NCBI RefSeq assembly: GCF_000293805.1
Contig: NZ_AMBZ01000003.1
Span: 248,001 to 312,000 of the forward strand
Source: Paenibacillus alvei DSM 29
GTDB lineage: Bacteria; Bacillota; Bacilli; Paenibacillales; Paenibacillaceae
Direction of reading: 5' to 3'
Length of the DNA stretch: 64,000 nucleotides
Below the pieces are notes generated by a model. It was given only the letters and a program-made list of their open reading frames with translations. It was not told the DNA's origin and did no database searches. The translations under genes were made by a program, and so were the position numbers. Shown in pieces: positions 1 through 64,000 of this stretch; position 1 is the stretch's first letter; each line of letters opens with the position of its first letter.

Positions 1-71
1 GCTACACCAGCGGGGGTGAGCGCAACGCGATTTTCGTTATTTTTAATTTCCATAGGAATTCCGATTATCAT
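1..71 (-). CDS. ald: Alanine dehydrogenase, N-terminal part only (runs off the window)
   Basis: The first 23 residues are visible and begin MIIGIPMEIKNNENRVAL, the highly conserved start of bacterial alanine dehydrogenase, the NAD-dependent enzyme that interconverts L-alanine and pyruvate plus ammonia. An AGGAGG ribosome binding site lies just upstream of the ATG at 71, which fixes the start. The rest lies outside the window. The gene follows an AdeR-like regulator in the same direction, and AdeR is the known activator of ald in Bacillus, so the neighbourhood supports the call. Only the N-terminus is seen, so intactness cannot be judged. Confidence 0.85.
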   Translation of the reverse strand, partial: MIIGIPMEIKNNENRVALTPAGV

Positions 72-301
72 TGCATAGCCTCCTCATATATCCTGAACCT
101 GTTTGGTTATCCAATTAAAGTATAATTCGTCGATCACGCTTGCGCTTTGTTGCAAGCTCCAAAAAAATACCCTGTCCTTGTGTATTTCCCACAAAGCCAG
201 GGACAATTGCGTATCGGTAATCGATCGCAGGGAAGGTTGGCAACGGATGACGTGTTACGTAGATTCGTTGTCCTTGTTTATCGTTGCCAATCGATGCAAT
301 T
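72..301. promoter_or_regulatory. Intergenic region between adeR-like gene and ald
   Basis: About 230 bases with no supportable gene. It must hold the ald promoter and probably the binding site of the PucR-type regulator, but I could not pick out a convincing operator by eye. The ald ribosome binding site lies at its lower end near 78-83. Confidence 0.4.
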
Positions 302-1543
302 TTAATTCCAAAAAAGCGACATCTTCTCATCCATGCTGTCCATATGAATGCCGCCAACTTCTGCAATGCGCTTTATCCGATACATCAGTGTATTCGTATG
401 AACATGGAGGGCTTCCGCTGTACGCTTCACATTGCAATCGTGACGAAGATATTGTTCGATCGTATGCATAAGCTCACCGAAATGTTCGGAATCATATACA
501 CGCAGCTTCTCCAGCCCATCATGCTGATAAGCCTGCTGTGCAGCATGATTCGCGGAGCGCGCGGAACGCTGCTCGGTCAATATTGGCAGATGGCGATAAT
601 AGCCCAGCTCGCTGTAGCTATGGATAGAAGCGAGTTCGTCAGGGAATGCCTTCTTTAAGGAAAGAGTGGTCATTGCCTCCTCATAAGATCGCGATACGTT
701 AAGAAATGATGAAGAGCTGTCGCTGGCACCACTGCAAGTGGGGGAGGCGCCGAATCGCTGTTCCATATGGAGAAGAAGTTGTTGGCATTGCACCTTAGAC
801 ATGTGAAGCGTATTACCTGCTTGTGCTTGCTGCATTAGACCCGGCATCATGATGAGACGGTCACGCTCAACTACATGCAGCAATATCCGAAGATGCTGTG
901 TTGTCTTTAACGTATATTGAATTTGGCGGTATAGCTTTTCTTGGATAGGGGTGTTGAACTGGATGATCCATATGAAATATTCAGATGGGAATGTAATGCC
1001 TAGCCGAGCTGCGTGCTCTCGTATTGCTTGCTCAGATGAGTGATGTCCGGTTATAAGCTGCCAGAAGAAATCATGCTTGTGCTGCTCCTGCCGTCTGCTG
1101 TGCAACTGGTGCTGCATAAGCTTGGACTTGGCAGCCTGAGCCGCTCGCGACAAGGTATGAAGGGCGGTATCCGGCAGCGGCTGCTCGTTGTCGAGCACCC
1201 ATATGTAGCCGATAATATCCTGTTGATGGCGAATGGCTACAGCCAAACGATTGCCGAGGCCAACCTCATCGATATGCTGGATGCGTATCGGTTCTGTGCT
1301 GGACATAAGCCGCTGCATCGTTCCATCTCTCCATAATGCGCTGATCACCTGCTCCGGGACGCGCCGACCGATAATGGTCGCAATCCGCGCTGGATCGGTG
1401 CCCGGATGATGCGTGCTGTACGCAAGCAGCTTATGTCCGGCATCTTCAATTGTGACAGGACACTGCAGCAGATCACTGACGGTGTCGGCAACCGCTTCCA
1501 GACTGTCAAAATGCTGTTCGAAAAGATGGTTTATTTTATTCAT
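302..1543 (-). CDS. PucR/CdaR-family transcriptional regulator, AdeR-like
   Basis: About 413 residues. The C-terminal 50 residues form the PucR-type helix-turn-helix: a VKRTAEALHVHTNTLMYRIK segment, close to the family signature in which an NTLxYRxxR helix contacts DNA. The middle is a GGDEF-like/GAF-like ligand-sensing region typical of CdaR proteins. No membrane segment is seen, so it is cytoplasmic. I place the start at the ATG at 1543 because GAGGAG lies 8 bases upstream of it; the ATG two codons earlier is too close. It lies directly upstream of ald, in the same direction, with about 230 bases between them. By analogy with Bacillus AdeR it probably activates ald in response to alanine; that role is inference. 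Confidence 0.8.
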   Translation of the reverse strand: MNKINHLFEQHFDSLEAVADTVSDLLQCPVTIEDAGHKLLAYSTHHPGTDPARIATIIGRRVPEQVISALWRDGTMQRLMSSTEPIRIQHIDEVGLGNRLAVAIRHQQDIIGYIWVLDNEQPLPDTALHTLSRAAQAAKSKLMQHQLHSRRQEQHKHDFFWQLITGHHSSEQAIREHAARLGITFPSEYFIWIIQFNTPIQEKLYRQIQYTLKTTQHLRILLHVVERDRLIMMPGLMQQAQAGNTLHMSKVQCQQLLLHMEQRFGASPTCSGASDSSSSFLNVSRSYEEAMTTLSLKKAFPDELASIHSYSELGYYRHLPILTEQRSARSANHAAQQAYQHDGLEKLRVYDSEHFGELMHTIEQYLRHDCNVKRTAEALHVHTNTLMYRIKRIAEVGGIHMDSMDEKMSLFWN

Positions 1544-1638
1544 GCACATGGCTCCTCAACGATAGGAAGATCATGACTATTTTAGCATGAAATCCATCGT
1601 TTTGTAGCCGGATTCATCAATTTAAATGCCGACATCCA

Positions 1639-2142
1639 GTGTGCCATAAGATGGAAAGCGACCGCGCCACCATGCTCTATCATCCCTTCAATTTGAGTGA
1701 AGCAGTGGAAACGATTCTGCTGACGATGGAAGCCGTTATTTTCGAGAAACAGTTGCAATGGGACTATGACATCGAGCCTGATTTGATGGTGCATGGCAGC
1801 AGTGAACCAATTAAGCAGGTCGTTCTCATTTTGCTTGATAACGCCCTCAAGTATACGAATCCGAACGGATCCGTAACCATTTCTCTGAAAATACAGCATC
1901 AGGATGTCGTTCTTACGGTGTCCAATACAGGCAAAGGGAGTGCGCCTGAGCATCTGTCTCGGATTTTTGATCGCTTCTATCGAACCGATGCGTCGAGATC
2001 GCGCCAGCAGGGCGGCTACGGGCTTGGTCTGGCAATCGCAAAATCTATCGTCGAGCAGCATAAAGGAAAACTTTACGCGAAGAGTACGATAGGCGAGACG
2101 ACGTCATTTTATTTGCATCTCACAAGACTGGAAAGTCGCTAA
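1639..2142 (+). pseudogene. Sensor histidine kinase, C-terminal ATPase-domain remnant
   Basis: An open frame of about 167 residues holds a nearly complete HATPase_c domain: the N box (LILLDNALKYTNPNG), a degenerate G1 region (VSNTGKGSAPEHLSRIFDRF, with the F box included) and the G2 box (GYGLGLAIAKSIVEQH). The membrane sensor region and the HisKA dimerisation/phosphoacceptor domain are missing, and there is no ribosome binding site before the GTG at 1639. The usual G1 motif D-x-G-x-G reads N-T-G-K-G, so a conserved acidic residue is also changed. No response regulator gene is adjacent. I read it as the 3' remnant of a deleted two-component kinase. Confidence 0.75.
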
Positions 2143-2174
2143 TAATCATCGAAACACCTCATTTAGAAAGAAAC

Positions 2175-2201
2175 GGGCAGGGTGACACTGTCACCCCGCC
2201 C
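2175..2201 (-). terminator. Rho-independent terminator of the alkaline phosphatase gene
   Basis: Two 12-base arms (GGGCAGGGTGAC and GTCACCCCGCCC) pair with one mismatch around a three-base loop. On the minus strand it is followed by the T-rich run TTTCTTTCT. It lies 23 bases after the phosphatase stop codon; it may also serve the plus-strand kinase remnant. Confidence 0.85.
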
Positions 2202-2223
2202 ATTCAAGTACGAATCGATATGA

Positions 2224-3949
2224 TTATTTCAAAATGATGCGCTCAGACAAGGAGTCCCACTTCAAAGCTTTGCCAGTCAGCTTGCTGAATGCGTCAAGGC
2301 TCAGGTAGAGGACATTGTGCTCCACTTCTGCCGGAATGGAAATTGCTTTGCCATTCAACGTTACGGAAGCTCCGTCTTTTACCTTCAAGGTTACCTTGTC
2401 CTTCGCAAATGTAGTTGTTTTCGATGTGCTGTCATTCGTTACTTTAATTTGCAGCGCTTGTGCAAGCTTCACAGCAGGGAAGAGAACCTTGCCGTCGCGG
2501 CTTACCTTGAACTTTGGATACAGGTGCTTGCTTTGCAGCGCGGCTGTTGCTTTCTTCAGATCCAATCCCGCTACCTTCGCGATGCTTGTTGCAATTGCTG
2601 TGTTGTCAATTTTACCTTTCACATATTCCGCAATTGGTCCATACGCCCATACGCCAACATCTACCGCAGAGTGGCCATGCCCAGACCAGCCTACCAAGTA
2701 ACGCTTCGCCATCACTTGATTGAACGCTCCTTCCTGTTTGTAGGAAGAACCATCGCCCTGCATGATGTATTGGGCTTCTTCATCTGTGATGTCAGTGAAG
2801 CCTGTATGTTTCTTGATTAACGACTTCACTTCGTCCGTGGACGCTGCTTTTGCAAGCTGTGGCCCAAGAAGCTCGGAGGAGATTTTTTGCTTGCCCCATG
2901 CATCGACATTCAGTTCATAAATGTTGTCACGGGACAGAGAAAGGCCGCCTGTCTCATGATCGGCCGTAATGACGATCGAAGTGTTGCCGTCCTTTTTCGC
3001 AAAATCAAGAGCGACCTTCACCGCTGCATCAAAATCAAGCGTTTCTTGAATCATGGCACCCAGATCATTCGCGTGAGCTGCGTGATCGATACGTCCGCCT
3101 TCAATCATCATGGTGAAGCCTTTAGGGTTCGTAGAGAGAGACTTAATCGCTGCAGATGTCATGTCAGCAAGGCTTGGTGTTTCAGGCTTGCGATCCAGTA
3201 CATAGTCCACATGAGAATCGTGGAACAGACCGAGAACTTTGCCGTTTTTCGCCGTTAACGATTGCAGACCTTTTTTGTCGTATACGACTTTATAGCCCTT
3301 TTTCTCGAAATCAGGAATGATTGTCTTGTCTTCGCGCTTGCCTTTCTCCTGCTTGCTGACGAATTGGCGCTTGCCGCCTCCGAGCAGAACGTCAACAACG
3401 CCCGACTCTAAATATTGGGATGCGATTGCATTTTCATTGTCGCGATTGCGGACATGGGAGGCATATGCCGCAGGTGTTGCGTGTGTAATGCGAGCTGTCG
3501 TTACGAGGCCAGTCGACTTGCCGATAGCCTTGGAAGCTTCGATGACGGATGCGACTGGCTTCGAAATGTCCTCATTCGATACGCTGATTGCAGCGTTGTA
3601 TGTTTTGTTGCCCGTTGCAAATGCAGTAGCTGCAGATGCAGAGTCTGTTACTTCGCCGGAGACGATCGTATCCCCGTCCTCGCCTTTGTCAGCGAAGGTC
3701 GTTGCCTGGCCCACATACAGGCTGTCCATATATAAGGATGGACGCTTCAGCTTGTTCTTGGAGTAGATTCGTGCGGCAGTTACTTGAGCAGGTCCCATGC
3801 CGTCACCAATAAGGACAATGAGATTTTTCGAAGCGGTTTGCGGCTTCGCGGCGCTTTTTAGCCAATACTGCATCGGATTGCATAGCTCCGAACGGCAGCA
3901 TGAGAAGCGCCAGCGTCGTCACCAACGATTTGCGTAACATTTTATTCAA
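2224..3949 (-). CDS. Secreted alkaline phosphatase with C-terminal stalk domain; frameshift at the signal peptide junction
   Basis: The mature enzyme (about 545 residues) carries the PhoA-family motifs: metal-binding LIGDGMGPAQ near the start, the phospho-serine loop VTDSASAATAFATG, the metal ligands GGRIDHAAHAND and TADHETGG, and a distal HGHS. The last 75 residues resemble a copper-amine-oxidase-N (stalk) domain. The signal peptide is in another frame: a TTG at 3949, 7 bases after GGAGGG, encodes MNKMLRKSLVTTLALLMLPF and continues to AVLAK. An A5 run (plus strand T5 at 3855-3859) then shifts the frame; four bases would join the two parts as AVLAKSAAKPQ. As sequenced, the exported form cannot be made by ordinary translation. 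Function: phosphate scavenging outside the cell, normally PhoP-controlled. Confidence 0.88.
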
Positions 3950-3989
3950 CCGAAATCCCTCCAACCAAGTATGTAATATACAGCTTTAT

Positions 3990-4020
3990 TGTAGACAAGG
4001 TTTGTTAGCGATTGTGTAAA
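3990..4020 (-). promoter_or_regulatory. Possible PhoP box cluster upstream of the alkaline phosphatase
   Basis: Read on the minus strand there are three spaced hexamers, TTTACA (4020-4015), CTAACA (4008-4003) and TCTACA (3995-3990). They resemble the TT(A/C/T)ACA direct repeats bound by Bacillus PhoP, although the 12-13 base spacing is slightly wider than the usual 11. They end about 40 bases before the start codon. Visual match only. Confidence 0.3.
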
Positions 4021-4335
4021 TAAATGTAATTGGTAAATCAAATAGATTTGAAAATTTTGTAAATCTTATATATGCCTATTATAGATCTCATACGTATATG
4101 CCAGATTTGTTGCTTACACTTACAGCAGGAAAAGGTTAATGAAATAGAATGTTGGGAATGGCATGTTGAAAATGCAGGTCGAGTGTTATTGATTTAAGCT
4201 GGGAGTGCTGGGTAATTGAAGAGAAATGGGACAGAAGACCTGCAAGGATAATCAGGGAGTCTATTGATTGTTCGTAAGAGGTTACCTATACTTGGTAATG
4301 ATTTGGTAAAAATATCGGAAGGAGGAAAGAACATC

Positions 4336-4944
4336 ATGGAACGATTTATAGACCCGCTTGGTCTTCCTTTTCGATTTTATGCGATATTGCGCCGGAATGA
4401 AGAGGTCGCTGTAAAGTGCCCGAAGTGTAAAGGTCTGGCCTATATTTCTCAAGGGGAATGCGGACTAATGGTGAAGTGCACCTCATGCTTCCATCAAGAA
4501 AAGGAACCGGAGGCTTATCGGTGCAGCGCTAGCGGTGTTTGCGCAGTATGCGAAAGATGGTTCAATGAGCAGGTTACCGATCACAAGCAGCAGACGCAGA
4601 AGGCAATACGTATCGCTTGTCCTCATTGCTCAGCTGTGAATCAAGTGCCTTTGCGCAGGGCGTTGACGTATACTGGCTGCTACTCTGATTTTCGAGATGA
4701 ACGGGATCCTGTCTTTCAATTGGAGCTGTACTATTTGGATTATTTCCGCAGTAAGCCCGTATGGGCTGCCAATTGGGAGCATTTGAACTATTTGATCCGC
4801 TATATATCGGCAGATTTGCGTGAGAAGCCTGCTGGCGTAATCAAGCGTACAGCTTCCCATTCGCTGCCTGCCTATATGAAGGATGCGAAGAATCGGGAGG
4901 CCATCGTGAAGCTGCTGTACAAGCTTCAGCATAAAGATATGTAA
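4336..4944 (+). CDS. Zinc-ribbon hypothetical protein
   Basis: About 202 residues. The ATG at 4336 has AAGGAGG at 4319-4325, ten bases upstream, so the longer upstream frame is not used. Several paired cysteines are visible: CPKCKG and CTSC in the first 50 residues, then CAVC and CPHC near residues 70-100, a pattern of zinc ribbons. The C-terminal half has no recognisable motif apart from aromatic residues. No signal peptide or membrane segment is seen. It is followed after 17 bases by a membrane-anchored protein and two more small genes, which look like one operon. The function is unknown to me. Confidence 0.65.
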   Translation: MERFIDPLGLPFRFYAILRRNEEVAVKCPKCKGLAYISQGECGLMVKCTSCFHQEKEPEAYRCSASGVCAVCERWFNEQVTDHKQQTQKAIRIACPHCSAVNQVPLRRALTYTGCYSDFRDERDPVFQLELYYLDYFRSKPVWAANWEHLNYLIRYISADLREKPAGVIKRTASHSLPAYMKDAKNREAIVKLLYKLQHKDM

Positions 4945-4961
4945 TTGCATAAGGAGGCAGC

Positions 4962-5617
4962 ATGAGCAAACTCAAGCATAAAATGGCCATCGTACTCTTT
5001 GTCCTTGTGGGGTTAAGCATTCCTGCATACTTTATTTTTCGTTCATTTGGCGTGTTCCAAGGTGAGGTAGTGTTGAGCAAGTATGCCTTAGCAATCGAAA
5101 AGGACGGTAAAAAGTATGACGCATGGCCTCTGCTAAACTCCATGTCCGCGATGGATAAGAAGGAGGAAGAACGGCAGTTTTATTATCGAGCGGATCCCGG
5201 CGACATGGAAGAATTGTTTATGCTGGCATATGGAAAATACGAGGTGAAATCCTCTAAGGAGAACCCATATTTAGATGGCAAGGTTGGATATGACACAGAA
5301 CGCGAGCATACGTATATCAAAACGGTTTCGAAATATGAGAATGCGAATGATTACACGAATACATATGAATTTTTTGATGATAATGGAAATCATGTGTACA
5401 CGTATGATCCTGCCGCTCCCGTGGACAAGGACTATGTGAAAGATATTATTAATGCCGGCATGTCTCGGTCAACGGGAGCGGGGGAACTTCTGAGGCTATC
5501 GACCGCTACATTAACGTAACGAAGCTGTTCAAAGATAAATTAGACATTACGGTAGAGCTGAAAGTTGACGATAACAATCGTATCGTAACGATCATGATGA
5601 CACTGGATAGGACGTGA
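4962..5617 (+). CDS. Membrane-anchored hypothetical protein, frameshifted near its 3' end
   Basis: It begins with a basic segment and one membrane helix (residues about 7-30), then a charged extracytoplasmic domain. A GGAGG site precedes the ATG at 4962. The uninterrupted frame stops at 5519, but a G5 run at 5480-5484 marks a frame change: with six G's the protein continues through EAIDRYINVTKLFKDKLDIT to a TGA at 5615-5617 and then overlaps the ATG of the next gene (TGATG). This translational coupling supports the restored frame, so a one-base deletion is likely. Function unknown; probably in one operon with its neighbours. Confidence 0.6.
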
Positions 5618-6183
5618 TGAAATTGATGAATCAAATTGACTACAGACAAGGCCCTGCTTATTTGGACGGCATTGCAATTCCGGAGAGTCCGGCGACATGG
5701 CATGAGGTAGAGTGGACAGGAAGGTTGTCTATTGAAGGCGGAGCGAAGAAATTCCATATTTTCTATTATGGGGAGCTCATCGATGATCTGATTTCATCGA
5801 CTGATTTTGCTCCGCCGCTCATCATTGCAGAGGATCCAGACACGGGGAAACGCTACGTGCTGTTTGATGGATGCAAGCATGGTTATGATGCGATGCTGTG
5901 CGACACCTTCACAGCGGAGCAGCACAATGAGCGGAAGCCGCTGCTTCCTTATGTGGATGGAGACGGAGAGGATTTGTTTGAAGTTTTCGTAACCGTCTAT
6001 TACAACGTCGACTGGGATGAGGAATTCGAAGAAGAAGTGGATGAGGACGGGAAGCTGGAGCTGATTAGCGGAGAAAAGTGCAACTTCGATGAGGCGAAGC
6101 GCAATGGATATGATGCGATCAGTATCACGATCGTGAACTCGCGCGGGCGTAAGACGGAAATCGCCCAGGGAGAGCTGGCTTAG
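5617..6183 (+). CDS. Hypothetical acidic cytoplasmic protein
   Basis: About 188 residues starting at the ATG at 5617, whose A is shared with the stop codon of the restored upstream gene. The protein has an acidic stretch (DWDEEFEEEVDEDGKLEL, near residues 130-150) and no signal peptide, membrane helix or recognised catalytic motif. It is the third gene of the 4336-6496 run and followed 25 bases later by a small membrane protein. I do not recognise the family. Confidence 0.6.
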   Translation: MKLMNQIDYRQGPAYLDGIAIPESPATWHEVEWTGRLSIEGGAKKFHIFYYGELIDDLISSTDFAPPLIIAEDPDTGKRYVLFDGCKHGYDAMLCDTFTAEQHNERKPLLPYVDGDGEDLFEVFVTVYYNVDWDEEFEEEVDEDGKLELISGEKCNFDEAKRNGYDAISITIVNSRGRKTEIAQGELA

Positions 6184-6208
6184 CCAGGATAAAAGAGAGC
6201 AGCGGCCT

Positions 6209-6496
6209 ATGAAAAAATCAACAGTTTGTGTACTGCTGGCATTCCTTTTTACAGTGGGTGTACTGGTTGGCGGGGTAAGTTATTATGTGCTATTGCAGCC
6301 CTCTGTGCAGCACTTGTTATTAACTCGTCCTTTCATGATCGTGTTGTTTATTGGTTGCGTTATCGGGCTCGTGGCCCTAGTCGGGAGCTTGGTGAAAAGG
6401 TTTTTCGGTTCGGAGTTGTTTATGTTGTTCTTAATCGGGATTGTGCTTGGATTCGTGGGGATTTGGATTTGGGCGATGACAGGCGTACTGTCGTAA
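6209..6496 (+). CDS. Small three-helix membrane protein
   Basis: A 95-residue protein that is almost entirely hydrophobic, with helices at about residues 5-28, 40-62 and 70-92 separated by short basic loops (VKRFFG). It starts at an ATG following the weak ribosome binding site AGAGAG. It closes the four-gene hypothetical operon. Nothing in the sequence points to a function; it may be a membrane partner of the upstream anchored protein. Confidence 0.5.
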   Translation: MKKSTVCVLLAFLFTVGVLVGGVSYYVLLQPSVQHLLLTRPFMIVLFIGCVIGLVALVGSLVKRFFGSELFMLFLIGIVLGFVGIWIWAMTGVLS

Positions 6497-6685
6497 TTTT
6501 TAAGACGGAAACCTAGTATGGCGCATGCAACTATGTGAGTTTGAGTAAATGGGTTAGTAAAATATGGAGAAAATCATTTGTGCAACCTTTTGATTGAATG
6601 CCCCGTCTGAGTGTGTGAATCAGTTGAAAAAACATTGCGCAATGCGTCACAACACAAGGATTCATTCGAGAGGAAGTGGACTCAG

Positions 6686-7654
6686 ATGAAAAAGACAACC
6701 ATTGCAACTACCGTAGCATTAGCTCTTGGATTAATGGGCGCACAAGCGTACGCAGCTCCGGCTGCACAACCAGTCGATGCAAAAGCTGTAACAACGAACA
6801 TGGAAGTGAAAGACTTAGGAACGAATTTCTACGATAAATATGTGAAGAAGTTTGTATATAACGATAAAGGCGACATTGTAGGCACGACACGCGGCGCAGC
6901 CTTGGATAACAAATGGGTACATAACGTCGGATCTCAAACGTCGGTAACGATTAACGGCGAAAAGGTAGCCAGCCAAGTGAAGGTCGATGGCAATCATATT
7001 CTTGTACCTATACGCACAGTAGCAGAAGGACTGGGCTACAAGCTGGATTGGCATAAGAAGGACAAGTCGGTCACTGCGATTAAGGGAGAGCAGAAGGTTA
7101 CGGCCGTGTTGAACAAGGATGAGTATGGACAAGTGAAGGATATCCTGCAATTGGGCAAGGCCGCCTTGCTTAAGGATAAGCAGTTGTATGTACCGCTGCA
7201 GTTCGTCTCCGATGTGCTGCATGCTGGCGTGACGATGGATGCCGACGGACATATTGAGATTGTTCAAACCAACCAACTTCCGCAGGATTCCTTCGGCGGC
7301 ATGCATTGGGTGCTTGTCGTCAATGGCGAAGGGCTTGGCGAGATTTCCAAGGAAGTATTCACGACGGAACACAACGTCATGGTGCCAATCGAAGAAATCA
7401 GTAAGGCGCTTGGCTATAAAGTCGAAAAGAACGAAAAGACTGGAGCATATGAGTTCATGCGCGGAGCGAGATGGATTGCGCTGAAAGAGGGCGACAAGAA
7501 TGCATCTGTAGCAAAGATGTTCGTCGAGCTGAAGGAAGCGCCGGTCGTAAAGGACGGCAAGCTCTTCATGCCGCTTGACTCCCTGCAAGATGTCTTCGGC
7601 GCGAAGTTCGGCGTAGACCCAACAGGCGTTGTTGGGATTAGCGACAAAGAGTAA
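6686..7654 (+). CDS. Secreted copper-amine-oxidase-N (stalk) domain protein
   Basis: About 322 residues. The start is the ATG at 6686 after GAGGAAGTGG; the preceding in-frame codons are not needed. A classic signal peptide (MKKTTIATTVALALGLMGAQ, cleaved after AYA) is followed by two or three stalk repeats, seen as SVTINGEKV...LVPIRTVAEGLGY and LYVPLQFVSDVLHAG, then NVMVPIEEISKALGYKVEKN and KLFMPLDSLQDVFGAKF. These domains are abundant in exported Paenibacillus proteins and are thought to bind or scaffold at the cell surface; no enzyme domain is attached here. A terminator follows. The exact role is unknown. Confidence 0.75.
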   Translation: MKKTTIATTVALALGLMGAQAYAAPAAQPVDAKAVTTNMEVKDLGTNFYDKYVKKFVYNDKGDIVGTTRGAALDNKWVHNVGSQTSVTINGEKVASQVKVDGNHILVPIRTVAEGLGYKLDWHKKDKSVTAIKGEQKVTAVLNKDEYGQVKDILQLGKAALLKDKQLYVPLQFVSDVLHAGVTMDADGHIEIVQTNQLPQDSFGGMHWVLVVNGEGLGEISKEVFTTEHNVMVPIEEISKALGYKVEKNEKTGAYEFMRGARWIALKEGDKNASVAKMFVELKEAPVVKDGKLFMPLDSLQDVFGAKFGVDPTGVVGISDKE

Positions 7655-7772
7655 GTTGTTGTTATCAACTGAGGCTCTTGCTTCAGTTTAGATATAAGTT
7701 AGTTTAAAAGATAAATAGACAGAGAAAGTACAAAGAGAAGATAAAAAAAGGTTAGAATTATAGGTGAGTCAA

Positions 7773-7822
7773 AAGACACGCTGGTAGTGAGGGGAAATCC
7801 CTAGCTGCTGGCGTGTCTTTTT
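7773..7822 (+). terminator. Rho-independent terminator
   Basis: A nine-base perfect outer stem (AAGACACGC with GCGTGTCTT), an inner AGGG-GAAA-TCCCT hairpin and a T5 tail. It closes the stalk-domain gene, about 120 bases after its stop. Confidence 0.8.
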
Positions 7823-7833
7823 GTGTTAGAAGA

Positions 7834-7971
7834 GGATATGAGCGCTATACGGAATTCGATAACCAAGCTCAGTTTCAAACAGATGAACAACTTGACGTTG
7901 AAGTCCATGATTATTTCATTAGTTTAATCATCACCGGATCTACGGAACACTTAATTATCTTACTCTGTTGA
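7834..7971 (+). pseudogene. Remnant of an HTH-type protein N-terminus (tentative)
   Basis: One frame reads GYERYTEFDNQAQFQTDEQL followed by DVEVHDYF and a stop at 7971. This resembles, from memory, the N-terminus of a Paenibacillus/Brevibacillus helix-turn-helix protein that begins with a YxxFENQAxFxTDEQL-like segment. The helix-turn-helix itself is missing and there is no ribosome binding site. Similarity rests on recall only. Confidence 0.3.
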
Positions 7972-8130
7972 AGCTAGGATTGTGTCCTTATAAGAGTTTG
8001 TTCAGTGCAGCGTTGAAAATCCCAGCACAAAAGGGCTGGTTGACTATGATATATATCACAAATGCCAGTGAATTTTATCGGTAAAATATACTGGACATCT
8101 AAGAGAATATATCATGGGGGTAAGAAAAGT

Positions 8131-10260
8131 ATGTTAGACCAATTATTAAGTCCATTTACTTCGATCCTATCGAGGCTAAAATATGGGCAAAAGTTTATGC
8201 TCATCAGTGTACTATTTATTATTCCAATAGTAGTCCTTCTATATAATTGGAACGCGACACAGCAAACTCAAATAAAATTCATCAAAGGCGAACAAGCTGG
8301 TGTTGAGCAGATCAGTGAAATAATGCCCTTCATGCTACAAGTACAACAGCAACGTGGGCTTATAAATGGTTACTTGAATGGAAATAAAGAATCAAAGAGC
8401 GCAATTGAGGCGAAGCTACAAGAAATTGCTCAATTGATTGGACACATGGAAGCAAAATTCCAGAAGAAAAACCTACCCCAGTCATACGAAAAATGGGCTT
8501 CTATTCATAGAGAATGGATTGAACTGCGTGATTCTTATAAAAGCTTAAAGGCGGCAGATAGTTTTGTTCGTCATTCAAAACTGGTGGAGCAGATAGAAGA
8601 ACTTATTGTCAGCAGCGCCGATGAGTCTGAATTATCACTTGATAATGAAATTAATTCATACTATTTGATGAGATTGGTCGTTCAGGAACTGCCTGCATTA
8701 ATCGAAAACTCCGCTTTTATCCGGGGAAGTGGCAATGGTATTCTTGCATCGAAAACGCTAACGGATGAGTTGAAAATCCAGCTACTTCTGAAAGAATATG
8801 AGAGTAAGACTGCTCTTGTCAATCTAAATAAATCTCTTTCCAAAATTGCGGAATCTCAGAGTAACAATAATGTGAATCTAGTTGAGAAGGGAGGGCAAGT
8901 TGCACAAAATATTCAAGACTATCTCGTTTTACTTGAACAAGAAATTATACATAAGCAAGAGATGAACATGAATCCTGATACTTTTTTCACTCAAGGGACG
9001 GTTGCGATCACAACAGCGGATGAGGTATTCAAACTTGCCATAATGGAATTAGATCATATTCTTCAAAAACGGATCGATGACTATACTGCTGAGCGCAATA
9101 TAACATTATTGATTATGGTGGTAGTCTTACTATTAGTAGTCATATTTTATGTAGCATTCTTTAAAAGTGTTATGGATACAGTGAGTATCTTAAAGCAAAG
9201 AGCGGAATCGATGGCGAAGGGTGATTTCTCCCAAGACATTGTACTGAATACTAAGGATGAGCTGCAGCTTGTAGGTGCGGCCTTTAATGAAATGCAAAGA
9301 TCGATGAATCGAGTGCTTAGTTTAAATCAACAAATTTCCTTAACAACATTTCAATCCTCCCAGCAACTAACTGGAATCTCAGATCAATCAATACAGGCTA
9401 TGAACAAGGTTGCCGATTCTGTGCAGAAAGTATCGGATGGGACAGCTTCACAAAAGAAAACGACAGTGGAAGCGGCATCTGCAATGAATGAGATGGCGAT
9501 TGGGATTACACGAGTTGCGGAAGCGGCATCTGAGGTTGCTTCGGTTGCCATTCGTGCAAGTGAAAATGCAGTAATTGGGAATCAGCAACTGATAGAAACC
9601 GTGGATCAAATGGTGAGTATTAAGAAGGCTCAGGCTGATTCTGCCCAGATTGTAGCTAAGCTTGACGAGCATTCAGTACGTATTGGTCAAATTATAAATT
9701 CAATTATGGAGATTGCTGGGCAAACAAAGCTGCTTGCCTTAAATGCAAATATTGAAGCGGCACGTGCGGGGGAGCATGGTCGTGGATTTAGCGTAGTTGC
9801 ACAAGAGATAGGAGCGCTTGCCGAAGAAACATCGAGCTCTGGGAAATCCATTTCTGACCTATTGATTGATATTCGATCGCTTGTTGGAGAAACGGTATCC
9901 GCTATGGATTCGATACAAATCGAGACGAGTATGGGTATGGAATCTATTGCACGAACGAAGGAGACCATTGATGGCATTCTTAGTGAGGTTAAGCTTGTAA
10001 GTGAACAAATTCAGGAAGTATCCGCAATCACTGAGGAAATGTCAGCTGGAATGGAGGAAGTGGCGGCTTCAATTACAGATGTATCTGATATTTCTCAACG
10101 TACATCGAATGAAGCTGAGATAATGGCTACAGGTACAGCAGAACAACTAGTTTCCGCAGAGAAAATCCAAATTTCTGCCAAAGAGTTAAGGGATATGTCA
10201 CAGCAATTGCAGAATGACTTAAGCAAATTTGTATTGTGCAATGACGTTATAATAAATTAA
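8131..10260 (+). CDS. Methyl-accepting chemotaxis protein with NIT-type sensor domain
   Basis: About 709 residues. The ATG at 8131 has GGGGG about ten bases upstream. Order: membrane helix (residues about 21-41), a long extracytoplasmic helical domain with [14 protein letters not shown] typical of NIT (nitrate/nitrite-sensing-like) domains, a second helix (320-344), a HAMP linker (345-400), and a cytoplasmic signalling domain. The conserved hairpin tip is present ([20 protein letters not shown] near 530-550), as are the flanking coiled coils with [15 protein letters not shown]. The protein should signal to CheA/CheW and alter swimming in response to an unknown ligand. It stands alone, with no chemotaxis genes nearby. 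Intact. Confidence 0.92.
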
Positions 10261-10276
10261 GTTCGTTTGTAATTCA

Positions 10277-10572
10277 GGGTACCGATCTCGACTGATATCA
10301 ACGGCGCTTTAGAAAAAATCGCTTTTATTATGTATTAAGATTTATCACGGGTTCTTTGGTATGTAAAAGAGTCGGTTATTTCGTCCAAGAAGGAAGCAGG
10401 TAAATGGGCTCTCAATTATTTACCGAGCGACTATCATAACTTAATTGCACGGTGTCTTGCCAAGTATCGAAATGAATTAGACGATCTGAATCTCGACGAA
10501 ACGATGCTCTTAAACTACACGGAATATATGCTTCAAGAAATGCAGTGCTCCGCTGAATCAGCAACGATTTGA
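10277..10572 (+). pseudogene. Aminoglycoside-nucleotidyltransferase-like protein, C-terminal fragment
   Basis: One frame reads VPISTDINGALEKIAFIMY, a TAA, then DLSRVLWYVKESVISSKKEA, GKWALNYLPSDYHNLI and a tail to the stop at 10572. The LSRVLxYVKxGxxxSKKEAGxWAL pattern is the hallmark of the C-terminal (DUF4111) part of AadA/ANT(9)-like nucleotidyltransferases. The N-terminal catalytic GSxxxGxxxxxSDxD part is missing and one in-frame stop is present, so this is a dead remnant. A matching N-terminal piece lies 6 kb away at 16604-16809. Confidence 0.75.
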
Positions 10573-10707
10573 TAAAATCGGCAGAGACTCATGAAAGTGC
10601 GAATAGAAGAGCATCAGACAAGAATTTGTAAACAGCACCGTGCCAATAGAAAAAACGATTTTGAAATCACTTAAGAAAAAATCTTATCATTAATTGGGGT
10701 GTCTCAG

Positions 10708-11400
10708 ATGAAAAAGAGTATTATCATATCGACTTTTGTGGCTGTATTTATTATAGGGACAGCAACTGGATTTGCAGCTTCAAATTATAAAGAAGTAAAA
10801 GCTTTATTGTATCCTGCTGTAAAGGTAGACTTAAATGGACATGAAGCCAGTAATGTAAAGGCACTAATGTATGAGGGAACTTTATATTTACCAGTCAAGT
10901 CGATGACGGATTATTTCGGGCTTAATTCCAAATTAGAATTTAATAAGAAGGAAAATAAGATTACGATTGGTGGGCCCAAATATCTTAATTTGTTCAATAG
11001 CGAATCCAATAATTTTTATCAGGTTATGGTGAACGGAAACTGGGGTGCCTCATATCAAACCAACGAACGACAAGTGGTAAGCAATTATTACATGGGTGTT
11101 GATATTTTTCTGCAGACAATAAATAATTCGAACTTAGAACAATACACGAAGGCACTCCAACAAAAACTTAGTAGTATAGGTTATACCGTTTCCAATGAAA
11201 TAAATCGAAAGATTGCTGGCGAAAATGCAAAAGTATTGGATTATAAAACAGATGGATCTATAGGGAAAATAGCTATCCTTCAAAAGGATGATGATTACGT
11301 AACGCTTATGTTCTTCGTTGATAAAACTCGTTATAAAAAAGAGGATATGAAAGAGTTCGACAACATTGTAAAAAGCTTTACTATCCAACTAGTAAATTAA
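10708..11400 (+). CDS. Secreted stalk-domain protein
   Basis: About 230 residues, starting MKKSIIISTFVAVFIIGTAT, a signal peptide cleaved near GFAAS. GGGGTGTC upstream serves either the ATG at 10708 or a GTG at 10699; the ATG gives the usual signal peptide. Residues 30-85 form one copper-amine-oxidase-N domain (VKVDLNGHEASNVKALMYEG, then TLYLPVKSMTDYFG). The C-terminal 130 residues are a polar domain with no family I recognise; it contains KNAKVLDYKTDGS-like strands and a closing IVKSFTIQL, reminiscent of small PsbP-like or lipoprotein folds. AT-rich, like its surroundings. Function unknown. Confidence 0.65.
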   Translation: MKKSIIISTFVAVFIIGTATGFAASNYKEVKALLYPAVKVDLNGHEASNVKALMYEGTLYLPVKSMTDYFGLNSKLEFNKKENKITIGGPKYLNLFNSESNNFYQVMVNGNWGASYQTNERQVVSNYYMGVDIFLQTINNSNLEQYTKALQQKLSSIGYTVSNEINRKIAGENAKVLDYKTDGSIGKIAILQKDDDYVTLMFFVDKTRYKKEDMKEFDNIVKSFTIQLVN

Positions 11401-11412
11401 TAGTTTAAAGGG

Positions 11413-11700
11413 GTTTTGGAATCAAGCTATATAGAAGAAGGCGTAGACTATATAACGACGCTAAATATGGATATGCACAAAACCAGTTGTTCCTACTTCA
11501 AGATCACGGTGTATGGGTAAATCACAAGAAAGTTTTACGCTTGATGCAGGCCATGAACTTACGATCCAACATCGCCGAAAGTGTCGTTATAACTCCTCAT
11601 CCGGAGATGGACGAGTTGAGCAGATGAGCTTACATAACGATAATCAACTTGTTCTTCAAACGTTTAAGAAAGCCTTAATGTATATTTGTTGTTTTAAAAA
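11413..11700 (+). mobile_element. IS3-family transposase (orfB) remnant
   Basis: One frame reads YGYAQNQLFLLQDHGVWVNH followed by KKVLRLMQAMNLRS, the N-terminal helical part of IS3-family OrfB (consensus YGYRRIxxxL...VNHKKVxRLM). A frame change follows and HNDNQLVLQTFKKAL resembles the segment before the second catalytic aspartate. The catalytic DDE core is missing and no terminal repeats were found. It is an old relic. Confidence 0.65.
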
Positions 11701-11701
11701 T

Positions 11702-11730
11702 AAAGGATGCCTCGAAAAAGGCATCCTTTA
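11702..11730. terminator. Bidirectional Rho-independent terminator
   Basis: AAAGGATGCC and GGCATCCTTT pair perfectly around an eight-base loop, with T-rich tails on both strands. It overlaps the stop codon region of the minus-strand gene at 11728. Confidence 0.85.
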
Positions 11731-11997
11731 TTCTGTATCAGGTTTGAAAATCAAATACAGCACATAAACAATAAGTGTAGCGATACCCAATTCAAATAGT
11801 AGCCTCAAATAATCCAATTGATAAGCTACAAAGAATTCATCTACTTGATGTTCTCCTTGCAGTTCCCAAAGAGAAACGTATTTCTTAGAATGATACCTCA
11901 TTTCTTCTCCCCAAACTACAGTCACTGGAACTTTGAACAGACCCAAAAAGGTAATTACGATCAAATAGATGCTCAGAAAAATTCTCTTGATAAGCAA
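11728..11997 (-). CDS. Small two-helix membrane protein, immunity-like size
   Basis: About 89 residues with two hydrophobic helices (near residues 5-28 and 65-85) flanking a polar loop containing GEEMRYHSKKYVSLWELQGE. GGAGG on the minus strand lies 8 bases before the TTG at 11997; an earlier TTG at 12003 is only two bases from it, so I choose 11997. It ends in a strong terminator. Size and topology resemble small immunity or toxin-related membrane proteins in the same region (13372-13647), but no sequence similarity is obvious. Function unknown. Confidence 0.5.
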   Translation of the reverse strand: MLIKRIFLSIYLIVITFLGLFKVPVTVVWGEEMRYHSKKYVSLWELQGEHQVDEFFVAYQLDYLRLLFELGIATLIVYVLYLIFKPDTE

Positions 11998-12177
11998 ATA
12001 CAAAACCTCCTAAAAACAATTGATTGTCAATATTCGACATCTCGAGAACATAAATCCTATAAATATTTTTTACAGGATCAATATTCGACAGACAAGCCCT
12101 TGGGCATATGTTAAATTTAGATCGCATTTAGGATTTTTATAAATGCACCATATCCATATTATAGGGGGGATAAGAAG

Positions 12178-12303
12178 ATGAAAAAAGTATCTATTGCATC
12201 TTTGACTCTGCTTATGGTTTGCAGTTTGTTCATGTCTGCTGTATCTGCAAGTCCAGACATTACACAGAACATCGAAAAAGTCCCTGGTTCTGAGACGAGA
12301 TGA
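12178..12303 (+). CDS. 41-residue secreted peptide precursor
   Basis: The ATG at 12178 follows a GGGGGG/AAG site. The product begins MKKVSIASLTLLMVCSLFMS, a good signal peptide with an A-V-S-A cleavage site, followed by a short mature part SPDITQNIEKVPGSETR. This layout (signal peptide plus about 17 residues) is that of exported signalling propeptides of the Phr/PapR type, and a TPR-type peptide receptor gene lies 2.2 kb away. The link is inference. The reading frame continues open for 83 codons past the TGA, so it may instead be the 5' end of a broken longer gene. Confidence 0.45.
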   Translation: MKKVSIASLTLLMVCSLFMSAVSASPDITQNIEKVPGSETR

Positions 12304-12555
12304 TTAGATGCTGACATATTTGATTTTTTCATAGCCAACTTTGTAATAGCTTACTTCTACATCGAATATGGAGACTATGTTAAAGCTTTTTGGCTGTCTG
12401 TTTACTTGGTGACTATGGTTTTTGTTATTGATTTGATTAGGCACTATATAAAAAAGGGAAAAATAATTAGGGTCAGGATAAACAATGTTCTCACTTTCTT
12501 AGTAGATTGCAAGCTGACCACCGTCCTTGATGGAGTTCATTGTGAAGGGTTTTAA
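12304..12555 (+). pseudogene. In-frame continuation encoding a membrane segment, no start of its own
   Basis: Directly after the TGA of the 41-residue peptide the same frame stays open for 83 codons. It encodes FDFFIANFVIAYFYIEYGDY and a second helix around AFWLSVYLVTMVFVIDLI, then a basic tail. No ribosome binding site or early start codon is visible. Either a nonsense mutation split a signal-peptide-bearing membrane protein, or this is a truncated membrane gene brought next to the peptide by chance. Confidence 0.3.
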
Positions 12556-12718
12556 ACTCTTTAGACCTTGGAATTTCCTACTGGAGGTACCAAGGACTTT
12601 GTGTAAATTTCACTGATTAAAAAATGATCACATCTACTGTATCTTGGGGCGTAGGATTAACGGCAGAAGATATTATGTTGTCCTTTATTTAATATCTTAA
12701 GTGTAGGAGGTGGTATTT

Positions 12719-12841
12719 ATGGTCGATCAGGATACTAACAAAAAGTTGAAGTTTATTGTTAATACTATTGTAGTTGTTTTAGTTCTTGTCATCATCTTAA
12801 TTGTTTTTGGCGTTGTTCAATTCATCCTCATGACCTCATGA
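12719..12841 (+). CDS. 40-residue single-helix membrane peptide
   Basis: MVDQDTNKKLKFIVNTIVVV is followed by a continuous hydrophobic helix (VLVLVIILIVFGVVQFIL) and ends MTS. A near-perfect GTAGGAGGTGG ribosome binding site lies 5-6 bases before the ATG at 12719, and a hairpin with T8 follows 54 bases after the stop. This tight gene architecture argues it is real. Size, single helix and charged N-terminus resemble small stress or toxin-like membrane peptides; I do not recognise the family. Confidence 0.6.
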   Translation: MVDQDTNKKLKFIVNTIVVVLVLVIILIVFGVVQFILMTS

Positions 12842-12894
12842 CATGATTTTAGTACAGTTGATGGACATAATGATGGATAATCCAAAGATATTTC

Positions 12895-12919
12895 CCTTAT
12901 TCAGAATAAGGTTTTTTTT
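12895..12919 (+). terminator. Rho-independent terminator of the 40-residue peptide gene
   Basis: CCTTATTC and GAATAAGG form a short stem, followed by T8. Confidence 0.8.
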
Positions 12920-12949
12920 ATTAATAGGGCAACTTTGTGTCAATTGACA

Positions 12950-13052
12950 TCAGAGAGTTGTTAAAATACCTAATTTGTAGTAAAGCTCAAGCCGGTCTTG
13001 CTGGGGGAAGAAATCAGCTCGAGTGGTCTATGATCAGGTTATACAATGACAA
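12950..13052 (-). pseudogene. Remnant of a second copy of the XRE-TPR regulator
   Basis: On the minus strand the piece LYNLIIDHS is followed, after a frame change and a deletion, by ADFFPQQDRLELYYKLG. These match LYNLIIEHS and ADFLPQQERIELYYKLG in the intact regulator at 14552-15763. About 60 codons between the two blocks are gone, as are both ends of the gene. It shows that a second, diverged copy once existed here. Confidence 0.75.
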
Positions 13053-13229
13053 TTATTTGATGGAGTTTTTGCGTTTCCGAAACCTTATAGTTTGTTGCTT
13101 TACAATGAGTTCATCTAATTGCTGGCTTATCCGTACAACCTCTTCGTCTGTGAATTTTTGTTTCTCCCTTACGACTTCGATTAATTTGTTCCTTAGATTA
13201 TTTATTTGGTCATTAATCGACTTATCAAT
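13053..13229 (-). CDS. Spo0E-like sporulation regulatory protein, apparent ATT start
   Basis: A 58-codon frame reads DKSINDQINNLRNKLIEVVR and EEVVRISQQLDELIVKQQ. The SQxLDxLI motif, preceded by a coiled helix with INxLRxKLxEV, is the signature of the Spo0E family, small phosphatases that dephosphorylate Spo0A~P and delay sporulation. On the minus strand GAGGTG lies about 7 bases before an ATT codon that begins this frame. The nearby TTG is out of frame and there is no in-frame ATG, GTG or TTG at a sensible distance, so initiation at ATT or a lost start codon must be assumed. It abuts the regulator remnant. Confidence 0.7.
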   Translation of the reverse strand: MDKSINDQINNLRNKLIEVVREKQKFTDEEVVRISQQLDELIVKQQTIRFRKRKNSIK

Positions 13230-13326
13230 ATGGTTTCACCTCACATACACACTACCATGATTGTTTCCATTGGCAAGTATAATGTACGTTTCAATATATT
13301 CCATATAATAGAATTAAAGAAACAAA

Positions 13327-13376
13327 ATAACAGCAATCAAAAGAGCACCCGGAGGTGCCCTTTGATTGCTGTTATT
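13327..13376 (-). terminator. Strong terminator overlapping the stop codon of the small membrane gene
   Basis: A 16-base arm AATAACAGCAATCAAA (13327-13342) pairs perfectly with TTTGATTGCTGTTATT (13361-13376), with an inner GCACC/GGTGC stem. The stop codon at 13372-13374 is inside the stem. Confidence 0.8.
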
Positions 13377-13647
13377 TGTTCATTTTCTTCTTGTAGATCA
13401 ATTGCTGCCTGACAAGCCCAATAAACACAACAGTAAAGAGTATGGATTGAATCCAGTTACTTCCACTCTTGAAGATCGTGTTGTAATACGACACCAGTAG
13501 CCCGATTGCCAAAAACCCCAAGTAAATAAAGTTCCTAACTATGAGGTTCTTTCTAAAGATGAAGTGAATGACAAATACGGCTAATAGAACGTATAGAGTA
13601 AGAAAAGAAATGGTAGTTAAAAACGTTTCCAATTGACTGAGTTCCAT
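13372..13647 (-). CDS. 91-residue three-helix membrane protein, candidate immunity protein
   Basis: The ATG at 13647 follows GAGGAGGGAG. Three hydrophobic helices are visible (about residues 10-30, 38-55 and 66-82) and the C-terminus is basic (YKKKMNK). The gene starts 26 bases after the end of the secreted glycine/alanine-rich protein gene, in the same direction, and ends in a strong terminator, so the two form a transcription unit. Small basic-tailed membrane proteins placed directly after a secreted bacteriocin-like gene are often immunity proteins; that role is inference only. Confidence 0.55.
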   Translation of the reverse strand: MELSQLETFLTTISFLTLYVLLAVFVIHFIFRKNLIVRNFIYLGFLAIGLLVSYYNTIFKSGSNWIQSILFTVVFIGLVRQQLIYKKKMNK

Positions 13648-13673
13648 AACTCCCTCCTCTGTGTTAATGCCAA

Positions 13674-14318
13674 CTAGTTGGACGTGACCTCATAATAGAT
13701 CACTGGCAACCAATGAATGTTGAGCGTTGCACCGTTCCCACGATTGTAATAATCAAAGTCATTCGCGATTGAGTTTGCAGCCCAACCCCAAGCGGCACCA
13801 GTTACAGCAGCTAGCCAACCTCCTGGAATAAAAGCAGCAATAGCAGCAAGGAAAGAGGTGGTATTACCTGATTGACGCATTGCAAGAGCGTGTGCTTTTG
13901 TTTCCGAGTCGCTAAAAGTGATTGCTACTCCCCACCAGTAAGTGTTGCTGAAAGCATTAGTCGAATATCTTTCTGATACGCTCACTTGCCCGTTTTGGAT
14001 TACAATTGTCCCTTGACGAACTTCTGCATTAAGGCTATCGATGCCTTTTTTGTAATGCTCATAGATGTCTGCACCTACGACATTCTTCGCGGCAGGATCA
14101 ATCACGAATTGGTCTTTACTGACCGTGATGTATCGATCCATGACTGATATGGCATTAAGAACCTTTTTGCTGAACTCATCCTTTCCGATTTGAAGCATGT
14201 GACCTTGTTTCTGTGACTCAGCCTGCTGTTCTGGCACAGATGCCGCCAATGCCATTGGTGCGAACATCGAGAATGCCATGCTTACACTTAATAGGGATAC
14301 GATCCATTTCTTCTTCAA
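13674..14318 (-). CDS. Secreted bacteriocin-like protein with hydrophobic Gly/Ala-rich segment
   Basis: About 214 residues. GGAGG lies 8 bases before the TTG at 14318, which gives a clean signal peptide (KKKWIVSLLSVSMAFSMF, cleaved after ALA). The mature part has a polar helical half (DEFSKKVLNAISVMDRY...IYEHYKKGIDSLNAEV), then YWWGVAITFSDSETKAHALA, a hydrophobic run FLAAIAAFIPGGWLAAVTGA continuing AWGWAANSIAND, and a short C-terminal strand GNGATLNIHWLP. The same architecture occurs in uncharacterised secreted Bacillus/Paenibacillus proteins with WWG and Gly/Ala-rich helices. A membrane-active, bacteriocin-like role is plausible but unproven. Its downstream partner is a small membrane protein and its upstream neighbour a TPR regulator. 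Confidence 0.6.
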   Translation of the reverse strand: MKKKWIVSLLSVSMAFSMFAPMALAASVPEQQAESQKQGHMLQIGKDEFSKKVLNAISVMDRYITVSKDQFVIDPAAKNVVGADIYEHYKKGIDSLNAEVRQGTIVIQNGQVSVSERYSTNAFSNTYWWGVAITFSDSETKAHALAMRQSGNTTSFLAAIAAFIPGGWLAAVTGAAWGWAANSIANDFDYYNRGNGATLNIHWLPVIYYEVTSN

Positions 14319-14516
14319 GCAACTCGCCTCCTGGAATTTTTTGGCGAAGTTACTCTTATACATGGGCGGACTCAGCATCACGATAAATTGTATGCGCATC
14401 ACTTATGTAATGATACATCATCTATTTCTAAGGTGATTTAAAGAGTAACCTCACATGGCGAATATATAATACGTTTCAGTTATTCCAGAAAATAGATGAA
14501 AAAGAAACGGAAGATA

Positions 14517-14542
14517 AAAGAAAAAGCACCTTTAAGGTGTTT
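14517..14542 (-). terminator. Weak terminator after the XRE-TPR regulator
   Basis: On the minus strand CACC-TTAAA-GGTG is followed by CTTTTTCTTTT. The stem is short, so some readthrough into the secreted-protein gene is conceivable. Confidence 0.5.
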
Positions 14543-14551
14543 CTAGCGCGA

Positions 14552-15763
14552 TTATAATATATCACCATGGGTGAATGCCGTTTTGATTATCCGACAAAGC
14601 TTTTCTTTAACTCTAGCGTTCACTTTTGAGTAGTAAGAAGCTCCTTCCACCATATAATTAATACATGCTTCATAATCGCCGACAGCTAAATAATATTCTC
14701 CTTTGATTTGAAGGTAATCAGCATATCTAGAAAGGATTAAAGGGTTACTCGTGTTTAAAATGGATGGGTTTATTGTGCTACCTTCTAATACATTTTTAGC
14801 ACCTTCGAGGTTATTTTGCTGTAAGTACAAACGGAGTAGCTGGTTGGTAGCAGAAATTACAGAATCATTACTGCACGACTTCAAAAATAATAGGAGTTGA
14901 TTTATCGATTGTTCAATATTACCCTTTTTGGAGTTGATAAACGCCTCCATAAGAATAGCATTTTCTCGAATGTACGGATAGTCAAATTGCTTGTACTGCA
15001 ACGAGTAAAGCTCCGACTCTTCATACTCCCCAAGAGCAAAATGTGCGTCTCTGAGGACGCCAAGTGCATTTACTTTATAGAAGCTTTCGCCATATTCTAA
15101 TACTTTTTTGCTGTGGTCATTACTTTCTGAATAAAGTCTTAGATTAAGAGAATGGATGCCTAATTTGTAGTACAGCTCGATCCGTTCTTGTTGGGGTAAG
15201 AAATCAGCATAATGAAGAATATACTTTCCACTATAGTAGGTTTCCTTCAATTTACTAAAATCATTTCGCTCAATCAGGTATCGTTGATACATTCCTTTGG
15301 CGATGTAAGGCATCATTCCATGTGAACGCGAGTGCTCAATGATGAGATTATACAATAATAACTTAATGGAGTTATCTTCAATGGAGTCGATGTTCTGATA
15401 AAGCTTTTCGATTAAATCGTAGCTATCTTCATTGCAGGATTCTAGGAACTTGGTGGCGACCTTTTGAATCAGTTCGTTGTTGCTCTTATGTTGGATCGTC
15501 GTGTGCAGAATATGCAGCAATGAATCTGATCTTCTCTCGATTTCCACGTAATAATCAATCAGTGTTTCTAAGGGGATATTTAATGCCTTTGCCAACGGGT
15601 GTACGGTCGAGAATTGCGGTCGTTTTACATTTCCGTTTTCAATTCGTGATATTGTCCCCTTTGGAATGCCGGATAGCTCTGATATTTGTGTTAATGTTAT
15701 GTTTGATGCACGTCTGGTGTCTTGGATAAGTTCCCCGATTGTTTTGATGACCGCAACTTCCAA
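14552..15763 (-). CDS. XRE-TPR transcriptional regulator, RRNPP-like peptide receptor
   Basis: About 403 residues, beginning at the TTG at 15763, 7 bases after GAGGG. Residues 1-70 are an XRE helix-turn-helix (IKTIGELIQDTRRASNITLT, then QISELSGIPKGTISRIENG). Residues 80-400 are a long alpha-helical repeat region with TPR character, for example YYKLGIHSLNLRLYSESNDH, ALGEYEESELYSLQYKQF and YLAVGDYEACINYMVEGASY. This is the architecture of RRNPP receptors such as PlcR, NprR and AimR, which bind a short re-imported peptide and switch DNA binding. The secreted-protein gene lies downstream in the same direction, and small exported peptides are encoded within 3.5 kb. A fragment of a second copy survives at 12950-13052. 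Peptide control is inference. Confidence 0.75.
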   Translation of the reverse strand: MEVAVIKTIGELIQDTRRASNITLTQISELSGIPKGTISRIENGNVKRPQFSTVHPLAKALNIPLETLIDYYVEIERRSDSLLHILHTTIQHKSNNELIQKVATKFLESCNEDSYDLIEKLYQNIDSIEDNSIKLLLYNLIIEHSRSHGMMPYIAKGMYQRYLIERNDFSKLKETYYSGKYILHYADFLPQQERIELYYKLGIHSLNLRLYSESNDHSKKVLEYGESFYKVNALGVLRDAHFALGEYEESELYSLQYKQFDYPYIRENAILMEAFINSKKGNIEQSINQLLLFLKSCSNDSVISATNQLLRLYLQQNNLEGAKNVLEGSTINPSILNTSNPLILSRYADYLQIKGEYYLAVGDYEACINYMVEGASYYSKVNARVKEKLCRIIKTAFTHGDIL

Positions 15764-15923
15764 TATAATCCCTCTTCCTTTTGGATTTATCACCTATATT
15801 TTACTATGTTATGAAGGTCGTGTAAATTGTGGGAGGACATTAGAAGCAAAGATAAGAAACGGAGGGAGATAATCTCACCCTTTTGTTTTGGATGGTGAAT
15901 AGGCTTGAGCTTCAATTCTCCGA

Positions 15924-16128
15924 TTGATATGCAAAAATATCATACGAGAAGTTAATCGAGGAACTTCATCCAGAAATAAAATTATGGACGTTGGATACGA
16001 TACAAAAAAGTCTAAGAAATCATTATTTTTACGAACAAAATGGGTACAAGTTGGTTGCTGAAGATAAATATAAAAGACTTATTAATGGATCAAAGCAGCC
16101 TATCAAATCTTACTATTCAAAATTGTAA
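15924..16128 (+). pseudogene. GNAT acetyltransferase, C-terminal fragment
   Basis: The frame reads KISYEKLIEELHPEIKLWTL, then DTIQKSLRNHYFYEQNGYKL and ends at 16128. The LWTLDT...RNxxFYExxGY pattern is the C-terminal half of GNAT enzymes, which carries the last strands of the acetyl-CoA fold. The N-terminal half is missing and a stop lies just upstream. Confidence 0.65.
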
Positions 16129-16252
16129 TGTAAAGGGTGTTACAATTAACGGAATCTTAGTAAGTTAATTGCTGAAATTTACAATAAATAGATTTAGGCG
16201 GTTAAATTAAGGCTATGACATCATCCTATAATAGCTGGGATAGGAGACAATT

Positions 16253-16571
16253 ATGGACATCAATCTTGTCCCTGTTACCTTTGAAGAGAAGGAATCATTC
16301 GTTAATCTATATCAATTTTATCTATATGACTTCAGTCTGTATACAGATCAAGACGTAAACTAAAGATGGAAGCTTCGAAGAGAACATCGATTACTTTTGG
16401 GAAGGCGACAAGCGGTGGAATCCCTATTTCATCGATTTATCTGGAACAATCGTTGGGTTTTTGGTCGTGCTTTTTGAGAATTTAGATACCGATCCGGAAC
16501 CGACACATGTCATCTATGATTTTAAGAAGTATAGTAAAAATGGAATTGGTCAATGTGCTGCGAAGAAATAG
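16253..16571 (+). pseudogene. GNAT acetyltransferase, frameshifted and truncated
   Basis: The ATG at 16253 opens MDINLVPVTFEEKESFVNLY followed by QFYLYDFSLYTDQDVN and a stop. In another frame the protein continues DGSFEENIDYFWEGDKRWNP, then GTIVGFLVVLFENLDTD and YDFKKYSKNGIGQCAAKK before a stop. The last block is the start of the acetyl-CoA binding motif (R/K-x-G-I-G). The frame break is near 16360 and the C-terminal third is gone. Confidence 0.7.
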
Positions 16572-16603
16572 AGACAACCTATTAGACAGGGGAAACATTT
16601 AGA

Positions 16604-16809
16604 ATGAATCAACAAGTTGTTTTAGACCATATCACGAATCTCTTGAAATGTGAATTATCGCAATCGCTAGTCGGAATCTATTTACACGGTTCAATGGCGA
16701 TGGGATGCTTTACCCCTCAACAAAGCATATTGATATATTAGTCATTGTAAAGGAAAAGCTACCTAATTATATGTACAAAATTATTGCTCGGGAAATAATT
16801 CGTCTATAA
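16604..16809 (+). pseudogene. Aminoglycoside-nucleotidyltransferase-like protein, N-terminal fragment
   Basis: MNQQVVLDHITNLLKCELSQ and VGIYLHGSMAMGCFTPQQS are the N-terminus of an AadA-like nucleotidyltransferase; the HGSxAxGxF...SDxD loop binds nucleotide and metal. One base is missing at the SDID motif: as written the frame gives SILIY and a stop, while with one extra base it reads SDIDILVIVKEKLPNY and then stops at 16809. The rest of the gene is absent. Its C-terminal counterpart lies at 10277-10572. Confidence 0.7.
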
Positions 16810-16941
16810 AAGGATGAACGCTAGAGCACGGTATTCGATATTGGAGTGAATGGAGTAAGGTAGAAAAGTATTTTTTAGTTCCGAACTCCGTGCTCTAGCT
16901 AAGCCTTTACTTGTATCGAAGATTATATGAATTACGCCTGA

Positions 16942-18775
16942 TTACAAATCTAGCTCTGGCTGTTCCACTTCTTGCGGAACGGATGCCCGAAGCACCTGAA
17001 CGTTGGACGTCGCCTGGAGTCCCCTATAGGCAGCATGGATTCTCGTGAATCCCGCTTTACGGCCAATCAGGTTCCCCTCATCATCGCACTCGAGAATGTC
17101 CGGATTGGCGCTTCGGAAAGTTGCTTCCTTGGTCACGTCTATTTCTTTATGTACGGAATAGTCGTAAAGGATGACCCTTACATCGATCATGGAGCCGGCA
17201 CTTAGCGAGTAGTCGTTCGAATCCAGCCGGAGGTTTCCGCGGACCGGTTCAGGCTCAACCCAATCCTCCGGAAGCACGGTTACTTTCAAGCTGGTATTGA
17301 GCCCTCCATAAGAGGCCCCAATATAAGTGACTCCAGGCTCATCCCCGTGACTCTACCTGATGCGTCGACGTCAGCAATACGGGGATTATCCGATCTATAT
17401 ACGGCTGCGCCTGATATATCGCTGACCATTCCATTACCGTACACGGCTTGCAGTACTGTCGGCATGCTGGTGCCTGATATTACTTGCATCTCTTTCTCCA
17501 TGAATGAAATGCTTGCCAATGTCTGTTCTGTAGGAGGCATGTTCTCGAAAGGTGTCAGCTTCATGAGCTGAAGCTTCCATACCTCTCCTCGTTTCACGGT
17601 TCCGGTAAAAATAAACCCGCCGTCGCGAGCTATCGCTGCCTTGCCAACGTCGCTCAGCGTCGGGCCTGGGAGTACTTCGCGGCTTGTCAACACGCCGTTT
17701 ACGTCGAACGTGACTATCGCATATTCCCATTTCCTGTCCGAGCTCTCGCTTAATGTGCCTGTACCGAGCAGGGCATACCCGTCTTTCGTCCGCACCAAGC
17801 TTCTGAACGATTCCGGGCTCGGGGCTGTATATGTTTTTTCCCACTCCGGCTGACCGTTTACGTCCGTCTTGGTGAGAATGGTGACTTCACCCTGCTTCGT
17901 TTTTTACGATTGCCTATCAGATAACCTCCGTCATCGGAAGAGATGATCGAAAAGGCACGCCGTTTCGTATTTGGTTCTTGGAACGGCCGTGACCATACGA
18001 TGTCGCCCTGCTCATTAAGCTTCATCATAAGCATGGCGTCCTCATCGCCAGACTCATAATCCGGATAGCCTATGCCGCCAACTACAATATAACCTCCGTC
18101 ACTGGCGGGGATCATATCGGCAAAGAATTCGCTGCCGATAAAGCGATAATCTCGATACCATAACTTTTCTCCGTTGCGATCCACCTTCAGGATGTAGCCC
18201 TTTTCGTAGGCAATGGCAGAGAACATCCCTCTCCCGGCAATCATAAAGCTGCCATCATCCGTTTCCATAATAGCTACCGGAGTGTGGTGGAATTGTCCAT
18301 CATCAACAGCCTTGTGCCACAGTACTTGTCCGGACGCATCCAGCCGAATGAGATATAGCTTGTCTAACGGTTTGCCGTCATATAACTTGTAGGTGCCGAC
18401 TACTAAATATCCTCCGTCCCTAGTCTCTATCGCCCGGTACGCGGCATTCTCGGACGAATAATGATCTAGCTTCTGCTCCCATAGCGGCTGTCCTTCTACA
18501 TCCGTTTTAATGATATAAGCCTTAACGACATATGACCAACTATCTTGCCCGATCATTTTCTTCTCCGTAATGCTTCCTACCGTCAAATAACCGCCATCGG
18601 AGGTAGGGATGACCGCTTCCCCTCTGGAACTGCTTCCATAATCCCTAAACCATTCCACGGCAGCCCGCGGTTGCGATGGCTCGGCAGATGCTGGACTCAT
18701 CGTGCCCTGTAACCCGAGTGTTAGCATGATTCCGGCAACGCACGCGGCTATCAAGCGTGTACATGTGTTGAACAA
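16942..18775 (-). CDS. Secreted beta-propeller (DGGY-repeat) protein with C-terminal Ig-like domain; two frameshifts
   Basis: A TTG at 18775, 8 bases after GAGAGAGG, starts a signal peptide (CTRLIAACVAGIMLTLGL, cleaved after ASA). Then come at least seven repeats of about 50 residues marked by SDGGYLTVGS, RDGGYLVVGT, SDGGYIVVGG and similar, as in delta-60/WD-like propellers of surface proteins. The C-terminus is a Big_2-like domain. The frame breaks twice: at a T6 run (plus strand 17900-17905), where seven bases would restore NRKKTKQGEVTILTK, and near 17336, where one added base gives SPGVTYIGASYGG. As sequenced, only the first 290 residues are made. Function unknown; probably cell-surface or extracellular. 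Confidence 0.7.
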
Positions 18776-19276
18776 ATGAAGCACCTCTCTCCATGAATTA
18801 TTGCATGATGCTTGATGATTGCTGTCGAAGCAAGCGGTGTGGATAGCCTCTATTATGATTATTGATTGGATCATCATTCCTGTGTATCCCACGAATTGCA
18901 TAATTCTGTATGACGCTCGAACGGTTTTTAATCATGCACGATAGGGACGGCCTACCCATAAGCTCCGGTGAAAAAAATAAATGATATTGTCACATTGATG
19001 AAAATTTTGGATAATAATGATGTTCTGTTACGTATGTATGTGATGATGTAGGTATAACGATCCAGCACTAGAGAGTAGGGTGATTCAGTTGACTTCAAGT
19101 CTTGAACAGCAATGGAAAGCAACTGAAATTCATGAGAATAAGAGTGATTGCTAGAGTCCATGACCTTGATATGCTATAAACTTGGTTGACGGTGATCATA
19201 ACGATAACGGTTCGTTGAAGTTACAGATAGGCTGTTCACAAATTGTTAGATGACATGGAAGGGAAGAGGAGTGAAA
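18776..19276. other. Intergenic region, no gene supported
   Basis: About 500 bases between divergent genes. Open frames here lack ribosome binding sites and known motifs. It must hold the promoters of both flanking genes; none was identified with confidence. Confidence 0.4.
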
Positions 19277-19663
19277 ATGACAACAACCGCATTATTTGCT
19301 TGCTGCCTTCAAATGTTTCCTTCACCAGAATTACATCGTACAGCTGAATACTATGAGAATCTAGGGTTCCGTTCAGTCTATTATTTGGAATCCGCAGAAC
19401 CTCATGTATGCTTGTACCGGGATGCAATGGAAATTGTGTTGACGAAGGGCAATCCAGAGAACTTCAAGCCGAATCGATTGCTCCATGGATATGGGTATGA
19501 TGGATATTTTATTACGACAGACCAGCAGGGAATGCTGGAGGAACTTACCGCAAGAGGCGTTAAAATTGTGCGTCCACTTACAACAACCGACTATAACAAT
19601 CGAGAATTTGTATTCGAGGATGTAGACGGAAGATGGATCGCGGTCGGTATGAAGCAGTCATAG
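19277..19663 (+). CDS. VOC-family (glyoxalase/bleomycin resistance-like) protein
   Basis: About 128 residues from the ATG at 19277 after AGAGGAG. It shows the paired beta-alpha-beta units of the vicinal oxygen chelate fold: ELHRTAEYYENLGFRSVYYL in the first half and an EFVFEDVDGRWIAVG closing strand in the second, where the Glu of EFVFED is a usual metal ligand. Such proteins range from glyoxalases to antibiotic-binding proteins; nothing here shows the substrate. It is followed 29 bases later by a nucleotidyltransferase-family gene, probably in one transcript. Confidence 0.75.
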   Translation: MTTTALFACCLQMFPSPELHRTAEYYENLGFRSVYYLESAEPHVCLYRDAMEIVLTKGNPENFKPNRLLHGYGYDGYFITTDQQGMLEELTARGVKIVRPLTTTDYNNREFVFEDVDGRWIAVGMKQS

Positions 19664-19692
19664 TTTCCTATGGAAATGAGGGTTAATAAAAA

Positions 19693-20238
19693 ATGCAAGA
19701 GCAACGGCTGAAACAATACTTGTGCGAGCATGAAGCGTTCATGCGTGATTTGCGTATCGTTCAGGAGTTACAACTGCCGCAATGCTATATTGCAGCGGGT
19801 TACATTCGCAACTACGTGTGGGACAGGCTCCATGGCTACGATAATCGCAGCAGACATAGTGATATTGATGTTGTCTATTTTGATCGCAATGATGCATCCG
19901 AGGAACGTGACATTCGCTTGGAGCAGGCGCTGATTCAAAAGACAGGCAATAAGAAATGGTCAGTCAAAAATCAAGCGAGAATGCACACTCATAATGGGGT
20001 AGAGCCCTATACATCCACATGGGATGCACTGTATCACTGGACGGAAACGGCGACAGCCGTCGGCGCTCGATTGGATGAAAACGATCAATTGGATATTTGT
20101 GCACCGTATGGATTAGATGATTTATTTCAGCTCGTCGTAAGAAGATGTTCACAGTTCCCGAATCACAGTTATTACGTGGAACGCGTTAGGAGTAAGAAGT
20201 GGAAGGATCAGTGGCCGCTTCTTACGATTATAGAATAA
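19693..20238 (+). CDS. Nucleotidyltransferase-family protein (DUF925-type)
   Basis: About 181 residues. Motifs: YIAAGYIRNYVWDRLHGYD in the N-terminal part and RHSDIDVVYFD, the D-x-D of the nucleotidyltransferase fold, then WSVKNQARMHTHNG, ALYHWTETATAVGARL and APYGLDDLFQLVVR. This is the pattern of the NTP_transf_9/DUF925 family, whose members resemble tRNA-nucleotidyltransferase-type enzymes but have no settled substrate. GAGG precedes the ATG at 19693. No membrane segment. It probably shares a transcript with the VOC gene. Confidence 0.8.
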   Translation: MQEQRLKQYLCEHEAFMRDLRIVQELQLPQCYIAAGYIRNYVWDRLHGYDNRSRHSDIDVVYFDRNDASEERDIRLEQALIQKTGNKKWSVKNQARMHTHNGVEPYTSTWDALYHWTETATAVGARLDENDQLDICAPYGLDDLFQLVVRRCSQFPNHSYYVERVRSKKWKDQWPLLTIIE

Positions 20239-20358
20239 TGGATTGGATATAGAATGTTAATGTTTCGTAAATTCATCATGAGACAATGGCTTTCCGACAT
20301 AGCCTAAAGTGAAAACGATGTAATCGTTGGAACGATACCTTTGGAAGGAGCCGTGTCT

Positions 20359-21684
20359 GTGCGTAATCAAGTAAAATGGCTGTTATGTTTGACTCTTATT
20401 ATCGGTTCATTGCAGGCTTTATTCGTTCAGCCAGCTGCCGCAAGCAATGAGCCGGATGGGGATGCGTCAACGACTGCAGTTGCTGCCGCATCTCCGCTTC
20501 GTCCATTTCCACAGCATACTACCTATGTATCAGGTGTCATTAAGCCGAATAATGTGGATCAAGCAATGATGGACAACGAGGTAAGAAGGCTGTATGACGA
20601 ATGGAAGGGGCGGTATTTAAAGAAGAATCCGTATGTCAGCAACCAATACTTTGTCCACTATAATTTGAATCAGGAATCGGATGATGACCCTCAGGTGGTG
20701 ACGACAAGCGAAGCGAACGGGTATGGCATGCTCATTACGGCCATTATGGCAGGATACGATAGCAACGCACAAACCTATTTTGATGGTCTCTATCGTTTCT
20801 ATAAGGCTCATCCGAGCGAAATTAATGCGCAGCTCATGGCTTGGCAGCAGAAGGACAACGGATCTGCGATTGTCAGTAACGAGGATGCGGGAGTCAATGG
20901 TGCTACGGACGGGGATATGGATATCGCATATGGATTGCTGCTTGCCGATAAGCAGTGGGGCAGCTCAGGCAGTATTAATTATAAATCTGCCGCCGTTCAA
21001 ATTATTAATGCCATTATGGCGAGTGAAGTGAACCAATCGGCATGGCATTTGAAGCTGGGGGATTGGGCTTCAGACTCCAGTTCAAAATGGGGCAAGGGGA
21101 CACGGCCATCCGATTATATGCTGAACCATTTGCGTGCTTTCCGTGCAGCGACAGGAGATGGACGTTGGGATACGGTATTGAATCAGACCTACTCTATCAT
21201 TCAGCAGTTATATACGGGTTACGCTGGCTCTACAGGTTTATTGCCTGACTTTGCAACGAAGGAATCAAGTGGTTACAAGCCGGCTGTTGGCGAGTATTTG
21301 GAAACAGATAAAGACGGCTATTACTACTACAATGCCAGCCGCACACCTTGGCGCATTGCTACGGACTATATACTTACCGGAGATTCAAGGGCAAAAGCAC
21401 AGCTGACCCAATTGAATAACTGGATAAAGGGAAAGACAGGGAGCGATCCAGCAAAAATCAAGGCAGGCTACCGACTTAACGGGAATCAAATTAACTCCTA
21501 CTATGATTTGACATTTGCAACTCCATTCGCAGTGAGCGCAATGATCGACAATAGCAACCAAGCTTGGCTGAACGCGTTGTGGTCGAATACGACTTCAAAA
21601 TCGACGAACAGCAATACGTATTTTTCGAATAGCATCCGACTTCTGAGCTTAATTACAGTGTCCGGAAACTGGTGGAGACCTTAG
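20359..21684 (+). CDS. Secreted glycoside hydrolase family 8 (endoglucanase/chitosanase-like)
   Basis: About 441 residues. The GTG at 20359 lies 8 bases after GGAAGGAG and opens a signal peptide (VKWLLCLTLIIGSLQALF, cleaved near AAAS). GH8 motifs are clear: TTSEANGYGMLITAIMAGYD contains the catalytic glutamate (the general acid), and NGATDGDMDIAYGLLLADK holds the conserved aspartate region. Further conserved aromatic segments such as YYYYNASRTPWRIATDY follow. The family cleaves beta-1,4-glucan, chitosan, xylan or lichenan; Paenibacillus members are often chitosanases, but specificity cannot be read here. A strong terminator follows. Intact and free-standing. Confidence 0.88.
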   Translation: MRNQVKWLLCLTLIIGSLQALFVQPAAASNEPDGDASTTAVAAASPLRPFPQHTTYVSGVIKPNNVDQAMMDNEVRRLYDEWKGRYLKKNPYVSNQYFVHYNLNQESDDDPQVVTTSEANGYGMLITAIMAGYDSNAQTYFDGLYRFYKAHPSEINAQLMAWQQKDNGSAIVSNEDAGVNGATDGDMDIAYGLLLADKQWGSSGSINYKSAAVQIINAIMASEVNQSAWHLKLGDWASDSSSKWGKGTRPSDYMLNHLRAFRAATGDGRWDTVLNQTYSIIQQLYTGYAGSTGLLPDFATKESSGYKPAVGEYLETDKDGYYYYNASRTPWRIATDYILTGDSRAKAQLTQLNNWIKGKTGSDPAKIKAGYRLNGNQINSYYDLTFATPFAVSAMIDNSNQAWLNALWSNTTSKSTNSNTYFSNSIRLLSLITVSGNWWRP

Positions 21685-21702
21685 GGAAAGAATTGCAACA
21701 AT

Positions 21703-21756
21703 AAAATAGCGGTAGTCTTTGACTGGAAATAAAGTCTTTGACTGCCGCTATTTTTT
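21703..21756 (+). terminator. Rho-independent terminator of the GH8 gene
   Basis: AAAATAGCGGTAGTC (21703-21717) pairs with GACTGCCGCTATTTT (21740-21754), one mismatch, followed by more T's. Confidence 0.9.
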
Positions 21757-21856
21757 GAACCTTCGGTCTGCTAGTGTAATGAGTAAGTAGTTAAAACGAT
21801 TATTAACAGAGTAAAAAGAGTCGGATGCACTTATTTCAAGTGCTCTATAGACATCG

Positions 21857-22423
21857 TTACAGCTCGGTAATTGGAATGAACGGTTCGGGCTTGTCTGCGT
21901 GATCCCTTAACATTTTCTCCATCCAAATCATATCGTACCATTGGTTAAATTTGTACGCGCATTTGGTGAAATGGGCCACCTTCTTATAGCCCAAATGGCT
22001 GTGAAATTTTTCGCTGGCGGTGTCCAAATATTCATTCGGTGTACTTGGATAGGATATACATGCGTTCACATTGATCACATTTTGCCGCTTTAAAGCTTCC
22101 TCTAAAGCATAATACAGCGCCTTGCCCAGTCCACCCCCGCGACAATCCTGCCGCAGATACACGCTTGTTTCAACTGACCAGTCATATGCAGCACGGCCTT
22201 TAAAGACAGAAGCATATGCATATCCGCAAATTTGCTCGTTTTGAACAATGACGAGATAGGGATATCTTTGCAGTGTATTCTGAATTCGATTGGCAAATTC
22301 TTGGACAGTTGGCACGGTGTACTCAAAGGTGATAGCCGTATCCGTCACATACGGGGCGTAGATGTGTAACAGCTCCTGCGCATCAGATTCAACTGCCATG
22401 CGAATGTAAAAACTCTGGTTCAT
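21857..22423 (-). CDS. GNAT acetyltransferase, phosphinothricin-acetyltransferase-like
   Basis: About 188 residues. IRMAVESDAQELLHIYAPYV then TAITFEYTVPTVQEFANRI match the N-terminus of the PAT/YwnH/MnaT group. The acetyl-CoA loop reads SVYLRQDCRGGGLGKALYYA (R-x-x-G-x-G/A pattern), followed by VNACISYPSTPNEYLDTASE and FHSHLGYKKVAHFTKCAYKF. These enzymes acetylate amino groups of phosphinothricin-like compounds or methionine analogues. A GGGGAG-type site precedes the ATG. Single gene, transcribed against the GH8 gene. Confidence 0.85.
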   Translation of the reverse strand: MNQSFYIRMAVESDAQELLHIYAPYVTDTAITFEYTVPTVQEFANRIQNTLQRYPYLVIVQNEQICGYAYASVFKGRAAYDWSVETSVYLRQDCRGGGLGKALYYALEEALKRQNVINVNACISYPSTPNEYLDTASEKFHSHLGYKKVAHFTKCAYKFNQWYDMIWMEKMLRDHADKPEPFIPITEL

Positions 22424-22693
22424 ACACGCTCCCCTTTCTATTCATGGTGTCAAAGTTATTTTTTCATGATTTTAGCACAACCCAAGGGAGTATGACATGA
22501 TTCATTTAGGCATCTGTGCTAAGGCACATATGCTGCTTTTGATTCTGAGCATAATTGATAACGATTTTTCTATACAGGAACATATCATCATATATTTACA
22601 AATACATAGGATAACCTTGCCTTTCAATAGGTTAAGCGCTATAATCGGTAGGGTTTGAGGATATACATATCTTCTATAGAGAGGGGAATCTTG

Positions 22694-24089
22694 GTGAAGA
22701 CTAGCAAATGGAATGTGTTAAAACGTAGTCTGGCCAGCGGTCTCGTTGCTTTAGTCGCCATGCTCGGGTTTGTTATTCCAGCACAAGCGACTCAGGCTCC
22801 TGTCGATGCTCCGCAAGTAAGTGTAAGCTCTTGGTCAATTAACGTACTGAATGAGGGGGAAAAGTACGGGATTTTCCCACTGACATGGTATACAGACGGT
22901 ACTTTTCAACAGCCGATATCAGCAGACAAGTTCCAAGCACTTATGAAAGCAACATCTGCGAAGCTGGATGCACTGGAATTAAAGAAAAAATACGTTCACA
23001 GTACCAGCGACTGAAAAAGTCATTACAAGAGAATCGGTAATCAATGCGGTATACGGTGTACTGACTCAATATGACTTGCCGGAATCCATTCAAATTGGAA
23101 CGGATGAGCCAATTGCTTTCCTCCAGAAAAAAGGGATTGTAAACGGAACGGGCAAAGGACTTGATCTGGACAAGCCAAGTACGGTTGAACAAGCAGTTGT
23201 TATGGCAAGTCGTCTTGTAGAATACACCTACGATGCCGTTGACGGTGGAGCGAAGGGGCTTCTCTGGAAGGCAACAAAAGGACAAAATACGCTTTACTTG
23301 CTCGGATCGATTCATGTCGGCTCTCCTGAAATGTATCCGATAAAGAAGAGTGTACGCGATGCTTTCAAGCAGGCAGATTCCCTGTGGGTTGAAGTCGATC
23401 TGCTAGGCAACAAAGATATGGACTACTTCACGCAATCGATGGCGTATACAGACGGTACGACATTGAAGGATCACGTCTCGAAGGAAACCTATGCGAAGCT
23501 GCAAAAGGTGTTGGAGAAAATGCAGCTGCCGAAGGAAGTCTTTGACGGCTTCAAGCCATGGGCAATAACGACTAACCTTGCGCTTGCAGGCATGACAGGC
23601 TCTCAAGAAGAGATGGCGCAAGCTGCTGCGCTCGGCATTGATTCCTACTTCACGAATTCGGCATTGCTCGCTGGCAAGCCAATTCATGAGCTGGAAGGCT
23701 TAAAGCTTCAAGCCGATATCTTCAACAAGGTTCCAGTTGCAACACAAGAGAAGGAATTGAATGAAGCATTGGATCAAGTTTTGACGCCAACAGGTAAGCC
23801 GGATGAGTCCATGGAGTTGTTACAATCTTGGCAGAAGCTGTGGGTGAAGGCTGATCTGGATAAGTTCAAGCAATCCTTCACAAGCTCGAAAGAAAAGATG
23901 ACAACGGATTCGGCAAAACGCTTGTTAGGCGAACGCGACAAGAACATGGCGAAGAAGCTGATGGAGTTGCTTGATAAAGAAGGATCCTCAACGCACTTTG
24001 TCGTTGTAGGCGCAGCTCATTACGTGGTTCAAGATATGGTCGTTGATCAGTTGAAGGCGAAAGGCTACCAAGTAGAGTTCGTGAAATAG
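22694..24089 (+). CDS. Exported SLH-domain TraB/GumN-family protein; one frameshift
   Basis: The GTG at 22694 follows GAGGGGAA and opens a signal peptide (LASGLVALVAMLGFVIPAQA). Residues 45-100 and 115-175 resemble SLH repeats (WSINVLNEGEKYGIFPLTWY; AIAFLQKKGIVNGTG-like). From about residue 190 comes a TraB/GumN (ChaN-like) domain with LLWKATKGQNTLYLLGSIHV, WVEVDLLGN and the closing HFVVVGAAHYV with its conserved histidines. The frame breaks in an A6 run at 22985-22990; five bases would read ALELKKNTFTVPATEKVITR. As sequenced the product stops at 106 residues. The family may be a metalloprotease or metal-binding; role unknown. Confidence 0.8.
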
Positions 24090-24105
24090 AATAGTTGAAA
24101 AAAGA

Positions 24106-24148
24106 GGCTGATCCTTATGCTGCTGAACATGGTGGCGGGGGATCAGTC
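24106..24148 (+). terminator. Probable terminator of the TraB/GumN gene
   Basis: GGCTGATCC (24106-24114) pairs with GGATCAGTC (24140-24148) with one G-T pair, followed by TTATTTCTTT. The loop is long (25 bases) and contains a further small stem. Confidence 0.6.
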
Positions 24149-24256
24149 TTATTTCTTTAATCTATTCGAAAACGGTCTATATTTCCAAATATCGTAATAT
24201 CACGATCATATTTGGGAGTTATTAGACCTATTGACTGGCAGAAAATTCCGATGTAT

Positions 24257-24278
24257 GATTAGAATGAACATTCGATCT
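24257..24278. promoter_or_regulatory. TetR-type operator, copy 1
   Basis: GATTAGAATGAACATTCGAT contains the palindromic core GAATG-AA-CATTC. The same kind of palindrome recurs at 24386, 24499 and, more degenerate, 26379. The gene downstream of the last copy encodes a TetR regulator. Confidence 0.6.
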
Positions 24279-24385
24279 ATTTCATGGGAAAGGAGATATC
24301 TCTTTCTTAAATCAATTGGAATCAATCATGATCTTCATTATTGGAATTCAGCGGAATATTGACCGCGAAAGCAAAGTATACTTTA

Positions 24386-24408
24386 AGATTAGAACGATCA
24401 TTCAATCT
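24386..24408. promoter_or_regulatory. TetR-type operator, copy 2
   Basis: AGATTAGAACGATCATTCAA plus TCT forms a near-palindrome with AGATT/AATCT ends and a GAACG-AT-CATTC core. Confidence 0.6.
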
Positions 24409-24498
24409 AATTTATTTTTTATAGTAAAACCAAGCTTGGCTTACTTTATCTTACCGGCGACAGCGGGAACGTTTACGGCAGCGAGATTGTTCTGTTTA

Positions 24499-24518
24499 TA
24501 GAATGAATATTCAGTCTA
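24499..24518. promoter_or_regulatory. TetR-type operator, copy 3, before the SnoaL gene
   Basis: TAGAATGAATATTCAGTCTA has the core GAATG-AA-TATTC. It ends 43 bases before the SnoaL-like start codon, a place where repressor binding would block transcription of the SnoaL/epoxide hydrolase pair. Confidence 0.6.
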
Positions 24519-24561
24519 ATCAGTTGAATATACTTTTGTGAAGTATAAAGGGAGTGGAAAA

Positions 24562-24999
24562 ATGGACGACATCCAAAAGCTTGTCGCAATTGAAGAGATT
24601 AGCAATCTTAAGGCTCGTTATGTTCGGTATGCAGATGAGAAAAAGTGGTCAGAACTTGCAAAATTGTTTACTACAGAAGCTACTTTTGAAGCCTATGATG
24701 CAAAAGATAACTTGCTTGTCAGAATGAAAGGTCAACAAGAAATTCAACACGCTATTAATGACAACGTTGGAGCGGCACAACCGATTCATCACATCTTCTC
24801 TCGTGAGTTTGACTTTACATCGTCAACTACTGCGAAGGCGGTGTGGTCAATGGAAGACAACATTATGTTTCCAGAGGGCTCGGAGTTTTCATTGATCCGC
24901 GGCTATGGCCATTATCACGATACGTACGAGAAGGTCGATGGCAAATGGTTCATTCAGTCCTTAAAAATTACTAGAGTTAAAATGGAATTCATCAAATAG
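24562..24999 (+). CDS. SnoaL-like (NTF2-fold) protein
   Basis: About 145 residues from the ATG at 24562 after GGGAGTGG. Typical SnoaL_4 features: IEEISNLKARYVRYADEKKW then LAKLFTTEATFEAYDA, a middle HHIFSREFDFTSSTTAKAVW, and the closing GYGHYHDTYEKVDGKWFIQS. The YxR/YxxxxD and HH positions line up with the active-site pocket of this fold, used for isomerase, hydrolase or dehydratase reactions on small polyketide- or steroid-like substrates. It is followed 29 bases later by an epoxide hydrolase, and both are preceded by TetR-type operators, suggesting a two-enzyme catabolic or detoxification unit. Confidence 0.8.
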   Translation: MDDIQKLVAIEEISNLKARYVRYADEKKWSELAKLFTTEATFEAYDAKDNLLVRMKGQQEIQHAINDNVGAAQPIHHIFSREFDFTSSTTAKAVWSMEDNIMFPEGSEFSLIRGYGHYHDTYEKVDGKWFIQSLKITRVKMEFIK

Positions 25000-25028
25000 A
25001 TGAGTAAATTAACGGAGGGATGACTATT

Positions 25029-26246
25029 ATGTCACTTGTACAATATAAAATGAACATTCATGTATCGGACGAACAAATTGCTGATCTCAAAAGACGCTTG
25101 AAGGATACTCGATTCATCAGCAATCCAGGAAATGAAGACCGATACTATGGTATCGATGCTAAATATATGAGTGAATTGGTTGACTACTGGGCTAGTCAAT
25201 TCGACTGGCGCAAAGCAGAAGCGCAGATTAACGCTTTTGATCACTATAAAGTAGAGATAGATGGCGTACCTATTCACTTTATGCATAAGCCTGGTAAGGG
25301 ACCAAATCCAATTCCGCTAATTATTAGCCATGGCTGGCCTTGGACATTCTGGCACTGGAGCAAAGTCATTGGCCCATTGGCAGATCCTTCTGCATACGGC
25401 GGAGATCCTGAAGATGCATTTGATGTTTATATTCCTTCGCTCCCTGGCTTTGGGTTCTCTACGCCGCTTACAAAACCAGATATGAACTTTTGGAAGATTA
25501 CAGATCTTTTCCATAAACTCATGACGGAGGTATTAGGCCATAAAAAATATGCAGCCAGTGGTTCCGACTATGGCGCGCTGATTACAGGTCAACTTGGTCA
25601 CAAATATGCGGATTCTCTTTATGGCATTCATTTGGGTCATGCGATTCTGCTCAATCTCTTCCAAGGCGAACGCCCATGGGATCTAACCGACGGATTTAAA
25701 GTGCCGGCTGGCGCACCTGATGACATTCGTGAAGGAATTCTTCACTTCCAACGCACTTATGTATCTCATGTGGCCGTTCACATGCTTGACTCTGCGACTA
25801 TCTCCTATGGGCTGAACGACTCTCCGGTCGGACTTCTTGCTTGGATCATGACTCGCTGGTTGAAGTGGGGCGACGATACGGGCTACAACATCGAAGCCAA
25901 GTACACCAAGGATGAGCTTCTGACTATGGCATCGATTTTCTGGTTCAGCAACAGCATTGAGATGACAATTCGGATGTATACAAATATGAATCGTTATCCA
26001 TGGACGCCATCCCATGATCGCACACCGATCGTTGAAGCGCCTATGGGTATCACTTTCCTTGGAGGCGAAAATATCCCAGGTACGACTACCGAAACTCGCG
26101 TTCAAGCGTTTCTCGACAGCCCAGACGCAAAATGGTATAACCCGATTTACTTGAAAGCCCATGAAAGAGGGGGGCACTTCACGGGATGGGAAAACCCAGA
26201 CGCCATTATTGAGGATATTCGTGGAACATTTAAAAAACTTAGATAA
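25029..26246 (+). CDS. Epoxide hydrolase (EHN domain plus alpha/beta hydrolase)
   Basis: About 405 residues. GGAGGG lies 9 bases before the ATG at 25029. The N-terminal 110 residues are an epoxide-hydrolase N-terminal domain (MNIHVSDEQIADLKRRLKDT, then DYWASQFDWRKAEAQINAFD). The core has the oxyanion motif SHGWPWTFWHW, the nucleophile aspartate in AASGSDYGALITGQLG, cap tyrosines and the catalytic histidine in ERGGHFTGWENPD. The enzyme opens epoxides to diols; juvenile-hormone- or terpene-type and xenobiotic epoxides are typical for this group. It follows the SnoaL-like gene and is probably repressed by the TetR protein downstream. Confidence 0.88.
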   Translation: MSLVQYKMNIHVSDEQIADLKRRLKDTRFISNPGNEDRYYGIDAKYMSELVDYWASQFDWRKAEAQINAFDHYKVEIDGVPIHFMHKPGKGPNPIPLIISHGWPWTFWHWSKVIGPLADPSAYGGDPEDAFDVYIPSLPGFGFSTPLTKPDMNFWKITDLFHKLMTEVLGHKKYAASGSDYGALITGQLGHKYADSLYGIHLGHAILLNLFQGERPWDLTDGFKVPAGAPDDIREGILHFQRTYVSHVAVHMLDSATISYGLNDSPVGLLAWIMTRWLKWGDDTGYNIEAKYTKDELLTMASIFWFSNSIEMTIRMYTNMNRYPWTPSHDRTPIVEAPMGITFLGGENIPGTTTETRVQAFLDSPDAKWYNPIYLKAHERGGHFTGWENPDAIIEDIRGTFKKLR

Positions 26247-26378
26247 CATCTCAGAAGAAAATTTGGAAGAATGACTAACGAAAAAACGATAGTTAAGTGG
26301 GATCAGCGACGGCATTTTGAAACTTTGTTTTCTCGGACATTCTGTGATCGCAAAAGAACGTCAAATGGTGTATTATGT

Positions 26379-26400
26379 TTAGATTGATTGTTCAATTTTT
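26379..26400. promoter_or_regulatory. Possible degenerate TetR operator before tetR
   Basis: TTAGATTGATTGTTCAATTT resembles the palindromes upstream (AGATTGAATG half-site) with a GATTG-TT-CAATT core. It lies about 30 bases before the TetR start, fitting autorepression. Confidence 0.45.
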
Positions 26401-26427
26401 GAGAATGTGCGAAAGGAGGTAGTAAGC

Positions 26428-27024
26428 ATGTTCGAGCAATATAACAATGTGCAGCAGGCCGTCCTTGAGACAACTCTGGATCTGATCATCGACAGGGAAC
26501 TGCAGGCTACGTCCATGTCGCTGATCGCTAAGAATTCAGGTGTTTCTACTGGAAACATTTATCACTATTTCAGCAGCAAGGAAGATATCATTAATGAACT
26601 GTACAAGGCGATCGTGCGATTTAACGGAGAGTTCGTAACGAAGAACATAAACGAGACTGATTCTATTCAGAAGCAGTTTCGTAATGCTTGGCGCAACTTG
26701 ATCGAGCTGGGCAATAAGTATCCGAAGGGGTTTCGTTTTATTGAGCAGTATTCATTCTCTCCTTATATTTACGAGCAGTCTAAGCTGGAAGCTTACAAGG
26801 ACGGCTGGTGCGGCCCACTAGAGAAGATGTATCAAAAGGCAGTCGAGGAAGGCCTATTCGTTCAATTGGAGCCTCAAATAATGGTGCAGATGCACTATGG
26901 ATCCATTGTTTATCTCTTAAAGGCTAATCAGCAAAATTTGATTGAGCTAACAGATGATATTGTGGATAAAGCGATTCTCGCTTGCTGGAACGCAGTGAGC
27001 CGCCAGGGGCAAACTTTCATATAA
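26428..27024 (+). CDS. TetR/AcrR-family regulator of the epoxide hydrolase unit
   Basis: About 198 residues. AAGGAGGT precedes the ATG at 26428. The N-terminal helix-turn-helix is MSLIAKNSGVSTGNIYHYFS followed by SKEDIINELYK, the TetR signature. The C-terminal ligand-binding domain is helical and aromatic-rich (FRFIEQYSFSPYIYEQSKLE). The operator-like palindromes upstream of the SnoaL gene and before this gene suggest it represses both the enzyme pair and itself. A terminator follows. Confidence 0.88.
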   Translation: MFEQYNNVQQAVLETTLDLIIDRELQATSMSLIAKNSGVSTGNIYHYFSSKEDIINELYKAIVRFNGEFVTKNINETDSIQKQFRNAWRNLIELGNKYPKGFRFIEQYSFSPYIYEQSKLEAYKDGWCGPLEKMYQKAVEEGLFVQLEPQIMVQMHYGSIVYLLKANQQNLIELTDDIVDKAILACWNAVSRQGQTFI

Positions 27025-27029
27025 TAAAA

Positions 27030-27072
27030 AACAGACCGATCGTCCCCCATAGAAGGCGGACATTGGTCTGTT
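27030..27072 (+). terminator. Terminator of the tetR gene
   Basis: AACAGACCGAT and ATTGGTCTGTT pair with one G-T pair around a 21-base loop; the tail TCTCATTT is T-rich. Confidence 0.75.
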
Positions 27073-27110
27073 CTCATTTACAGCTATGTGATCGGGATTG
27101 TCATCCGTAT

Positions 27111-27260
27111 TTAGATCTCATTTTCTTGACTAATGCACAATGACTGAAGATGCTCTCCCAGAATACGTTCAACACGCTCGGCTTGTAGGCGCTGCGGATG
27201 AAGGATGAGATGGAGGGCAAGCCCATCCAGCAGCGCATATAGCTTCTCGACTCGGGCTAA
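27111..27260 (-). pseudogene. TetR-family regulator, C-terminal fragment
   Basis: On the minus strand the frame reads LARVEKLYALLDGLALHLIL then HPQRLQAERVERILGEHLQS and ends QENEI at a TAA. This is the C-terminal tail of a TetR_C_6-type regulator (ligand domain final helices). The DNA-binding part is missing: at 27260 the sequence passes directly into a plus-strand hydrolase fragment. Confidence 0.7.
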
Positions 27261-27688
27261 TCAAGAATTCAGGAGTGCTCAGATTGTTTCAAGATTCCCT
27301 GCTGGAGGGGATGGTTGCAGAGGAAAAGCGTTCCCAATTTATGAATGTGATTGCAAAGCCAAGCTACTTCGATGCCGTTGCGGAAGAAGCAAAGCTGATT
27401 GACAGTGTGGAAAATGCGGTTCGGGGGCAAAAGCTGGGAGATATGCCGGTAAGAGTGATTCCACGAGGTATTCCGCATCCTTATTCAAGTACGGGCATTT
27501 GGGAAGAAGCAGCAAAGAAACTAAAGGAGATTTGGCAGAAAGGTCAGCGGCGAATGTTGAACATTTCATCGAACAGCAAACTGATAGTAGCAGCGAAGAG
27601 CGGGCATATGGTAATTGATGATGAACCGCAGCTGGTGGTGGATGTTATTCGTAAGGTGTTGGCTTCAGTGGCAAATAGAAACATATAG
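27257..27688 (+). pseudogene. Alpha/beta hydrolase, C-terminal fragment
   Basis: The frame begins without a start at the junction near 27257 and reads LIKNSGVLRLFQDSLLEGMV, then KLIDSVENAVRGQKLGDMPV and ISSNSKLIVAAKSGHMVIDD before the stop. It contains the cap domain and the catalytic histidine (SGHMV) of an alpha/beta hydrolase. The nucleophile elbow (GxSxGG) and the oxyanion region are missing. A deletion seems to have fused this gene tail to the tail of a divergent or convergent tetR gene. Confidence 0.7.
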
Positions 27689-27759
27689 AATAGAAAATGA
27701 AGTCGAGAGTATGTATCAGTTTGAGCGCTAATGAAGACATTGTTAGATAAAGTAAAACA

Positions 27760-27797
27760 AAGTCAGAAAGCTGGTTTCGGTCATCTTTCTGACTTTT
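27760..27797. terminator. Rho-independent terminator
   Basis: AAGTCAGAAAG and CTTTCTGACTT pair perfectly around a 14-base loop. It stands between the hydrolase fragment and the convergent M24 peptidase gene and can serve both. Confidence 0.85.
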
Positions 27798-27833
27798 ATG
27801 TCACATGATAGAGTTCTATTATGAAAAGTAAAG

Positions 27834-29048
27834 CTAAAGTGAAATCAAATCCCGTGACAACGAATTTAATCGTTCCATTCCGTTGTCAGTAATCAGCACC
27901 ATATCCTCGATCATAATCGATCCGATGCCATATCCGTAGTAGGGTGTCTCCAAGCAGATAACCATGCCCGGCTGAAATTCTGTGTCCTCGGATGGACTGA
28001 GGAATGGAGCTTCCTCTGCAGCTAAGCTTAATCCTGCACTGTGGCCCAAATGTCCACGATTATAAGTCGGAAGGCCGGAACGGCGGATGACAGACATTGC
28101 TTCGTTAAAGGCATGCTTCATTGGCATCCCCGGCTCAATGATCTCGAGCAGATGATCATGTCCAGTCCGCAGCGCGTTGTAGATACGCTGTACCGTATCG
28201 GAAGGGGAACCGAGCACAAATGTGCGAGCGATGTCTGAGCCGTATCCGTTGACGTCGACACCGACATCAAACTTGATCACTTCACCAGCTTGTCCAGGTC
28301 GTGTATCGAAAATATGTGCAGGGGCGAAATGATCCCCAACAGATATCATATGGAAGCGGGAATTTGCTCCATTTGCATGAGTCAGCAGGGCAAGACGGAA
28401 CGCATCTGCGATATCAAAAGCAGAGCTTCCGACGGAGATTCCTTTTATCGCCTCGGTTATGCCAATTTCGGCGTAGGTGCAGCTCTTGCGGAGCTGTTCC
28501 ACTTCCCATGGCGTTTTCTGTGCACGCAGTTCGGTCAAAATTGGGCTTGCCTCTGATAGCTCGACATGGGGCAAAGCGTCTTGCAAGGCGCGTACAGCTC
28601 CGTACTTCATGGCGTTCAGCTCCACGGCAACCTTTCCACTGCTTACTCCATACTCAGCGAGCACCTCATGGAGCAATCCAAACATCTCCTGAACCTGATG
28701 ATTCACTGGGCGTTTCCCTTCATATTTATCACCACGCAATCCAAGCGGATCATCGACGTCGACCCAGGTTGGGTATGTTCGGAGCTCGCATTGGGGCAAG
28801 TCCTCTGGAACGCCTGCGGCTTCAAATTCGTTCATGATGATGACCGTGCGGCGCGACGAATCACGGAATATGACGGCTAGTGCGACTTCGCTCATACGCA
28901 AGGTGTACATGAACGTGCTCGGATGGCCGGATAAATAGTAGAAGTTCTCGCAGCCAGATGCCACGATGGCGTCTATCTGTTCACGTTCCATGATTTGTCG
29001 TGCATGCTCGGTGACATGCTTCAGATGCTCTGCTTTGTCGTTCATCAT
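27834..29048 (-). CDS. M24-family metallopeptidase (Xaa-Pro aminopeptidase-like)
   Basis: About 404 residues. An N-terminal creatinase-like domain is followed by the pita-bread fold. Metal ligands are all present: KFDVGVDVNGYGSDIARTF (two aspartates), GHLGHSAGLSLAAEEAPFLS (His), MVICLETPYYGYG (Glu) and SIMIEDMVLITDNG (Glu). These enzymes cut Xaa-Pro bonds at the N-terminus of peptides, or hydrolyse creatine-like substrates. GGAGAG precedes the ATG at 29048. It is the last gene of a minus-strand group with an amino acid ABC importer, which suggests that imported peptides or amidated amino acids are its substrates. Confidence 0.87.
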   Translation of the reverse strand: MMNDKAEHLKHVTEHARQIMEREQIDAIVASGCENFYYLSGHPSTFMYTLRMSEVALAVIFRDSSRRTVIIMNEFEAAGVPEDLPQCELRTYPTWVDVDDPLGLRGDKYEGKRPVNHQVQEMFGLLHEVLAEYGVSSGKVAVELNAMKYGAVRALQDALPHVELSEASPILTELRAQKTPWEVEQLRKSCTYAEIGITEAIKGISVGSSAFDIADAFRLALLTHANGANSRFHMISVGDHFAPAHIFDTRPGQAGEVIKFDVGVDVNGYGSDIARTFVLGSPSDTVQRIYNALRTGHDHLLEIIEPGMPMKHAFNEAMSVIRRSGLPTYNRGHLGHSAGLSLAAEEAPFLSPSEDTEFQPGMVICLETPYYGYGIGSIMIEDMVLITDNGMERLNSLSRDLISL

Positions 29049-29221
29049 GACAGTCTCTCCTTTGATGAAAGTTCGATATTCAATTCCAATCCCCTTCGAA
29101 TTTTAATGAAATAGCACTTCGGTTACATCTCCATATCCATGTCCATTTCCATTTCTGTGCCATTGTTGCTGCAAATGGTTTTGCAATTGGTATTCCATTG
29201 ATATTTTCATTTCTACTGCTC

Positions 29222-30025
29222 TTACTTTACTTCCGCTTCGGGCGTCTTTATTTCCTGCGTGATCGTGTCTGGATCATTTGCGAGCTGCCGCAAAAACTTG
29301 CGGGCGCGCTCTGTCTTAGGTTGATTGAAAAACTGCTCAGGCGCGCTTTCCTCTTGAATTTTGCCGTCACTCATGAAAATGACGCGATTGGCAACTTCTT
29401 GGGCGAATTTCATCTCGTGCGTTACGACGATCATAGTCATGCCTTCCGCAGCGAGCTGCTTCATTACCGCAAGCACTTCGCCCGTGAGTTCCGGATCGAG
29501 CGCGGATGTCGGTTCATCGAAGAGCATAATTTCAGGCTGCATCGCAAGTGCCCGTGCAATTGCAACACGCTGCTGCTGACCCCCGGACAGCCTAGAAGGA
29601 TACTCATCCTTTTTATGCAGCAGTCCTACCTTGGCAAGCAACGTTTCCCCAATCTTAATCGCTTCCTCTTTGGACAGCTTTTTGACGATTGTTGGGGCCA
29701 TGATAACATTGTCCAACACGGTCATATGCGGAAACAGGTTGAACGATTGGAACACCATGCCTGTTAACGTGCGAATTTGCTGAACGGCTTTCTTTTTAGA
29801 AGCAGCATCCATTGCGGTATTCCATTCGGCACTACCGACTTGAATGGAACCGGAGTCTGGAACCTCCAGTCCGTTCAGGCAGCGCAGCAATGTACTTTTT
29901 CCCGAACCGCTAGGCCCGACCAATACGACGATTTCACCAGATCGAACTTGCAGATTGATATCTTCGAACACAAGCAAATCTCCGAACCGTTTCCTTAGTT
30001 TGTTTACTTCAATCATGTTGATCAC
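29222..30025 (-). CDS. Polar amino acid ABC transporter, ATP-binding protein
   Basis: About 267 residues. Walker [10 protein letters not shown] near residue 40, the Q loop, the signature [16 protein letters not shown], Walker [16 protein letters not shown] and the switch histidine in VVTHEM are all intact. It resembles GlnQ/TcyC-type subunits. Start: a GTG at 30025 lies close behind AAGGACG, with an alternative ATG at 30016. The permease gene ends 6 bases upstream, so the two are translated together. The subunit energises uptake of an amino acid bound by the lipoprotein encoded at 32190-33014. Confidence 0.92.
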
Positions 30026-30031
30026 ACGTCC

Positions 30032-30694
30032 TTAATAGGCTTTAGACAAGCGAATTTCAATACGGTTCAAAATCGCTGAGAAGCCAATACTCATTACCCA
30101 ATACATGAGGGCAATCGCAATGAAAAATGGCATTGCCACATAATATTGTGCAATAAGCAGTTGGGCGGAGCGAAGCAGCTCCGTTACGGTAACGACCGAG
30201 ACGAGAGATGTCTCCTTCAGCATGCCGATGAAGGTATTGCCCATCGGTGGGATCGCTACGCGCGCCGCCTGCGGAAGCACAACTCTCCACATCGTTTGCC
30301 AGGGAGATAAGCCTAATGATAAAGCAGCTTCGGTCTGTCCGTTGGATACGGAAAGGATGGCGCCGCGGAATGTTTCGGACAAGTACGCGCTGATGTTGAT
30401 ACTAAGTGAAATAAAGGCCGCTGTGAGCGGCCCGAGTGTAATCCCAAAGTCGGGTAGTCCATAGTAAATAATGAAAATCTGTACCAATATCGGCGTTCCG
30501 CGAATGATAGACACATAAATTCTAGCGACATTGCGGATGAACTTATTTCCCTTCAAGCGAGCTACGGCGACAACCAACCCGATGAGGAGTCCAAAGAACA
30601 TGGAAACGATCGTAATCAGCAGGGTGTAATATGCGCCTGTAAATAAAAAGTCTAGGTTTTGCCAATAGCGTTGCATAAAAGAATCCCACTGCAA
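30032..30694 (-). CDS. Polar amino acid ABC transporter, permease
   Basis: About 220 residues with five membrane helices. The HEQ/His-Glu-Gln family permease motif is clear: GAYYTLLITIVSMFFGLLIG at the N-terminus and the EAA loop NGQTEAALSLGLSPWQTMWR with VVLPQAARVAIPPMGN. The start is uncertain: a TTG at 30694 or the ATG at 30676, neither with a good ribosome binding site. That fits the situation upstream, where an IS4-type element separates the gene from its substrate-binding protein gene. Confidence 0.88.
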   Translation of the reverse strand: MQWDSFMQRYWQNLDFLFTGAYYTLLITIVSMFFGLLIGLVVAVARLKGNKFIRNVARIYVSIIRGTPILVQIFIIYYGLPDFGITLGPLTAAFISLSINISAYLSETFRGAILSVSNGQTEAALSLGLSPWQTMWRVVLPQAARVAIPPMGNTFIGMLKETSLVSVVTVTELLRSAQLLIAQYYVAMPFFIAIALMYWVMSIGFSAILNRIEIRLSKAY

Positions 30695-30740
30695 ATATTA
30701 AAGGAAAGATATTGTTGCAGATAAAATAATTTACAGTTTT

Positions 30741-30786
30741 CTTGCTTTCATATAAGCCAAAAAGTTAAGGGTTCTATGAAAGCAAG
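30741..30786. repeat. Perfect 12-base inverted repeat beside the IS4-type element
   Basis: CTTGCTTTCATA (30741-30752) and TATGAAAGCAAG (30775-30786) are perfect reverse complements separated by 22 bases. There is no T run. It may be part of the insertion sequence end, an operator, or an mRNA hairpin before the permease gene. Confidence 0.5.
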
Positions 30787-32110
30787 TAGCCGCGCCCATT
30801 TGGTAATATCTATCATTTCAAGGAACTATTTTCCTGAATCTTAGGTCTTTACGACTTTCTGCCGACCTTTGGAAGTGCGAGCAGGCTTCCGAAAAACAGC
30901 TTCTCTGAACGTTTCCCAGGGCTGATACAGCATTGAGATAAGTAGTCGATGTAGATCTAATAAGCTCTTCGTTGTACCAAGCTCCATTTTCATCAAGAGC
31001 TGAAGGCTATATGCGATCAAACAAATGAGGATCTGATTCCATACCGCGTTCTCTTGCTCTCCATAGAAACGCGTCAGCTTCAGATGCTGTTTAACCCAAC
31101 GGAAGAATGTTTCTATCTTCCAACGATTGCGATACAGCTCACTGATCTCTTCTGCTGTTAAATCAAAGCGATTGCTAATGATGCGGATCAGCTTACCCTT
31201 TAAATCGGTCGTTTCTACAAGTCGCAATGCCTCTTCCATCTGTTTCTTTCCTTTACCGATTCGAACCATTTGATCCCGATGGATCAAGGAGTTTTCGGCT
31301 ACTGGAAATTCGGAGAGCGTCTCCACGACCGCGTTGTTCTTCAAACGAGTTACGAAAAAAATGCCTTCCCTGCAGTAATGATCATACTTCTTGTAATCGA
31401 CATAGCCGCGATCGAACACATAGGTGGCTCCGGTTTCATCAATAAGAGCATCCATTTGAGTACGATCCGCAGGCTTCGCAGGTGTAAGCACTGCCTTTTC
31501 TGGATAAACCGTGTCCGGATCGCAAAAGGTTACTCGCAAATGAAGTTTGACACCGGATTTTGTTTTTCGGTACGTTGCCCATTTGTATTTACTTAAACAT
31601 AGGCTCATCGTCGTGGAATCTAGCAATTTTACTGTGCCGATTCGCCCTGAAGCAGGACGGCTGTGCTCGCTGATTTTCAAGACCAGATCCGCAAATATGC
31701 TTTGCAAAACCTCACTGGAAAGCTTGTTGTTTTTCCTTGATAGCTGTGAGGTGCTTATGGACGTAATTCCAAGTTCTTTCTGGAACGCTTCGTTACACTG
31801 CAATTCAGTAACGATAGTTCGTAAACAGTCTCGCTGCTGCAGCTGTGCATCCATAAAGATCAAGAGATAGGCCAGTGAATGCAGCTTTTTAACGTACTTA
31901 TCTTCGCCGGTTTTATCCGTCCAATCTGAAATGATTTGTGCATTTAGTGGTGCGACCCATTTACCAAATGATGAAAGTAGTGTATCCTTGTCCATGTACG
32001 ATCTCCTATGATTAGGGATTTGGACAGGACTACCTGCTCCCCTAATTATGGAGATTTTTTCTTTGAATGGACGTCGATAATTTAACATTTTTAGTACAAT
32101 TTAGAATTTG
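30787..32110 (-). mobile_element. IS4-type insertion sequence (ends approximate)
   Basis: The transposase and its flanks interrupt the ABC importer operon. I could not identify matching terminal inverted repeats or target duplications by eye, so the limits are estimates: the left one after the 12-base inverted repeat at 30741-30786, the right one before the ribosome-binding-site-like GGGAGGG segment at about 32165. Confidence 0.6.
30841..31995 (-). CDS. IS4-family transposase
   Basis: About 384 residues from the ATG at 31995, which follows GGAGATCG. DDE catalytic residues: the first aspartate in VKLLDSTTMSLC, the second in TYVFDRGYVDYKKYD, and the glutamate in YRNRWKIETFFRWVKQHLKL, the Y-x-x-R-W-x-I-E-x-x-F motif of IS4 transposases. 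The frame is intact, so the element may be active. It lies between the substrate-binding protein gene and the permease gene of one ABC importer and points the same way as they do, so it may partly relieve its own polarity by readthrough. Confidence 0.92.
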   Translation of the reverse strand: MDKDTLLSSFGKWVAPLNAQIISDWTDKTGEDKYVKKLHSLAYLLIFMDAQLQQRDCLRTIVTELQCNEAFQKELGITSISTSQLSRKNNKLSSEVLQSIFADLVLKISEHSRPASGRIGTVKLLDSTTMSLCLSKYKWATYRKTKSGVKLHLRVTFCDPDTVYPEKAVLTPAKPADRTQMDALIDETGATYVFDRGYVDYKKYDHYCREGIFFVTRLKNNAVVETLSEFPVAENSLIHRDQMVRIGKGKKQMEEALRLVETTDLKGKLIRIISNRFDLTAEEISELYRNRWKIETFFRWVKQHLKLTRFYGEQENAVWNQILICLIAYSLQLLMKMELGTTKSLLDLHRLLISMLYQPWETFREAVFRKPARTSKGRQKVVKT

Positions 32111-32189
32111 TAATTAGGTCTGAAATTTAATGCAACGCTATTGAGGTTTTGCATGACGAGTTCCATCTCTTGTACCCTCCCGGAATGGC

Positions 32190-33014
32190 TTAAATGTTAG
32201 GCTCTACATCAAACCATTTTTTGAAAATTTCTTTGAATGTGCCGTCCGATTTCATTTCTTCCAATGCTTTGTTGATGGCGGCAAGCAGCTCCGGATTGTT
32301 CTTGCGAATGGCGATACCGGCTACATCTTCTTTGATAGGCTCACCGACAGCCTTCACGTCGAAATGATTTTTCTCAATCAACGGCTTGAGCGCAAATACG
32401 TTGTTAATCGTTGCATCGATGCGTCCCACATTCAAATCCTGCAAGGAGGTAATGACATCGTTGTAAGTCGCAATTTCAAACTTTCCAACCTTAGGCATTG
32501 CAACATCGCGCAAATATTTCTCATCATTCGTTCCAAGACCGACACCGATCTTCTTGTCTTTGAAGTCTTCAATTTTCTGGATGGACGTATTGTCACTCTT
32601 CACGATGACATTTACGGCATTTTTCACATAAGGAGTGGAGAAATCCATCTTCTGCTTGCGATCGTCTGTAATGGTAACTTGGCTGACTAGCGCATCGTAT
32701 TTATCCTTTTGCAATCCTTCGATCAATCCGGAGAATTCGCCAGTGATGAACTCGACCTCTACTCCGATATGTTTCGCGACTGCCTTGGCAATATCAGCAT
32801 CGAAGCCGTCGACCTCACGCTTATCGTTAATGAAGTTGTATGGGGCATAAGTGCCCATAAGCCCGATTTTAATTTTTCCAGATTTTTTAATTTGTTCCAG
32901 TGCGTTAGCGGAGCCCGCATCCGTTGTCGATTTGCTTCCGCATCCGACAAGTGCCACCGCGAGAACCGTTAATAGAGTAGTAGCTTTCAGAAGTTTTTTG
33001 AAATGGAATGACAT
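32190..33014 (-). CDS. Polar amino acid ABC transporter, substrate-binding lipoprotein
   Basis: About 274 residues from the ATG at 33014, after GGAGG. A lipobox (LAVALVGCGS) gives the lipidated cysteine. SBP_bac_3 features follow: KIGLMGTYAPYNFINDKREV, DGFDADIAKAVAKHIGVEVE, VSQVTITDDRKQKMDFSTPY, and DKKIGVGLGTNDEKYL. The arginine and aspartate that bind the amino acid carboxylate and amino groups are in place. The protein hands its amino acid to the permease encoded beyond the insertion sequence at 30032-30694. Intact. Confidence 0.92.
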   Translation of the reverse strand: MSFHFKKLLKATTLLTVLAVALVGCGSKSTTDAGSANALEQIKKSGKIKIGLMGTYAPYNFINDKREVDGFDADIAKAVAKHIGVEVEFITGEFSGLIEGLQKDKYDALVSQVTITDDRKQKMDFSTPYVKNAVNVIVKSDNTSIQKIEDFKDKKIGVGLGTNDEKYLRDVAMPKVGKFEIATYNDVITSLQDLNVGRIDATINNVFALKPLIEKNHFDVKAVGEPIKEDVAGIAIRKNNPELLAAINKALEEMKSDGTFKEIFKKWFDVEPNI

Positions 33015-33124
33015 GATTGTTGCCTCCTTGTGATGTTGTAGCTGTTTCCATTTGAACTCCAATGAAATGATCATATTCACGTTGAACCGTGCATGTATAT
33101 GGGCTTCGGCAACCGTAATCGGAA

Positions 33125-33751
33125 TTATCCGAGAAGTCCCCGAAATTCGAATGTGGCAGTTGCTTCTGCGATTGCTGCTGGCGAATAGGCAGACTGGTAA
33201 TCGACCTCATGCATAGGGCCGAACAGCCATTTGGACAACACGCCTGTAAGTAAGCAGACCAGAATGTTGGCGCGGAGCGACAAATCATCTTTTTGCGGCA
33301 GCATTCCCAATTCGATTGCTCTTTGTATATTCATCTTGAATGCTGCTTCAAAAGCAATCCAGGCTTGCGATACAGCTTCTCGAACGGGAGGATCGGCGCC
33401 TTGCCCCTTCATAAGAAGGAGAGCCATCAAATTCCGGTTCTGATCAGCGAATGTGAATAGCTCGGTGAGCAGTCGAGTCGAGGAGCTTATCATATCATCG
33501 ACAGTCCCTGTATGCTTGCGATAGCCTTGAGCAATGACTTTGCTTAGTTTCTCCTTGCCTTCATCAATTAACTCGAGAACGATTTGTTCTTTGCTTTGAA
33601 AATACCAATAGAACGTTCCTTGAGAGACACCGGCAGCTTTGACCACATCGGATATCTTCGTACAGTGGTATCCTTTGTTTGCAAAAAGGTAGAGAGCAGC
33701 ATTCATGAGCTGCTGACGTCTATCCGGTTCTTGATTTGATCTGATAGCCAG
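33125..33751 (-). CDS. TetR/AcrR-family regulator, unusual start
   Basis: The visible protein includes QQLMNAALYLFANKGYHCTK, then ISDVVKAAGVSQGTFYWYFQ and SKEQIVLELI, the TetR helix-turn-helix, and a helical ligand domain to residue about 209. Homologous sequence extends upstream of the internal ATG at 33706 (LAIRSNQEPDRR), but only a CTG at 33751 begins this frame; GGGAG lies 9 bases before it. The nearby ATG at 33758 is in another frame and only two bases from GGGAG. So either CTG is the start, or an extra A has shifted the frame. A palindromic operator sits just upstream, fitting autoregulation. Confidence 0.8.
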   Translation of the reverse strand: MAIRSNQEPDRRQQLMNAALYLFANKGYHCTKISDVVKAAGVSQGTFYWYFQSKEQIVLELIDEGKEKLSKVIAQGYRKHTGTVDDMISSSTRLLTELFTFADQNRNLMALLLMKGQGADPPVREAVSQAWIAFEAAFKMNIQRAIELGMLPQKDDLSLRANILVCLLTGVLSKWLFGPMHEVDYQSAYSPAAIAEATATFEFRGLLG

Positions 33752-33772
33752 CGTTCATCGCTCCCTTTTCTT

Positions 33773-33792
33773 AACTGATTCATCAGTCAGTT
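33773..33792. promoter_or_regulatory. TetR-type operator upstream of the TetR gene
   Basis: AACTGATTCATCAGTCAGTT contains ACTGA-TTCA-TCAGT, a palindrome, and a second CAGT half-site. It lies between the divergent TetR and NUDIX genes and may control both. Confidence 0.6.
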
Positions 33793-33838
33793 TTAATTCC
33801 GATGCGATTACTATACTTTTGAATGGGCGCAGTGTCAA

Positions 33839-34279
33839 GTGTTAATTTTGATTGGAATAGTAGGATTTGAAAAATATCCTCCAAAACATATCGTATCTGC
33901 CGGCGCCATCATTTTGAATGAACAGCACGAAATTTTTCTGATTAGAGGGCCGCGTAGAGGATGGGAGATGCCGGGTGGTCAAGTGGAAGAAGGGGAATCG
34001 CTCGCTCAAGCGGCCATTCGTGAGACGAGGGAAGAAGCGGGAATCGATATTGAAATTGTTCGCTTCTGTGGGATCTATCAGAATGTATCCGCTGGAATAT
34101 GCAATACGTTATTTCTAGCCAAGCAGGTGGACGGTGAGCTGACAACGACAGAAGAGGCGCTAGAAGTGGGGTATTTTCCAATAAAAGACGCTTTGCAGAT
34201 GGTCACATGGAAGAACTTCCGCGAGCGAATTGAGAAATGCTTGGATGCTTCCCAGCAGCCGTTTTATGTCGAGTTCTAA
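33839..34279 (+). CDS. NUDIX hydrolase
   Basis: About 146 residues. The Nudix box is complete: GGQVEEGESLAQAAIRETRE followed by EAGI (GX5EX7REUXEEXGU). It starts AGAIILNEQHEIFLIRGPRR, typical of ADP-ribose or nucleotide-sugar pyrophosphatases and housecleaning enzymes. No clear ribosome binding site; the GTG at 33839 and the TTG at 33848 are both possible. It is divergent from the TetR gene and shares its control region. Substrate unknown. Confidence 0.85.
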   Translation: MLILIGIVGFEKYPPKHIVSAGAIILNEQHEIFLIRGPRRGWEMPGGQVEEGESLAQAAIRETREEAGIDIEIVRFCGIYQNVSAGICNTLFLAKQVDGELTTTEEALEVGYFPIKDALQMVTWKNFRERIEKCLDASQQPFYVEF

Positions 34280-34649
34280 TGCTGTAAATAAATCGAGGAT
34301 GTGTTGGTATATCGGCTAACGAAAATCATGGCTTTGACTCGTAAAAGGTATACCCCACATACAGCATGCCGTAAAAAAAGCATACAGGTTGCTCGGCCTT
34401 AATCGATTGGTACTATTGATGATCATACACAACTATATACGAATAAGCTTCAAATCTATCGCGCATGTACAGTTATAACATTAATCAAATGTCAACGTCA
34501 TAAGAAACAATAATGGCTAGTGATTGTAAAAATCGTACAACCTTAGCATATAGTTTAAACTTTTTAGATATGAGTTATTAGATGTATGATTAACTAGATC
34601 GATTGGAGCGAGCTATGGCCGCATCTTATGGTTCCACTGCAACGAAGAG
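34280..34649. other. Intergenic region, nothing recognised
   Basis: About 370 AT-rich bases between the NUDIX gene and the convergent terminator. No gene, repeat or regulatory motif could be supported. Confidence 0.4.
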
Positions 34650-34682
34650 AACCCCTCATTTCACTTTGCAAAATGAGGGGTT
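34650..34682. terminator. Rho-independent terminator of the M14 carboxypeptidase gene
   Basis: AACCCCTCATTT and AAATGAGGGGTT pair perfectly around a nine-base loop, 15 bases after the carboxypeptidase stop on the minus strand. Confidence 0.85.
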
Positions 34683-34697
34683 CATTTACATGTTTCA

Positions 34698-35781
34698 CTA
34701 AGGCGTTGCACCGCTAGCTGACTCGCTGAATTGAACAATGCCGGCGGACACTTCGCTAACAATTTGCTGCATCTCTGTCCACGGCGGTTGAAATTCCCTG
34801 CCCCATTCAATCGTAAAGCCGTAAATTTTCCCTTTGCTCGGATCAGTCATATGACGACTATACGCATAGTCATCAGAGGTGCCGGAAGTAGGATAAAGGT
34901 CGAACGCCTGCTGTACCTGATAATTTCGTCCTCGAACGGCTTTAATGCCTTGGTGCATCGCGTTTGCTAGCGCAAGGGTTACCGTTCGATCCTCGTTCGA
35001 AATATACTCTTTATAGGCGTTATCTCCTTTTAACCCGCGGACTGTATCAAATGCAGGGTTCATAAAGTTCATATTTTGTTGATTCGACTGGTTTTCATCA
35101 TCTCCCCAGTTCGTTAAAATTTTCTCTCCGTATGAGTGGATATCCACATACCACTTAATTTGCGGAAAGTTATCGAATATCCAAATAACATTTTGCGTCT
35201 CATGTTCGGAAGCGGGAGTGCTGCCATGATACGTCTGGTCTATGCTGCACGGGTCTGTGGACGTGCGAACTGGCGCTAAAGGGGAGAAGTGGTGAGGGAA
35301 ATTCCATAAAAAAATCGAAATTTCGATTTATATCAACTCCAACACAACTGTTATTTCCTCCACTATCAGCTGGATTCCGGTTACGTCTCCACAACGCTTC
35401 TATCGTTTGGCTGTATAAACGGCCATCTGGGTTAACATCTGGAAAAATAACAAAATCAATGGACTCGAAGAGAGATTTGATCTCAGTTGAAGTGAAGTTT
35501 TTTCCTCCATAGACTAACCCGGTACCTTGGTCATAGGCCTCCAATAAATCTGCCGCCAAAAACACACAAATTTCACAGCTTCCCCATTCGCGTGCATGAA
35601 CGCCGCCAGTTATAAAAATTGTATTTCGTTTGCTTTGAAAATGACTTGATAGGTGTAACGCGTGAGATGTACGCTGCTCTACACTTTTATGGGGAAGTGT
35701 AATTAACTTCGTGAAGTTCGGATATTTGCGGCTTAGAGCAATAATAGCCGACTCCACTTCGTTCACATTTAAGTAAGCCAC
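34698..35781 (-). CDS. M14-family zinc carboxypeptidase; one frameshift
   Basis: The GTG at 35781 lies 7 bases after AGGAGG. Catalytic motifs are complete if the frame is repaired: the zinc ligands in ITGGVHAREWGSCEI (H-x-x-E), the substrate-binding VDINRNFDF (R/N-R-N-F), the third ligand in KWYVDIHSYGEKIL, and the catalytic glutamate in YGFTIEWGREF. The break lies in an A7 run on the plus strand (35308-35314); six bases would give NRNFDFLWNFPHHFSPLAPV, which is what the family shows here. As sequenced the protein ends soon after the break. A small gene just upstream probably encodes its partner. Confidence 0.85.
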
Positions 35782-35812
35782 CTTTTTTCCTCCTGTCAAG
35801 CATAGACTTGTG

Positions 35813-36118
35813 TTATCGCTTAATCCCAGTGCCTTGAGGCGCTACATTGCCACCCTCATAACGATCGGCGTTACCGACTTCTTGCTGTCGTTGTTCTAAC
35901 ATGGATCGACTAATATGTTCAAGAATTTCATAACGGTAGCCTTGCGAACTCAAATCATTCACGTGATCATCCGGTACATAGGCCTCTATAACAAATGTTC
36001 CGTCGGGCTGTCGATTTGGCCCGCCACAGCTCATATCAATAGATGCGCTGCGTACAAGCTTATTCATCTCTTCACGAGTGTCCGTCGTTATTGCAATTTT
36101 TTTATCATAGTTCTCCAT
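35813..36118 (-). CDS. Small companion of the M14 carboxypeptidase (propeptide/inhibitor-like, tentative)
   Basis: A 101-residue protein with MENYDKKIAITTDTREEMNK, then an alpha/beta stretch GTFVIEAYVPDDHVNDLSSQ and GYRYEILEHISRSML. The short alpha-beta pattern resembles the N-terminal activation domains or small inhibitors associated with M14 carboxypeptidases. It lies 31 bases upstream of the carboxypeptidase start, in the same direction, so the two are probably co-transcribed. The role as inhibitor or chaperone is inference. Confidence 0.5.
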   Translation of the reverse strand: MENYDKKIAITTDTREEMNKLVRSASIDMSCGGPNRQPDGTFVIEAYVPDDHVNDLSSQGYRYEILEHISRSMLEQRQQEVGNADRYEGGNVAPQGTGIKR

Positions 36119-36635
36119 CCATTGCTCAGTTTGGTGTTATGCTGCTCTTCTTCATATACGTAATAGATGTACATCTTGTATGAATCCAACTTTAAGTGAC
36201 ACGATTAGTTGAAGCTTTTTCTACACTGGAACGAGCTTTAATAACAGCACTGGAAGCATTAATTCGTCCTGATCCGAACTTGTCATCATGCCAGAAAGTC
36301 AAAATGAATGGCAACAACATCGGGGATTTCTTTAATTAATACTTTTTTTCCGTGCAAAAAAATGTCGTTGCAATCATGTCAACTCCTAGGCTGATTTTCG
36401 TTTAATATTTCCATGTGTTGATGAGTTTATTCTTGTTTGCTAGGAGTGATTGTATAAGGGATACAGGCATTTGTTTGCATAAATGGTTCCCCTCAAATAT
36501 GCAGCATATAATTATACCTTTAACACAAAAGACAAGAATGGATACGAGCAGAGATATATGTGCTGCACAGCAAAGCGCCGTGAATTAATCAAGGACTAGG
36601 AAGTTAAGCTTACGGATATAAGAGAAGAGGACAAA
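36119..36635. other. Intergenic region containing the subtilase remnant
   Basis: About 500 bases. Apart from the remnant listed separately I see no gene; the upper part is AT-rich and may hold the promoter of the small gene at 36636. Confidence 0.4.
36192..36330 (-). pseudogene. Subtilase (S8) C-terminal remnant
   Basis: On the minus strand the frame reads LLPFILTFWHDDKFGSGRIN followed by ASSAVIKARSSVEKASTNRV and a TAA at 36194-36192. The GxGRINAxxAV pattern is the end of subtilisin-like proteases. A stop lies about 25 codons upstream and the catalytic triad is missing. Confidence 0.5.
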
Positions 36636-36860
36636 TTGAATAAGAAATTATTCCTCAGAACCGCTGAGGAGAAAGCGAAACGTTCAGCGGAGAGAATATA
36701 TGTTGACGAGGCAGTCTTTGATTTGGATACCAAAAAGGTGGTCGTGTCTCAGATCTGGACGCTTTATTTGAACGAGGACACTAAGAAGCGTATGTTGATT
36801 ACGCCAGATGCGACTGACCGCATCGATAATCAAGGAAAGGTACAGTGGCGTGCTTGTTGA
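36636..36860 (+). CDS. Small hypothetical protein (uncertain)
   Basis: A 74-codon frame starting at TTG after AGAGGAC, reading NKKLFLRTAEEKAKRSAERI and KVVVSQIWTLYLNEDTKKRM. The composition is polar and protein-like, but it ends abruptly in QWRAC and no family is recognised. It could be the start of a longer gene that was truncated. Confidence 0.3.
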   Translation: MNKKLFLRTAEEKAKRSAERIYVDEAVFDLDTKKVVVSQIWTLYLNEDTKKRMLITPDATDRIDNQGKVQWRAC

Positions 36861-37053
36861 ACATGCTTCTATTAATGAAACATACATGAACATTCGGAAT
36901 TGAGCAAAAACGAGAAGGACTACAGCTCTTCACGAACGGAGGGACTACGGGCGCTTTGCTGTCATTTTAACTGTCTATCGAAAAATATAGTACATTAGTA
37001 ATGTGTATATTATTGATTTATATTATTGAATCCAGGGACAGGGAGGGCGCAGG

Positions 37054-37617
37054 ATGAACGGACAGACTGGAGATCATCAGCGTAATGCTTCAAGCTTGTT
37101 CGTAATTACCGGTATTATGGCGTCAGGCAAATCCACGGTTGCGCAATTGTTGGCGGAACGCTTTGCGAGAGGCGTCCATGTTCGCGGCGACGTGTTCCGC
37201 CGCATGATCGTAAGTGGTCGCGAGGAAATGCTGCCCGATGCTGCGGAGGAAGCGATCAATCAGCTTCACCTTCGATACCGTTTAGCTGCAGGTACAGTGG
37301 ATGCCTATGTAGAAGCCGGATTTACGACGGTCGTTCAAGATGTCATTATCGGAGAAGTGTTACAGTCTTTCCTACAGTATATTCGGACACGTCCTCTCTA
37401 TCTCGTTGTACTTTGTCCTAAGCCTGAAATTGTAGCGGAACGTGAAGCGTTGCGAGAGAAGAAAGGGTATGGGCTCTGGAGTGTTCAGGATTTAGACGAA
37501 GGTCTCCGTCATGCCACGCCTCGAATCGGCATGTGGCTGGACAGCTCTGACATGACACCGGAAGAAACCGTCGGCGAAATCATGCGCAGAGCGTGGACAG
37601 AGGCAGAAATACGCTAA
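37054..37617 (+). CDS. P-loop kinase (chloramphenicol-phosphotransferase-like)
   Basis: About 187 residues, starting after AGGGAGG. Walker A is GIMASGKST near residue 25, followed by VHVRGDVFRRMIVSGREE, a lid-like region and a DSSDMTPEETVGEIM tail. The layout (small P-loop protein with GDxFR after the first strand) is that of the CPT-like/AAA_33 kinases that phosphorylate small molecules. No membrane segment. It lies 26 bases before a NUDIX gene, so the two probably form an operon. Substrate unknown. Confidence 0.8.
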   Translation: MNGQTGDHQRNASSLFVITGIMASGKSTVAQLLAERFARGVHVRGDVFRRMIVSGREEMLPDAAEEAINQLHLRYRLAAGTVDAYVEAGFTTVVQDVIIGEVLQSFLQYIRTRPLYLVVLCPKPEIVAEREALREKKGYGLWSVQDLDEGLRHATPRIGMWLDSSDMTPEETVGEIMRRAWTEAEIR

Positions 37618-37643
37618 GTTTATTTTGAATCGGAGGACAAATA

Positions 37644-38291
37644 ATGGCTGCTAAGGAATATCTCGATACATTTACAAGTGAAATGGAGCCTATCGGTGTT
37701 AGTTCACGGGACGAGGCTCATGCTAGGGGATTTTGGCATCAAACCTTCCATTGCTGGTTGTGGAAGATCGAGAATGGAAAGCTGCTTTTGTTGTTCCAAC
37801 GCAGACATCCGCAGAAGAAAGATTATGCGGGTCTACTGGATATTACGGCTGCGGGCCATCTGGAAGCCGGAGAAACTCCAATGGATGGGATTCGGGAGTT
37901 GCGTGAGGAACTGGGGATCGAGGTTGAATTTTCTCAGCTAACGTACAGTGGTGTTATACCAAGCAGTATTGAGCACGAAAATAGGATTGATAATGAATTT
38001 TGTCATGTATTTCTTCATGAATACAAAGGAGACATTACAGATTTTCGATTGCAGGAAGATGAAGTGGTATCCATTGTCATGCTGGAAGCAGCACAATTCC
38101 GCAAGCTGATTGCAGGCGAAGTACAGCAAATTACTGGCGAGGAATTTATGCCGTCGAACGGTGTGAGCGGGAGCAAGCTGGAATTAAAGATGAAGGACTT
38201 TGTCCCATCCAGAACAAGTTATTATGAATATGTACTCGATCAAATTGCAAGCTTGGCTCTTCAAGAATCTCCATGCTTCATCCGGAAATAA
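37644..38291 (+). CDS. NUDIX hydrolase (IPP-isomerase-like arrangement)
   Basis: About 215 residues after GGAGG. The Nudix box is intact: GHLEAGETPMDGIRELREEL followed by GIEV. The N-terminal DEAHARGFWHQTFHCWLWKI is typical of the subgroup annotated as IPP-isomerase-like NUDIX proteins. Function in a Paenibacillus background is unknown; hydrolysis of nucleotide or prenyl diphosphates is likely. Downstream of the P-loop kinase. Confidence 0.83.
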   Translation: MAAKEYLDTFTSEMEPIGVSSRDEAHARGFWHQTFHCWLWKIENGKLLLLFQRRHPQKKDYAGLLDITAAGHLEAGETPMDGIRELREELGIEVEFSQLTYSGVIPSSIEHENRIDNEFCHVFLHEYKGDITDFRLQEDEVVSIVMLEAAQFRKLIAGEVQQITGEEFMPSNGVSGSKLELKMKDFVPSRTSYYEYVLDQIASLALQESPCFIRK

Positions 38292-38406
38292 TCCATGGAT
38301 TAATAGCATACTGGTTTTGTATGATGAGATGAATGAGAACCTTTTTCAATAATACGAACGAATGATCATGTAGTGGACGCAGCAACCGATAAAAGGAGAG
38401 CGAGAT

Positions 38407-38730
38407 ATGTTTATCGAAACGAAAACGATCCAAGTGAAGGAAGGAACTTCACAATTGGTGGTTGATAGGTTCAGTGGCGCGGGCGTTATCGAGAAATCAG
38501 AGGGCTTTATCGATTTGAGCATTTGCGTAAAGAAAGTCAGCAGAGGTGATGAGGAAGTCGTCATTCTCATTCGCTGGGAGTCTGAAGAGGCATGGAAGAA
38601 ATGGGAGACAAGCGAAGCTCATATTGAAGGCCATAGACAGAGCCGCGGCAAGCCGAAGCCAGAGCATATATTGGGCTCTCAGCATGCGGTGTATGAAGTG
38701 AAGGCCGTCAAGACATTCGTGAAGATTTGA
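38407..38730 (+). CDS. Antibiotic-biosynthesis-monooxygenase-fold protein (HmoA/IsdG-like)
   Basis: A 107-residue protein after AAAGGAGAG. The ABM fold is visible as MFIETKTIQVKEGTSQLVVD, FSGAGVIEKSEGFIDLSICV and VVILIRWESEEAWKKWETSE, with SEAHIEGHR providing the proximal histidine region. This pattern matches the heme-degrading monooxygenases HmoA/HmoB/IsdG. It would release iron from heme, and fits a genome with a siderophore locus elsewhere in the window. Free-standing, with its own terminator. Confidence 0.75.
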   Translation: MFIETKTIQVKEGTSQLVVDRFSGAGVIEKSEGFIDLSICVKKVSRGDEEVVILIRWESEEAWKKWETSEAHIEGHRQSRGKPKPEHILGSQHAVYEVKAVKTFVKI

Positions 38731-38753
38731 TTTGATCAGAATATAGCGTAATC

Positions 38754-38789
38754 AGAAGAGGGGATCCATACGGATGCTCTCTTTTTGTT
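38754..38789 (+). terminator. Terminator of the monooxygenase gene
   Basis: An imperfect AAGAG...GATCC-ATAC-GGAT...CTCTTT hairpin followed by T5. Confidence 0.65.
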
Positions 38790-38876
38790 AATCAGACATC
38801 ATGTTTGCTAAGGGTGTCACAGCCACTTCTGTTATTCAAGTAAAAGCCAATCCGGAGCGCAAACGCAACACAAGGA

Positions 38877-38901
38877 GCCGGTCCTCTGTACGAGAACCGG
38901 C
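38877..38901. repeat. GC-rich hairpin downstream of the secreted-protein gene
   Basis: GCCGGTCCTC and GAGAACCGGC pair with one mismatch around TGTAC. It may end the minus-strand transcript of the gene at 38965, although the T tail is weak. Confidence 0.55.
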
Positions 38902-38964
38902 CCTGCATCCTTTTACGATTGCGTAGTCTATTTAGATATAGAAGTATATTGGAGACTATACGAA

Positions 38965-39387
38965 TTAATTAAGCTCGACCTTCACACTTGTTGTTGAACC
39001 GCCATATACGTATGCTTGTGTTATTCCGTCTTTTAATTTCCTATTGTAAGTATCAAATGCACCTACCCAGATTTGATGCTGATGGGGATTTAGTCCAGAA
39101 AGAGTAATATTCTTAGTAGCTACACCGTATTGTTGGTGTTCGATCACAATTTGGCCGGTTTCCATGTCTCTGACCGAAACTTTGAAATGGTCGACATTTA
39201 AGACGAAACTCCAAGAGATTTGGAGACTCCCTGTTGCAAGCGGGGCTACGCTTTGTTCGGATCCTTTCGTTGCTTGGGACTCCGTTGTATGAAATGGAAC
39301 TTGCGAATCTTTAGCCAGCGCAGAACCCGTACCTAATGTTAGCATTACCGTCGCTGAAAGCAAAAGAGTTGAATACCGCTTTAACAT
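38965..39387 (-). CDS. Secreted hypothetical protein
   Basis: About 140 residues. AGGAGG precedes the ATG at 39387, which opens a signal peptide (RYSTLLLSATVMLTLGTG, cleaved after SALA). The mature part is beta-rich: ISWSFVLNVDHFKVSVRDME, IVIEHQQYGVATKNITLSGL and VKVELN. It looks like a small fibronectin- or calx-like beta sandwich. No enzyme motif. Single gene, function unknown. Confidence 0.65.
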   Translation of the reverse strand: MLKRYSTLLLSATVMLTLGTGSALAKDSQVPFHTTESQATKGSEQSVAPLATGSLQISWSFVLNVDHFKVSVRDMETGQIVIEHQQYGVATKNITLSGLNPHQHQIWVGAFDTYNRKLKDGITQAYVYGGSTTSVKVELN

Positions 39388-39607
39388 AAAAAACCTCCTA
39401 CTTAAAAATAAAACATACGATCTTAAAATATGATAATTAACCATAATTTAGAACAAAAAACTCTGAATGATAAAAAATATTATATGTTTTCTTCATTTGA
39501 TTCTTGATCAGGTGAACACAAGTGCCCTTTAGGTTGTTTCATTTTTAAATAGAGTCTGTATAATTTTACCTAGTTATCATGTTCGATAATAGGAGGAATG
39601 CTTCTGT

Positions 39608-41407
39608 ATGCAGCGATGGGTGGGCAAATCATTGAAGCGCAAGCTATCCATTATCTTGTTAGGTGCCATACTTGTACCGCTATTGTCCCTGGGGTACGTA
39701 TTGTACAGCATTGCAGCGATGGAAGCCGAAGAGCGAACGAAGCAGTCCAGCCTTGGGCTGCTGGATCAGATCAAGACGAATCTGGAGTTCATCGTGCAGG
39801 ATGTTGAGAATATGTCCATTTTCCTCATCGGACAGGAAGACATTCAGCGTTATCTAGCTTCAACCAATCAAGGCAGTGGGCTGCAAATTAAGCTTATGGG
39901 GTTTCTATCTAACTTTGCCTTTTCGAAATCCTACATTTCCAATATCTCCATTTACCCAAACAACGGCAATCACACGCTATCCAACACGACTATCTTCAAT
40001 AATGGGCTTTTCAAAGACAGAAACAACACGATCATCCAGCAACTACATGATAAATGGTGGAGCTCGCTTTATACCAATGTGACAACGAACGGAGAAGAAA
40101 AGGTGATTTCCTTCGTTAGGCCGATAGGGAGCATGACTACTTATCAGCCTAAGGGGTTGTTGTCTATCAGCATTAGCGAGGCCGCTATCGCTGAATTTAT
40201 GATGAAGCCGGTCCTCATAAGCGGAGAAAGCTTGCTGCTTGTAGATCGTGATCAACGGATGATATCAGGAACGATGAGGGATGGATTGACGCAAGCAGTG
40301 ACCCATCTGCTGCCCGGCTTGGACGTGCCGAACATGCAGGAAGGGCAGGGATTTGTCACATATGGGGAGGGGGAAAACAAGAAGACGATTGTGTACGCAA
40401 AGGTACCTCATGTTGATTGGCTCCTGTTGGCCGTAATTCCGTATGCACAGTATCAGGCTCAGAACCAATATGTAGTTACAGTGACTGCGATTACGGTAGG
40501 TCTAGCCATGATGATCATTGCAGGAATCGTACTGTTCCTTATTATTCGAGTGACAAGACCGCTGCAGACGGTTGCTGCATCCTTGAAGGGCTTTCGTCCA
40601 GACGGAGAAGTCATCGCTCTGCCGATTACATCCTCGGATGAGATCGGCATGCTCGTGCACAGCTATAACAAGCTTGGAGAACGTGTTCATGTCCTCATGC
40701 AGGAGGTGAAACGCCAAGAATCGATGAAAAAAGAGGCGGATATGCAGGCACTGCAGGCGCAGATTAACCCGCACTTTTTATATAATACGCTTGCGTCCAT
40801 ACATTGGATGGCGCTCATGAACAAGGATGCCAAAATCGCGCAGATGGTTGGATCGTTAAGCGACTTCTTGCGCTTTAGTTTAAATAAGGGAAGCGAGTAT
40901 TGTCAGGTCAAGCAGGAAGTGCTCCATGTGCAGCATTATGCATCCATACAGCAGATTCGCTACCCGGAGAAATTCGAGATTGCTTTTCATATCAGCTCCG
41001 AGCTTGAATCCGAGCACATGCTGAAGCTGCTGCTTCAGCCGTTGATCGAAAATGCGATCATTCATGGCATCCTTGGCAAGCAATCGAAGGGCTGCATTAC
41101 CGTAAGTGCACAGCTGACCCAAATGGGCCATATGCAATTCACCATTGAAGATTCCGGACAGGGGATGTCACAGGAACAATTGCAGACGCTCCTTCAACAA
41201 ATAGAGGTACCGCTTGATCATACCATTAAGCCAGCAAGCAGCTATGGGCTGCGCAATGTGCACCAGCGGCTCCTGCTGCATTATGGAGAAGAGTCCGGGT
41301 TAGTGATACATAGTGTTGAGGGACGAGGAACAACCATATCCTTCACGATTTCGTCCATAGAAAAAGAGGAGGAGGGAGAAGGCGATGAAGCTGCTTATCG
41401 TCGATGA
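39608..41407 (+). CDS. YesM-family sensor histidine kinase
   Basis: About 599 residues after AGGAGG. An N-terminal membrane helix (about 13-37) and a long extracytoplasmic dCache-like domain lead to a second helix (284-310) and a HAMP linker. The phosphoacceptor histidine is in AQINPHFLYNTLAS (about residue 389), followed by a HATPase domain with LLQPLIENAIIHG, DSGQGMS and SYGLRNVHQRL. It overlaps the next gene by 23 bases. Together with the AraC-type response regulator it forms a YesM/YesN system that in this family senses extracellular sugars or glycans and controls nearby sugar uptake genes. Confidence 0.93.
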   Translation: MQRWVGKSLKRKLSIILLGAILVPLLSLGYVLYSIAAMEAEERTKQSSLGLLDQIKTNLEFIVQDVENMSIFLIGQEDIQRYLASTNQGSGLQIKLMGFLSNFAFSKSYISNISIYPNNGNHTLSNTTIFNNGLFKDRNNTIIQQLHDKWWSSLYTNVTTNGEEKVISFVRPIGSMTTYQPKGLLSISISEAAIAEFMMKPVLISGESLLLVDRDQRMISGTMRDGLTQAVTHLLPGLDVPNMQEGQGFVTYGEGENKKTIVYAKVPHVDWLLLAVIPYAQYQAQNQYVVTVTAITVGLAMMIIAGIVLFLIIRVTRPLQTVAASLKGFRPDGEVIALPITSSDEIGMLVHSYNKLGERVHVLMQEVKRQESMKKEADMQALQAQINPHFLYNTLASIHWMALMNKDAKIAQMVGSLSDFLRFSLNKGSEYCQVKQEVLHVQHYASIQQIRYPEKFEIAFHISSELESEHMLKLLLQPLIENAIIHGILGKQSKGCITVSAQLTQMGHMQFTIEDSGQGMSQEQLQTLLQQIEVPLDHTIKPASSYGLRNVHQRLLLHYGEESGLVIHSVEGRGTTISFTISSIEKEEEGEGDEAAYRR

Positions 41408-42902
41408 TGAAGTTATTATTCGAACAGGCATACATCAAGTGATCGACTGGCTGGCGATAGGAATTGCCCCCTTGCAGCCTGCCGCTTCGGGAGAAGAGGC
41501 ATGGCAGCGAATTCAAGAAGAACAGCCGCACATTGTAATGACAGACATTCGAATGGGAGCGATGAGCGGTTTGGAGCTGGCAGCACTCGTGAGAAACCAT
41601 TATCCATCTACAGAAGTCATTATGCTGTCCGGTTATGATGATTTTGCCTATGCACAACAGGCGATGCGGGCAGGAGCTCAGGATTACATCTTGAAGACAG
41701 GCCGTCCAGAGGAAATTATGGAGGCGGTATTGAGGGCTAAGCAGAGATTAGAAGTAAAGCGGCAGGAAGCTAGTGCAGGACGAATGAGCATGCGCATGTT
41801 GAAAACACAGCTTTTGGACAAGGTATTGACGGAGGGAATGCCGGAAGAAGAATCCGCACGTCGACAAATACTTGAATTGCTTCATCTCGAACCAATCTCC
41901 ACAGCTTATCAAGTCATCATGCTTACTGTATCTGGCTGGAAGGATGAACAGCTGCTGCAGTTCGCGGCTGCCAATTTCATTGAGGAGACGCTGCAATGCG
42001 ATACTCTGCTGCATTCGAGTCATATGGTGCTGTTGTGGCGGCTGAAGACAGCCTTTGAGTCCTCTAGACTCTTAACCGATACACTCTCTTCATGTGAGAG
42101 GCTTCTAAAATGCTCGATATTTGCAGCTTGTGGTTCCGTGGTCGCTCATTTCACAGAGACAAAGCAGTCTTACGGGGAAGCAGAGCAGGCATTTGCCTAT
42201 GCTCAGATCGCGAACTGGAAAGGAGTCATTTCATATGCGGACATCCAGCATCGAACGGGAGGAAGGATAGTATGCACACGTGAGGAAGAGGCTGAGCTAT
42301 TCAGTCTTTTAACGCAAGGAAATCGAGCGGCATTGGCGCATTGGATTCAAAGCGTGGTCACGGTTCACATGCAGGATGAACAGACGACACCTGACTCGCT
42401 GTTGGCATACACCCAGTCCATTCTTGTGTCCGCGTGCCGCTGGCTGGAGCGAATGATTCCGGAAGAAAGAGCACTTCGCGATATCCGTCATCGTCTTTTG
42501 TCCGATCAGCGTGTGGAAGAGGCGCTGTATCACGCATGTTGTGCGATTATGGAACGCTATCAGCAGTACGATGATCGGAACCGTACCAGCTCCTATATTC
42601 AGCGTGCGATGTTCTATATCAGGGAGCACTTGCATGACAGCTTGTCTTTGCAGCAAGTTGCCGCCTATGTGCATGTGAATCCGAACCATTTTAGCGAGGT
42701 ATTCAAGCGTGAAGCGGGAATGAACTATATTGACTTCGTGACTGCGGAGCGCATGAGACTAGCGAAGGAGCTGTTAACGGGTTCGGAGCGCAAAATAAGC
42801 CATGTGGCTAGTGATTGCGGGTATGAGGACGTGAAATATTTTTGCAAGCTGTTCAAAAAGCATACGGGATTATCCCCGTCTCAGTATCGGCTTCACAACT
42901 GA
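41385..42902 (+). CDS. YesN-family AraC-type response regulator
   Basis: About 505 residues. The receiver domain carries the acidic pair in LIVDDEV, phospho-acceptor Asp54 in VMTDIRMG and the lysine in YILKTGRPEE. A long linker follows. The C-terminal 100 residues are an AraC helix-turn-helix pair: HDSLSLQQVAAYVHVNPNHF and ISHVASDCGYEDVKYFCKLF. The kinase gene ends inside its first codons, so the two are translated together. It should activate the ABC importer genes that follow. Confidence 0.93.
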   Translation: MKLLIVDDEVIIRTGIHQVIDWLAIGIAPLQPAASGEEAWQRIQEEQPHIVMTDIRMGAMSGLELAALVRNHYPSTEVIMLSGYDDFAYAQQAMRAGAQDYILKTGRPEEIMEAVLRAKQRLEVKRQEASAGRMSMRMLKTQLLDKVLTEGMPEEESARRQILELLHLEPISTAYQVIMLTVSGWKDEQLLQFAAANFIEETLQCDTLLHSSHMVLLWRLKTAFESSRLLTDTLSSCERLLKCSIFAACGSVVAHFTETKQSYGEAEQAFAYAQIANWKGVISYADIQHRTGGRIVCTREEEAELFSLLTQGNRAALAHWIQSVVTVHMQDEQTTPDSLLAYTQSILVSACRWLERMIPEERALRDIRHRLLSDQRVEEALYHACCAIMERYQQYDDRNRTSSYIQRAMFYIREHLHDSLSLQQVAAYVHVNPNHFSEVFKREAGMNYIDFVTAERMRLAKELLTGSERKISHVASDCGYEDVKYFCKLFKKHTGLSPSQYRLHN

Positions 42903-43070
42903 AAAAAGTACCCCCTTTCACCGAAGATTATCTCCTTTTGCTTGAGGAGTCTTCAATTTATAGTGGTAGCAAGTGGATAAACGTTCAAAAATGTGTCGGC
43001 AAACAAGCAATGCGATGCTGGACGGAGATGCTTTTTGAACTTGTTTCTAAGTCATAAGGAGGGGCTGTGA

Positions 43071-44414
43071 ATGTTGAAGGACAAAATGCGTTGGAGTCAA
43101 ATGCTTATGCTCGTTATGATGTTGGCATTGGTACTGGCAGGGTGTGGAGGCGGTTCAGCATCGTCAACAGAGTCTAATTCGGGGGCAAAAACAGATTCAA
43201 AAAATAGGATTCAACTTACACTGTGGCACAACTTCACCGGGGAAGACCTGCGCGCCAAGGCAATGCGGGGAATTATTGAGCAGTTCAAGCAGAATCACGC
43301 AAATGTAGATTTGCAGATTCAAGCGATACCGCCGGATGCGTATCGCCAACGGTTGAAAGCGGTTGCGGCTGCAAATGAGATGCCGGACGTATTCATTATG
43401 CATCCCGGAACGATTGCCAAGGAGTTCTCGGCCGCAGGCTTGATTCAGCCGCTGGATGAGCTGCTGAATTCGAATCAGGCGTGGAAGGACGGCTATATGC
43501 CGAATTCCTTTGATGACTTTACTTTTGACGGTAAAATCTACAGTGCTCCGATGGGATTGTCGCCTACATCCATTTTGTATTACAACGAGAAAATGTTAGC
43601 GGACAATGGCTTAACCGTACCAAAGACGTGGGATGAGCTGCTGCATGCAGTTAAAACGCTTAAATCCAAAAACATCATTCCAATTGCGCTTGGCAACAAG
43701 GCTCCATGGCTTGCACAATCCAGTATCCTCAGTTCACTTGCGGATCGGGTGACGGGAACGGATTGGTTCCTGAAAGCAGTTGCCCAGGATGGATCGAAGT
43801 TTACGGATCCTGAATTTGTAAAGGCGCTTGGGCATTTGCAGGAGCTTGCGACGGTTGGCGCGTTCCAGGATGGCTTCAATGCGATCGACACGACACAAAT
43901 GGAACAATTGTATTCACAGGGCAAGGCTGCGATGTTCATCGAAGGCGGATGGGCGGTTACGAATCTGGCTGCATCTGCTCCACAAGAGATACTAGATTCA
44001 ACAGGTGTCGCTGTTCTACCATCTATTCCGGGCGGAAAGGGAGATCCGAACTCTGTTTCTGGTGCCATTGGTGTCGGACCTGCGTTAAGCAGCAAGATTG
44101 AGGGCGAGAAGAAAAAGGTTGCAGAAGAGCTTGTTCTCGCGTTGGCTGGCCCTGACGCCCAGAAGACGACATTAGAGGCTAATCAACTCGTTAGCTTCAA
44201 GGTGGAGCTTGATAAGAGCAAAGTAAATCCATTGTTCGCCAAGCTGTATGAGCTTGTTAACGAAGTGAAGCGAACGCCTGTTTATGATTCGAAATTAACG
44301 TCTGGCGCTACAGAGGCTGTTAATAATGGCTTGCAGGAGCTACTGCTCGGCGGGAAGGCCGAAGATATCGCGAAGAAGATACAGGATGCGCAGGAGCAGG
44401 GACTGAAGGAGTAG
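43071..44414 (+). CDS. Sugar ABC transporter, substrate-binding lipoprotein
   Basis: About 447 residues after AAGGAGG. A lipobox is present (MMLALVLAGCGGG). The mature protein is a family-1 extracellular solute-binding protein: QLTLWHNFTGEDLRAKAMRG near the N-terminus, then MPDVFIMHPG, and FIEGGWAVTN near residue 285. It should bind an oligosaccharide at the cell surface and deliver it to the two permeases. It follows a YesM/YesN pair, which likely controls it. Confidence 0.92.
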   Translation: MLKDKMRWSQMLMLVMMLALVLAGCGGGSASSTESNSGAKTDSKNRIQLTLWHNFTGEDLRAKAMRGIIEQFKQNHANVDLQIQAIPPDAYRQRLKAVAAANEMPDVFIMHPGTIAKEFSAAGLIQPLDELLNSNQAWKDGYMPNSFDDFTFDGKIYSAPMGLSPTSILYYNEKMLADNGLTVPKTWDELLHAVKTLKSKNIIPIALGNKAPWLAQSSILSSLADRVTGTDWFLKAVAQDGSKFTDPEFVKALGHLQELATVGAFQDGFNAIDTTQMEQLYSQGKAAMFIEGGWAVTNLAASAPQEILDSTGVAVLPSIPGGKGDPNSVSGAIGVGPALSSKIEGEKKKVAEELVLALAGPDAQKTTLEANQLVSFKVELDKSKVNPLFAKLYELVNEVKRTPVYDSKLTSGATEAVNNGLQELLLGGKAEDIAKKIQDAQEQGLKE

Positions 44415-44512
44415 GATGGATTCAGTTCACACTTAGCATCTGCATCTCGGTCATATAGGCAAAAGTACTGAGATCATGGAATATTATGCAGCCTAACAAA
44501 AGAAAAGGATAG

Positions 44513-45400
44513 ATGTCTATGACTGCTGCATCGCGTGCGCGGATGTTTATCGTGCTTGGCTTGTTGCCCGCGCTTCTTATTTATGCTGTATTCGTCATTA
44601 TTCCGGTTATCTGGTCGTCGTATTATGGGCTTTTTAGTTGGAAGGGCATGGGCGCCATGAAGTTCATTGGACTGCAAAATTATAGGGAAGTCGTTAGCGA
44701 TCCGATCTTCTGGAGCTCATTCCGCAATAATCTGTATATCGTTGCTTATTCCGTGTTCGGGCAAGTTCCAATTGCCCTGCTGCTGGCGCTGCTGCTTGTC
44801 CGCAACCGTTGGTACGAGAAGTTCATTCGGGCTTCGGTGTTCATGCCGATGGTGCTGTCTTCCGTCGTTATTGGATTAGTATGGGGATACATTTATCATC
44901 CGCAGATCGGTATATTAAACTATCTTCTTGATTCGCTTGGGCTATCTTCCTGGAAGCTCGGATGGCTGTCAGATCCGAAGGTAGCCATGCTGTCTATTGG
45001 GCCGCCGATAATATGGAGCAATATTGGGCCGTATCTAATTTTGTTCATTGCGGCTTTGCAAAATATACCGAGTGAAGTGAACGATGCTGCCAAGCTGGAT
45101 GGCGCCGTAGGCTGGAAGAAGCTGTCCCGCATTACGCTGCCGATGATTTGGGGCATGATCAAGGTGGCTGTAATCCTATGCATTTCGGGGAGCTTGAAGG
45201 CGTTTGATCTGATTTTTATCATGACACATGGCGGTCCGGCACATTCAACCGAGCTGCTTGCCACGTACATGTACAATAACACGTTCAATATTTTCCGATA
45301 TGGGTATGGCAGTGCAGTTTCAACATCTATCGTCATTCTTAGCTTAATTCTTATTGTCGTCAGTCAATTGTTGATGAATCGGAAAAAGGACGCGCTCTAA
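44513..45400 (+). CDS. Sugar ABC transporter permease (LacF/UgpA-like)
   Basis: About 295 residues with six membrane helices. The EAA loop reads SEVNDAAKLDGAVGWKKLSR followed by ITLPMIWG. First helix: FIVLGLLPALLIYAVFVIIP. AAAGGAT lies upstream of both the ATG at 44513 and the ATG at 44519; either may be used. One of the two integral subunits of the carbohydrate importer. No ATPase gene is present in the cluster, so a shared MsmX-type ATPase encoded elsewhere is likely. Confidence 0.92.
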   Translation: MSMTAASRARMFIVLGLLPALLIYAVFVIIPVIWSSYYGLFSWKGMGAMKFIGLQNYREVVSDPIFWSSFRNNLYIVAYSVFGQVPIALLLALLLVRNRWYEKFIRASVFMPMVLSSVVIGLVWGYIYHPQIGILNYLLDSLGLSSWKLGWLSDPKVAMLSIGPPIIWSNIGPYLILFIAALQNIPSEVNDAAKLDGAVGWKKLSRITLPMIWGMIKVAVILCISGSLKAFDLIFIMTHGGPAHSTELLATYMYNNTFNIFRYGYGSAVSTSIVILSLILIVVSQLLMNRKKDAL

Positions 45401-45522
45401 GTAGAGGAAGGTCTCGAACATGATGAGTAACATGGATGACATCGATGTGGATCTATTATGGTTATGTGGATGTAGATTGTGTGTTGCGTCATCCAAGTCC
45501 AAGAAGACAGGAGGAGTGGATC

Positions 45523-46416
45523 ATGGGGAACCAACCCGTTCAACAGCTTGGCCGCATGCCTTCCTCTCGCAAGAGCCGTTATTCTCATTTGGCATGGAAA
45601 CCGTGTATTGCCGGCATCACATGGGTATTGCTTGTGCTGTACGCTTTGTTGACTCTGTATCCATTAATTTGGCTATTTATAAGCAGCTTTAAAAGCAATG
45701 AAGAATTCTTTTCCTCTCCATTCGGCATGCCGATTGAGTGGAGATGGGAGAACTTCGTTCGGGCATGGGATGTTGCAAGTATGAATGTCGCCTTCGGCAA
45801 TTCTCTGGCTGTGACGGTAATCTCGTTGCTTGCTACATTGCTGATCGGAGCGCTGTCAGCCTTCGTGTTGTCTCGGTTCAGCTTCAAGTGGAAGCCGTAT
45901 ATCATGGGCTTGTTCTTGCTCGGCATGCTCATTCCGATACACAGCACGCTTGTCCCGCTATTCATTATGATGAAGCAAATGTCTATTCTCGATACCTATG
46001 CGGCGCTTGTACTGCCTTATACGGCATTTGAGCTGCCGGTCGCGATATTTGTTCTGTCCGCATACATGACCTCCTTCCCGAAAGAGCTGGAGGAAGCGGC
46101 CTTGATCGATGGAGCGGGTTATACCGGAATCTTCTTGCGGGTCATTCTTCCGCTGTCGCTGCCTGCGCTTGCAACTGTAGCCGTACTCGGCTTCCTGCGT
46201 TTCTGGAATGACTTCGCATTCCCGCTCGTCTTCATCAGCAATCCGCTGCTGAAGACACTGCCGCTAAGTCTTTCCATCTTCGCGGATGGCTACGGCACGG
46301 ATTACAGTCTGACGCTCGCCGCGCTGAGCCTGTCGGTTGTTCCGACGATCATTATGTACTTGCTCTTCCAGGAGCAGATTATGAAGGGGATGCTGGCAGG
46401 AGCAGTGAAGGGATAA
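45523..46416 (+). CDS. Sugar ABC transporter permease (LacG/MalG-like)
   Basis: About 297 residues. The ATG at 45523 follows AGGAGG; an earlier in-frame start lacks one. Six helices, with LVLYALLTLYPLIWLFISSF at the start and the EAA loop ELEEAALIDGAGYTGIFLRV followed by ILPLSLPALAT. The leading 120 bases after the first permease contain no other gene. This is the last gene of the importer operon and is followed by a strong terminator. No glycosidase gene accompanies the importer, so the imported sugar is not identified. Confidence 0.92.
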   Translation: MGNQPVQQLGRMPSSRKSRYSHLAWKPCIAGITWVLLVLYALLTLYPLIWLFISSFKSNEEFFSSPFGMPIEWRWENFVRAWDVASMNVAFGNSLAVTVISLLATLLIGALSAFVLSRFSFKWKPYIMGLFLLGMLIPIHSTLVPLFIMMKQMSILDTYAALVLPYTAFELPVAIFVLSAYMTSFPKELEEAALIDGAGYTGIFLRVILPLSLPALATVAVLGFLRFWNDFAFPLVFISNPLLKTLPLSLSIFADGYGTDYSLTLAALSLSVVPTIIMYLLFQEQIMKGMLAGAVKG

Positions 46417-46440
46417 CGTTCGAAGATGATACAGCAGAGT

Positions 46441-46472
46441 TACCGCCAACGAAAGGAGTTGGCGGTATTTTT
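46441..46472 (+). terminator. Terminator of the sugar importer operon
   Basis: TACCGCCAAC and GTTGGCGGTA are a perfect 10-base stem with a seven-base loop, followed by TTTTTGCTTTTTTT. Confidence 0.92.
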
Positions 46473-46641
46473 GCTTTTTTTGTTGTTGCTGAGGAAAAAT
46501 AGCCTGGAGTTTTGCGTCTTGCAGCAGGGGATAAATGCTGCTTGTGGAATGCCTAATTCTTTCCGTATTGGCAACGCGCCGTGTCTAACCTTTCTCAGCA
46601 TCATAAAATGAATATGTACCTAGAGAAAGGAGGTCATCTCA

Positions 46642-46755
46642 ATGGGTGAATTCGTTGGCAATGCGGGTTGTGGAGTTGGAGGCTTTACTTCCACAGGCGT
46701 AATCTTAGTTCTGTTCATTTTATTGGTCATCATTTTATGCTCATGCTTTATATAA
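46642..46755 (+). CDS. YjcZ-family small sporulation protein
   Basis: A 37-residue peptide: MGEFVGNAGCGVGGFTSTGV, then a single membrane helix VILVLFILLVIIL and CSCFI. Glycine-rich start followed by FALIVVLFILLIIVG-like hydrophobic run is the YjcZ/YrhJ-type sporulation peptide pattern. AAAGGAGGTC lies 6-7 bases before the ATG at 46642, and a terminator follows. Cysteines at both ends of the helix are unusual for the family. Role presumably in the spore membrane or coat. Confidence 0.75.
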   Translation: MGEFVGNAGCGVGGFTSTGVILVLFILLVIILCSCFI

Positions 46756-46811
46756 TACGATAGGAATGAACACTGTTACTGCCTTCAATAAAACACATGC
46801 ACGTGTGTTAG

Positions 46812-46838
46812 GCCTTGCTGATGAAGCAGGGCTTTTTT
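46812..46838 (+). terminator. Terminator of the YjcZ-like gene
   Basis: GCCTTGCT and AGCAGGGC pair fully (one G-T) around a five-base loop, followed by T6. Confidence 0.85.
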
Positions 46839-47072
46839 CTATAGGGAGTTCGTCTAGTTTCTTTGTACCTAACTTCCAGTTTAATTGCTCACATGTCATT
46901 ATCGGTATCGTCATTGCAAATATGGCACACATACTATAGGGCTTGTTTTTTACAGCGGTTTAAAAGTTCCCTTTCACACTTATATGTTTACAATATGCTG
47001 AACGACTTGAACCCGACTGAGTAAAATGTAGAAGTTAGCAGCATCTATTTTATTCGGTGAGGGAAAAGAAAA

Positions 47073-47109
47073 AGCACCCTGTGCTGGGAAAGTCCAGACG
47101 AAGGGTGCT
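47073..47109 (-). terminator. Terminator of the MBL/DUF3006 operon
   Basis: AGCACCCT and AGGGTGCT are a perfect eight-base stem; on the minus strand it is followed by TTTTTCTTTTCC. It lies 16 bases after the DUF3006 stop. Confidence 0.88.
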
Positions 47110-47125
47110 AAAGGGTAGGTCGAGC

Positions 47126-47344
47126 CTAATCCTCAAATAACTCATCCATCAATTGGTCGACTTCTTTTCTGCGTTTTGCCGTCGCTTGTTTGTCTACAGT
47201 AATTACATTCCCACGAATATGAACCACATCTCCAACCTCAGCTTCACCGGGCAGCAGGTGTTTCGGATACTCGATGGTATGCCCGTCTTCAACTTCTATG
47301 GTTGCGATATCGCATTCAATTTGGTCGATTACACCTTGAATCAA
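47126..47344 (-). CDS. DUF3006-domain protein
   Basis: A 72-residue protein: GVIDQIECDIATIEVEDGHT, EYPKHLLPGEAEVGDVVHIR and an acidic tail QLMDELFED. It matches the DUF3006 family of small beta-barrel proteins, usually found next to ComEC-like MBL-fold genes in Bacillus and Paenibacillus, as here. It lies 5 bases after the MBL gene in the same direction and is surely co-transcribed. Function unknown; a regulatory or metal-handling partner of the MBL protein is possible. Confidence 0.8.
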   Translation of the reverse strand: MIQGVIDQIECDIATIEVEDGHTIEYPKHLLPGEAEVGDVVHIRGNVITVDKQATAKRRKEVDQLMDELFED

Positions 47345-47349
47345 TGCTT

Positions 47350-48231
47350 TTACCTCGCCTTCTCAAATGTTATTGAATTCCCGTCACTTATTGAAGTGAC
47401 AGTACCCTCTTTATCGGTTCGGTACACTTTAACGTTGGCTGTTTTGAGACGCTTTATGATAACGTCTTTCGGATGCCCGTATTTGTTATCCTTGCCAGCG
47501 CTAATGACCGCATACGCTGGATTGATCGCCTGTAGGAATTCAGTGGATGAGGACGTATCCGAGCCGTGATGCCCTACTTTGTATACATCTGCTTTGAGGT
47601 TGGCTCCGCTTTTCACCATGTCGGCTTCACTCTTGCGTTCAGCGTCTCCAGAGAATAAGTATGATGTATTTTGGTATGTAAGCTTGAGAACCGCACTCCA
47701 GGCGTTCAAATCCTTTCCATAGTCCCCAACAGGGCCGAGGAACTCAGCGCGGACCCCATTTAGCGGGAGCTCGACACCCGCTTTGGCGGATTTAATCTTG
47801 AGCTTCTGATTTTTGACGGCGAATAGAAAATCTTCGTATGTCTTCGTAGTGTGCGATACTCTAGGCGCATATACGGATTTAGCTGGAATCGCATTCAGCA
47901 CAGTATCCAGACCGCCGATATGATCGGCGTCAGGGTGAGTGGCAATGACTGCGTCCAGTTCTTTTACGCCGTACTGCTTCAAATATTTCACGACATTCTC
48001 GCCTTGACTGTTGTCCCCGCCGTCGATTAACACATGCTGCCCTTTGGGCGTGCGGATAAGTGTTGAATCGCCTTGCCCTACGTCAAGATAGTAGACCTTC
48101 AATACTTCTGATGAGTGTGTTGTGGACTTGTCTTGATGGATGTTTCCTTGGGTTTCCCTACTTGCAGTCACTGGCGAGCAGGCTGTCAGAAATACAGCCA
48201 AAAGTACGAATAGTAAGTATAGTTTCTTCAT
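47350..48231 (-). CDS. ComEC/Rec2-like MBL-fold metallohydrolase lipoprotein
   Basis: About 293 residues. A lipobox (LFVLLAVFLTACSP) anchors it outside the membrane. The metallo-beta-lactamase fold is shown by LDVGQGDSTLIRTPKGQHVL, IDGGDNSQGENVV and the metal motif VIATHPDADHIGG, then FSGDAERKSEADM and KVGHHGSDTSSS, where the second histidine cluster binds metal. Such free MBL domains resemble the exonuclease-like domain of the competence protein ComEC. It is paired with a DUF3006 protein. Confidence 0.88.
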   Translation of the reverse strand: MKKLYLLFVLLAVFLTACSPVTASRETQGNIHQDKSTTHSSEVLKVYYLDVGQGDSTLIRTPKGQHVLIDGGDNSQGENVVKYLKQYGVKELDAVIATHPDADHIGGLDTVLNAIPAKSVYAPRVSHTTKTYEDFLFAVKNQKLKIKSAKAGVELPLNGVRAEFLGPVGDYGKDLNAWSAVLKLTYQNTSYLFSGDAERKSEADMVKSGANLKADVYKVGHHGSDTSSSTEFLQAINPAYAVISAGKDNKYGHPKDVIIKRLKTANVKVYRTDKEGTVTSISDGNSITFEKAR

Positions 48232-48338
48232 AGATGCCTCCCTCTCCTACTAATCTATTTTATCATAATGAATAAAGGATGAAGATAGTTGATATTGGTC
48301 TCATTTCTATATAAGAAAAAACTCATGCTCAGCAAAAA

Positions 48339-48393
48339 ACACCTTCAAATTTGTGCTATATCCTGCGATATAAGAACACTCATGGGAAGGTGC
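48339..48393. repeat. Structured hairpin between the MBL gene and the racemase remnant
   Basis: An outer CACCTTC/GAAGGTG stem encloses an inner stem around ATATC-CTGC-GATAT. No gene lies upstream on the plus strand, so it is not an obvious terminator. It could be a small RNA, a REP-like palindrome or an old mobile-element end. Confidence 0.45.
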
Positions 48394-48438
48394 TTTCATG
48401 CCACTCACAATCTGGGTGAGTTGGGTAACTTTGTTGTT

Positions 48439-48510
48439 TTATAATCCCGTGTTTAAAGATATGCTTACAGCTTCAACAGCATGTATGTAGGTTGTGTTAA
48501 ATCTTGAGTA
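48439..48510 (-). pseudogene. Aspartate/glutamate racemase, C-terminal remnant
   Basis: On the minus strand the frame reads FNTTYIHAVEAVSISLNTGL and stops at 48441-48439. This matches the end of the intact racemase at 50999-51700 (VFDTTYIHAVEAVNLSLNEK). Only about 20 codons remain. It suggests an earlier tandem duplication or a second racemase gene, now lost. Confidence 0.7.
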
Positions 48511-48670
48511 TGCTTATATGTAAAAAACATATATTAAGATTCGATAGGATAGGACAAAACGTATAGCTAAGCAATCGAAATTAACCAAATTTAAGAGCTT
48601 ATGTGAATATGGACACATACTCATTAACAATGTAATATGAATGTGAATAAACAACATGGGGAGTGTCATC

Positions 48671-49456
48671 ATGAAGAAGTATTTTGTAATATTTTTAATG
48701 GCTGCATTAGCTGTAGTGACTGTAGTATCTATGCCAATGCAGACATCTGCAGCTACTGATTACAGAGGGGGAATATTGGACGGAGTCGGTCTTTATTTAG
48801 CCTCAGATGCAACAAAGCCAGGAACACTAGTAACAGAGGTCACTGATAACAATGAATCTACAACAGTAACAATGTCGGGTTGGAATGTTGGGACTAATCA
48901 AGATCATATTGTTAAATCGTTCTCGGAGCCGGTTACAGTAACTTCGTTAAGAGTTAGTGCAACTAAAGCTATTAGTGTAGGATTTTACGATAAAAGTGGC
49001 ACTTACATTAAAGTGAATGGTCAAGATCTGTTAGAAATTCCTGCTGAACAAGCAGATGGAAGACTAATCGAAATTCCTGAAACAAGCGGAATTTATAAGG
49101 TGTTTCTATTTAATGGATTGAAAGAATCTTTAGATGTCAGGGAATTTAATCTCTATAACAATTCTCAAGAACCAGAACCCACACCGGATCCTAAGCCAGA
49201 ACCTACGCCTGAATCAGGGGATAGAGCAATCTTAGTGGTCACTATGATCACAGGTTTAGAAAAAGAATTTGATCTGAGCATGGATGAGGTAAATGCATTC
49301 ATCACATGGTACGAAAACAAACAAGCTGGATCGGGAACTGCATCCTATGCTATTGACAAGCACAACAATAACAAAGGACCATTCAGCGCACGTAAAGACT
49401 ACGTTATCTTTGATAAGATCTTAACGTTCGAAGTAAATGAATATAAGACTAAATAA
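48671..49456 (+). CDS. Secreted two-domain protein with PT-rich linker
   Basis: About 261 residues. The ATG at 48671 opens a signal peptide (KKYFVIFLMAALAVVTVVSM, cleaved after TSAA). A beta-sandwich-like domain (residues 35-165) with DNNESTTVTMSGWNVG is joined by EPTPDPKPEPTPE to a C-terminal domain VVTMITGLEKEFDLSMDEVN, then AFITWYENKQAGSGTASYAI and DKHNNNKGPFSARKDYVIFD. From memory, that last domain recurs at the ends of many Bacillus/Paenibacillus exported proteins (xxGLEKEYDLSMxEVNxFxxWYxxxxAGxGxxxYxI) without known function. Its terminator is split by an insertion sequence. Confidence 0.7.
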   Translation: MKKYFVIFLMAALAVVTVVSMPMQTSAATDYRGGILDGVGLYLASDATKPGTLVTEVTDNNESTTVTMSGWNVGTNQDHIVKSFSEPVTVTSLRVSATKAISVGFYDKSGTYIKVNGQDLLEIPAEQADGRLIEIPETSGIYKVFLFNGLKESLDVREFNLYNNSQEPEPTPDPKPEPTPESGDRAILVVTMITGLEKEFDLSMDEVNAFITWYENKQAGSGTASYAIDKHNNNKGPFSARKDYVIFDKILTFEVNEYKTK

Positions 49457-49488
49457 TTTTAAAGCCGCTCCTAGTGGTCATAACTCTG

Positions 49489-50300
49489 TCAAGTAGACAA
49501 GAATAAAAAATATGCTGCGACCGTTTCTCGGTATTCCACCGGGGAACGGTCGTTTAGTTTCTTCTGAAAGCGTTCATGGTTGTAGAACGAAACGTATTCA
49601 TGGATAACTTGTTCCAAGTCAGAGATCGATCGTAGATTGGTTAGATATATTTTTTCGGTTTTCAGATGTGAAAAAAACGATTCGATGCAGGCATTGTCAA
49701 AGCAGTTTCCACGTCGAGAATGGCTACCAACGATCCCAAGCTTTGTGAGTATACAGTTAAACGGCTTTGAGGTGTACTGGAACCCTTGGTCAGAATGCAG
49801 AAGAGCACCGGTAAGATTTGTTTTCTCGCTGAGGATGTCCACTGTCTTCGTAACAAGTGAGAGATCGTTTCGTTCGGACAGATGCCAAGCCACAACCTCG
49901 TTGTTGTATAGATCCTGGATTACGGAGAGATATACAAAACGATCTCCCACACGAATGTATGTAATATCAGTGACCAGCTTGCGCAGCGGCGCTTCTGCAT
50001 GGAACTTGCGATCCAGCCGATTGGGATGAACAACAGACGCCTGCTTGCCGAAATAGCGCCGCCATTTCTTCTTCTACGCTTGTGAACTTGATCTTCGGTT
50101 GTCCTTTACGAAAGGCTTTTTGCTTAAATGGTTGGCCTTCCTGATACCGCTTCAACCATACTTCTACCTGTGTCTTATTTCGAATCCTAAGTTGTTTGGC
50201 CACCTCTTATGTACGACATATTCCCCTCGGTTACCAGTTTAACTGCTTGCATTTTTAATTCTTCAGGATATCTGTTATTCGTACGGCCCCGTTCTCCCAT
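49489..50300 (-). pseudogene. IS3-family transposase, orfA/orfB remnant
   Basis: OrfA begins at an ATG at 50300 (MGERGRTNNRYPEELKMQAV) and shifts frame near 50215 into VAKQLRIRNKTQVEVWLKRY, the helix-turn-helix. After FTSVEEEMAALFRQAGV a deletion joins it to the catalytic half of OrfB: LRKLVTDITYIRVGDRFVYL (first D), LLHSDQGFQYTS (second D) and NCFDNACIESFFSHLKTEKI (E). The DDE triad is complete but the N-terminal half of OrfB is missing, so the element cannot move on its own. Confidence 0.85.
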
Positions 50301-50368
50301 GAAAAAATCCCCTCCGGTCGATAACGATTTAAGTCCATCTTAACAGATGTCTTTTTTACGTTGTCTAC
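49493..50368 (-). mobile_element. IS3-family (IS150-like) element with internal deletion
   Basis: The ends share the inverted repeat GTAGACAA...AAAAAA: left at 49493-49500 followed by GAATAAAAAA, right (read from the other strand) at 50368-50361 followed by CGTAAAAAA. About 876 bases long, roughly two thirds the usual size. It inserted into the loop of a terminator hairpin. Target duplication could not be defined. Confidence 0.75.
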
Positions 50369-50450
50369 CATGAGGGGATATTACCACTATGGGCGGCTTT
50401 TTATTTTAACCTTACTCTATAGCCACTCTAAGGGGCGGCATTATCAGATC

Positions 50451-50768
50451 TTAGTGAATTGGATAAACAGGACCCTCGTAAGTTACACCCCACCAATCAC
50501 CGGCTCCATCTTTATACGAGATGACAACCGTAATTTTGAGGTTACCAGCGTACTTACCATCATCGTAGTGATATGTCGATGGGATGGATGCTCTCGTAGG
50601 GTAATATTTCTTGTTATATGCCCATACGACTCGTTCGGTACGTTGGGCTGTATAATCTTCTTTTGCAGAGTTTGGCGCTGTGGGGGGCGGGGCTGCACCT
50701 ACTGTTGGTGTGAGCGAGCCGACTAACAAAACACCTGACAACACGAATGACCATAATTTGTAATTCAC
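50451..50768 (-). CDS. Small secreted hypothetical protein
   Basis: About 105 residues. AGGAGATA lies 6 bases before the GTG at 50768, which gives a signal peptide (NYKLWSFVLSGVLLVGSL, cleaved after VGA). The mature part is proline-rich at first (APPPTAPNSAKEDYTAQRTE) and then beta-rich with YNKKYYPTRASIPSTYHYDD and GDWWGVTYEGPVYPIH. The tail resembles small secreted proteins of the antimicrobial or killing-factor type, but I do not recognise a family. Confidence 0.6.
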   Translation of the reverse strand: MNYKLWSFVLSGVLLVGSLTPTVGAAPPPTAPNSAKEDYTAQRTERVVWAYNKKYYPTRASIPSTYHYDDGKYAGNLKITVVISYKDGAGDWWGVTYEGPVYPIH

Positions 50769-50919
50769 GACTATCTCCTTCCTTATTTGGTATATTAAAT
50801 CATATAATATCCATATGTATCGGAATGAAATATATGCTGATACGGCGGTGTTTTGAATGCTCGGGGATTTTATAAAAACAGATGGGCAAAGGGAGAAAGG
50901 AATTTCTTCAAAAGAACCT

Positions 50920-50966
50920 CGACAAACCGTTCCCCAGTGGAATACCGAGAAACGGCCTGCAGCGTA
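50920..50966 (+). mobile_element. Relic of the 3' end of an IS3-type transposase gene
   Basis: CGACAAACCGTTCCCCAGTG, then GAATACCGAGAAACGG and CCTGCAG match the end of OrfB in the neighbouring element read from the other strand (ACCGTTCCCCGGTGGAATAC, then CGAGAAACGGTCGCAG). Encodes the equivalent of SPVEYRETVAA. Orientation is opposite to the element at 49493-50368. Confidence 0.7.
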
Positions 50967-50998
50967 AGATTTCCTTTTCATACTTGATAGGGGGATGG

Positions 50999-51700
50999 TC
51001 ATTTTAGTTTTTCATTTAAAGATAAATTTACAGCTTCAACAGCATGTATATAGGTTGTGTCAAATACAGGAACCTTGGAATCCTCCGGTTTTACCAGCAA
51101 TCCAATTTCTGTACATCCTAGAATGATTCCTTCAGCGCCCATTTTAATTAATCCATGGATCACTCGTTTATAATAATCCCTTGATTCCTGATGAATCTTG
51201 CCCAAACATAATTCCTCGTAAATAATCTTATTGATATGTTCTCTCTCCGTGGCATGGGGTACAATAACCTTTATTCCATTCAGCTCCAAGCGGGCTTTAT
51301 AAAAATCCTGCTCCATCGTGTATTTGGTGCCAAGTAGCCCGACAGTTCGAAGCCCGTTTTCTTTAATTCTGCTTGCCGTTGCGTCTGCTATATGTACAAT
51401 GGGGATATTGATTTTGGATTGGATATTATCGATAACTTTGTGCATCGTATTCGTACAAATAATGATAAAATCAGCCCCTCCTTTTTCTAAAGAACGAGCA
51501 GCGTTAGCTAGTACAGCCCCGGCTTTTTCCCAATTTCCTTCTGACTGGTACTGTTCAATCTCCTCAAAGTCGACACTATACAAAAGGCATTTTGCTGAAT
51601 GCAGCCCTCCCCGTTTTCTTTTTACCTCTTCATTAATGACCCGATAATATTCAACCGAGGATTCCCAACTCATTCCGCCAAGCAAACCAATTACTTTCAT
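50999..51700 (-). CDS. Aspartate/glutamate racemase family protein
   Basis: About 233 residues. MKVIGLLGGMSWESSVEYYR is the family N-terminus, followed by GADFIIICTNTMHKV (catalytic cysteine with CTNT motif) and AEGIILGCTEIGLLV (second catalytic cysteine in GCTE). The enzyme interconverts L- and D-aspartate or glutamate; YgeA- and RacX-type members also use other amino acids. Single gene; a remnant of another copy lies 2.5 kb away at 48439-48510. D-amino acids are used in cell wall or in spore germination control. Confidence 0.9.
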   Translation of the reverse strand: MKVIGLLGGMSWESSVEYYRVINEEVKRKRGGLHSAKCLLYSVDFEEIEQYQSEGNWEKAGAVLANAARSLEKGGADFIIICTNTMHKVIDNIQSKINIPIVHIADATASRIKENGLRTVGLLGTKYTMEQDFYKARLELNGIKVIVPHATEREHINKIIYEELCLGKIHQESRDYYKRVIHGLIKMGAEGIILGCTEIGLLVKPEDSKVPVFDTTYIHAVEAVNLSLNEKLK

Positions 51701-51927
51701 GTTGCCCCTCCATTCATATAGTTGCCTGATTATTCTACTCCGTTCATAACCGCATTTAATTTCTGATTTGACGGTAAGCTGAACAAGCGGCTAGTAACAG
51801 TGAAATAAAAGTTATTTCATGTGTAGATTCTATGTTTCTTTTTATATGCCTCCTTCTTCTATGGTACTTTATTATAATATTGGAAAGAGTAATGATGGTC
51901 AGGTTAAATCGAAATGTACGTAAAAAT

Positions 51928-51977
51928 TTTGTCGTCGACCTCCAATAGCGTAAAAAGTCTTGAGGATCGACGACAAA
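51928..51977. repeat. 15-base inverted repeat
   Basis: TTTGTCGTCGACCTC (51928-51942) and GAGGATCGACGACAAA (51962-51977) pair with a one-base bulge around 19 bases. No T run follows on either strand. Purpose unknown. Confidence 0.6.
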
Positions 51978-52292
51978 TTATAAATAGGAGATATAAAGGG
52001 GAAATCGTTGATAGTAAAAGGAATCTATAAGTTTTTGTCTGTTTAGTGTTAAGAAAATATGGCTTGTTTGCTCAAGTGGCTGTTTGGTAGAATGGGCGTA
52101 TTGGCGGTATTTTCTTGGGTTTTGAAAGTACCTATTAAGAATTGAAATTGTACACTTGCCTGGCAGTCTCCATCGCCTAAGGTGATCGTTTTGAGCGTAC
52201 CTAAAGGTGTGCCGACGTTTCTAAGGAATCAAATGGAACCACCGCTTACGTTCAGAATAGGTTCAAATTAAAAATAAAATTGTAACGTAAAA

Positions 52293-52322
52293 GGACCTCA
52301 ACAGATGTTGGGGTCTTTTTTT
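52293..52322 (+). terminator. Rho-independent terminator without a recognised gene
   Basis: GGACCTCAAC and GTTGGGGTCT form a nine-pair stem with loop AGAT, followed by T7. On the minus strand there is no comparable T run. Confidence 0.85.
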
Positions 52323-52339
52323 GTATTTCCATATTTTCA

Positions 52340-52394
52340 TTGACTTCCCTATAATGGTATGTTAGTTTAATTTTGAAAATGAGAATCATTATCA
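52340..52394 (+). promoter_or_regulatory. Promoter and Fur box of the Btr-like regulator gene
   Basis: TTGACT (52340-52345) and TAGTTT (52363-52368) are spaced by 17 bases as a sigma-A-type promoter. TGAGAATCATTATCA (52380-52394) is a 7-1-7 Fur box (TGAxAATxATTATCA). Iron-loaded Fur should repress the gene at 52459. Confidence 0.8.
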
Positions 52395-52458
52395 ATATAT
52401 ATATTTTTGGATTACTCATCAAATTGCTGCACCGCGAATTCAAGAGGGAGGGATATTT

Positions 52459-53676
52459 ATGCGTACGATAGAAACAGCGCATACAGATAACGGCTCGAAC
52501 GCGATGGTCCACATGCAGAAGACGGATTTGCAGGAGATTAAATTATTCATGGAGCGGCATTACAACGAGCAGCTCACCATCGGACAATTGGCGGAAATGG
52601 CGAATATCAGTCCCAAATATTTTGTGGATTTATTTAAACGTACGTTCGGTCAGAGCGCGATGGAATTTTTGACGGGTGTGCGCATTATGCATGCAAAGCG
52701 CCTGCTGGCGGGATCGGGTGAAAGGCTGCGGGAGATTGCCCAGAAGGTAGGTTACAAGGATGAGTTTTATTTTAGCAGAAAGTTCAAAAAGGAGGTCGGC
52801 GTGTCGCCATCTGATTTCGCTAAAAATTCGAAGAGGCAAGTCGCCGTTTGCCAGTCCTCGGCCATTGGCCATTTGCTCCCGTTAGGCATTATCCCAGAGG
52901 CCGCACCTCTCGATACCAAGTGGTCTCCTTATTATTACAACCTACTTAGCGGCAAAATTAAAACGCATTTGCTGTTAACGGATCCTTATCATAAATTCAC
53001 GTTTGAAATTAATCTGGATAAGCTGTGCCGGGCACGACCGGACGTCATCATTGCCTCGGATCAGCTAAAAATGCGCGAGAGCAGCAAATTGAATTCGATT
53101 GCCCCTATTCACATCGTCCCGGGTAAAGCAGGCTGGCGGGAGCAGCTTATGGGGATTGCCCGTTTTTTGAACAAGAAAGAGCTTGCACAGCAATGGATCG
53201 ATCGCTATGAAAAAAATGTGAAATTCGGGCGCGCGCAAACGACACGGACTCTTGGGGGAGATCGCGTTATAGCGCTGCGAATCTACCAGTCGCAAATATT
53301 TGTGTATCGCAATCGGGGTTTGGAGGAAGTGTTGTACGATGACTTGCAAATCAGGTCTGCATTTGAAAGAGAGCAGCACAGCCTCTCGACGATTTCGATG
53401 GAGGAGCTGCAGGAGCTCAATCCCGAACGAATTTTGCTTGCCGTGTGTCCGGAGGCATCTTCCCGCAAATATTGGCTGTCATTGCAGCACTCTTTGGAGT
53501 GGAAGCAGCTTCAAGCAGTGCGGAACGGTCATGTACATCCGATAACCGCTGATCCCTGGTTTGAATATTCGGCTGTTGCGATTGCCCGAATGCTGGATGA
53601 GGCTTTGCTTCTCTTTACTGGAAATTGTCCAAACACAGTTCTGGATAACAGCTATGGTGAATCTTTCGCAACGTGA
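52459..53676 (+). CDS. btr: AraC-family siderophore regulator with periplasmic-binding-like domain (Btr-like)
   Basis: About 405 residues after GAGGGAGGG. Residues 20-125 are an AraC DNA-binding domain (LTIGQLAEMANISPKYFVDL; EIAQKVGYKDEFYFSRKFKK). Residues 140-390 resemble the siderophore-binding (FecCD/FeuA-like) fold, with HLLPLGIIPEAAPLDTK and VYRNRGLEEVLYDDLQI, and end in DPWFEYSAVAIARMLDEALL. This fusion is that of Bacillus Btr (YbbB), which activates the bacillibactin uptake operon when it binds the siderophore. A Fur box precedes it, and the siderophore-binding lipoprotein gene follows. Confidence 0.87.
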   Translation: MRTIETAHTDNGSNAMVHMQKTDLQEIKLFMERHYNEQLTIGQLAEMANISPKYFVDLFKRTFGQSAMEFLTGVRIMHAKRLLAGSGERLREIAQKVGYKDEFYFSRKFKKEVGVSPSDFAKNSKRQVAVCQSSAIGHLLPLGIIPEAAPLDTKWSPYYYNLLSGKIKTHLLLTDPYHKFTFEINLDKLCRARPDVIIASDQLKMRESSKLNSIAPIHIVPGKAGWREQLMGIARFLNKKELAQQWIDRYEKNVKFGRAQTTRTLGGDRVIALRIYQSQIFVYRNRGLEEVLYDDLQIRSAFEREQHSLSTISMEELQELNPERILLAVCPEASSRKYWLSLQHSLEWKQLQAVRNGHVHPITADPWFEYSAVAIARMLDEALLLFTGNCPNTVLDNSYGESFAT

Positions 53677-53693
53677 GTATACTCAAAGTCGAT

Positions 53694-53708
53694 TGAGAAT
53701 CATTATCA
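53694..53708 (+). promoter_or_regulatory. Fur box upstream of the siderophore-binding lipoprotein
   Basis: TGAGAATCATTATCA, identical in all 15 bases to the box at 52380-52394. It lies 17 bases before the GTG of the lipoprotein gene. Confidence 0.8.
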
Positions 53709-53724
53709 ATGAAGGGGAGATATT

Positions 53725-54764
53725 GTGTTGAGTCGGCGGAATGCACGTAAAAAAGTTGGAAGATTCAAATAACAGCACTGTTGTGCTGTGTGCTTATCGG
53801 AAGCTTGCTTGCAGGTTGCAGCAGCGCTAAGAAGGAGGACGGATCCGCTGCATCCGAACCTCAGGGTGCAAAAGGAGTCGCGTCCAATGTGGCGGCGGCT
53901 GCTGCCGGAGCAAAAAATGAAGCAGCAACCGAAGAACGGATCGTAACGGACGAGCTAGGGCATGAACTTAAGCTGTCATCCGCACCAAAGCGGATATTCG
54001 CCCCTAACATGGAGGACTCATTGCTGAAGCTAGGCGTGAAACCTGTAGCGCAATGGTCTAACGGGAAGAAAGGGCATGAGTACCTGCAAGAGGAGCTGAA
54101 GGATGTGCCGAAACTGGACTTGTCAGCAGGGCTGCCTTCGCCGGAGGTGTTAATGTCCTACAACCCGGATTTAATCATCCTACATACGGAAACGTACGCT
54201 AAGGACGCAACAACCTATGAAAGCTATGCAAAAATCGCACCGACGTATGTTTTTAAAAATGCGTCTGGAAATATTGAAAAATCACTTGCTACAATTGGAG
54301 ACTTGCTCGGCAAGTCCACTGAGGCTGATGCGGCATTGCAGGCCTATCGGCAAAAGGTAACGGACGGTAAGGAGAAGCTGAGCAAGGTTGCGGAGAACAA
54401 AAAGGTCGCTATTATTCGATTTGCGCCGAGAGGAATTAGTCTGATGGGCGGCAAGTATTTGTGCGGATATGTGCTGCATCAGGATTTGGGACTTGGCATT
54501 ACGAAGCTGGTTGGAAATGAGAACAGCGCGAATCTCTCGCTAGAAGTCCTTCCTGAACTGGATGCTGATTATATTTTCGTCATCAACGCTTACGATCAAG
54601 GAAGCGACCGCATGAAGGAGATGATGGACAGTCCAATTTGGAAGAGCATGCCTGCGGCCAAGCAGGGTCATGTCTATGAAGTGAACAACCAGTACTGGCT
54701 CGGGAGCGGCTTGATTGCGTACGAAAAAATCGTTGACGACACAGTTCGATTGTTGACGGAATAG
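53725..54764 (+). CDS. Ferric siderophore-binding lipoprotein (FeuA/FepB-like); frameshift in the signal peptide
   Basis: The protein has a lipobox (CCVLIGSLLAGCSS) and a periplasmic-binding (type III) fold: LKLSSAPKRIFAPNMEDSLL, LMSYNPDLIILHTETYAKDA and IFVINAYDQGSDRMKEM, as in FeuA and FepB. GGGGAG lies before a GTG at 53725 whose frame encodes LSRRNARKKVGRFK, a perfect basic n-region, but it meets TAA after AAA at 53767-53769. One more A gives RFKITALLCCVLIGSLLAGC. As sequenced, the exported start and the mature part are in different frames. It should bind catecholate ferric siderophore. No permease or ATPase (FeuBC) is present in the window. Confidence 0.87.
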
Positions 54765-54776
54765 GGGGCAATCCGG

Positions 54777-55637
54777 TTGGGACAAATGAATTCAACGCCA
54801 ACGCTTACCAAGTTTTCACGCTATAGGATTGAGCTGCCTCTTGCGGAACAATGGGTACTTCGTTCACGCGCGGAGCGGCGCACGTATCGGATTATGGTGG
54901 CTCAGCCCATGGGATCGCCTCCACCCAGCGGATTTCCGGTCATTTACTTGCTGGATGGCAATTCCGTATTCAGCATGATGGTGGAGGCGCTGCGGCTGCA
55001 ATGCCGTAGGCCGGATAAGACAGGGGTATTGCCCGCGATTGTTGTAGGCATTGGGTATGAGACGAATGGGCCGTATGCCCCGGATCGCTTCTACGATTTT
55101 ACGCCGCTGCCAGCTGAGGACTTCAAGCAGCGTTCTGACGGTACGCCACTTCCTGAGCAAGGCGGGGCGGGGGCTTTTCTGCAATTCATTGAGGAAGAGC
55201 TGAAGCCGCAGATCGAGAGTGAGTTCCAGATTGACCGCGATCGTCAGGCGCTGTTTGGCCATTCGCTAGGCGGTTTGTTTACGATCTATACGCTGTTCAG
55301 CCAGCCGGAGGCATTCCGATATTACATCGCGGGCAGTCCATCGCTCCATTGGAATCCGGATTACATGCAAGAGCTGGAACAGAACTTTATCGAGCAAGCA
55401 AGAACGGGAGATCGCTCATATCCTGCACAGGTGCTTCTTGGTGTAGGAGAGCTTGAAAAAACGCATGTATGCCGTAACTGCGAGCGTGCCAGCGAATTGG
55501 CGAATCGTTTGTCGGCCATATCGGAAGACATCGGAGTAGAGGCAGAATACAAGGAGTTTGAGCAGGAAGGCCATGTGTCGGTGCTTCCGATATTGGTGAG
55601 CAGGGCGCTGCGATTCGTACTTAACCCGGACAAATAA
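54777..55637 (+). CDS. besA: Siderophore esterase (BesA-like alpha/beta hydrolase)
   Basis: About 286 residues. A TTG at 54777 follows GGGGGC; an ATG at 54786 is an alternative start. The nucleophile elbow is LFGHSLGGLFTIYTLF, with the oxyanion region VIYLLDGNSVFSMMVEAL and a late histidine in EQEGHVSVLPIL. This is the YbbA/IroE/BesA group, which hydrolyses the trilactone of ferric bacillibactin or enterobactin to release iron inside the cell. It lies between the binding lipoprotein and the dhb genes, a natural place for it. Confidence 0.85.
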   Translation: MGQMNSTPTLTKFSRYRIELPLAEQWVLRSRAERRTYRIMVAQPMGSPPPSGFPVIYLLDGNSVFSMMVEALRLQCRRPDKTGVLPAIVVGIGYETNGPYAPDRFYDFTPLPAEDFKQRSDGTPLPEQGGAGAFLQFIEEELKPQIESEFQIDRDRQALFGHSLGGLFTIYTLFSQPEAFRYYIAGSPSLHWNPDYMQELEQNFIEQARTGDRSYPAQVLLGVGELEKTHVCRNCERASELANRLSAISEDIGVEAEYKEFEQEGHVSVLPILVSRALRFVLNPDK

Positions 55638-55652
55638 AGAGAGGTTGGCAGG

Positions 55653-56438
55653 ATGAAATATTCAGGGATTGAAGGCAAGGTGGCCGTTGTTACAGGCGCG
55701 GCCCAGGGGATCGGGAAGGCGGTGTCGCGCGCGCTTGCCGTTCAAGGTGCAATCGTGGCTGCCGTCGATCGGAATGAGGCTGGCTGCGTCAGCCTTGCAG
55801 CCGAGCTTGGTACAGACGGATATCGTGCAGCCGCTTATCCAGTTGATGTAGGCGACAGTTCCGCCGTGGATGTGACGGTGGAGCGGATTGAGAAGGAACT
55901 TGGCCCAATCGGCGTACTTGTCAATGTGGCAGGCATACTGCGGCCTGGCCCGATTGAGACGCTGAGCGATGAAGATTGGCAGGCGACCTTTCGGGTCAAT
56001 GTCAACGGCGTATTCTACATGTCGCGCGCTGTCGTAACGCGGATGGCCAAGCGCAGATCGGGAGCGATTGTGACCGTAGGTTCCAATGCCTCCGGTGTAC
56101 CGCGTACGTATATGTCCGCCTATGCGGCATCGAAAGCAGCCACAACGATGTTCACGAAGTGTCTAGGCTTGGAATACGCTCGGCATCATATTCGCTGCAA
56201 TATTGTGTCGCCGGGCTCTACGGATACCGAGATGCAGCGCTCACTGTGGAATGGACAGAACGGAGCCGAAGCGATGATTGCCGGTTCGCCGGAATCGTTC
56301 CGCCTCGGGATACCGCTGGGCAGAATCGCTCAGCCATCGGATATTGCCGATGCTGTCGTTTTTCTCGCATCCGAACAGGCAAGACACATCACGATGCACG
56401 ATATGTGCATTGATGGCGGCGCGACATTGGGATGTTGA
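55653..56438 (+). CDS. dhbA: 2,3-dihydro-2,3-dihydroxybenzoate dehydrogenase
   Basis: About 261 residues, a short-chain dehydrogenase: [19 protein letters not shown] (NAD-binding TGxxxGIG), [19 protein letters not shown], the catalytic serine in [10 protein letters not shown] and tyrosine/lysine in [17 protein letters not shown]. It oxidises 2,3-dihydro-2,3-dihydroxybenzoate to 2,3-dihydroxybenzoate. AGAGAGG precedes the ATG. Its stop TGA overlaps the first ATG of dhbC's frame, typical of this operon. First of the dhbACEBF genes. Confidence 0.95.
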
Positions 56439-56482
56439 TGCAAACATCAGAAGAGCAGAAATTGCGGAAGGAGTCGATTGAC

Positions 56483-57739
56483 ATGTTAAAGTACGATGCC
56501 GTTCCCACAGCTGAGGGAATACGGCTTTTGGAACAATATCAGGCGGGTTCATCCTTCTTGTTCTCGTCGCCTCAAGGAGCATTGCTGACACACGGGGAAT
56601 GGGCGCGGCTGGTAGAATGGCAGGCTGTAGATGAGGATAGTTTGCCTCAGGCTGTAGCGAAGCTGTTAGATGCGGCTCGGCAGGGCGACCGCGATTGCCC
56701 GGTCGTTGTTGGAGCAATTCCGTTTCACGCGGAGGAGCCTGTTCGCCTATATGTACCGAAGGAAGTGCATCGGTACGAGCCGTTGCGCATTGATACGCAT
56801 GATTTGCAACAGGAAACGGAACGAGACAGCTATAGCGTACGAGCAGTTCCGGAGCCAGAACAGTATAAGCAGGGCGTCAACCAGGTTCTTGAGCGGCTGC
56901 AATCGGGCGAGCTCCAGAAGGTGGTGTTGTCCCGATCCTTGGAAGTGACATTGTCGCATGACGTTGATGTGCAGCGCCTGTTGCATCGGTTGCTCTGCCA
57001 AAATACCCGTGGATATACGTTTGCAGTGCCATTAACGATGGAGCAGCAGCATGTAAGTAAAGACAATGGCGTGTCTGCTGCGGCAGGAACGGCCCAAACG
57101 TTAATTGGAGCAAGCCCCGAGCTGCTCGTAACGAAGCGGGGAATGCAAATCAAGGTGAATCCGCTGGCTGGTTCAGCGGCACGCAGTGATGATCCGATCG
57201 AGGATGAGCGGCGTGCCGCCCAGCTTCTGAGGTCGGAGAAGGATCTGCATGAGCACGCGGTCGTCATTGAGGCGGTCGTATCTGCTCTCCGTCCATATTG
57301 CAGCAAGCTTCATGTGCCGGAAGGCCCGTCGCTCGTGTCTACGAAGACAATGTGGCATTTGTCTACGGAAATAAACGGCGAGCTTGCGGATCATGCCATA
57401 TCTTCCTTAGAGCTTGCTCTAGCGCTGCATCCGACGCCTGCCATTTGCGGGACGCCTACGGAGGCGGCTCGGGACGTGATCCGGGAGATCGAACCGTTCG
57501 AGCGAGGATTCTTCACGGGGGCAGTCGGCTGGTGCGATGCGAATGGAGACGGAGAATGGGCCGTTACGATTCGCTGCGCGGAGGTGGAGGGACGCTCGCT
57601 GCGTCTTTATGCGGGAGCGGGAATCGTGGTTGGCTCGTCCGCGGAAGCGGAGCTAGCCGAGACGTCCGCCAAGCTTCGCACGCTGCTGCAAGCGATCGGG
57701 CTGAATGAACAACAACCGATGATGATGCAGGAGGGATGA
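56483..57739 (+). CDS. dhbC: Isochorismate synthase
   Basis: About 418 residues. Although the frame is open from 56432, the ATG at 56483 has the proper AAGGAG site 9 bases upstream. Chorismate-binding enzyme motifs: [80 protein letters not shown] and [20 protein letters not shown]. It converts chorismate to isochorismate, the first step of 2,3-dihydroxybenzoate synthesis. Followed by dhbE after 3 bases. Confidence 0.95.
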
Positions 57740-57742
57740 ACG

Positions 57743-59371
57743 ATGCTGGCAGGATGCCCGACATGGCCGGAAGAGTTTGCTGCACGTTATAGACAGGAAG
57801 GATGCTGGCAGGGAGAGACATTCGGCACGATGCTGCGCCGCCGTGCAGCCCAATATGGAGATCGCATTGCAATTGTGAGCGGCGATCGGCGAGTCAGCTA
57901 TGCAGAACTGGATGAACAGGCAGATCGCCTGGCAGCTGGATTCTATCGTTTGGGCATTAGGGCGCAGGATCGAGTTATTGTCCAGCTTCCTAATATTCCA
58001 CAGTTCTTTGAAGTCATATTTGCGCTGTTTCGCATCGGAGCACTGCCTGTCTTTTCCTTGCCGGTGCACCGCAAGAACGAGATCGGCTACTTATGCGAGT
58101 TCACACAGGCAGCCGCGTATGTCATCCCCGACAAGGATGCGGGGTTCGATTATCGCGAGCTTGCTGCGCAGGTGAAGGACACGCTGCCGGATGCGCGCCG
58201 CATTATTGTTGCGGGTGAGCCAGGGGAGTATACAGCGCTGAATGATCTGTATGTCGAACCGAGCATTGGCGAGATCAAGGGGCCGAGCTCCGGGGACGTT
58301 GCTTTCCTTCAATTATCTGGCGGGACAACCGGCTTGCCGAAGCTCATTCCGCGGACGCACGACGATTACATATATAGCCTGCGCATAAGCGCAGAAGTTT
58401 GCGCATTGAATGAGCACAGCGTATATCTGGCGGTACTGCCGATTGCGCATAATTATCCGCTCAGTTCTCCTGGCGTGCTTGGCACGCTATATGCAGGAGG
58501 GCGGATCGTGCTTGCCCGCGGAGCAAGTCCTGATGAAGCCTTCCCGCTTATTGCCAAGGAACGCGTCACTATTGCAGCCGTCGTGCCGCCGATTGCCTTA
58601 ATTTGGATGGATGCCGCGGAATCACGCCGCTGCGACATCTCCCATTTGCAAGTGCTGCAGGTTGGCGGCGCCAAGTTCAGCGCAGAAGCTGCCAAGCGGG
58701 TGAGAACGACGATTGGCTGCACACTGCAGCAGGTGTACGGGATGGCAGAGGGCTTGGTGAATTATACGAGGTTCGATGACCCCGAGGAGACGATAATCAA
58801 CACGCAGGGCCGTCCGATGTCACCATATGATGAAATCCGCATCGTCGATGATGAGGATGACGAAGTGGCTCCGGGCGAGGTGGGACATTTGCTGACGCGC
58901 GGGCCGTATACCATTCGCGGATATTACAAAGCCGAGCAGCACAACGCAAGATCCTTTACATCTGACGGCTTTTATCGCACAGGCGATATGGCCAGAATGA
59001 CTCCGGCTGGATATTTGGTGATTGAAGGGCGGGCGAAGGATCAGATTAATCGAGGCGGAGATAAGGTGGCGGCTGAGGAAATCGAGAATCATTTGCTTGC
59101 CCATCCTGGTGTGCATGATGCGGCTGTTGTGTCTATGCCGGATGAATTCCTTGGCGAGCGCACATGTGCATTCGTCATTCGATATGAAGCTGCCATAACG
59201 GGCAGCGAGTTGAAGGCTTTTCTAAGAGATAGAGGGCTTGCGTCATATAAAATTCCCGACCGCGTAGAGTTCGTCGAATCCTTTCCACAGACGGGAGTCG
59301 GCAAGGTGAGCAAGAAGATGCTGCGGGAACTGATCGCTGCGAAGCAGGAGGCGGCATTGAGCAAGAAGTAA
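57743..59371 (+). CDS. dhbE: 2,3-dihydroxybenzoate-AMP ligase
   Basis: About 542 residues of an AMP-forming adenylation enzyme: [20 protein letters not shown] at the start, the P-loop-like [60 protein letters not shown] and [20 protein letters not shown], with the closing lysine region [13 protein letters not shown]. The asparagine in the HNYPLSSPG segment matches the DHB-selective pocket of DhbE and EntE. It activates 2,3-dihydroxybenzoate and loads the aryl carrier domain of DhbB. Confidence 0.95.
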
Positions 59372-59606
59372 GTGATAAGCGAAGATGCATTTATGGATGT
59401 AACGAAGCATTAGCAGTAGTTACTGAAGAAGCAACAGAAGAAGTGCTTGAATTAGCGCCCAAAGAATTGTCTAAAAGTGTCTGAGATTATCTGGAAGAAG
59501 TTTCCTATAGGAGTATGTGAAAAGTAAATGATGAGGTTTCCTATTCATGAAAATGTCTCGTGTTGTTGCAGCGTTTATCCTATAAAAATTAGAGAAAAGA
59601 GGAAAA
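59372..59606. other. Unusually long dhbE-dhbB spacer
   Basis: 235 bases with no complete gene, inside an otherwise tight operon. One frame reads EALAVVTEEATEEVLELAPK followed by ELSKSV and a stop, without a start codon. This may be a gene remnant or an mRNA processing region. Neither a promoter nor a terminator is obvious. Confidence 0.5.
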
Positions 59607-60563
59607 ATGATGGGTCTTCCTACTATCCTTCCATATCGAATGCCAAGTGAGGCAGAGCTACCAGAGAACAGAGTCGACTGGAGTCCGGATCCAAGCCGTG
59701 CCGTACTGCTTATCCATGACATGCAGCAGTATTTCGTCGATGCCTATCAGGCGGGCGAATCGCCGCTGGTCGAATTGATTGCGAATATTAAGGAGTTGCG
59801 CGAACGTTGTACGGAGCTAGGCATCCCTGTCGTGTACTCGGCGCAGCCAGGGGGGCAGACCCCTGAGCAGCGCGGATTGCTGCAGGACTTCTGGGGGGCA
59901 GGCATTAATGACGGACCGTACCAGAAAAAGTTCATAGACGAGCTGGCGCCGCGGGTAAACGATATTCTTATGACGAAATGGCGCTACAGTGCCTTTCAGA
60001 AAACGAATTTACTTGAGATATTACGGGAACGCGGACGGGATCAACTGCTCGTATGTGGGATTTACGCGCATATTGGCTGCCTGATGACCTCGTGCGAGGC
60101 ATTTATGCAGGATGTCCAGCCCTTCCTCATTGCAGATGCGGTAGCTGATTTTTCGCTAGACAAGCATCACATGGCGTTAACCTATGCGGCAGAGCGTTGT
60201 GCAGTAGTGGCAACGACGGAACGGGTTCTGAACGCTCTTAACCGTCATGCTGCCGAGCAAGAATCGGAAGAAACAGCCGGAGCAGAAGCGGGTTGTTCGG
60301 TAACACTGCAATCTGTGCGCGAAACGGTTGCAGAGCTGCTGCAGGAGGAGCCGTCTGCGATTGGCGATCAAGATAATCTAATCACGCAATGGGGGATGGA
60401 CTCGATTCGTATTATGAGCTTAGTGGAACGTTGGCGGCGCAGCAGCATTGCAGTGAGCTTCGTAGAATTGGCGGAACGGCCGACGGTAGCAAGCTGGTGG
60501 GAGCTCTTGTCCGCCAAGCTCAGCAGTAACTCGGTGCCTAATTATGATTATTACTCGATATAA
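59607..60563 (+). CDS. dhbB: Isochorismatase with C-terminal aryl carrier domain
   Basis: About 318 residues after AGAGGAAAA. Residues 1-205 are the isochorismatase domain: VLLIHDMQQYFVDAYQAGES with the catalytic aspartate, MTKWRYSAFQKTNLLEIL with the lysine, and VCGIYAHIGCLMTSCEAFMQ with the cysteine. Residues 235-305 are the aryl carrier domain, with the phosphopantetheine serine in QWGMDSIRIMSLVERWRR. The enzyme splits isochorismate to the dihydro-dihydroxybenzoate that DhbA oxidises, and the carrier holds the activated acyl group for the NRPS DhbF, whose gene follows. Confidence 0.95.
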   Translation: MMGLPTILPYRMPSEAELPENRVDWSPDPSRAVLLIHDMQQYFVDAYQAGESPLVELIANIKELRERCTELGIPVVYSAQPGGQTPEQRGLLQDFWGAGINDGPYQKKFIDELAPRVNDILMTKWRYSAFQKTNLLEILRERGRDQLLVCGIYAHIGCLMTSCEAFMQDVQPFLIADAVADFSLDKHHMALTYAAERCAVVATTERVLNALNRHAAEQESEETAGAEAGCSVTLQSVRETVAELLQEEPSAIGDQDNLITQWGMDSIRIMSLVERWRRSSIAVSFVELAERPTVASWWELLSAKLSSNSVPNYDYYSI

Positions 60564-60578
60564 AAGGAGGTCATCATC

Positions 60579-63500
60579 ATGCACGATCAGGAGAAGGAAC
60601 GATGGCCGCTATCGGGAGCGCAGGCTGGAATCTGGTTCGCGCAGCAGCTCGATCCTGACAACCCTATATTCAACACCGCTGAATGTGTGGACATCCGCGG
60701 GCCGATAGATCCTGCTCGCTTCGAAGCGGCCCTGCGTCAGGCGGTGACAGAGGCCGATGCGCTGCATATCCGCTTCGGAGAGGATGCAGACGGTCCATGG
60801 CAGAAGATCGTTCCCACAGATGACTGGATGCTGCACATGATTGACCTGAGCAGAGAGGCTGACCCGGAAGGCGCAGCCCGAGCGTGGATGAACCGCGATA
60901 TGGAGAAGCCCGTTGATTTGCACACAGGGCCTCTCTTCACGGAGGCGCTGTTTAAGATCGAGAGCGAGCGTTATCTCTGGTATCAGCGCATTCATCATAT
61001 TGTCATTGACGGATTCGGCGCAGCATTGCTGATGCAGCGCGTGGCGCAAAACTATACAGCATTAACCTATGCTCTTCCGAATGGAGCAGGAACGTTCGGT
61101 TCCTTGCAATCCATTTTGGAGGAGGATGAGGCATATCGTTCATCGGAACAGATGAACCGCGACCGGGAATTCTGGCTGGAGCGCTTCTCCGACAGGCCGG
61201 AAGCAGTTAGCCTAGGAGGACATGCGCAGCGAACGGCCCGTCGCTTCGTGCGCCGCACTGCGCATATTCCAGCCGCCACGGTGAGTGGATGGCAGTCGAT
61301 TGCAGCTGAATCGGGAACAAGCTGGCCGGATGTTCTTGCAGCAGCGACCGCAATTTATGTGCATCGGATGACACAGGAAGAGGAGGTCATTCTCGGTCTT
61401 CCTGTAATGTGCCGACTAGGATCAGCCGCACTGCGCGTTCCCGGCATGGTTATGAATTTGCTTCCGCTTCGTGTGGAGGTTAGTTCGGAGAAAAGCCTTG
61501 GCGATCTGCTGCGGGAGGTGTCGCGTGAGATTCGCATGATTCGGCGCCATCAAGGGTATCGCCATCAGGATTTGCGCAGAGACTTGAAACTGCTTGGCGA
61601 CAACCGAAGGTTATTCGGCCCGCTCATTAACGTCATGCCTTTTGTCGAGGATGTCAGCTTCGCAGGCTATCGCGGCAAAGTCAGCAACCTGTCCGCAGGG
61701 CCTGTCGATGATTTGACGATTAACGTATACAGCCATGCGGATGGCAGCGGGCTGCGTCTCGACTTCGACGCGAATCCCGAAATCTACAGCTTGGACGAGC
61801 TGTATGCCCATCAGAAGCGCTTCCTGCATCTATTGGATGGAATTGCGCATGCCGAATCGAATCGGCCTCTTGGACAGCTTCCGGTGATTACGCCTGAAGA
61901 ACGCCGACAGGTGCTTGAGGAGTGGAACGATACTGCATATGATGTGCCGAGCATAAGTGTGCCAGAGTTGTTCGAGGAACAGGTGGAGCGCGCTCCCGAG
62001 GCAGTTGCGGTCGTGTGCGAGGACGACCTGCTTCGATATGGAGAGTTGAATGCGAAGGCAAATCGGCTTGCCCATTACCTTATTTCTTACGGCGTCGGGC
62101 CCGATCGTATTGTGGCGCTTTCTCTCCCACGCTCGCTGGATGCGGTCATTGCCATATTGGCTATCCATAAGACAGGAGCCGCTTATTTGCCGCTTGATCC
62201 GGACTATCCGTTCGAACGGCTTGCCTATATGCTGGAGGACGCCGATCCAATCTGTCTGATTGCGACGAAGGAGACGTCCGCGAGCTTGCCCCCTTGCAAC
62301 AGGAAGACCATCGTGCTGGATGAATCGGCAACCGTAGACGCCCTGGTGCAATCACCTGCTCACAATCCTACAGATGAGGATAGGATCAGGGCAATCTCAG
62401 CATCGCACATTTCATATGTCATTTACACTTCCGGCTCTACTGGGAAGCCGAAGGGGGTCATGCTTACATTTGGCGGCTTGGCGAATCTGCTGCATGACAT
62501 GAAGGTTCGGTTGGCGCTGAGCGAACAGGATCGAATGCTGTCCGTCACTACGATATCATTTGATATATCCGTAATGGAACTGCTGCTGCCGCTTATATCC
62601 GGATCCGCACTCGACATTGCCCGCAAGGAAACGATTCTGGATCCGTCCGCACTGGCAAGCCGCATTGCGGCAACAGGCGCGACGATCATGCAGGCGACGC
62701 CGACGCTGTGGCAGGCGCTTGCCGACAGCAAGCCGGAACGATTCGCCGGGCTCAAGATGATTTCGGGCGGAGAGGCGATACCGCTCGCGCTGAAGCTGGC
62801 GCTGCAGGAGTTGAACGGCGAGGTCAACAATCAATATGGCCCGACGGAGACGACGATTTATTCGACCGCGGGGCTGCTTGATCATAGTCCAACGAACAAG
62901 CCGTCTATCGGACGGCCAATTCGGAATACAAGGCTGTATGTGCTCGACAGTTCGTTGGAGCCAGTGCCTCCTGGGGTAGCGGGAGAACTGTATATTGCAG
63001 GCGCCGGGCTTGCGCGCGGATACTTGGGACGTGCGGATTTGACTGCTGAGCGCTTCATTGCCGATCCATTCGGACCTCCTGGTACTCGAATGTATCGAAC
63101 AGGAGATATGGTGCGTTGGTTGGCAGACGGCACGATCGATTATTTGGGACGCACGGATCAGCAAGTGAAGCTGCGCGGATTCCGGATCGAAACCGGTGAA
63201 ATAGAGGCGCTGCTGGATGCCCATCCTGACATATCGCAAGCAGCGGTTACGCTTTACGAGGATTATGCGGGTGAACGACGGTTGGCAGCTTATGTGGTTC
63301 CATCATCATCGTCAGGACTTGAACCTGAGGAACTGCGTCAATATGCAGCACGGAAGCTTCCGGATTACATGGTTCCGTTTGCTTTCGTTGTTCTTGATGC
63401 TATGCCGCTTACGCCGAATCGCAAAATTGACCGCAAAGCTCTGCCTGCGCCAGAGCGCGCTGCCGCAGCAGCGGGTCGCGAACCGCGTACACCGCAAGAG

Positions 63501-64000
63501 GAAATCATATGCGCCCTGTTCGCAGAAGTGCTGGGTCTTGCCCGCGTAAGCATCGATGATGATTTCTTCGCTCTAGGCGGTCATTCCTTGCTCGCGGGAC
63601 GGGTTATGGTGCGTGTGCGAGAGGCATTCGGCGTTGAGATGAATATCGGAAGCCTGTTCGAAGCGCCTACCGCAGCGTCTCTTGTGCGGCGTCTCGAACC
63701 TGCACAGGAGCAAAGACCAGCCATTCGCGCGAGCTTAGGCAAGCGGCCTGAGCGGCTGCCGCTTTCTTTTGCCCAACAGCGACTATGGTTTCTGTACCGG
63801 CTAGAGGGGGCAACGCCTACTTACAATATTCCGCTCGTTGCCCGAATGTCGGGCGAGTTGAATGTCGAGGCGCTGCAGGCAGCTGTTTTTGATGTGGTGG
63901 ATCGCCATGAGACACTGCGCACGATTTTTCCGGATGAGAATGGCACTTCAAGTCAAGTGATACAACATTCCAAGGATGTACAAATACCGTTCCATGTGCT
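60579..64000 (+). CDS. dhbF: Nonribosomal peptide synthetase, first module plus start of second (partial, runs off the window)
   Basis: The ATG at 60579 follows AAAGGAGG. Visible: a condensation domain with YQRIHHIVIDGFGAALLMQR (HHxxxDG); an adenylation domain from about residue 430 with YVIYTSGSTGKPKGVML, NQYGPTETTIYS and RGFRIETGEIEAL; a peptidyl carrier domain with DDFFALGGHSLLAGRVMVRV; and the start of a second condensation domain (LPLSFAQQRLWFLYRLEGAT). The ten specificity positions, aligned by eye to GrsA, read D-I-M-Q-I-G-Q-I-Y-K, closest to the glycine code D-I-L-Q-L-G-L-I-W-K. That fits a bacillibactin-type product (DHB-Gly-Thr), though alanine (paenibactin) cannot be excluded. The thioesterase and second adenylation domain lie beyond the window. 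Confidence 0.93.
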   Translation, partial: MHDQEKERWPLSGAQAGIWFAQQLDPDNPIFNTAECVDIRGPIDPARFEAALRQAVTEADALHIRFGEDADGPWQKIVPTDDWMLHMIDLSREADPEGAARAWMNRDMEKPVDLHTGPLFTEALFKIESERYLWYQRIHHIVIDGFGAALLMQRVAQNYTALTYALPNGAGTFGSLQSILEEDEAYRSSEQMNRDREFWLERFSDRPEAVSLGGHAQRTARRFVRRTAHIPAATVSGWQSIAAESGTSWPDVLAAATAIYVHRMTQEEEVILGLPVMCRLGSAALRVPGMVMNLLPLRVEVSSEKSLGDLLREVSREIRMIRRHQGYRHQDLRRDLKLLGDNRRLFGPLINVMPFVEDVSFAGYRGKVSNLSAGPVDDLTINVYSHADGSGLRLDFDANPEIYSLDELYAHQKRFLHLLDGIAHAESNRPLGQLPVITPEERRQVLEEWNDTAYDVPSISVPELFEEQVERAPEAVAVVCEDDLLRYGELNAKANRLAHYLISYGVGPDRIVALSLPRSLDAVIAILAIHKTGAAYLPLDPDYPFERLAYMLEDADPICLIATKETSASLPPCNRKTIVLDESATVDALVQSPAHNPTDEDRIRAISASHISYVIYTSGSTGKPKGVMLTFGGLANLLHDMKVRLALSEQDRMLSVTTISFDISVMELLLPLISGSALDIARKETILDPSALASRIAATGATIMQATPTLWQALADSKPERFAGLKMISGGEAIPLALKLALQELNGEVNNQYGPTETTIYSTAGLLDHSPTNKPSIGRPIRNTRLYVLDSSLEPVPPGVAGELYIAGAGLARGYLGRADLTAERFIADPFGPPGTRMYRTGDMVRWLADGTIDYLGRTDQQVKLRGFRIETGEIEALLDAHPDISQAAVTLYEDYAGERRLAAYVVPSSSSGLEPEELRQYAARKLPDYMVPFAFVVLDAMPLTPNRKIDRKALPAPERAAAAAGREPRTPQEEIICALFAEVLGLARVSIDDDFFALGGHSLLAGRVMVRVREAFGVEMNIGSLFEAPTAASLVRRLEPAQEQRPAIRASLGKRPERLPLSFAQQRLWFLYRLEGATPTYNIPLVARMSGELNVEALQAAVFDVVDRHETLRTIFPDENGTSSQVIQHSKDVQIPFHV

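Follow-up and report, generated by a model that had tools for sequence, protein, structure and literature searches.

Probable targeting of intrinsic terminators by a Bacillales group of IS3 elements, with a deletion derivative in a terminator loop of Paenibacillus alvei

The window analyzed here is a stretch of 64,000 nucleotides from Paenibacillus alvei DSM 29 (contig NZ_AMBZ01000003.1, positions 248,001 to 312,000), and all coordinates below are window positions. The locus begins with a gene for a secreted-protein-like product of 266 amino acids (48656-49456, plus strand), taken from the list of open reading frames, for which a Pfam search of the window protein gave no match. Homologues were found in 72 of the 197 genomes searched, and it is the C-terminal part of the protein (approximately residues 170-266) that is shared by many proteins, and a genome often encodes several of them. 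Downstream lies an insertion sequence, and to the right of it a convergent open reading frame (50451-51002, minus strand), the conserved part of which ends near 50765; protein matches to this right-hand gene were obtained in four other genomes (G010, G014, G015, and G018) of 118 searched. An Asp/Glu racemase-like gene follows at 50999-51700 on the minus strand.

The insertion sequence occupies 49475-50386, with its transposase on the minus strand. These ends were set by BLAST breakpoints common to many relatives (query 36 and 947, corresponding to window 49475 and 50386), at which the matches in relatives mostly end, and the end alignment agrees. The ends read TGGTCATAACTCTGTCAAGTAGACA... and ...TGTCTACCATGAGGGGATATTACCA, and the terminal inverted repeats cover 49475-49499 on the transposase 3' side and 50362-50386 on the 5' side. 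In the IS3 family, the two frames orfA and orfB are bounded by imperfect inverted repeats with TG...CA termini, the target is duplicated over a few base pairs, and a DDE transposase works through a circular intermediate. The TGGT...ACCA termini of the element group seen in the end alignment are as in this family. The initial annotation had called an IS3-type element at 49461-50400; the family holds and the coordinates had to be corrected to 49475-50386. The family assignment comes from the transposase remnant at 49489-49950 (minus strand), the catalytic part of OrfB with the rve domain (Pfam rve_2, 3.6e-15; rve, 4.7e-14), which scores 161.5 bits with the NCBIfam model transpos_IS3 against a cut-off of 160 and thus is a DDE (rve-type) transposase of IS3 type. 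The element is 912 bp long, and 33 of 44 two-ended copies have 1,274-1,314 bp. As the best match, in genome G176, is split, with approximately 370 bp more at window position 50060, the window copy carries an internal deletion and should be inactive, a dead deletion derivative of an IS3-family insertion sequence as judged from its sequence. The two-frame organization is found by frame content in the full-length relative L120, which has an orfA-like frame (33.3 bits) and an orfB in two frames of 158.9 and 117.1 bits, each alone below the whole-protein cut-off of 160.

Two complementary stretches flanking the element had been noticed in the initial annotation, and their 18-position match had been interpreted as one split terminator. 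Both stretches are present, and the interpretation stands for the host-derived part of the match, 49461-49474 and 50387-50402. It does not stand for the four paired bases TGGT/ACCA, which belong to the terminal inverted repeat of the insertion sequence because the element ends are fixed at 49475 and 50386. The host-derived part comprises the left terminator arm AAAGCCGCTC (49461-49470, plus strand), the left copy of a target duplication CTA (49471-49473) with an extra G next to it at 49474, the right copy of CTA (50387-50389), and the right arm with the start of a T-run, GGGCGGCTTTTT (50391-50402, plus strand), as assigned from the sequence and the fold of the joined site; for the duplication, 3-bp junction matches in the whole set of copies also exceed those in mispaired controls. 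With the duplicated CTA counted once and the extra G dropped, the joined site is AAAGCCGCTC-CTAT-GGGCGGCTTT, a hairpin of 10 pairs (one of them G-U) with a 4-base loop and T's after it. The duplex energy of the arms is -19.0 kcal/mol, and among 44 candidate right flanks the left arm's own partner ranks first, both beyond chance. At the level of sequence, this confirms that the element landed in the apical loop of the predicted intrinsic terminator of the upstream gene, and that a 3-bp duplication was made. The extra base between duplication and left end recurs in 4 of 44 copies (0.72 expected), and is perhaps a carry-over from the circle junction.

Two trivial explanations have to be weighed at this point. 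The arms could be an extension of the terminal inverted repeats and thus element rather than host DNA, as the window match continues unbroken into TGGT/ACCA; this deserves hardly any credence, since the flanks vary between copies, the matches in relatives mostly stop at the two element ends, and an empty site described below has the arms without the element. Alternatively, the match could be a coincidence at the window locus alone. An energy of -18 kcal/mol or better is reached by 2.8% of random non-ORF positions (n=2,880), and the window copy is without an orthologous empty site, both of which speak for coincidence. We nevertheless consider it very improbable, since the same arrangement recurs in 26 of 44 copies, and similar, uninterrupted terminators follow homologues of the upstream gene, for example L040 and L042.

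An intact terminator in a relative without the element had been the first check proposed. It succeeded for another copy, L011 in genome G053, and for the window copy homologous empty sites were found, not a strictly orthologous empty locus. The left flank of L011 was searched in 59 genomes, of which 23 matched, G053 included, and in all nine relative loci fetched the site is an uninterrupted terminator in which both arms enclose a loop of four bases (GAGCCGCTAAATAGCGGC, GAGCCGCTAATCAGCGGC or GAGCCGCTATATAGCGGC, then T's). The right flank of L011 aligns to these loci, with modest scores of 27-48, at an offset of -3 (eight loci) or -4 (one locus), that is, with a 3- or 4-base overlap. Homologues of the window's upstream gene were inspected by eye at 25 loci: an uninterrupted hairpin follows soon after the stop codon in 20 of them (weak in L239; in L040 it reads GACCGCTCC-TGTTT-GGGGCGGTTTTTT), and L237, L241, L041, and L242 have no hairpin there. 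In the remaining homologue, L037 (G014 contig 7), the hairpin region just after the gene holds, at the contig end, a left end from this element group, which looks like a parallel hit. Three of the four genomes that match the right-hand gene offered the candidate empty sites L217, L218, and L219, which were rejected, as the terminator at the end of that gene corresponds to a second, degenerate hairpin near window position 50419 instead of the split one; L218 was also dismissed as an orthologous empty locus, its left neighbor (a complete frame) being a different gene. The flanks of the copies in G055 and G079 each matched 5 of 59 genomes, counting the one of origin, and the loci checked contained no clear empty site.

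The initial annotation had further proposed a comparison of other copies and had suggested that some insertion sequences prefer terminator hairpins; the comparison supports this for the present group. Two-ended copies were collected from relatives' genomes and by a pattern scan of named genomes (at least 120 stretches), and the main set, consisting of the window, the relatives' loci, and the first 80 named loci, contains 44 distinct two-ended copies among the matches listed. One-ended copies, ends less than 40 bp from a locus edge, and repeats of identical 15+15 flanking bases were left out of the counts. A terminator-like hairpin was defined by at least 7 pairs, at least 4 of them G-C, one mismatch, a loop of 3-16 bases, and an A- or T-run at the foot. 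By this fixed rule, 26 of the 44 copies among the matches listed are inserted within a terminator-like hairpin; the rule was drafted after the flanks had been seen, and the sole set unseen beforehand is a later one from the other 40 scanned stretches, in which 3 of 7 two-ended copies satisfy it (binomial p 0.012 against 7.6%). Under the same rule, 52 of 864 random non-ORF positions lie in such a hairpin, and the background among random non-coding positions is 6-8%. Eighteen of the 44 copies in the main set and four of the seven in the later set fail the rule. A recognizable target duplication goes along with the hairpin, which is present in 21 of 25 copies with and in 5 of 19 without a duplication; an exact 3-bp duplication occurs in 21 of 44 copies (0.86 expected), and four more have it after one extra base. 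The run at the foot of the 26 hairpins is a T-run only in 7, an A-run only in 4, and both in 15. Named copies inside terminators by the rule come from Paenibacillus, Brevibacillus, Aneurinibacillus, Bacillus, and Peribacillus, among the matches listed. The other two-ended copy in the genome of the window, L002, is 459 bp long and does not satisfy the strict hairpin rule; its arms pair with -16.3 kcal/mol, and its partner ranks 2 of 44. In the MITE-like copy L017 (G014 contig 51), 237 bp lie between both ends with almost no interior, and the flanks are unpaired.

Could these numbers reflect survival rather than targeting? The element might insert widely, with only those copies surviving that reached harmless places such as gene ends. 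Indeed, all evidence comes from surviving copies, and most flanks with a near gene have genes that end towards the element on both sides: on the left, 54 flanks have a nearest gene that ends towards the element, 20 have one that points away, and 29 have none within 200 bp, and the corresponding counts on the right are 22, 9, and 11. In agreement with this symmetry and with the mixed runs at the foot of the hairpins, the element showed no preferred orientation with respect to the terminator. However, of 576 non-ORF positions at most 80 bp to the right of a long open reading frame, only 44 fall into a terminator-like hairpin, as compared with 26 of 44 insertions, and both cuts lie in the loop in 17 of the 26 hairpins, whereas a uniform position would give 4.0. 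Copies of IS256-type elements, which underwent the same kind of selection, satisfy the rule in 1 of 16 cases (Fisher p 0.00027 versus 26/44); this control uses 16 of 20 fetched copies, four of the six from G012 being omitted as they lie in larger duplications, and at least one retained copy (L349) has blurred boundaries. Pairing energy alone does not separate the two element types, as -15 kcal/mol or less is reached by 5 of 16 IS256-type and 24 of 44 IS3-group copies, which is not significant (Fisher p 0.15, rank test p 0.19), because some of the IS256-type copies also sit in palindromes. The loop position and the comparisons with random positions and IS256-type copies make pure survival in safe sites an unlikely explanation. 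We therefore return to targeting: from the sequences compared, IS3 elements of this Bacillales group probably insert preferentially at intrinsic terminators, and the window holds a dead copy in a terminator loop with 3 bp duplicated. Terminators may be preferred because they are safe sites, as the initial annotation had it.

Terminators could be targeted through a sequence pattern of the duplex, an A-run, approximately 10 bp of G+C-richer DNA, and a T-run, rather than through the hairpin. Such a pattern is visible in the composition, which is positioned relative to the element: in 123 left and 55 right flanks, A accounts for 52-60% of the bases between -16 and -11 and T for 47-60% between +11 and +15, with C around -8/-9 and G around +8. 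In several long hairpins, moreover, the cut is off the apex; the offset ranges from -6 to +11.5, lies within 3 bases in 17 of 26 hairpins, and is often several bases in those with longer arms. Against a pure duplex pattern, the arms pair copy by copy beyond what composition would give, with a mean of -15.4 kcal/mol for the own partner versus -9.4 for the partners of other copies, a difference attained in 0 of 20,000 permutations (in the later set, 12 of 20,000 permutations were equally good), and cuts in the loop are more frequent than a uniform position predicts. We regard the duplex pattern as a real possibility, but one well short of probable. As positioned composition and partner-specific pairing are both present, either a hairpin or a duplex of particular shape could be what is recognized. 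Our preferred model is that the transposase complex would recognize the terminator by structure or shape and not by one constant sequence, as a palindrome flanked by an A-run and a T-run that is possibly extruded as a hairpin, and that the element would then insert in the loop, split the arms, and duplicate 3 bp.

The element group also carries hairpins of its own at both ends. Near the left end of the window copy, a terminator-like hairpin with a T-rich run on the plus strand lies inside the last OrfB codons (49517-49553; found by pattern scan and covariation, fold -28 kcal/mol, z -6.17). In the aligned copies this hairpin is long, and in most of them a T-rich run follows it on the strand read from the upstream gene. 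Over 34 left ends, pairing holds for 93.2% of cells, both partners have changed in 11 of 16 pairs, and the covariation score reaches 0.612 compared with 0.267 for shuffled and at most 0.168 for slid versions; these 34 were selected by eye from 72, passing over near duplicates, copies that were truncated, and right ends that had been assigned wrongly, which favors a clean alignment. At the other end, on the minus strand, the repeat arm ATCCCCTC forms a stem with GAGGGGAT, after which come U's and the ATG (50307-50379; fold -31.2 kcal/mol, z -4.32). The motif, in which the terminal repeat ATCCCCT pairs with AGGGGAT ahead of U's and a start codon, is present in 30 of the 41 different right ends compared (at least one of which is really a left end assigned wrongly), and the right-end hairpin of L120 folds with -41.9 kcal/mol (z -6.66). 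In other insertion sequences, hairpins hide the start of the transposase gene from outside transcripts. By their sequences, the hairpins at both ends of the present elements may stop transcripts that pass the broken host terminator, and ending incoming transcripts in this way would repair the loss caused by the split, so that an insertion costs little. We tentatively propose, as an idea that falls a little short of an even chance, that this Bacillales IS3 clade as a whole combines a structure-recognizing transposase and loop insertion with an inward-facing terminator at each end, of which one, kept by covariation, lies in the last orfB codons, and would be self-insulating and terminator-swapping.

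Several mobile elements with related habits are known, and the comparison with them relies on excerpts of the respective papers. The IS3-family elements IS1397, ISKpn1, and ISPsy8 insert in REP palindromes (PMC1525189), and the group studied here resembles them in family and in having an intergenic palindrome as target. Unlike in their case, where one repeated REP family is hit, the targets here are unrelated intrinsic terminators of differing sequence: the insertions are within palindromes, but a repeated host palindrome family is not seen, as the flanking arms differ between copies even within one genome (L113 versus L121; L098, L164, and L168). Group IIC introns target a DNA motif of intrinsic terminators and are described as inserting after it (PMC4424553). 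The target is thus shared, but these introns are retroelements with a ribozyme that insert after the motif, whereas our element encodes, by the family models, an IS3-type DDE transposase rather than a reverse transcriptase with a ribozyme, and its relatives insert mostly in the loop. IS1272 transposes by replacing inverted repeats, and its target is a potential stem-loop of no fixed sequence (PMC5678879), as in the present group; there, the stem-loop is lost and no duplication arises, whereas here both arms are kept and 3 bp are duplicated. By its description, the IS1447 subgroup shares the IS3 family, the occurrence in Firmicutes, and duplications of 3-4 bp (PMC6211511); the text available from that source does not mention a terminator preference. 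Excerpts of PMC6211511, PMC9208149, PMC5771124, and PMC7290912 contain no report of a terminator-preferring IS3 element, nor was one found in the open literature among the matches listed; prior notice elsewhere is possible. Terminators as landing pads would explain how insertion sequences spread through compact genomes with little harm, and would make the group an accessible example of structure-guided target choice by a DDE transposase. As its copies split host terminators, they may also alter the read-through between neighboring genes.

Solitary end fragments of the element group without adjoining transposase coding are common in relatives (L300, L303-L306, L308-L318, and L263-L274). We considered a selective retention of the left-end hairpin in decayed copies and rejected it. 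In two fragment sets hand-picked from the short matches listed, transposase coding is absent beside 29 of 44 left-end fragments (11 have it, 4 are at edges) and beside 22 of 23 right-end fragments (1 at an edge); as the right-end fragments are likewise without coding, the retention is not specific to the hairpin. A second left-end remnant of the group, with its hairpin, lies in the window at 50907-50997 (minus strand). It adjoins the end of the Asp/Glu racemase-like gene, right behind its stop codon, and by its sequence and position may serve as the terminator of this gene. Among the IS256-type elements of the control, the one in genome G021 has all three copies (L366, L367, and L368) in similar palindromes with CCCTATTCG/GAATAGGGC-like ends, and looks like another palindrome-targeting insertion sequence.
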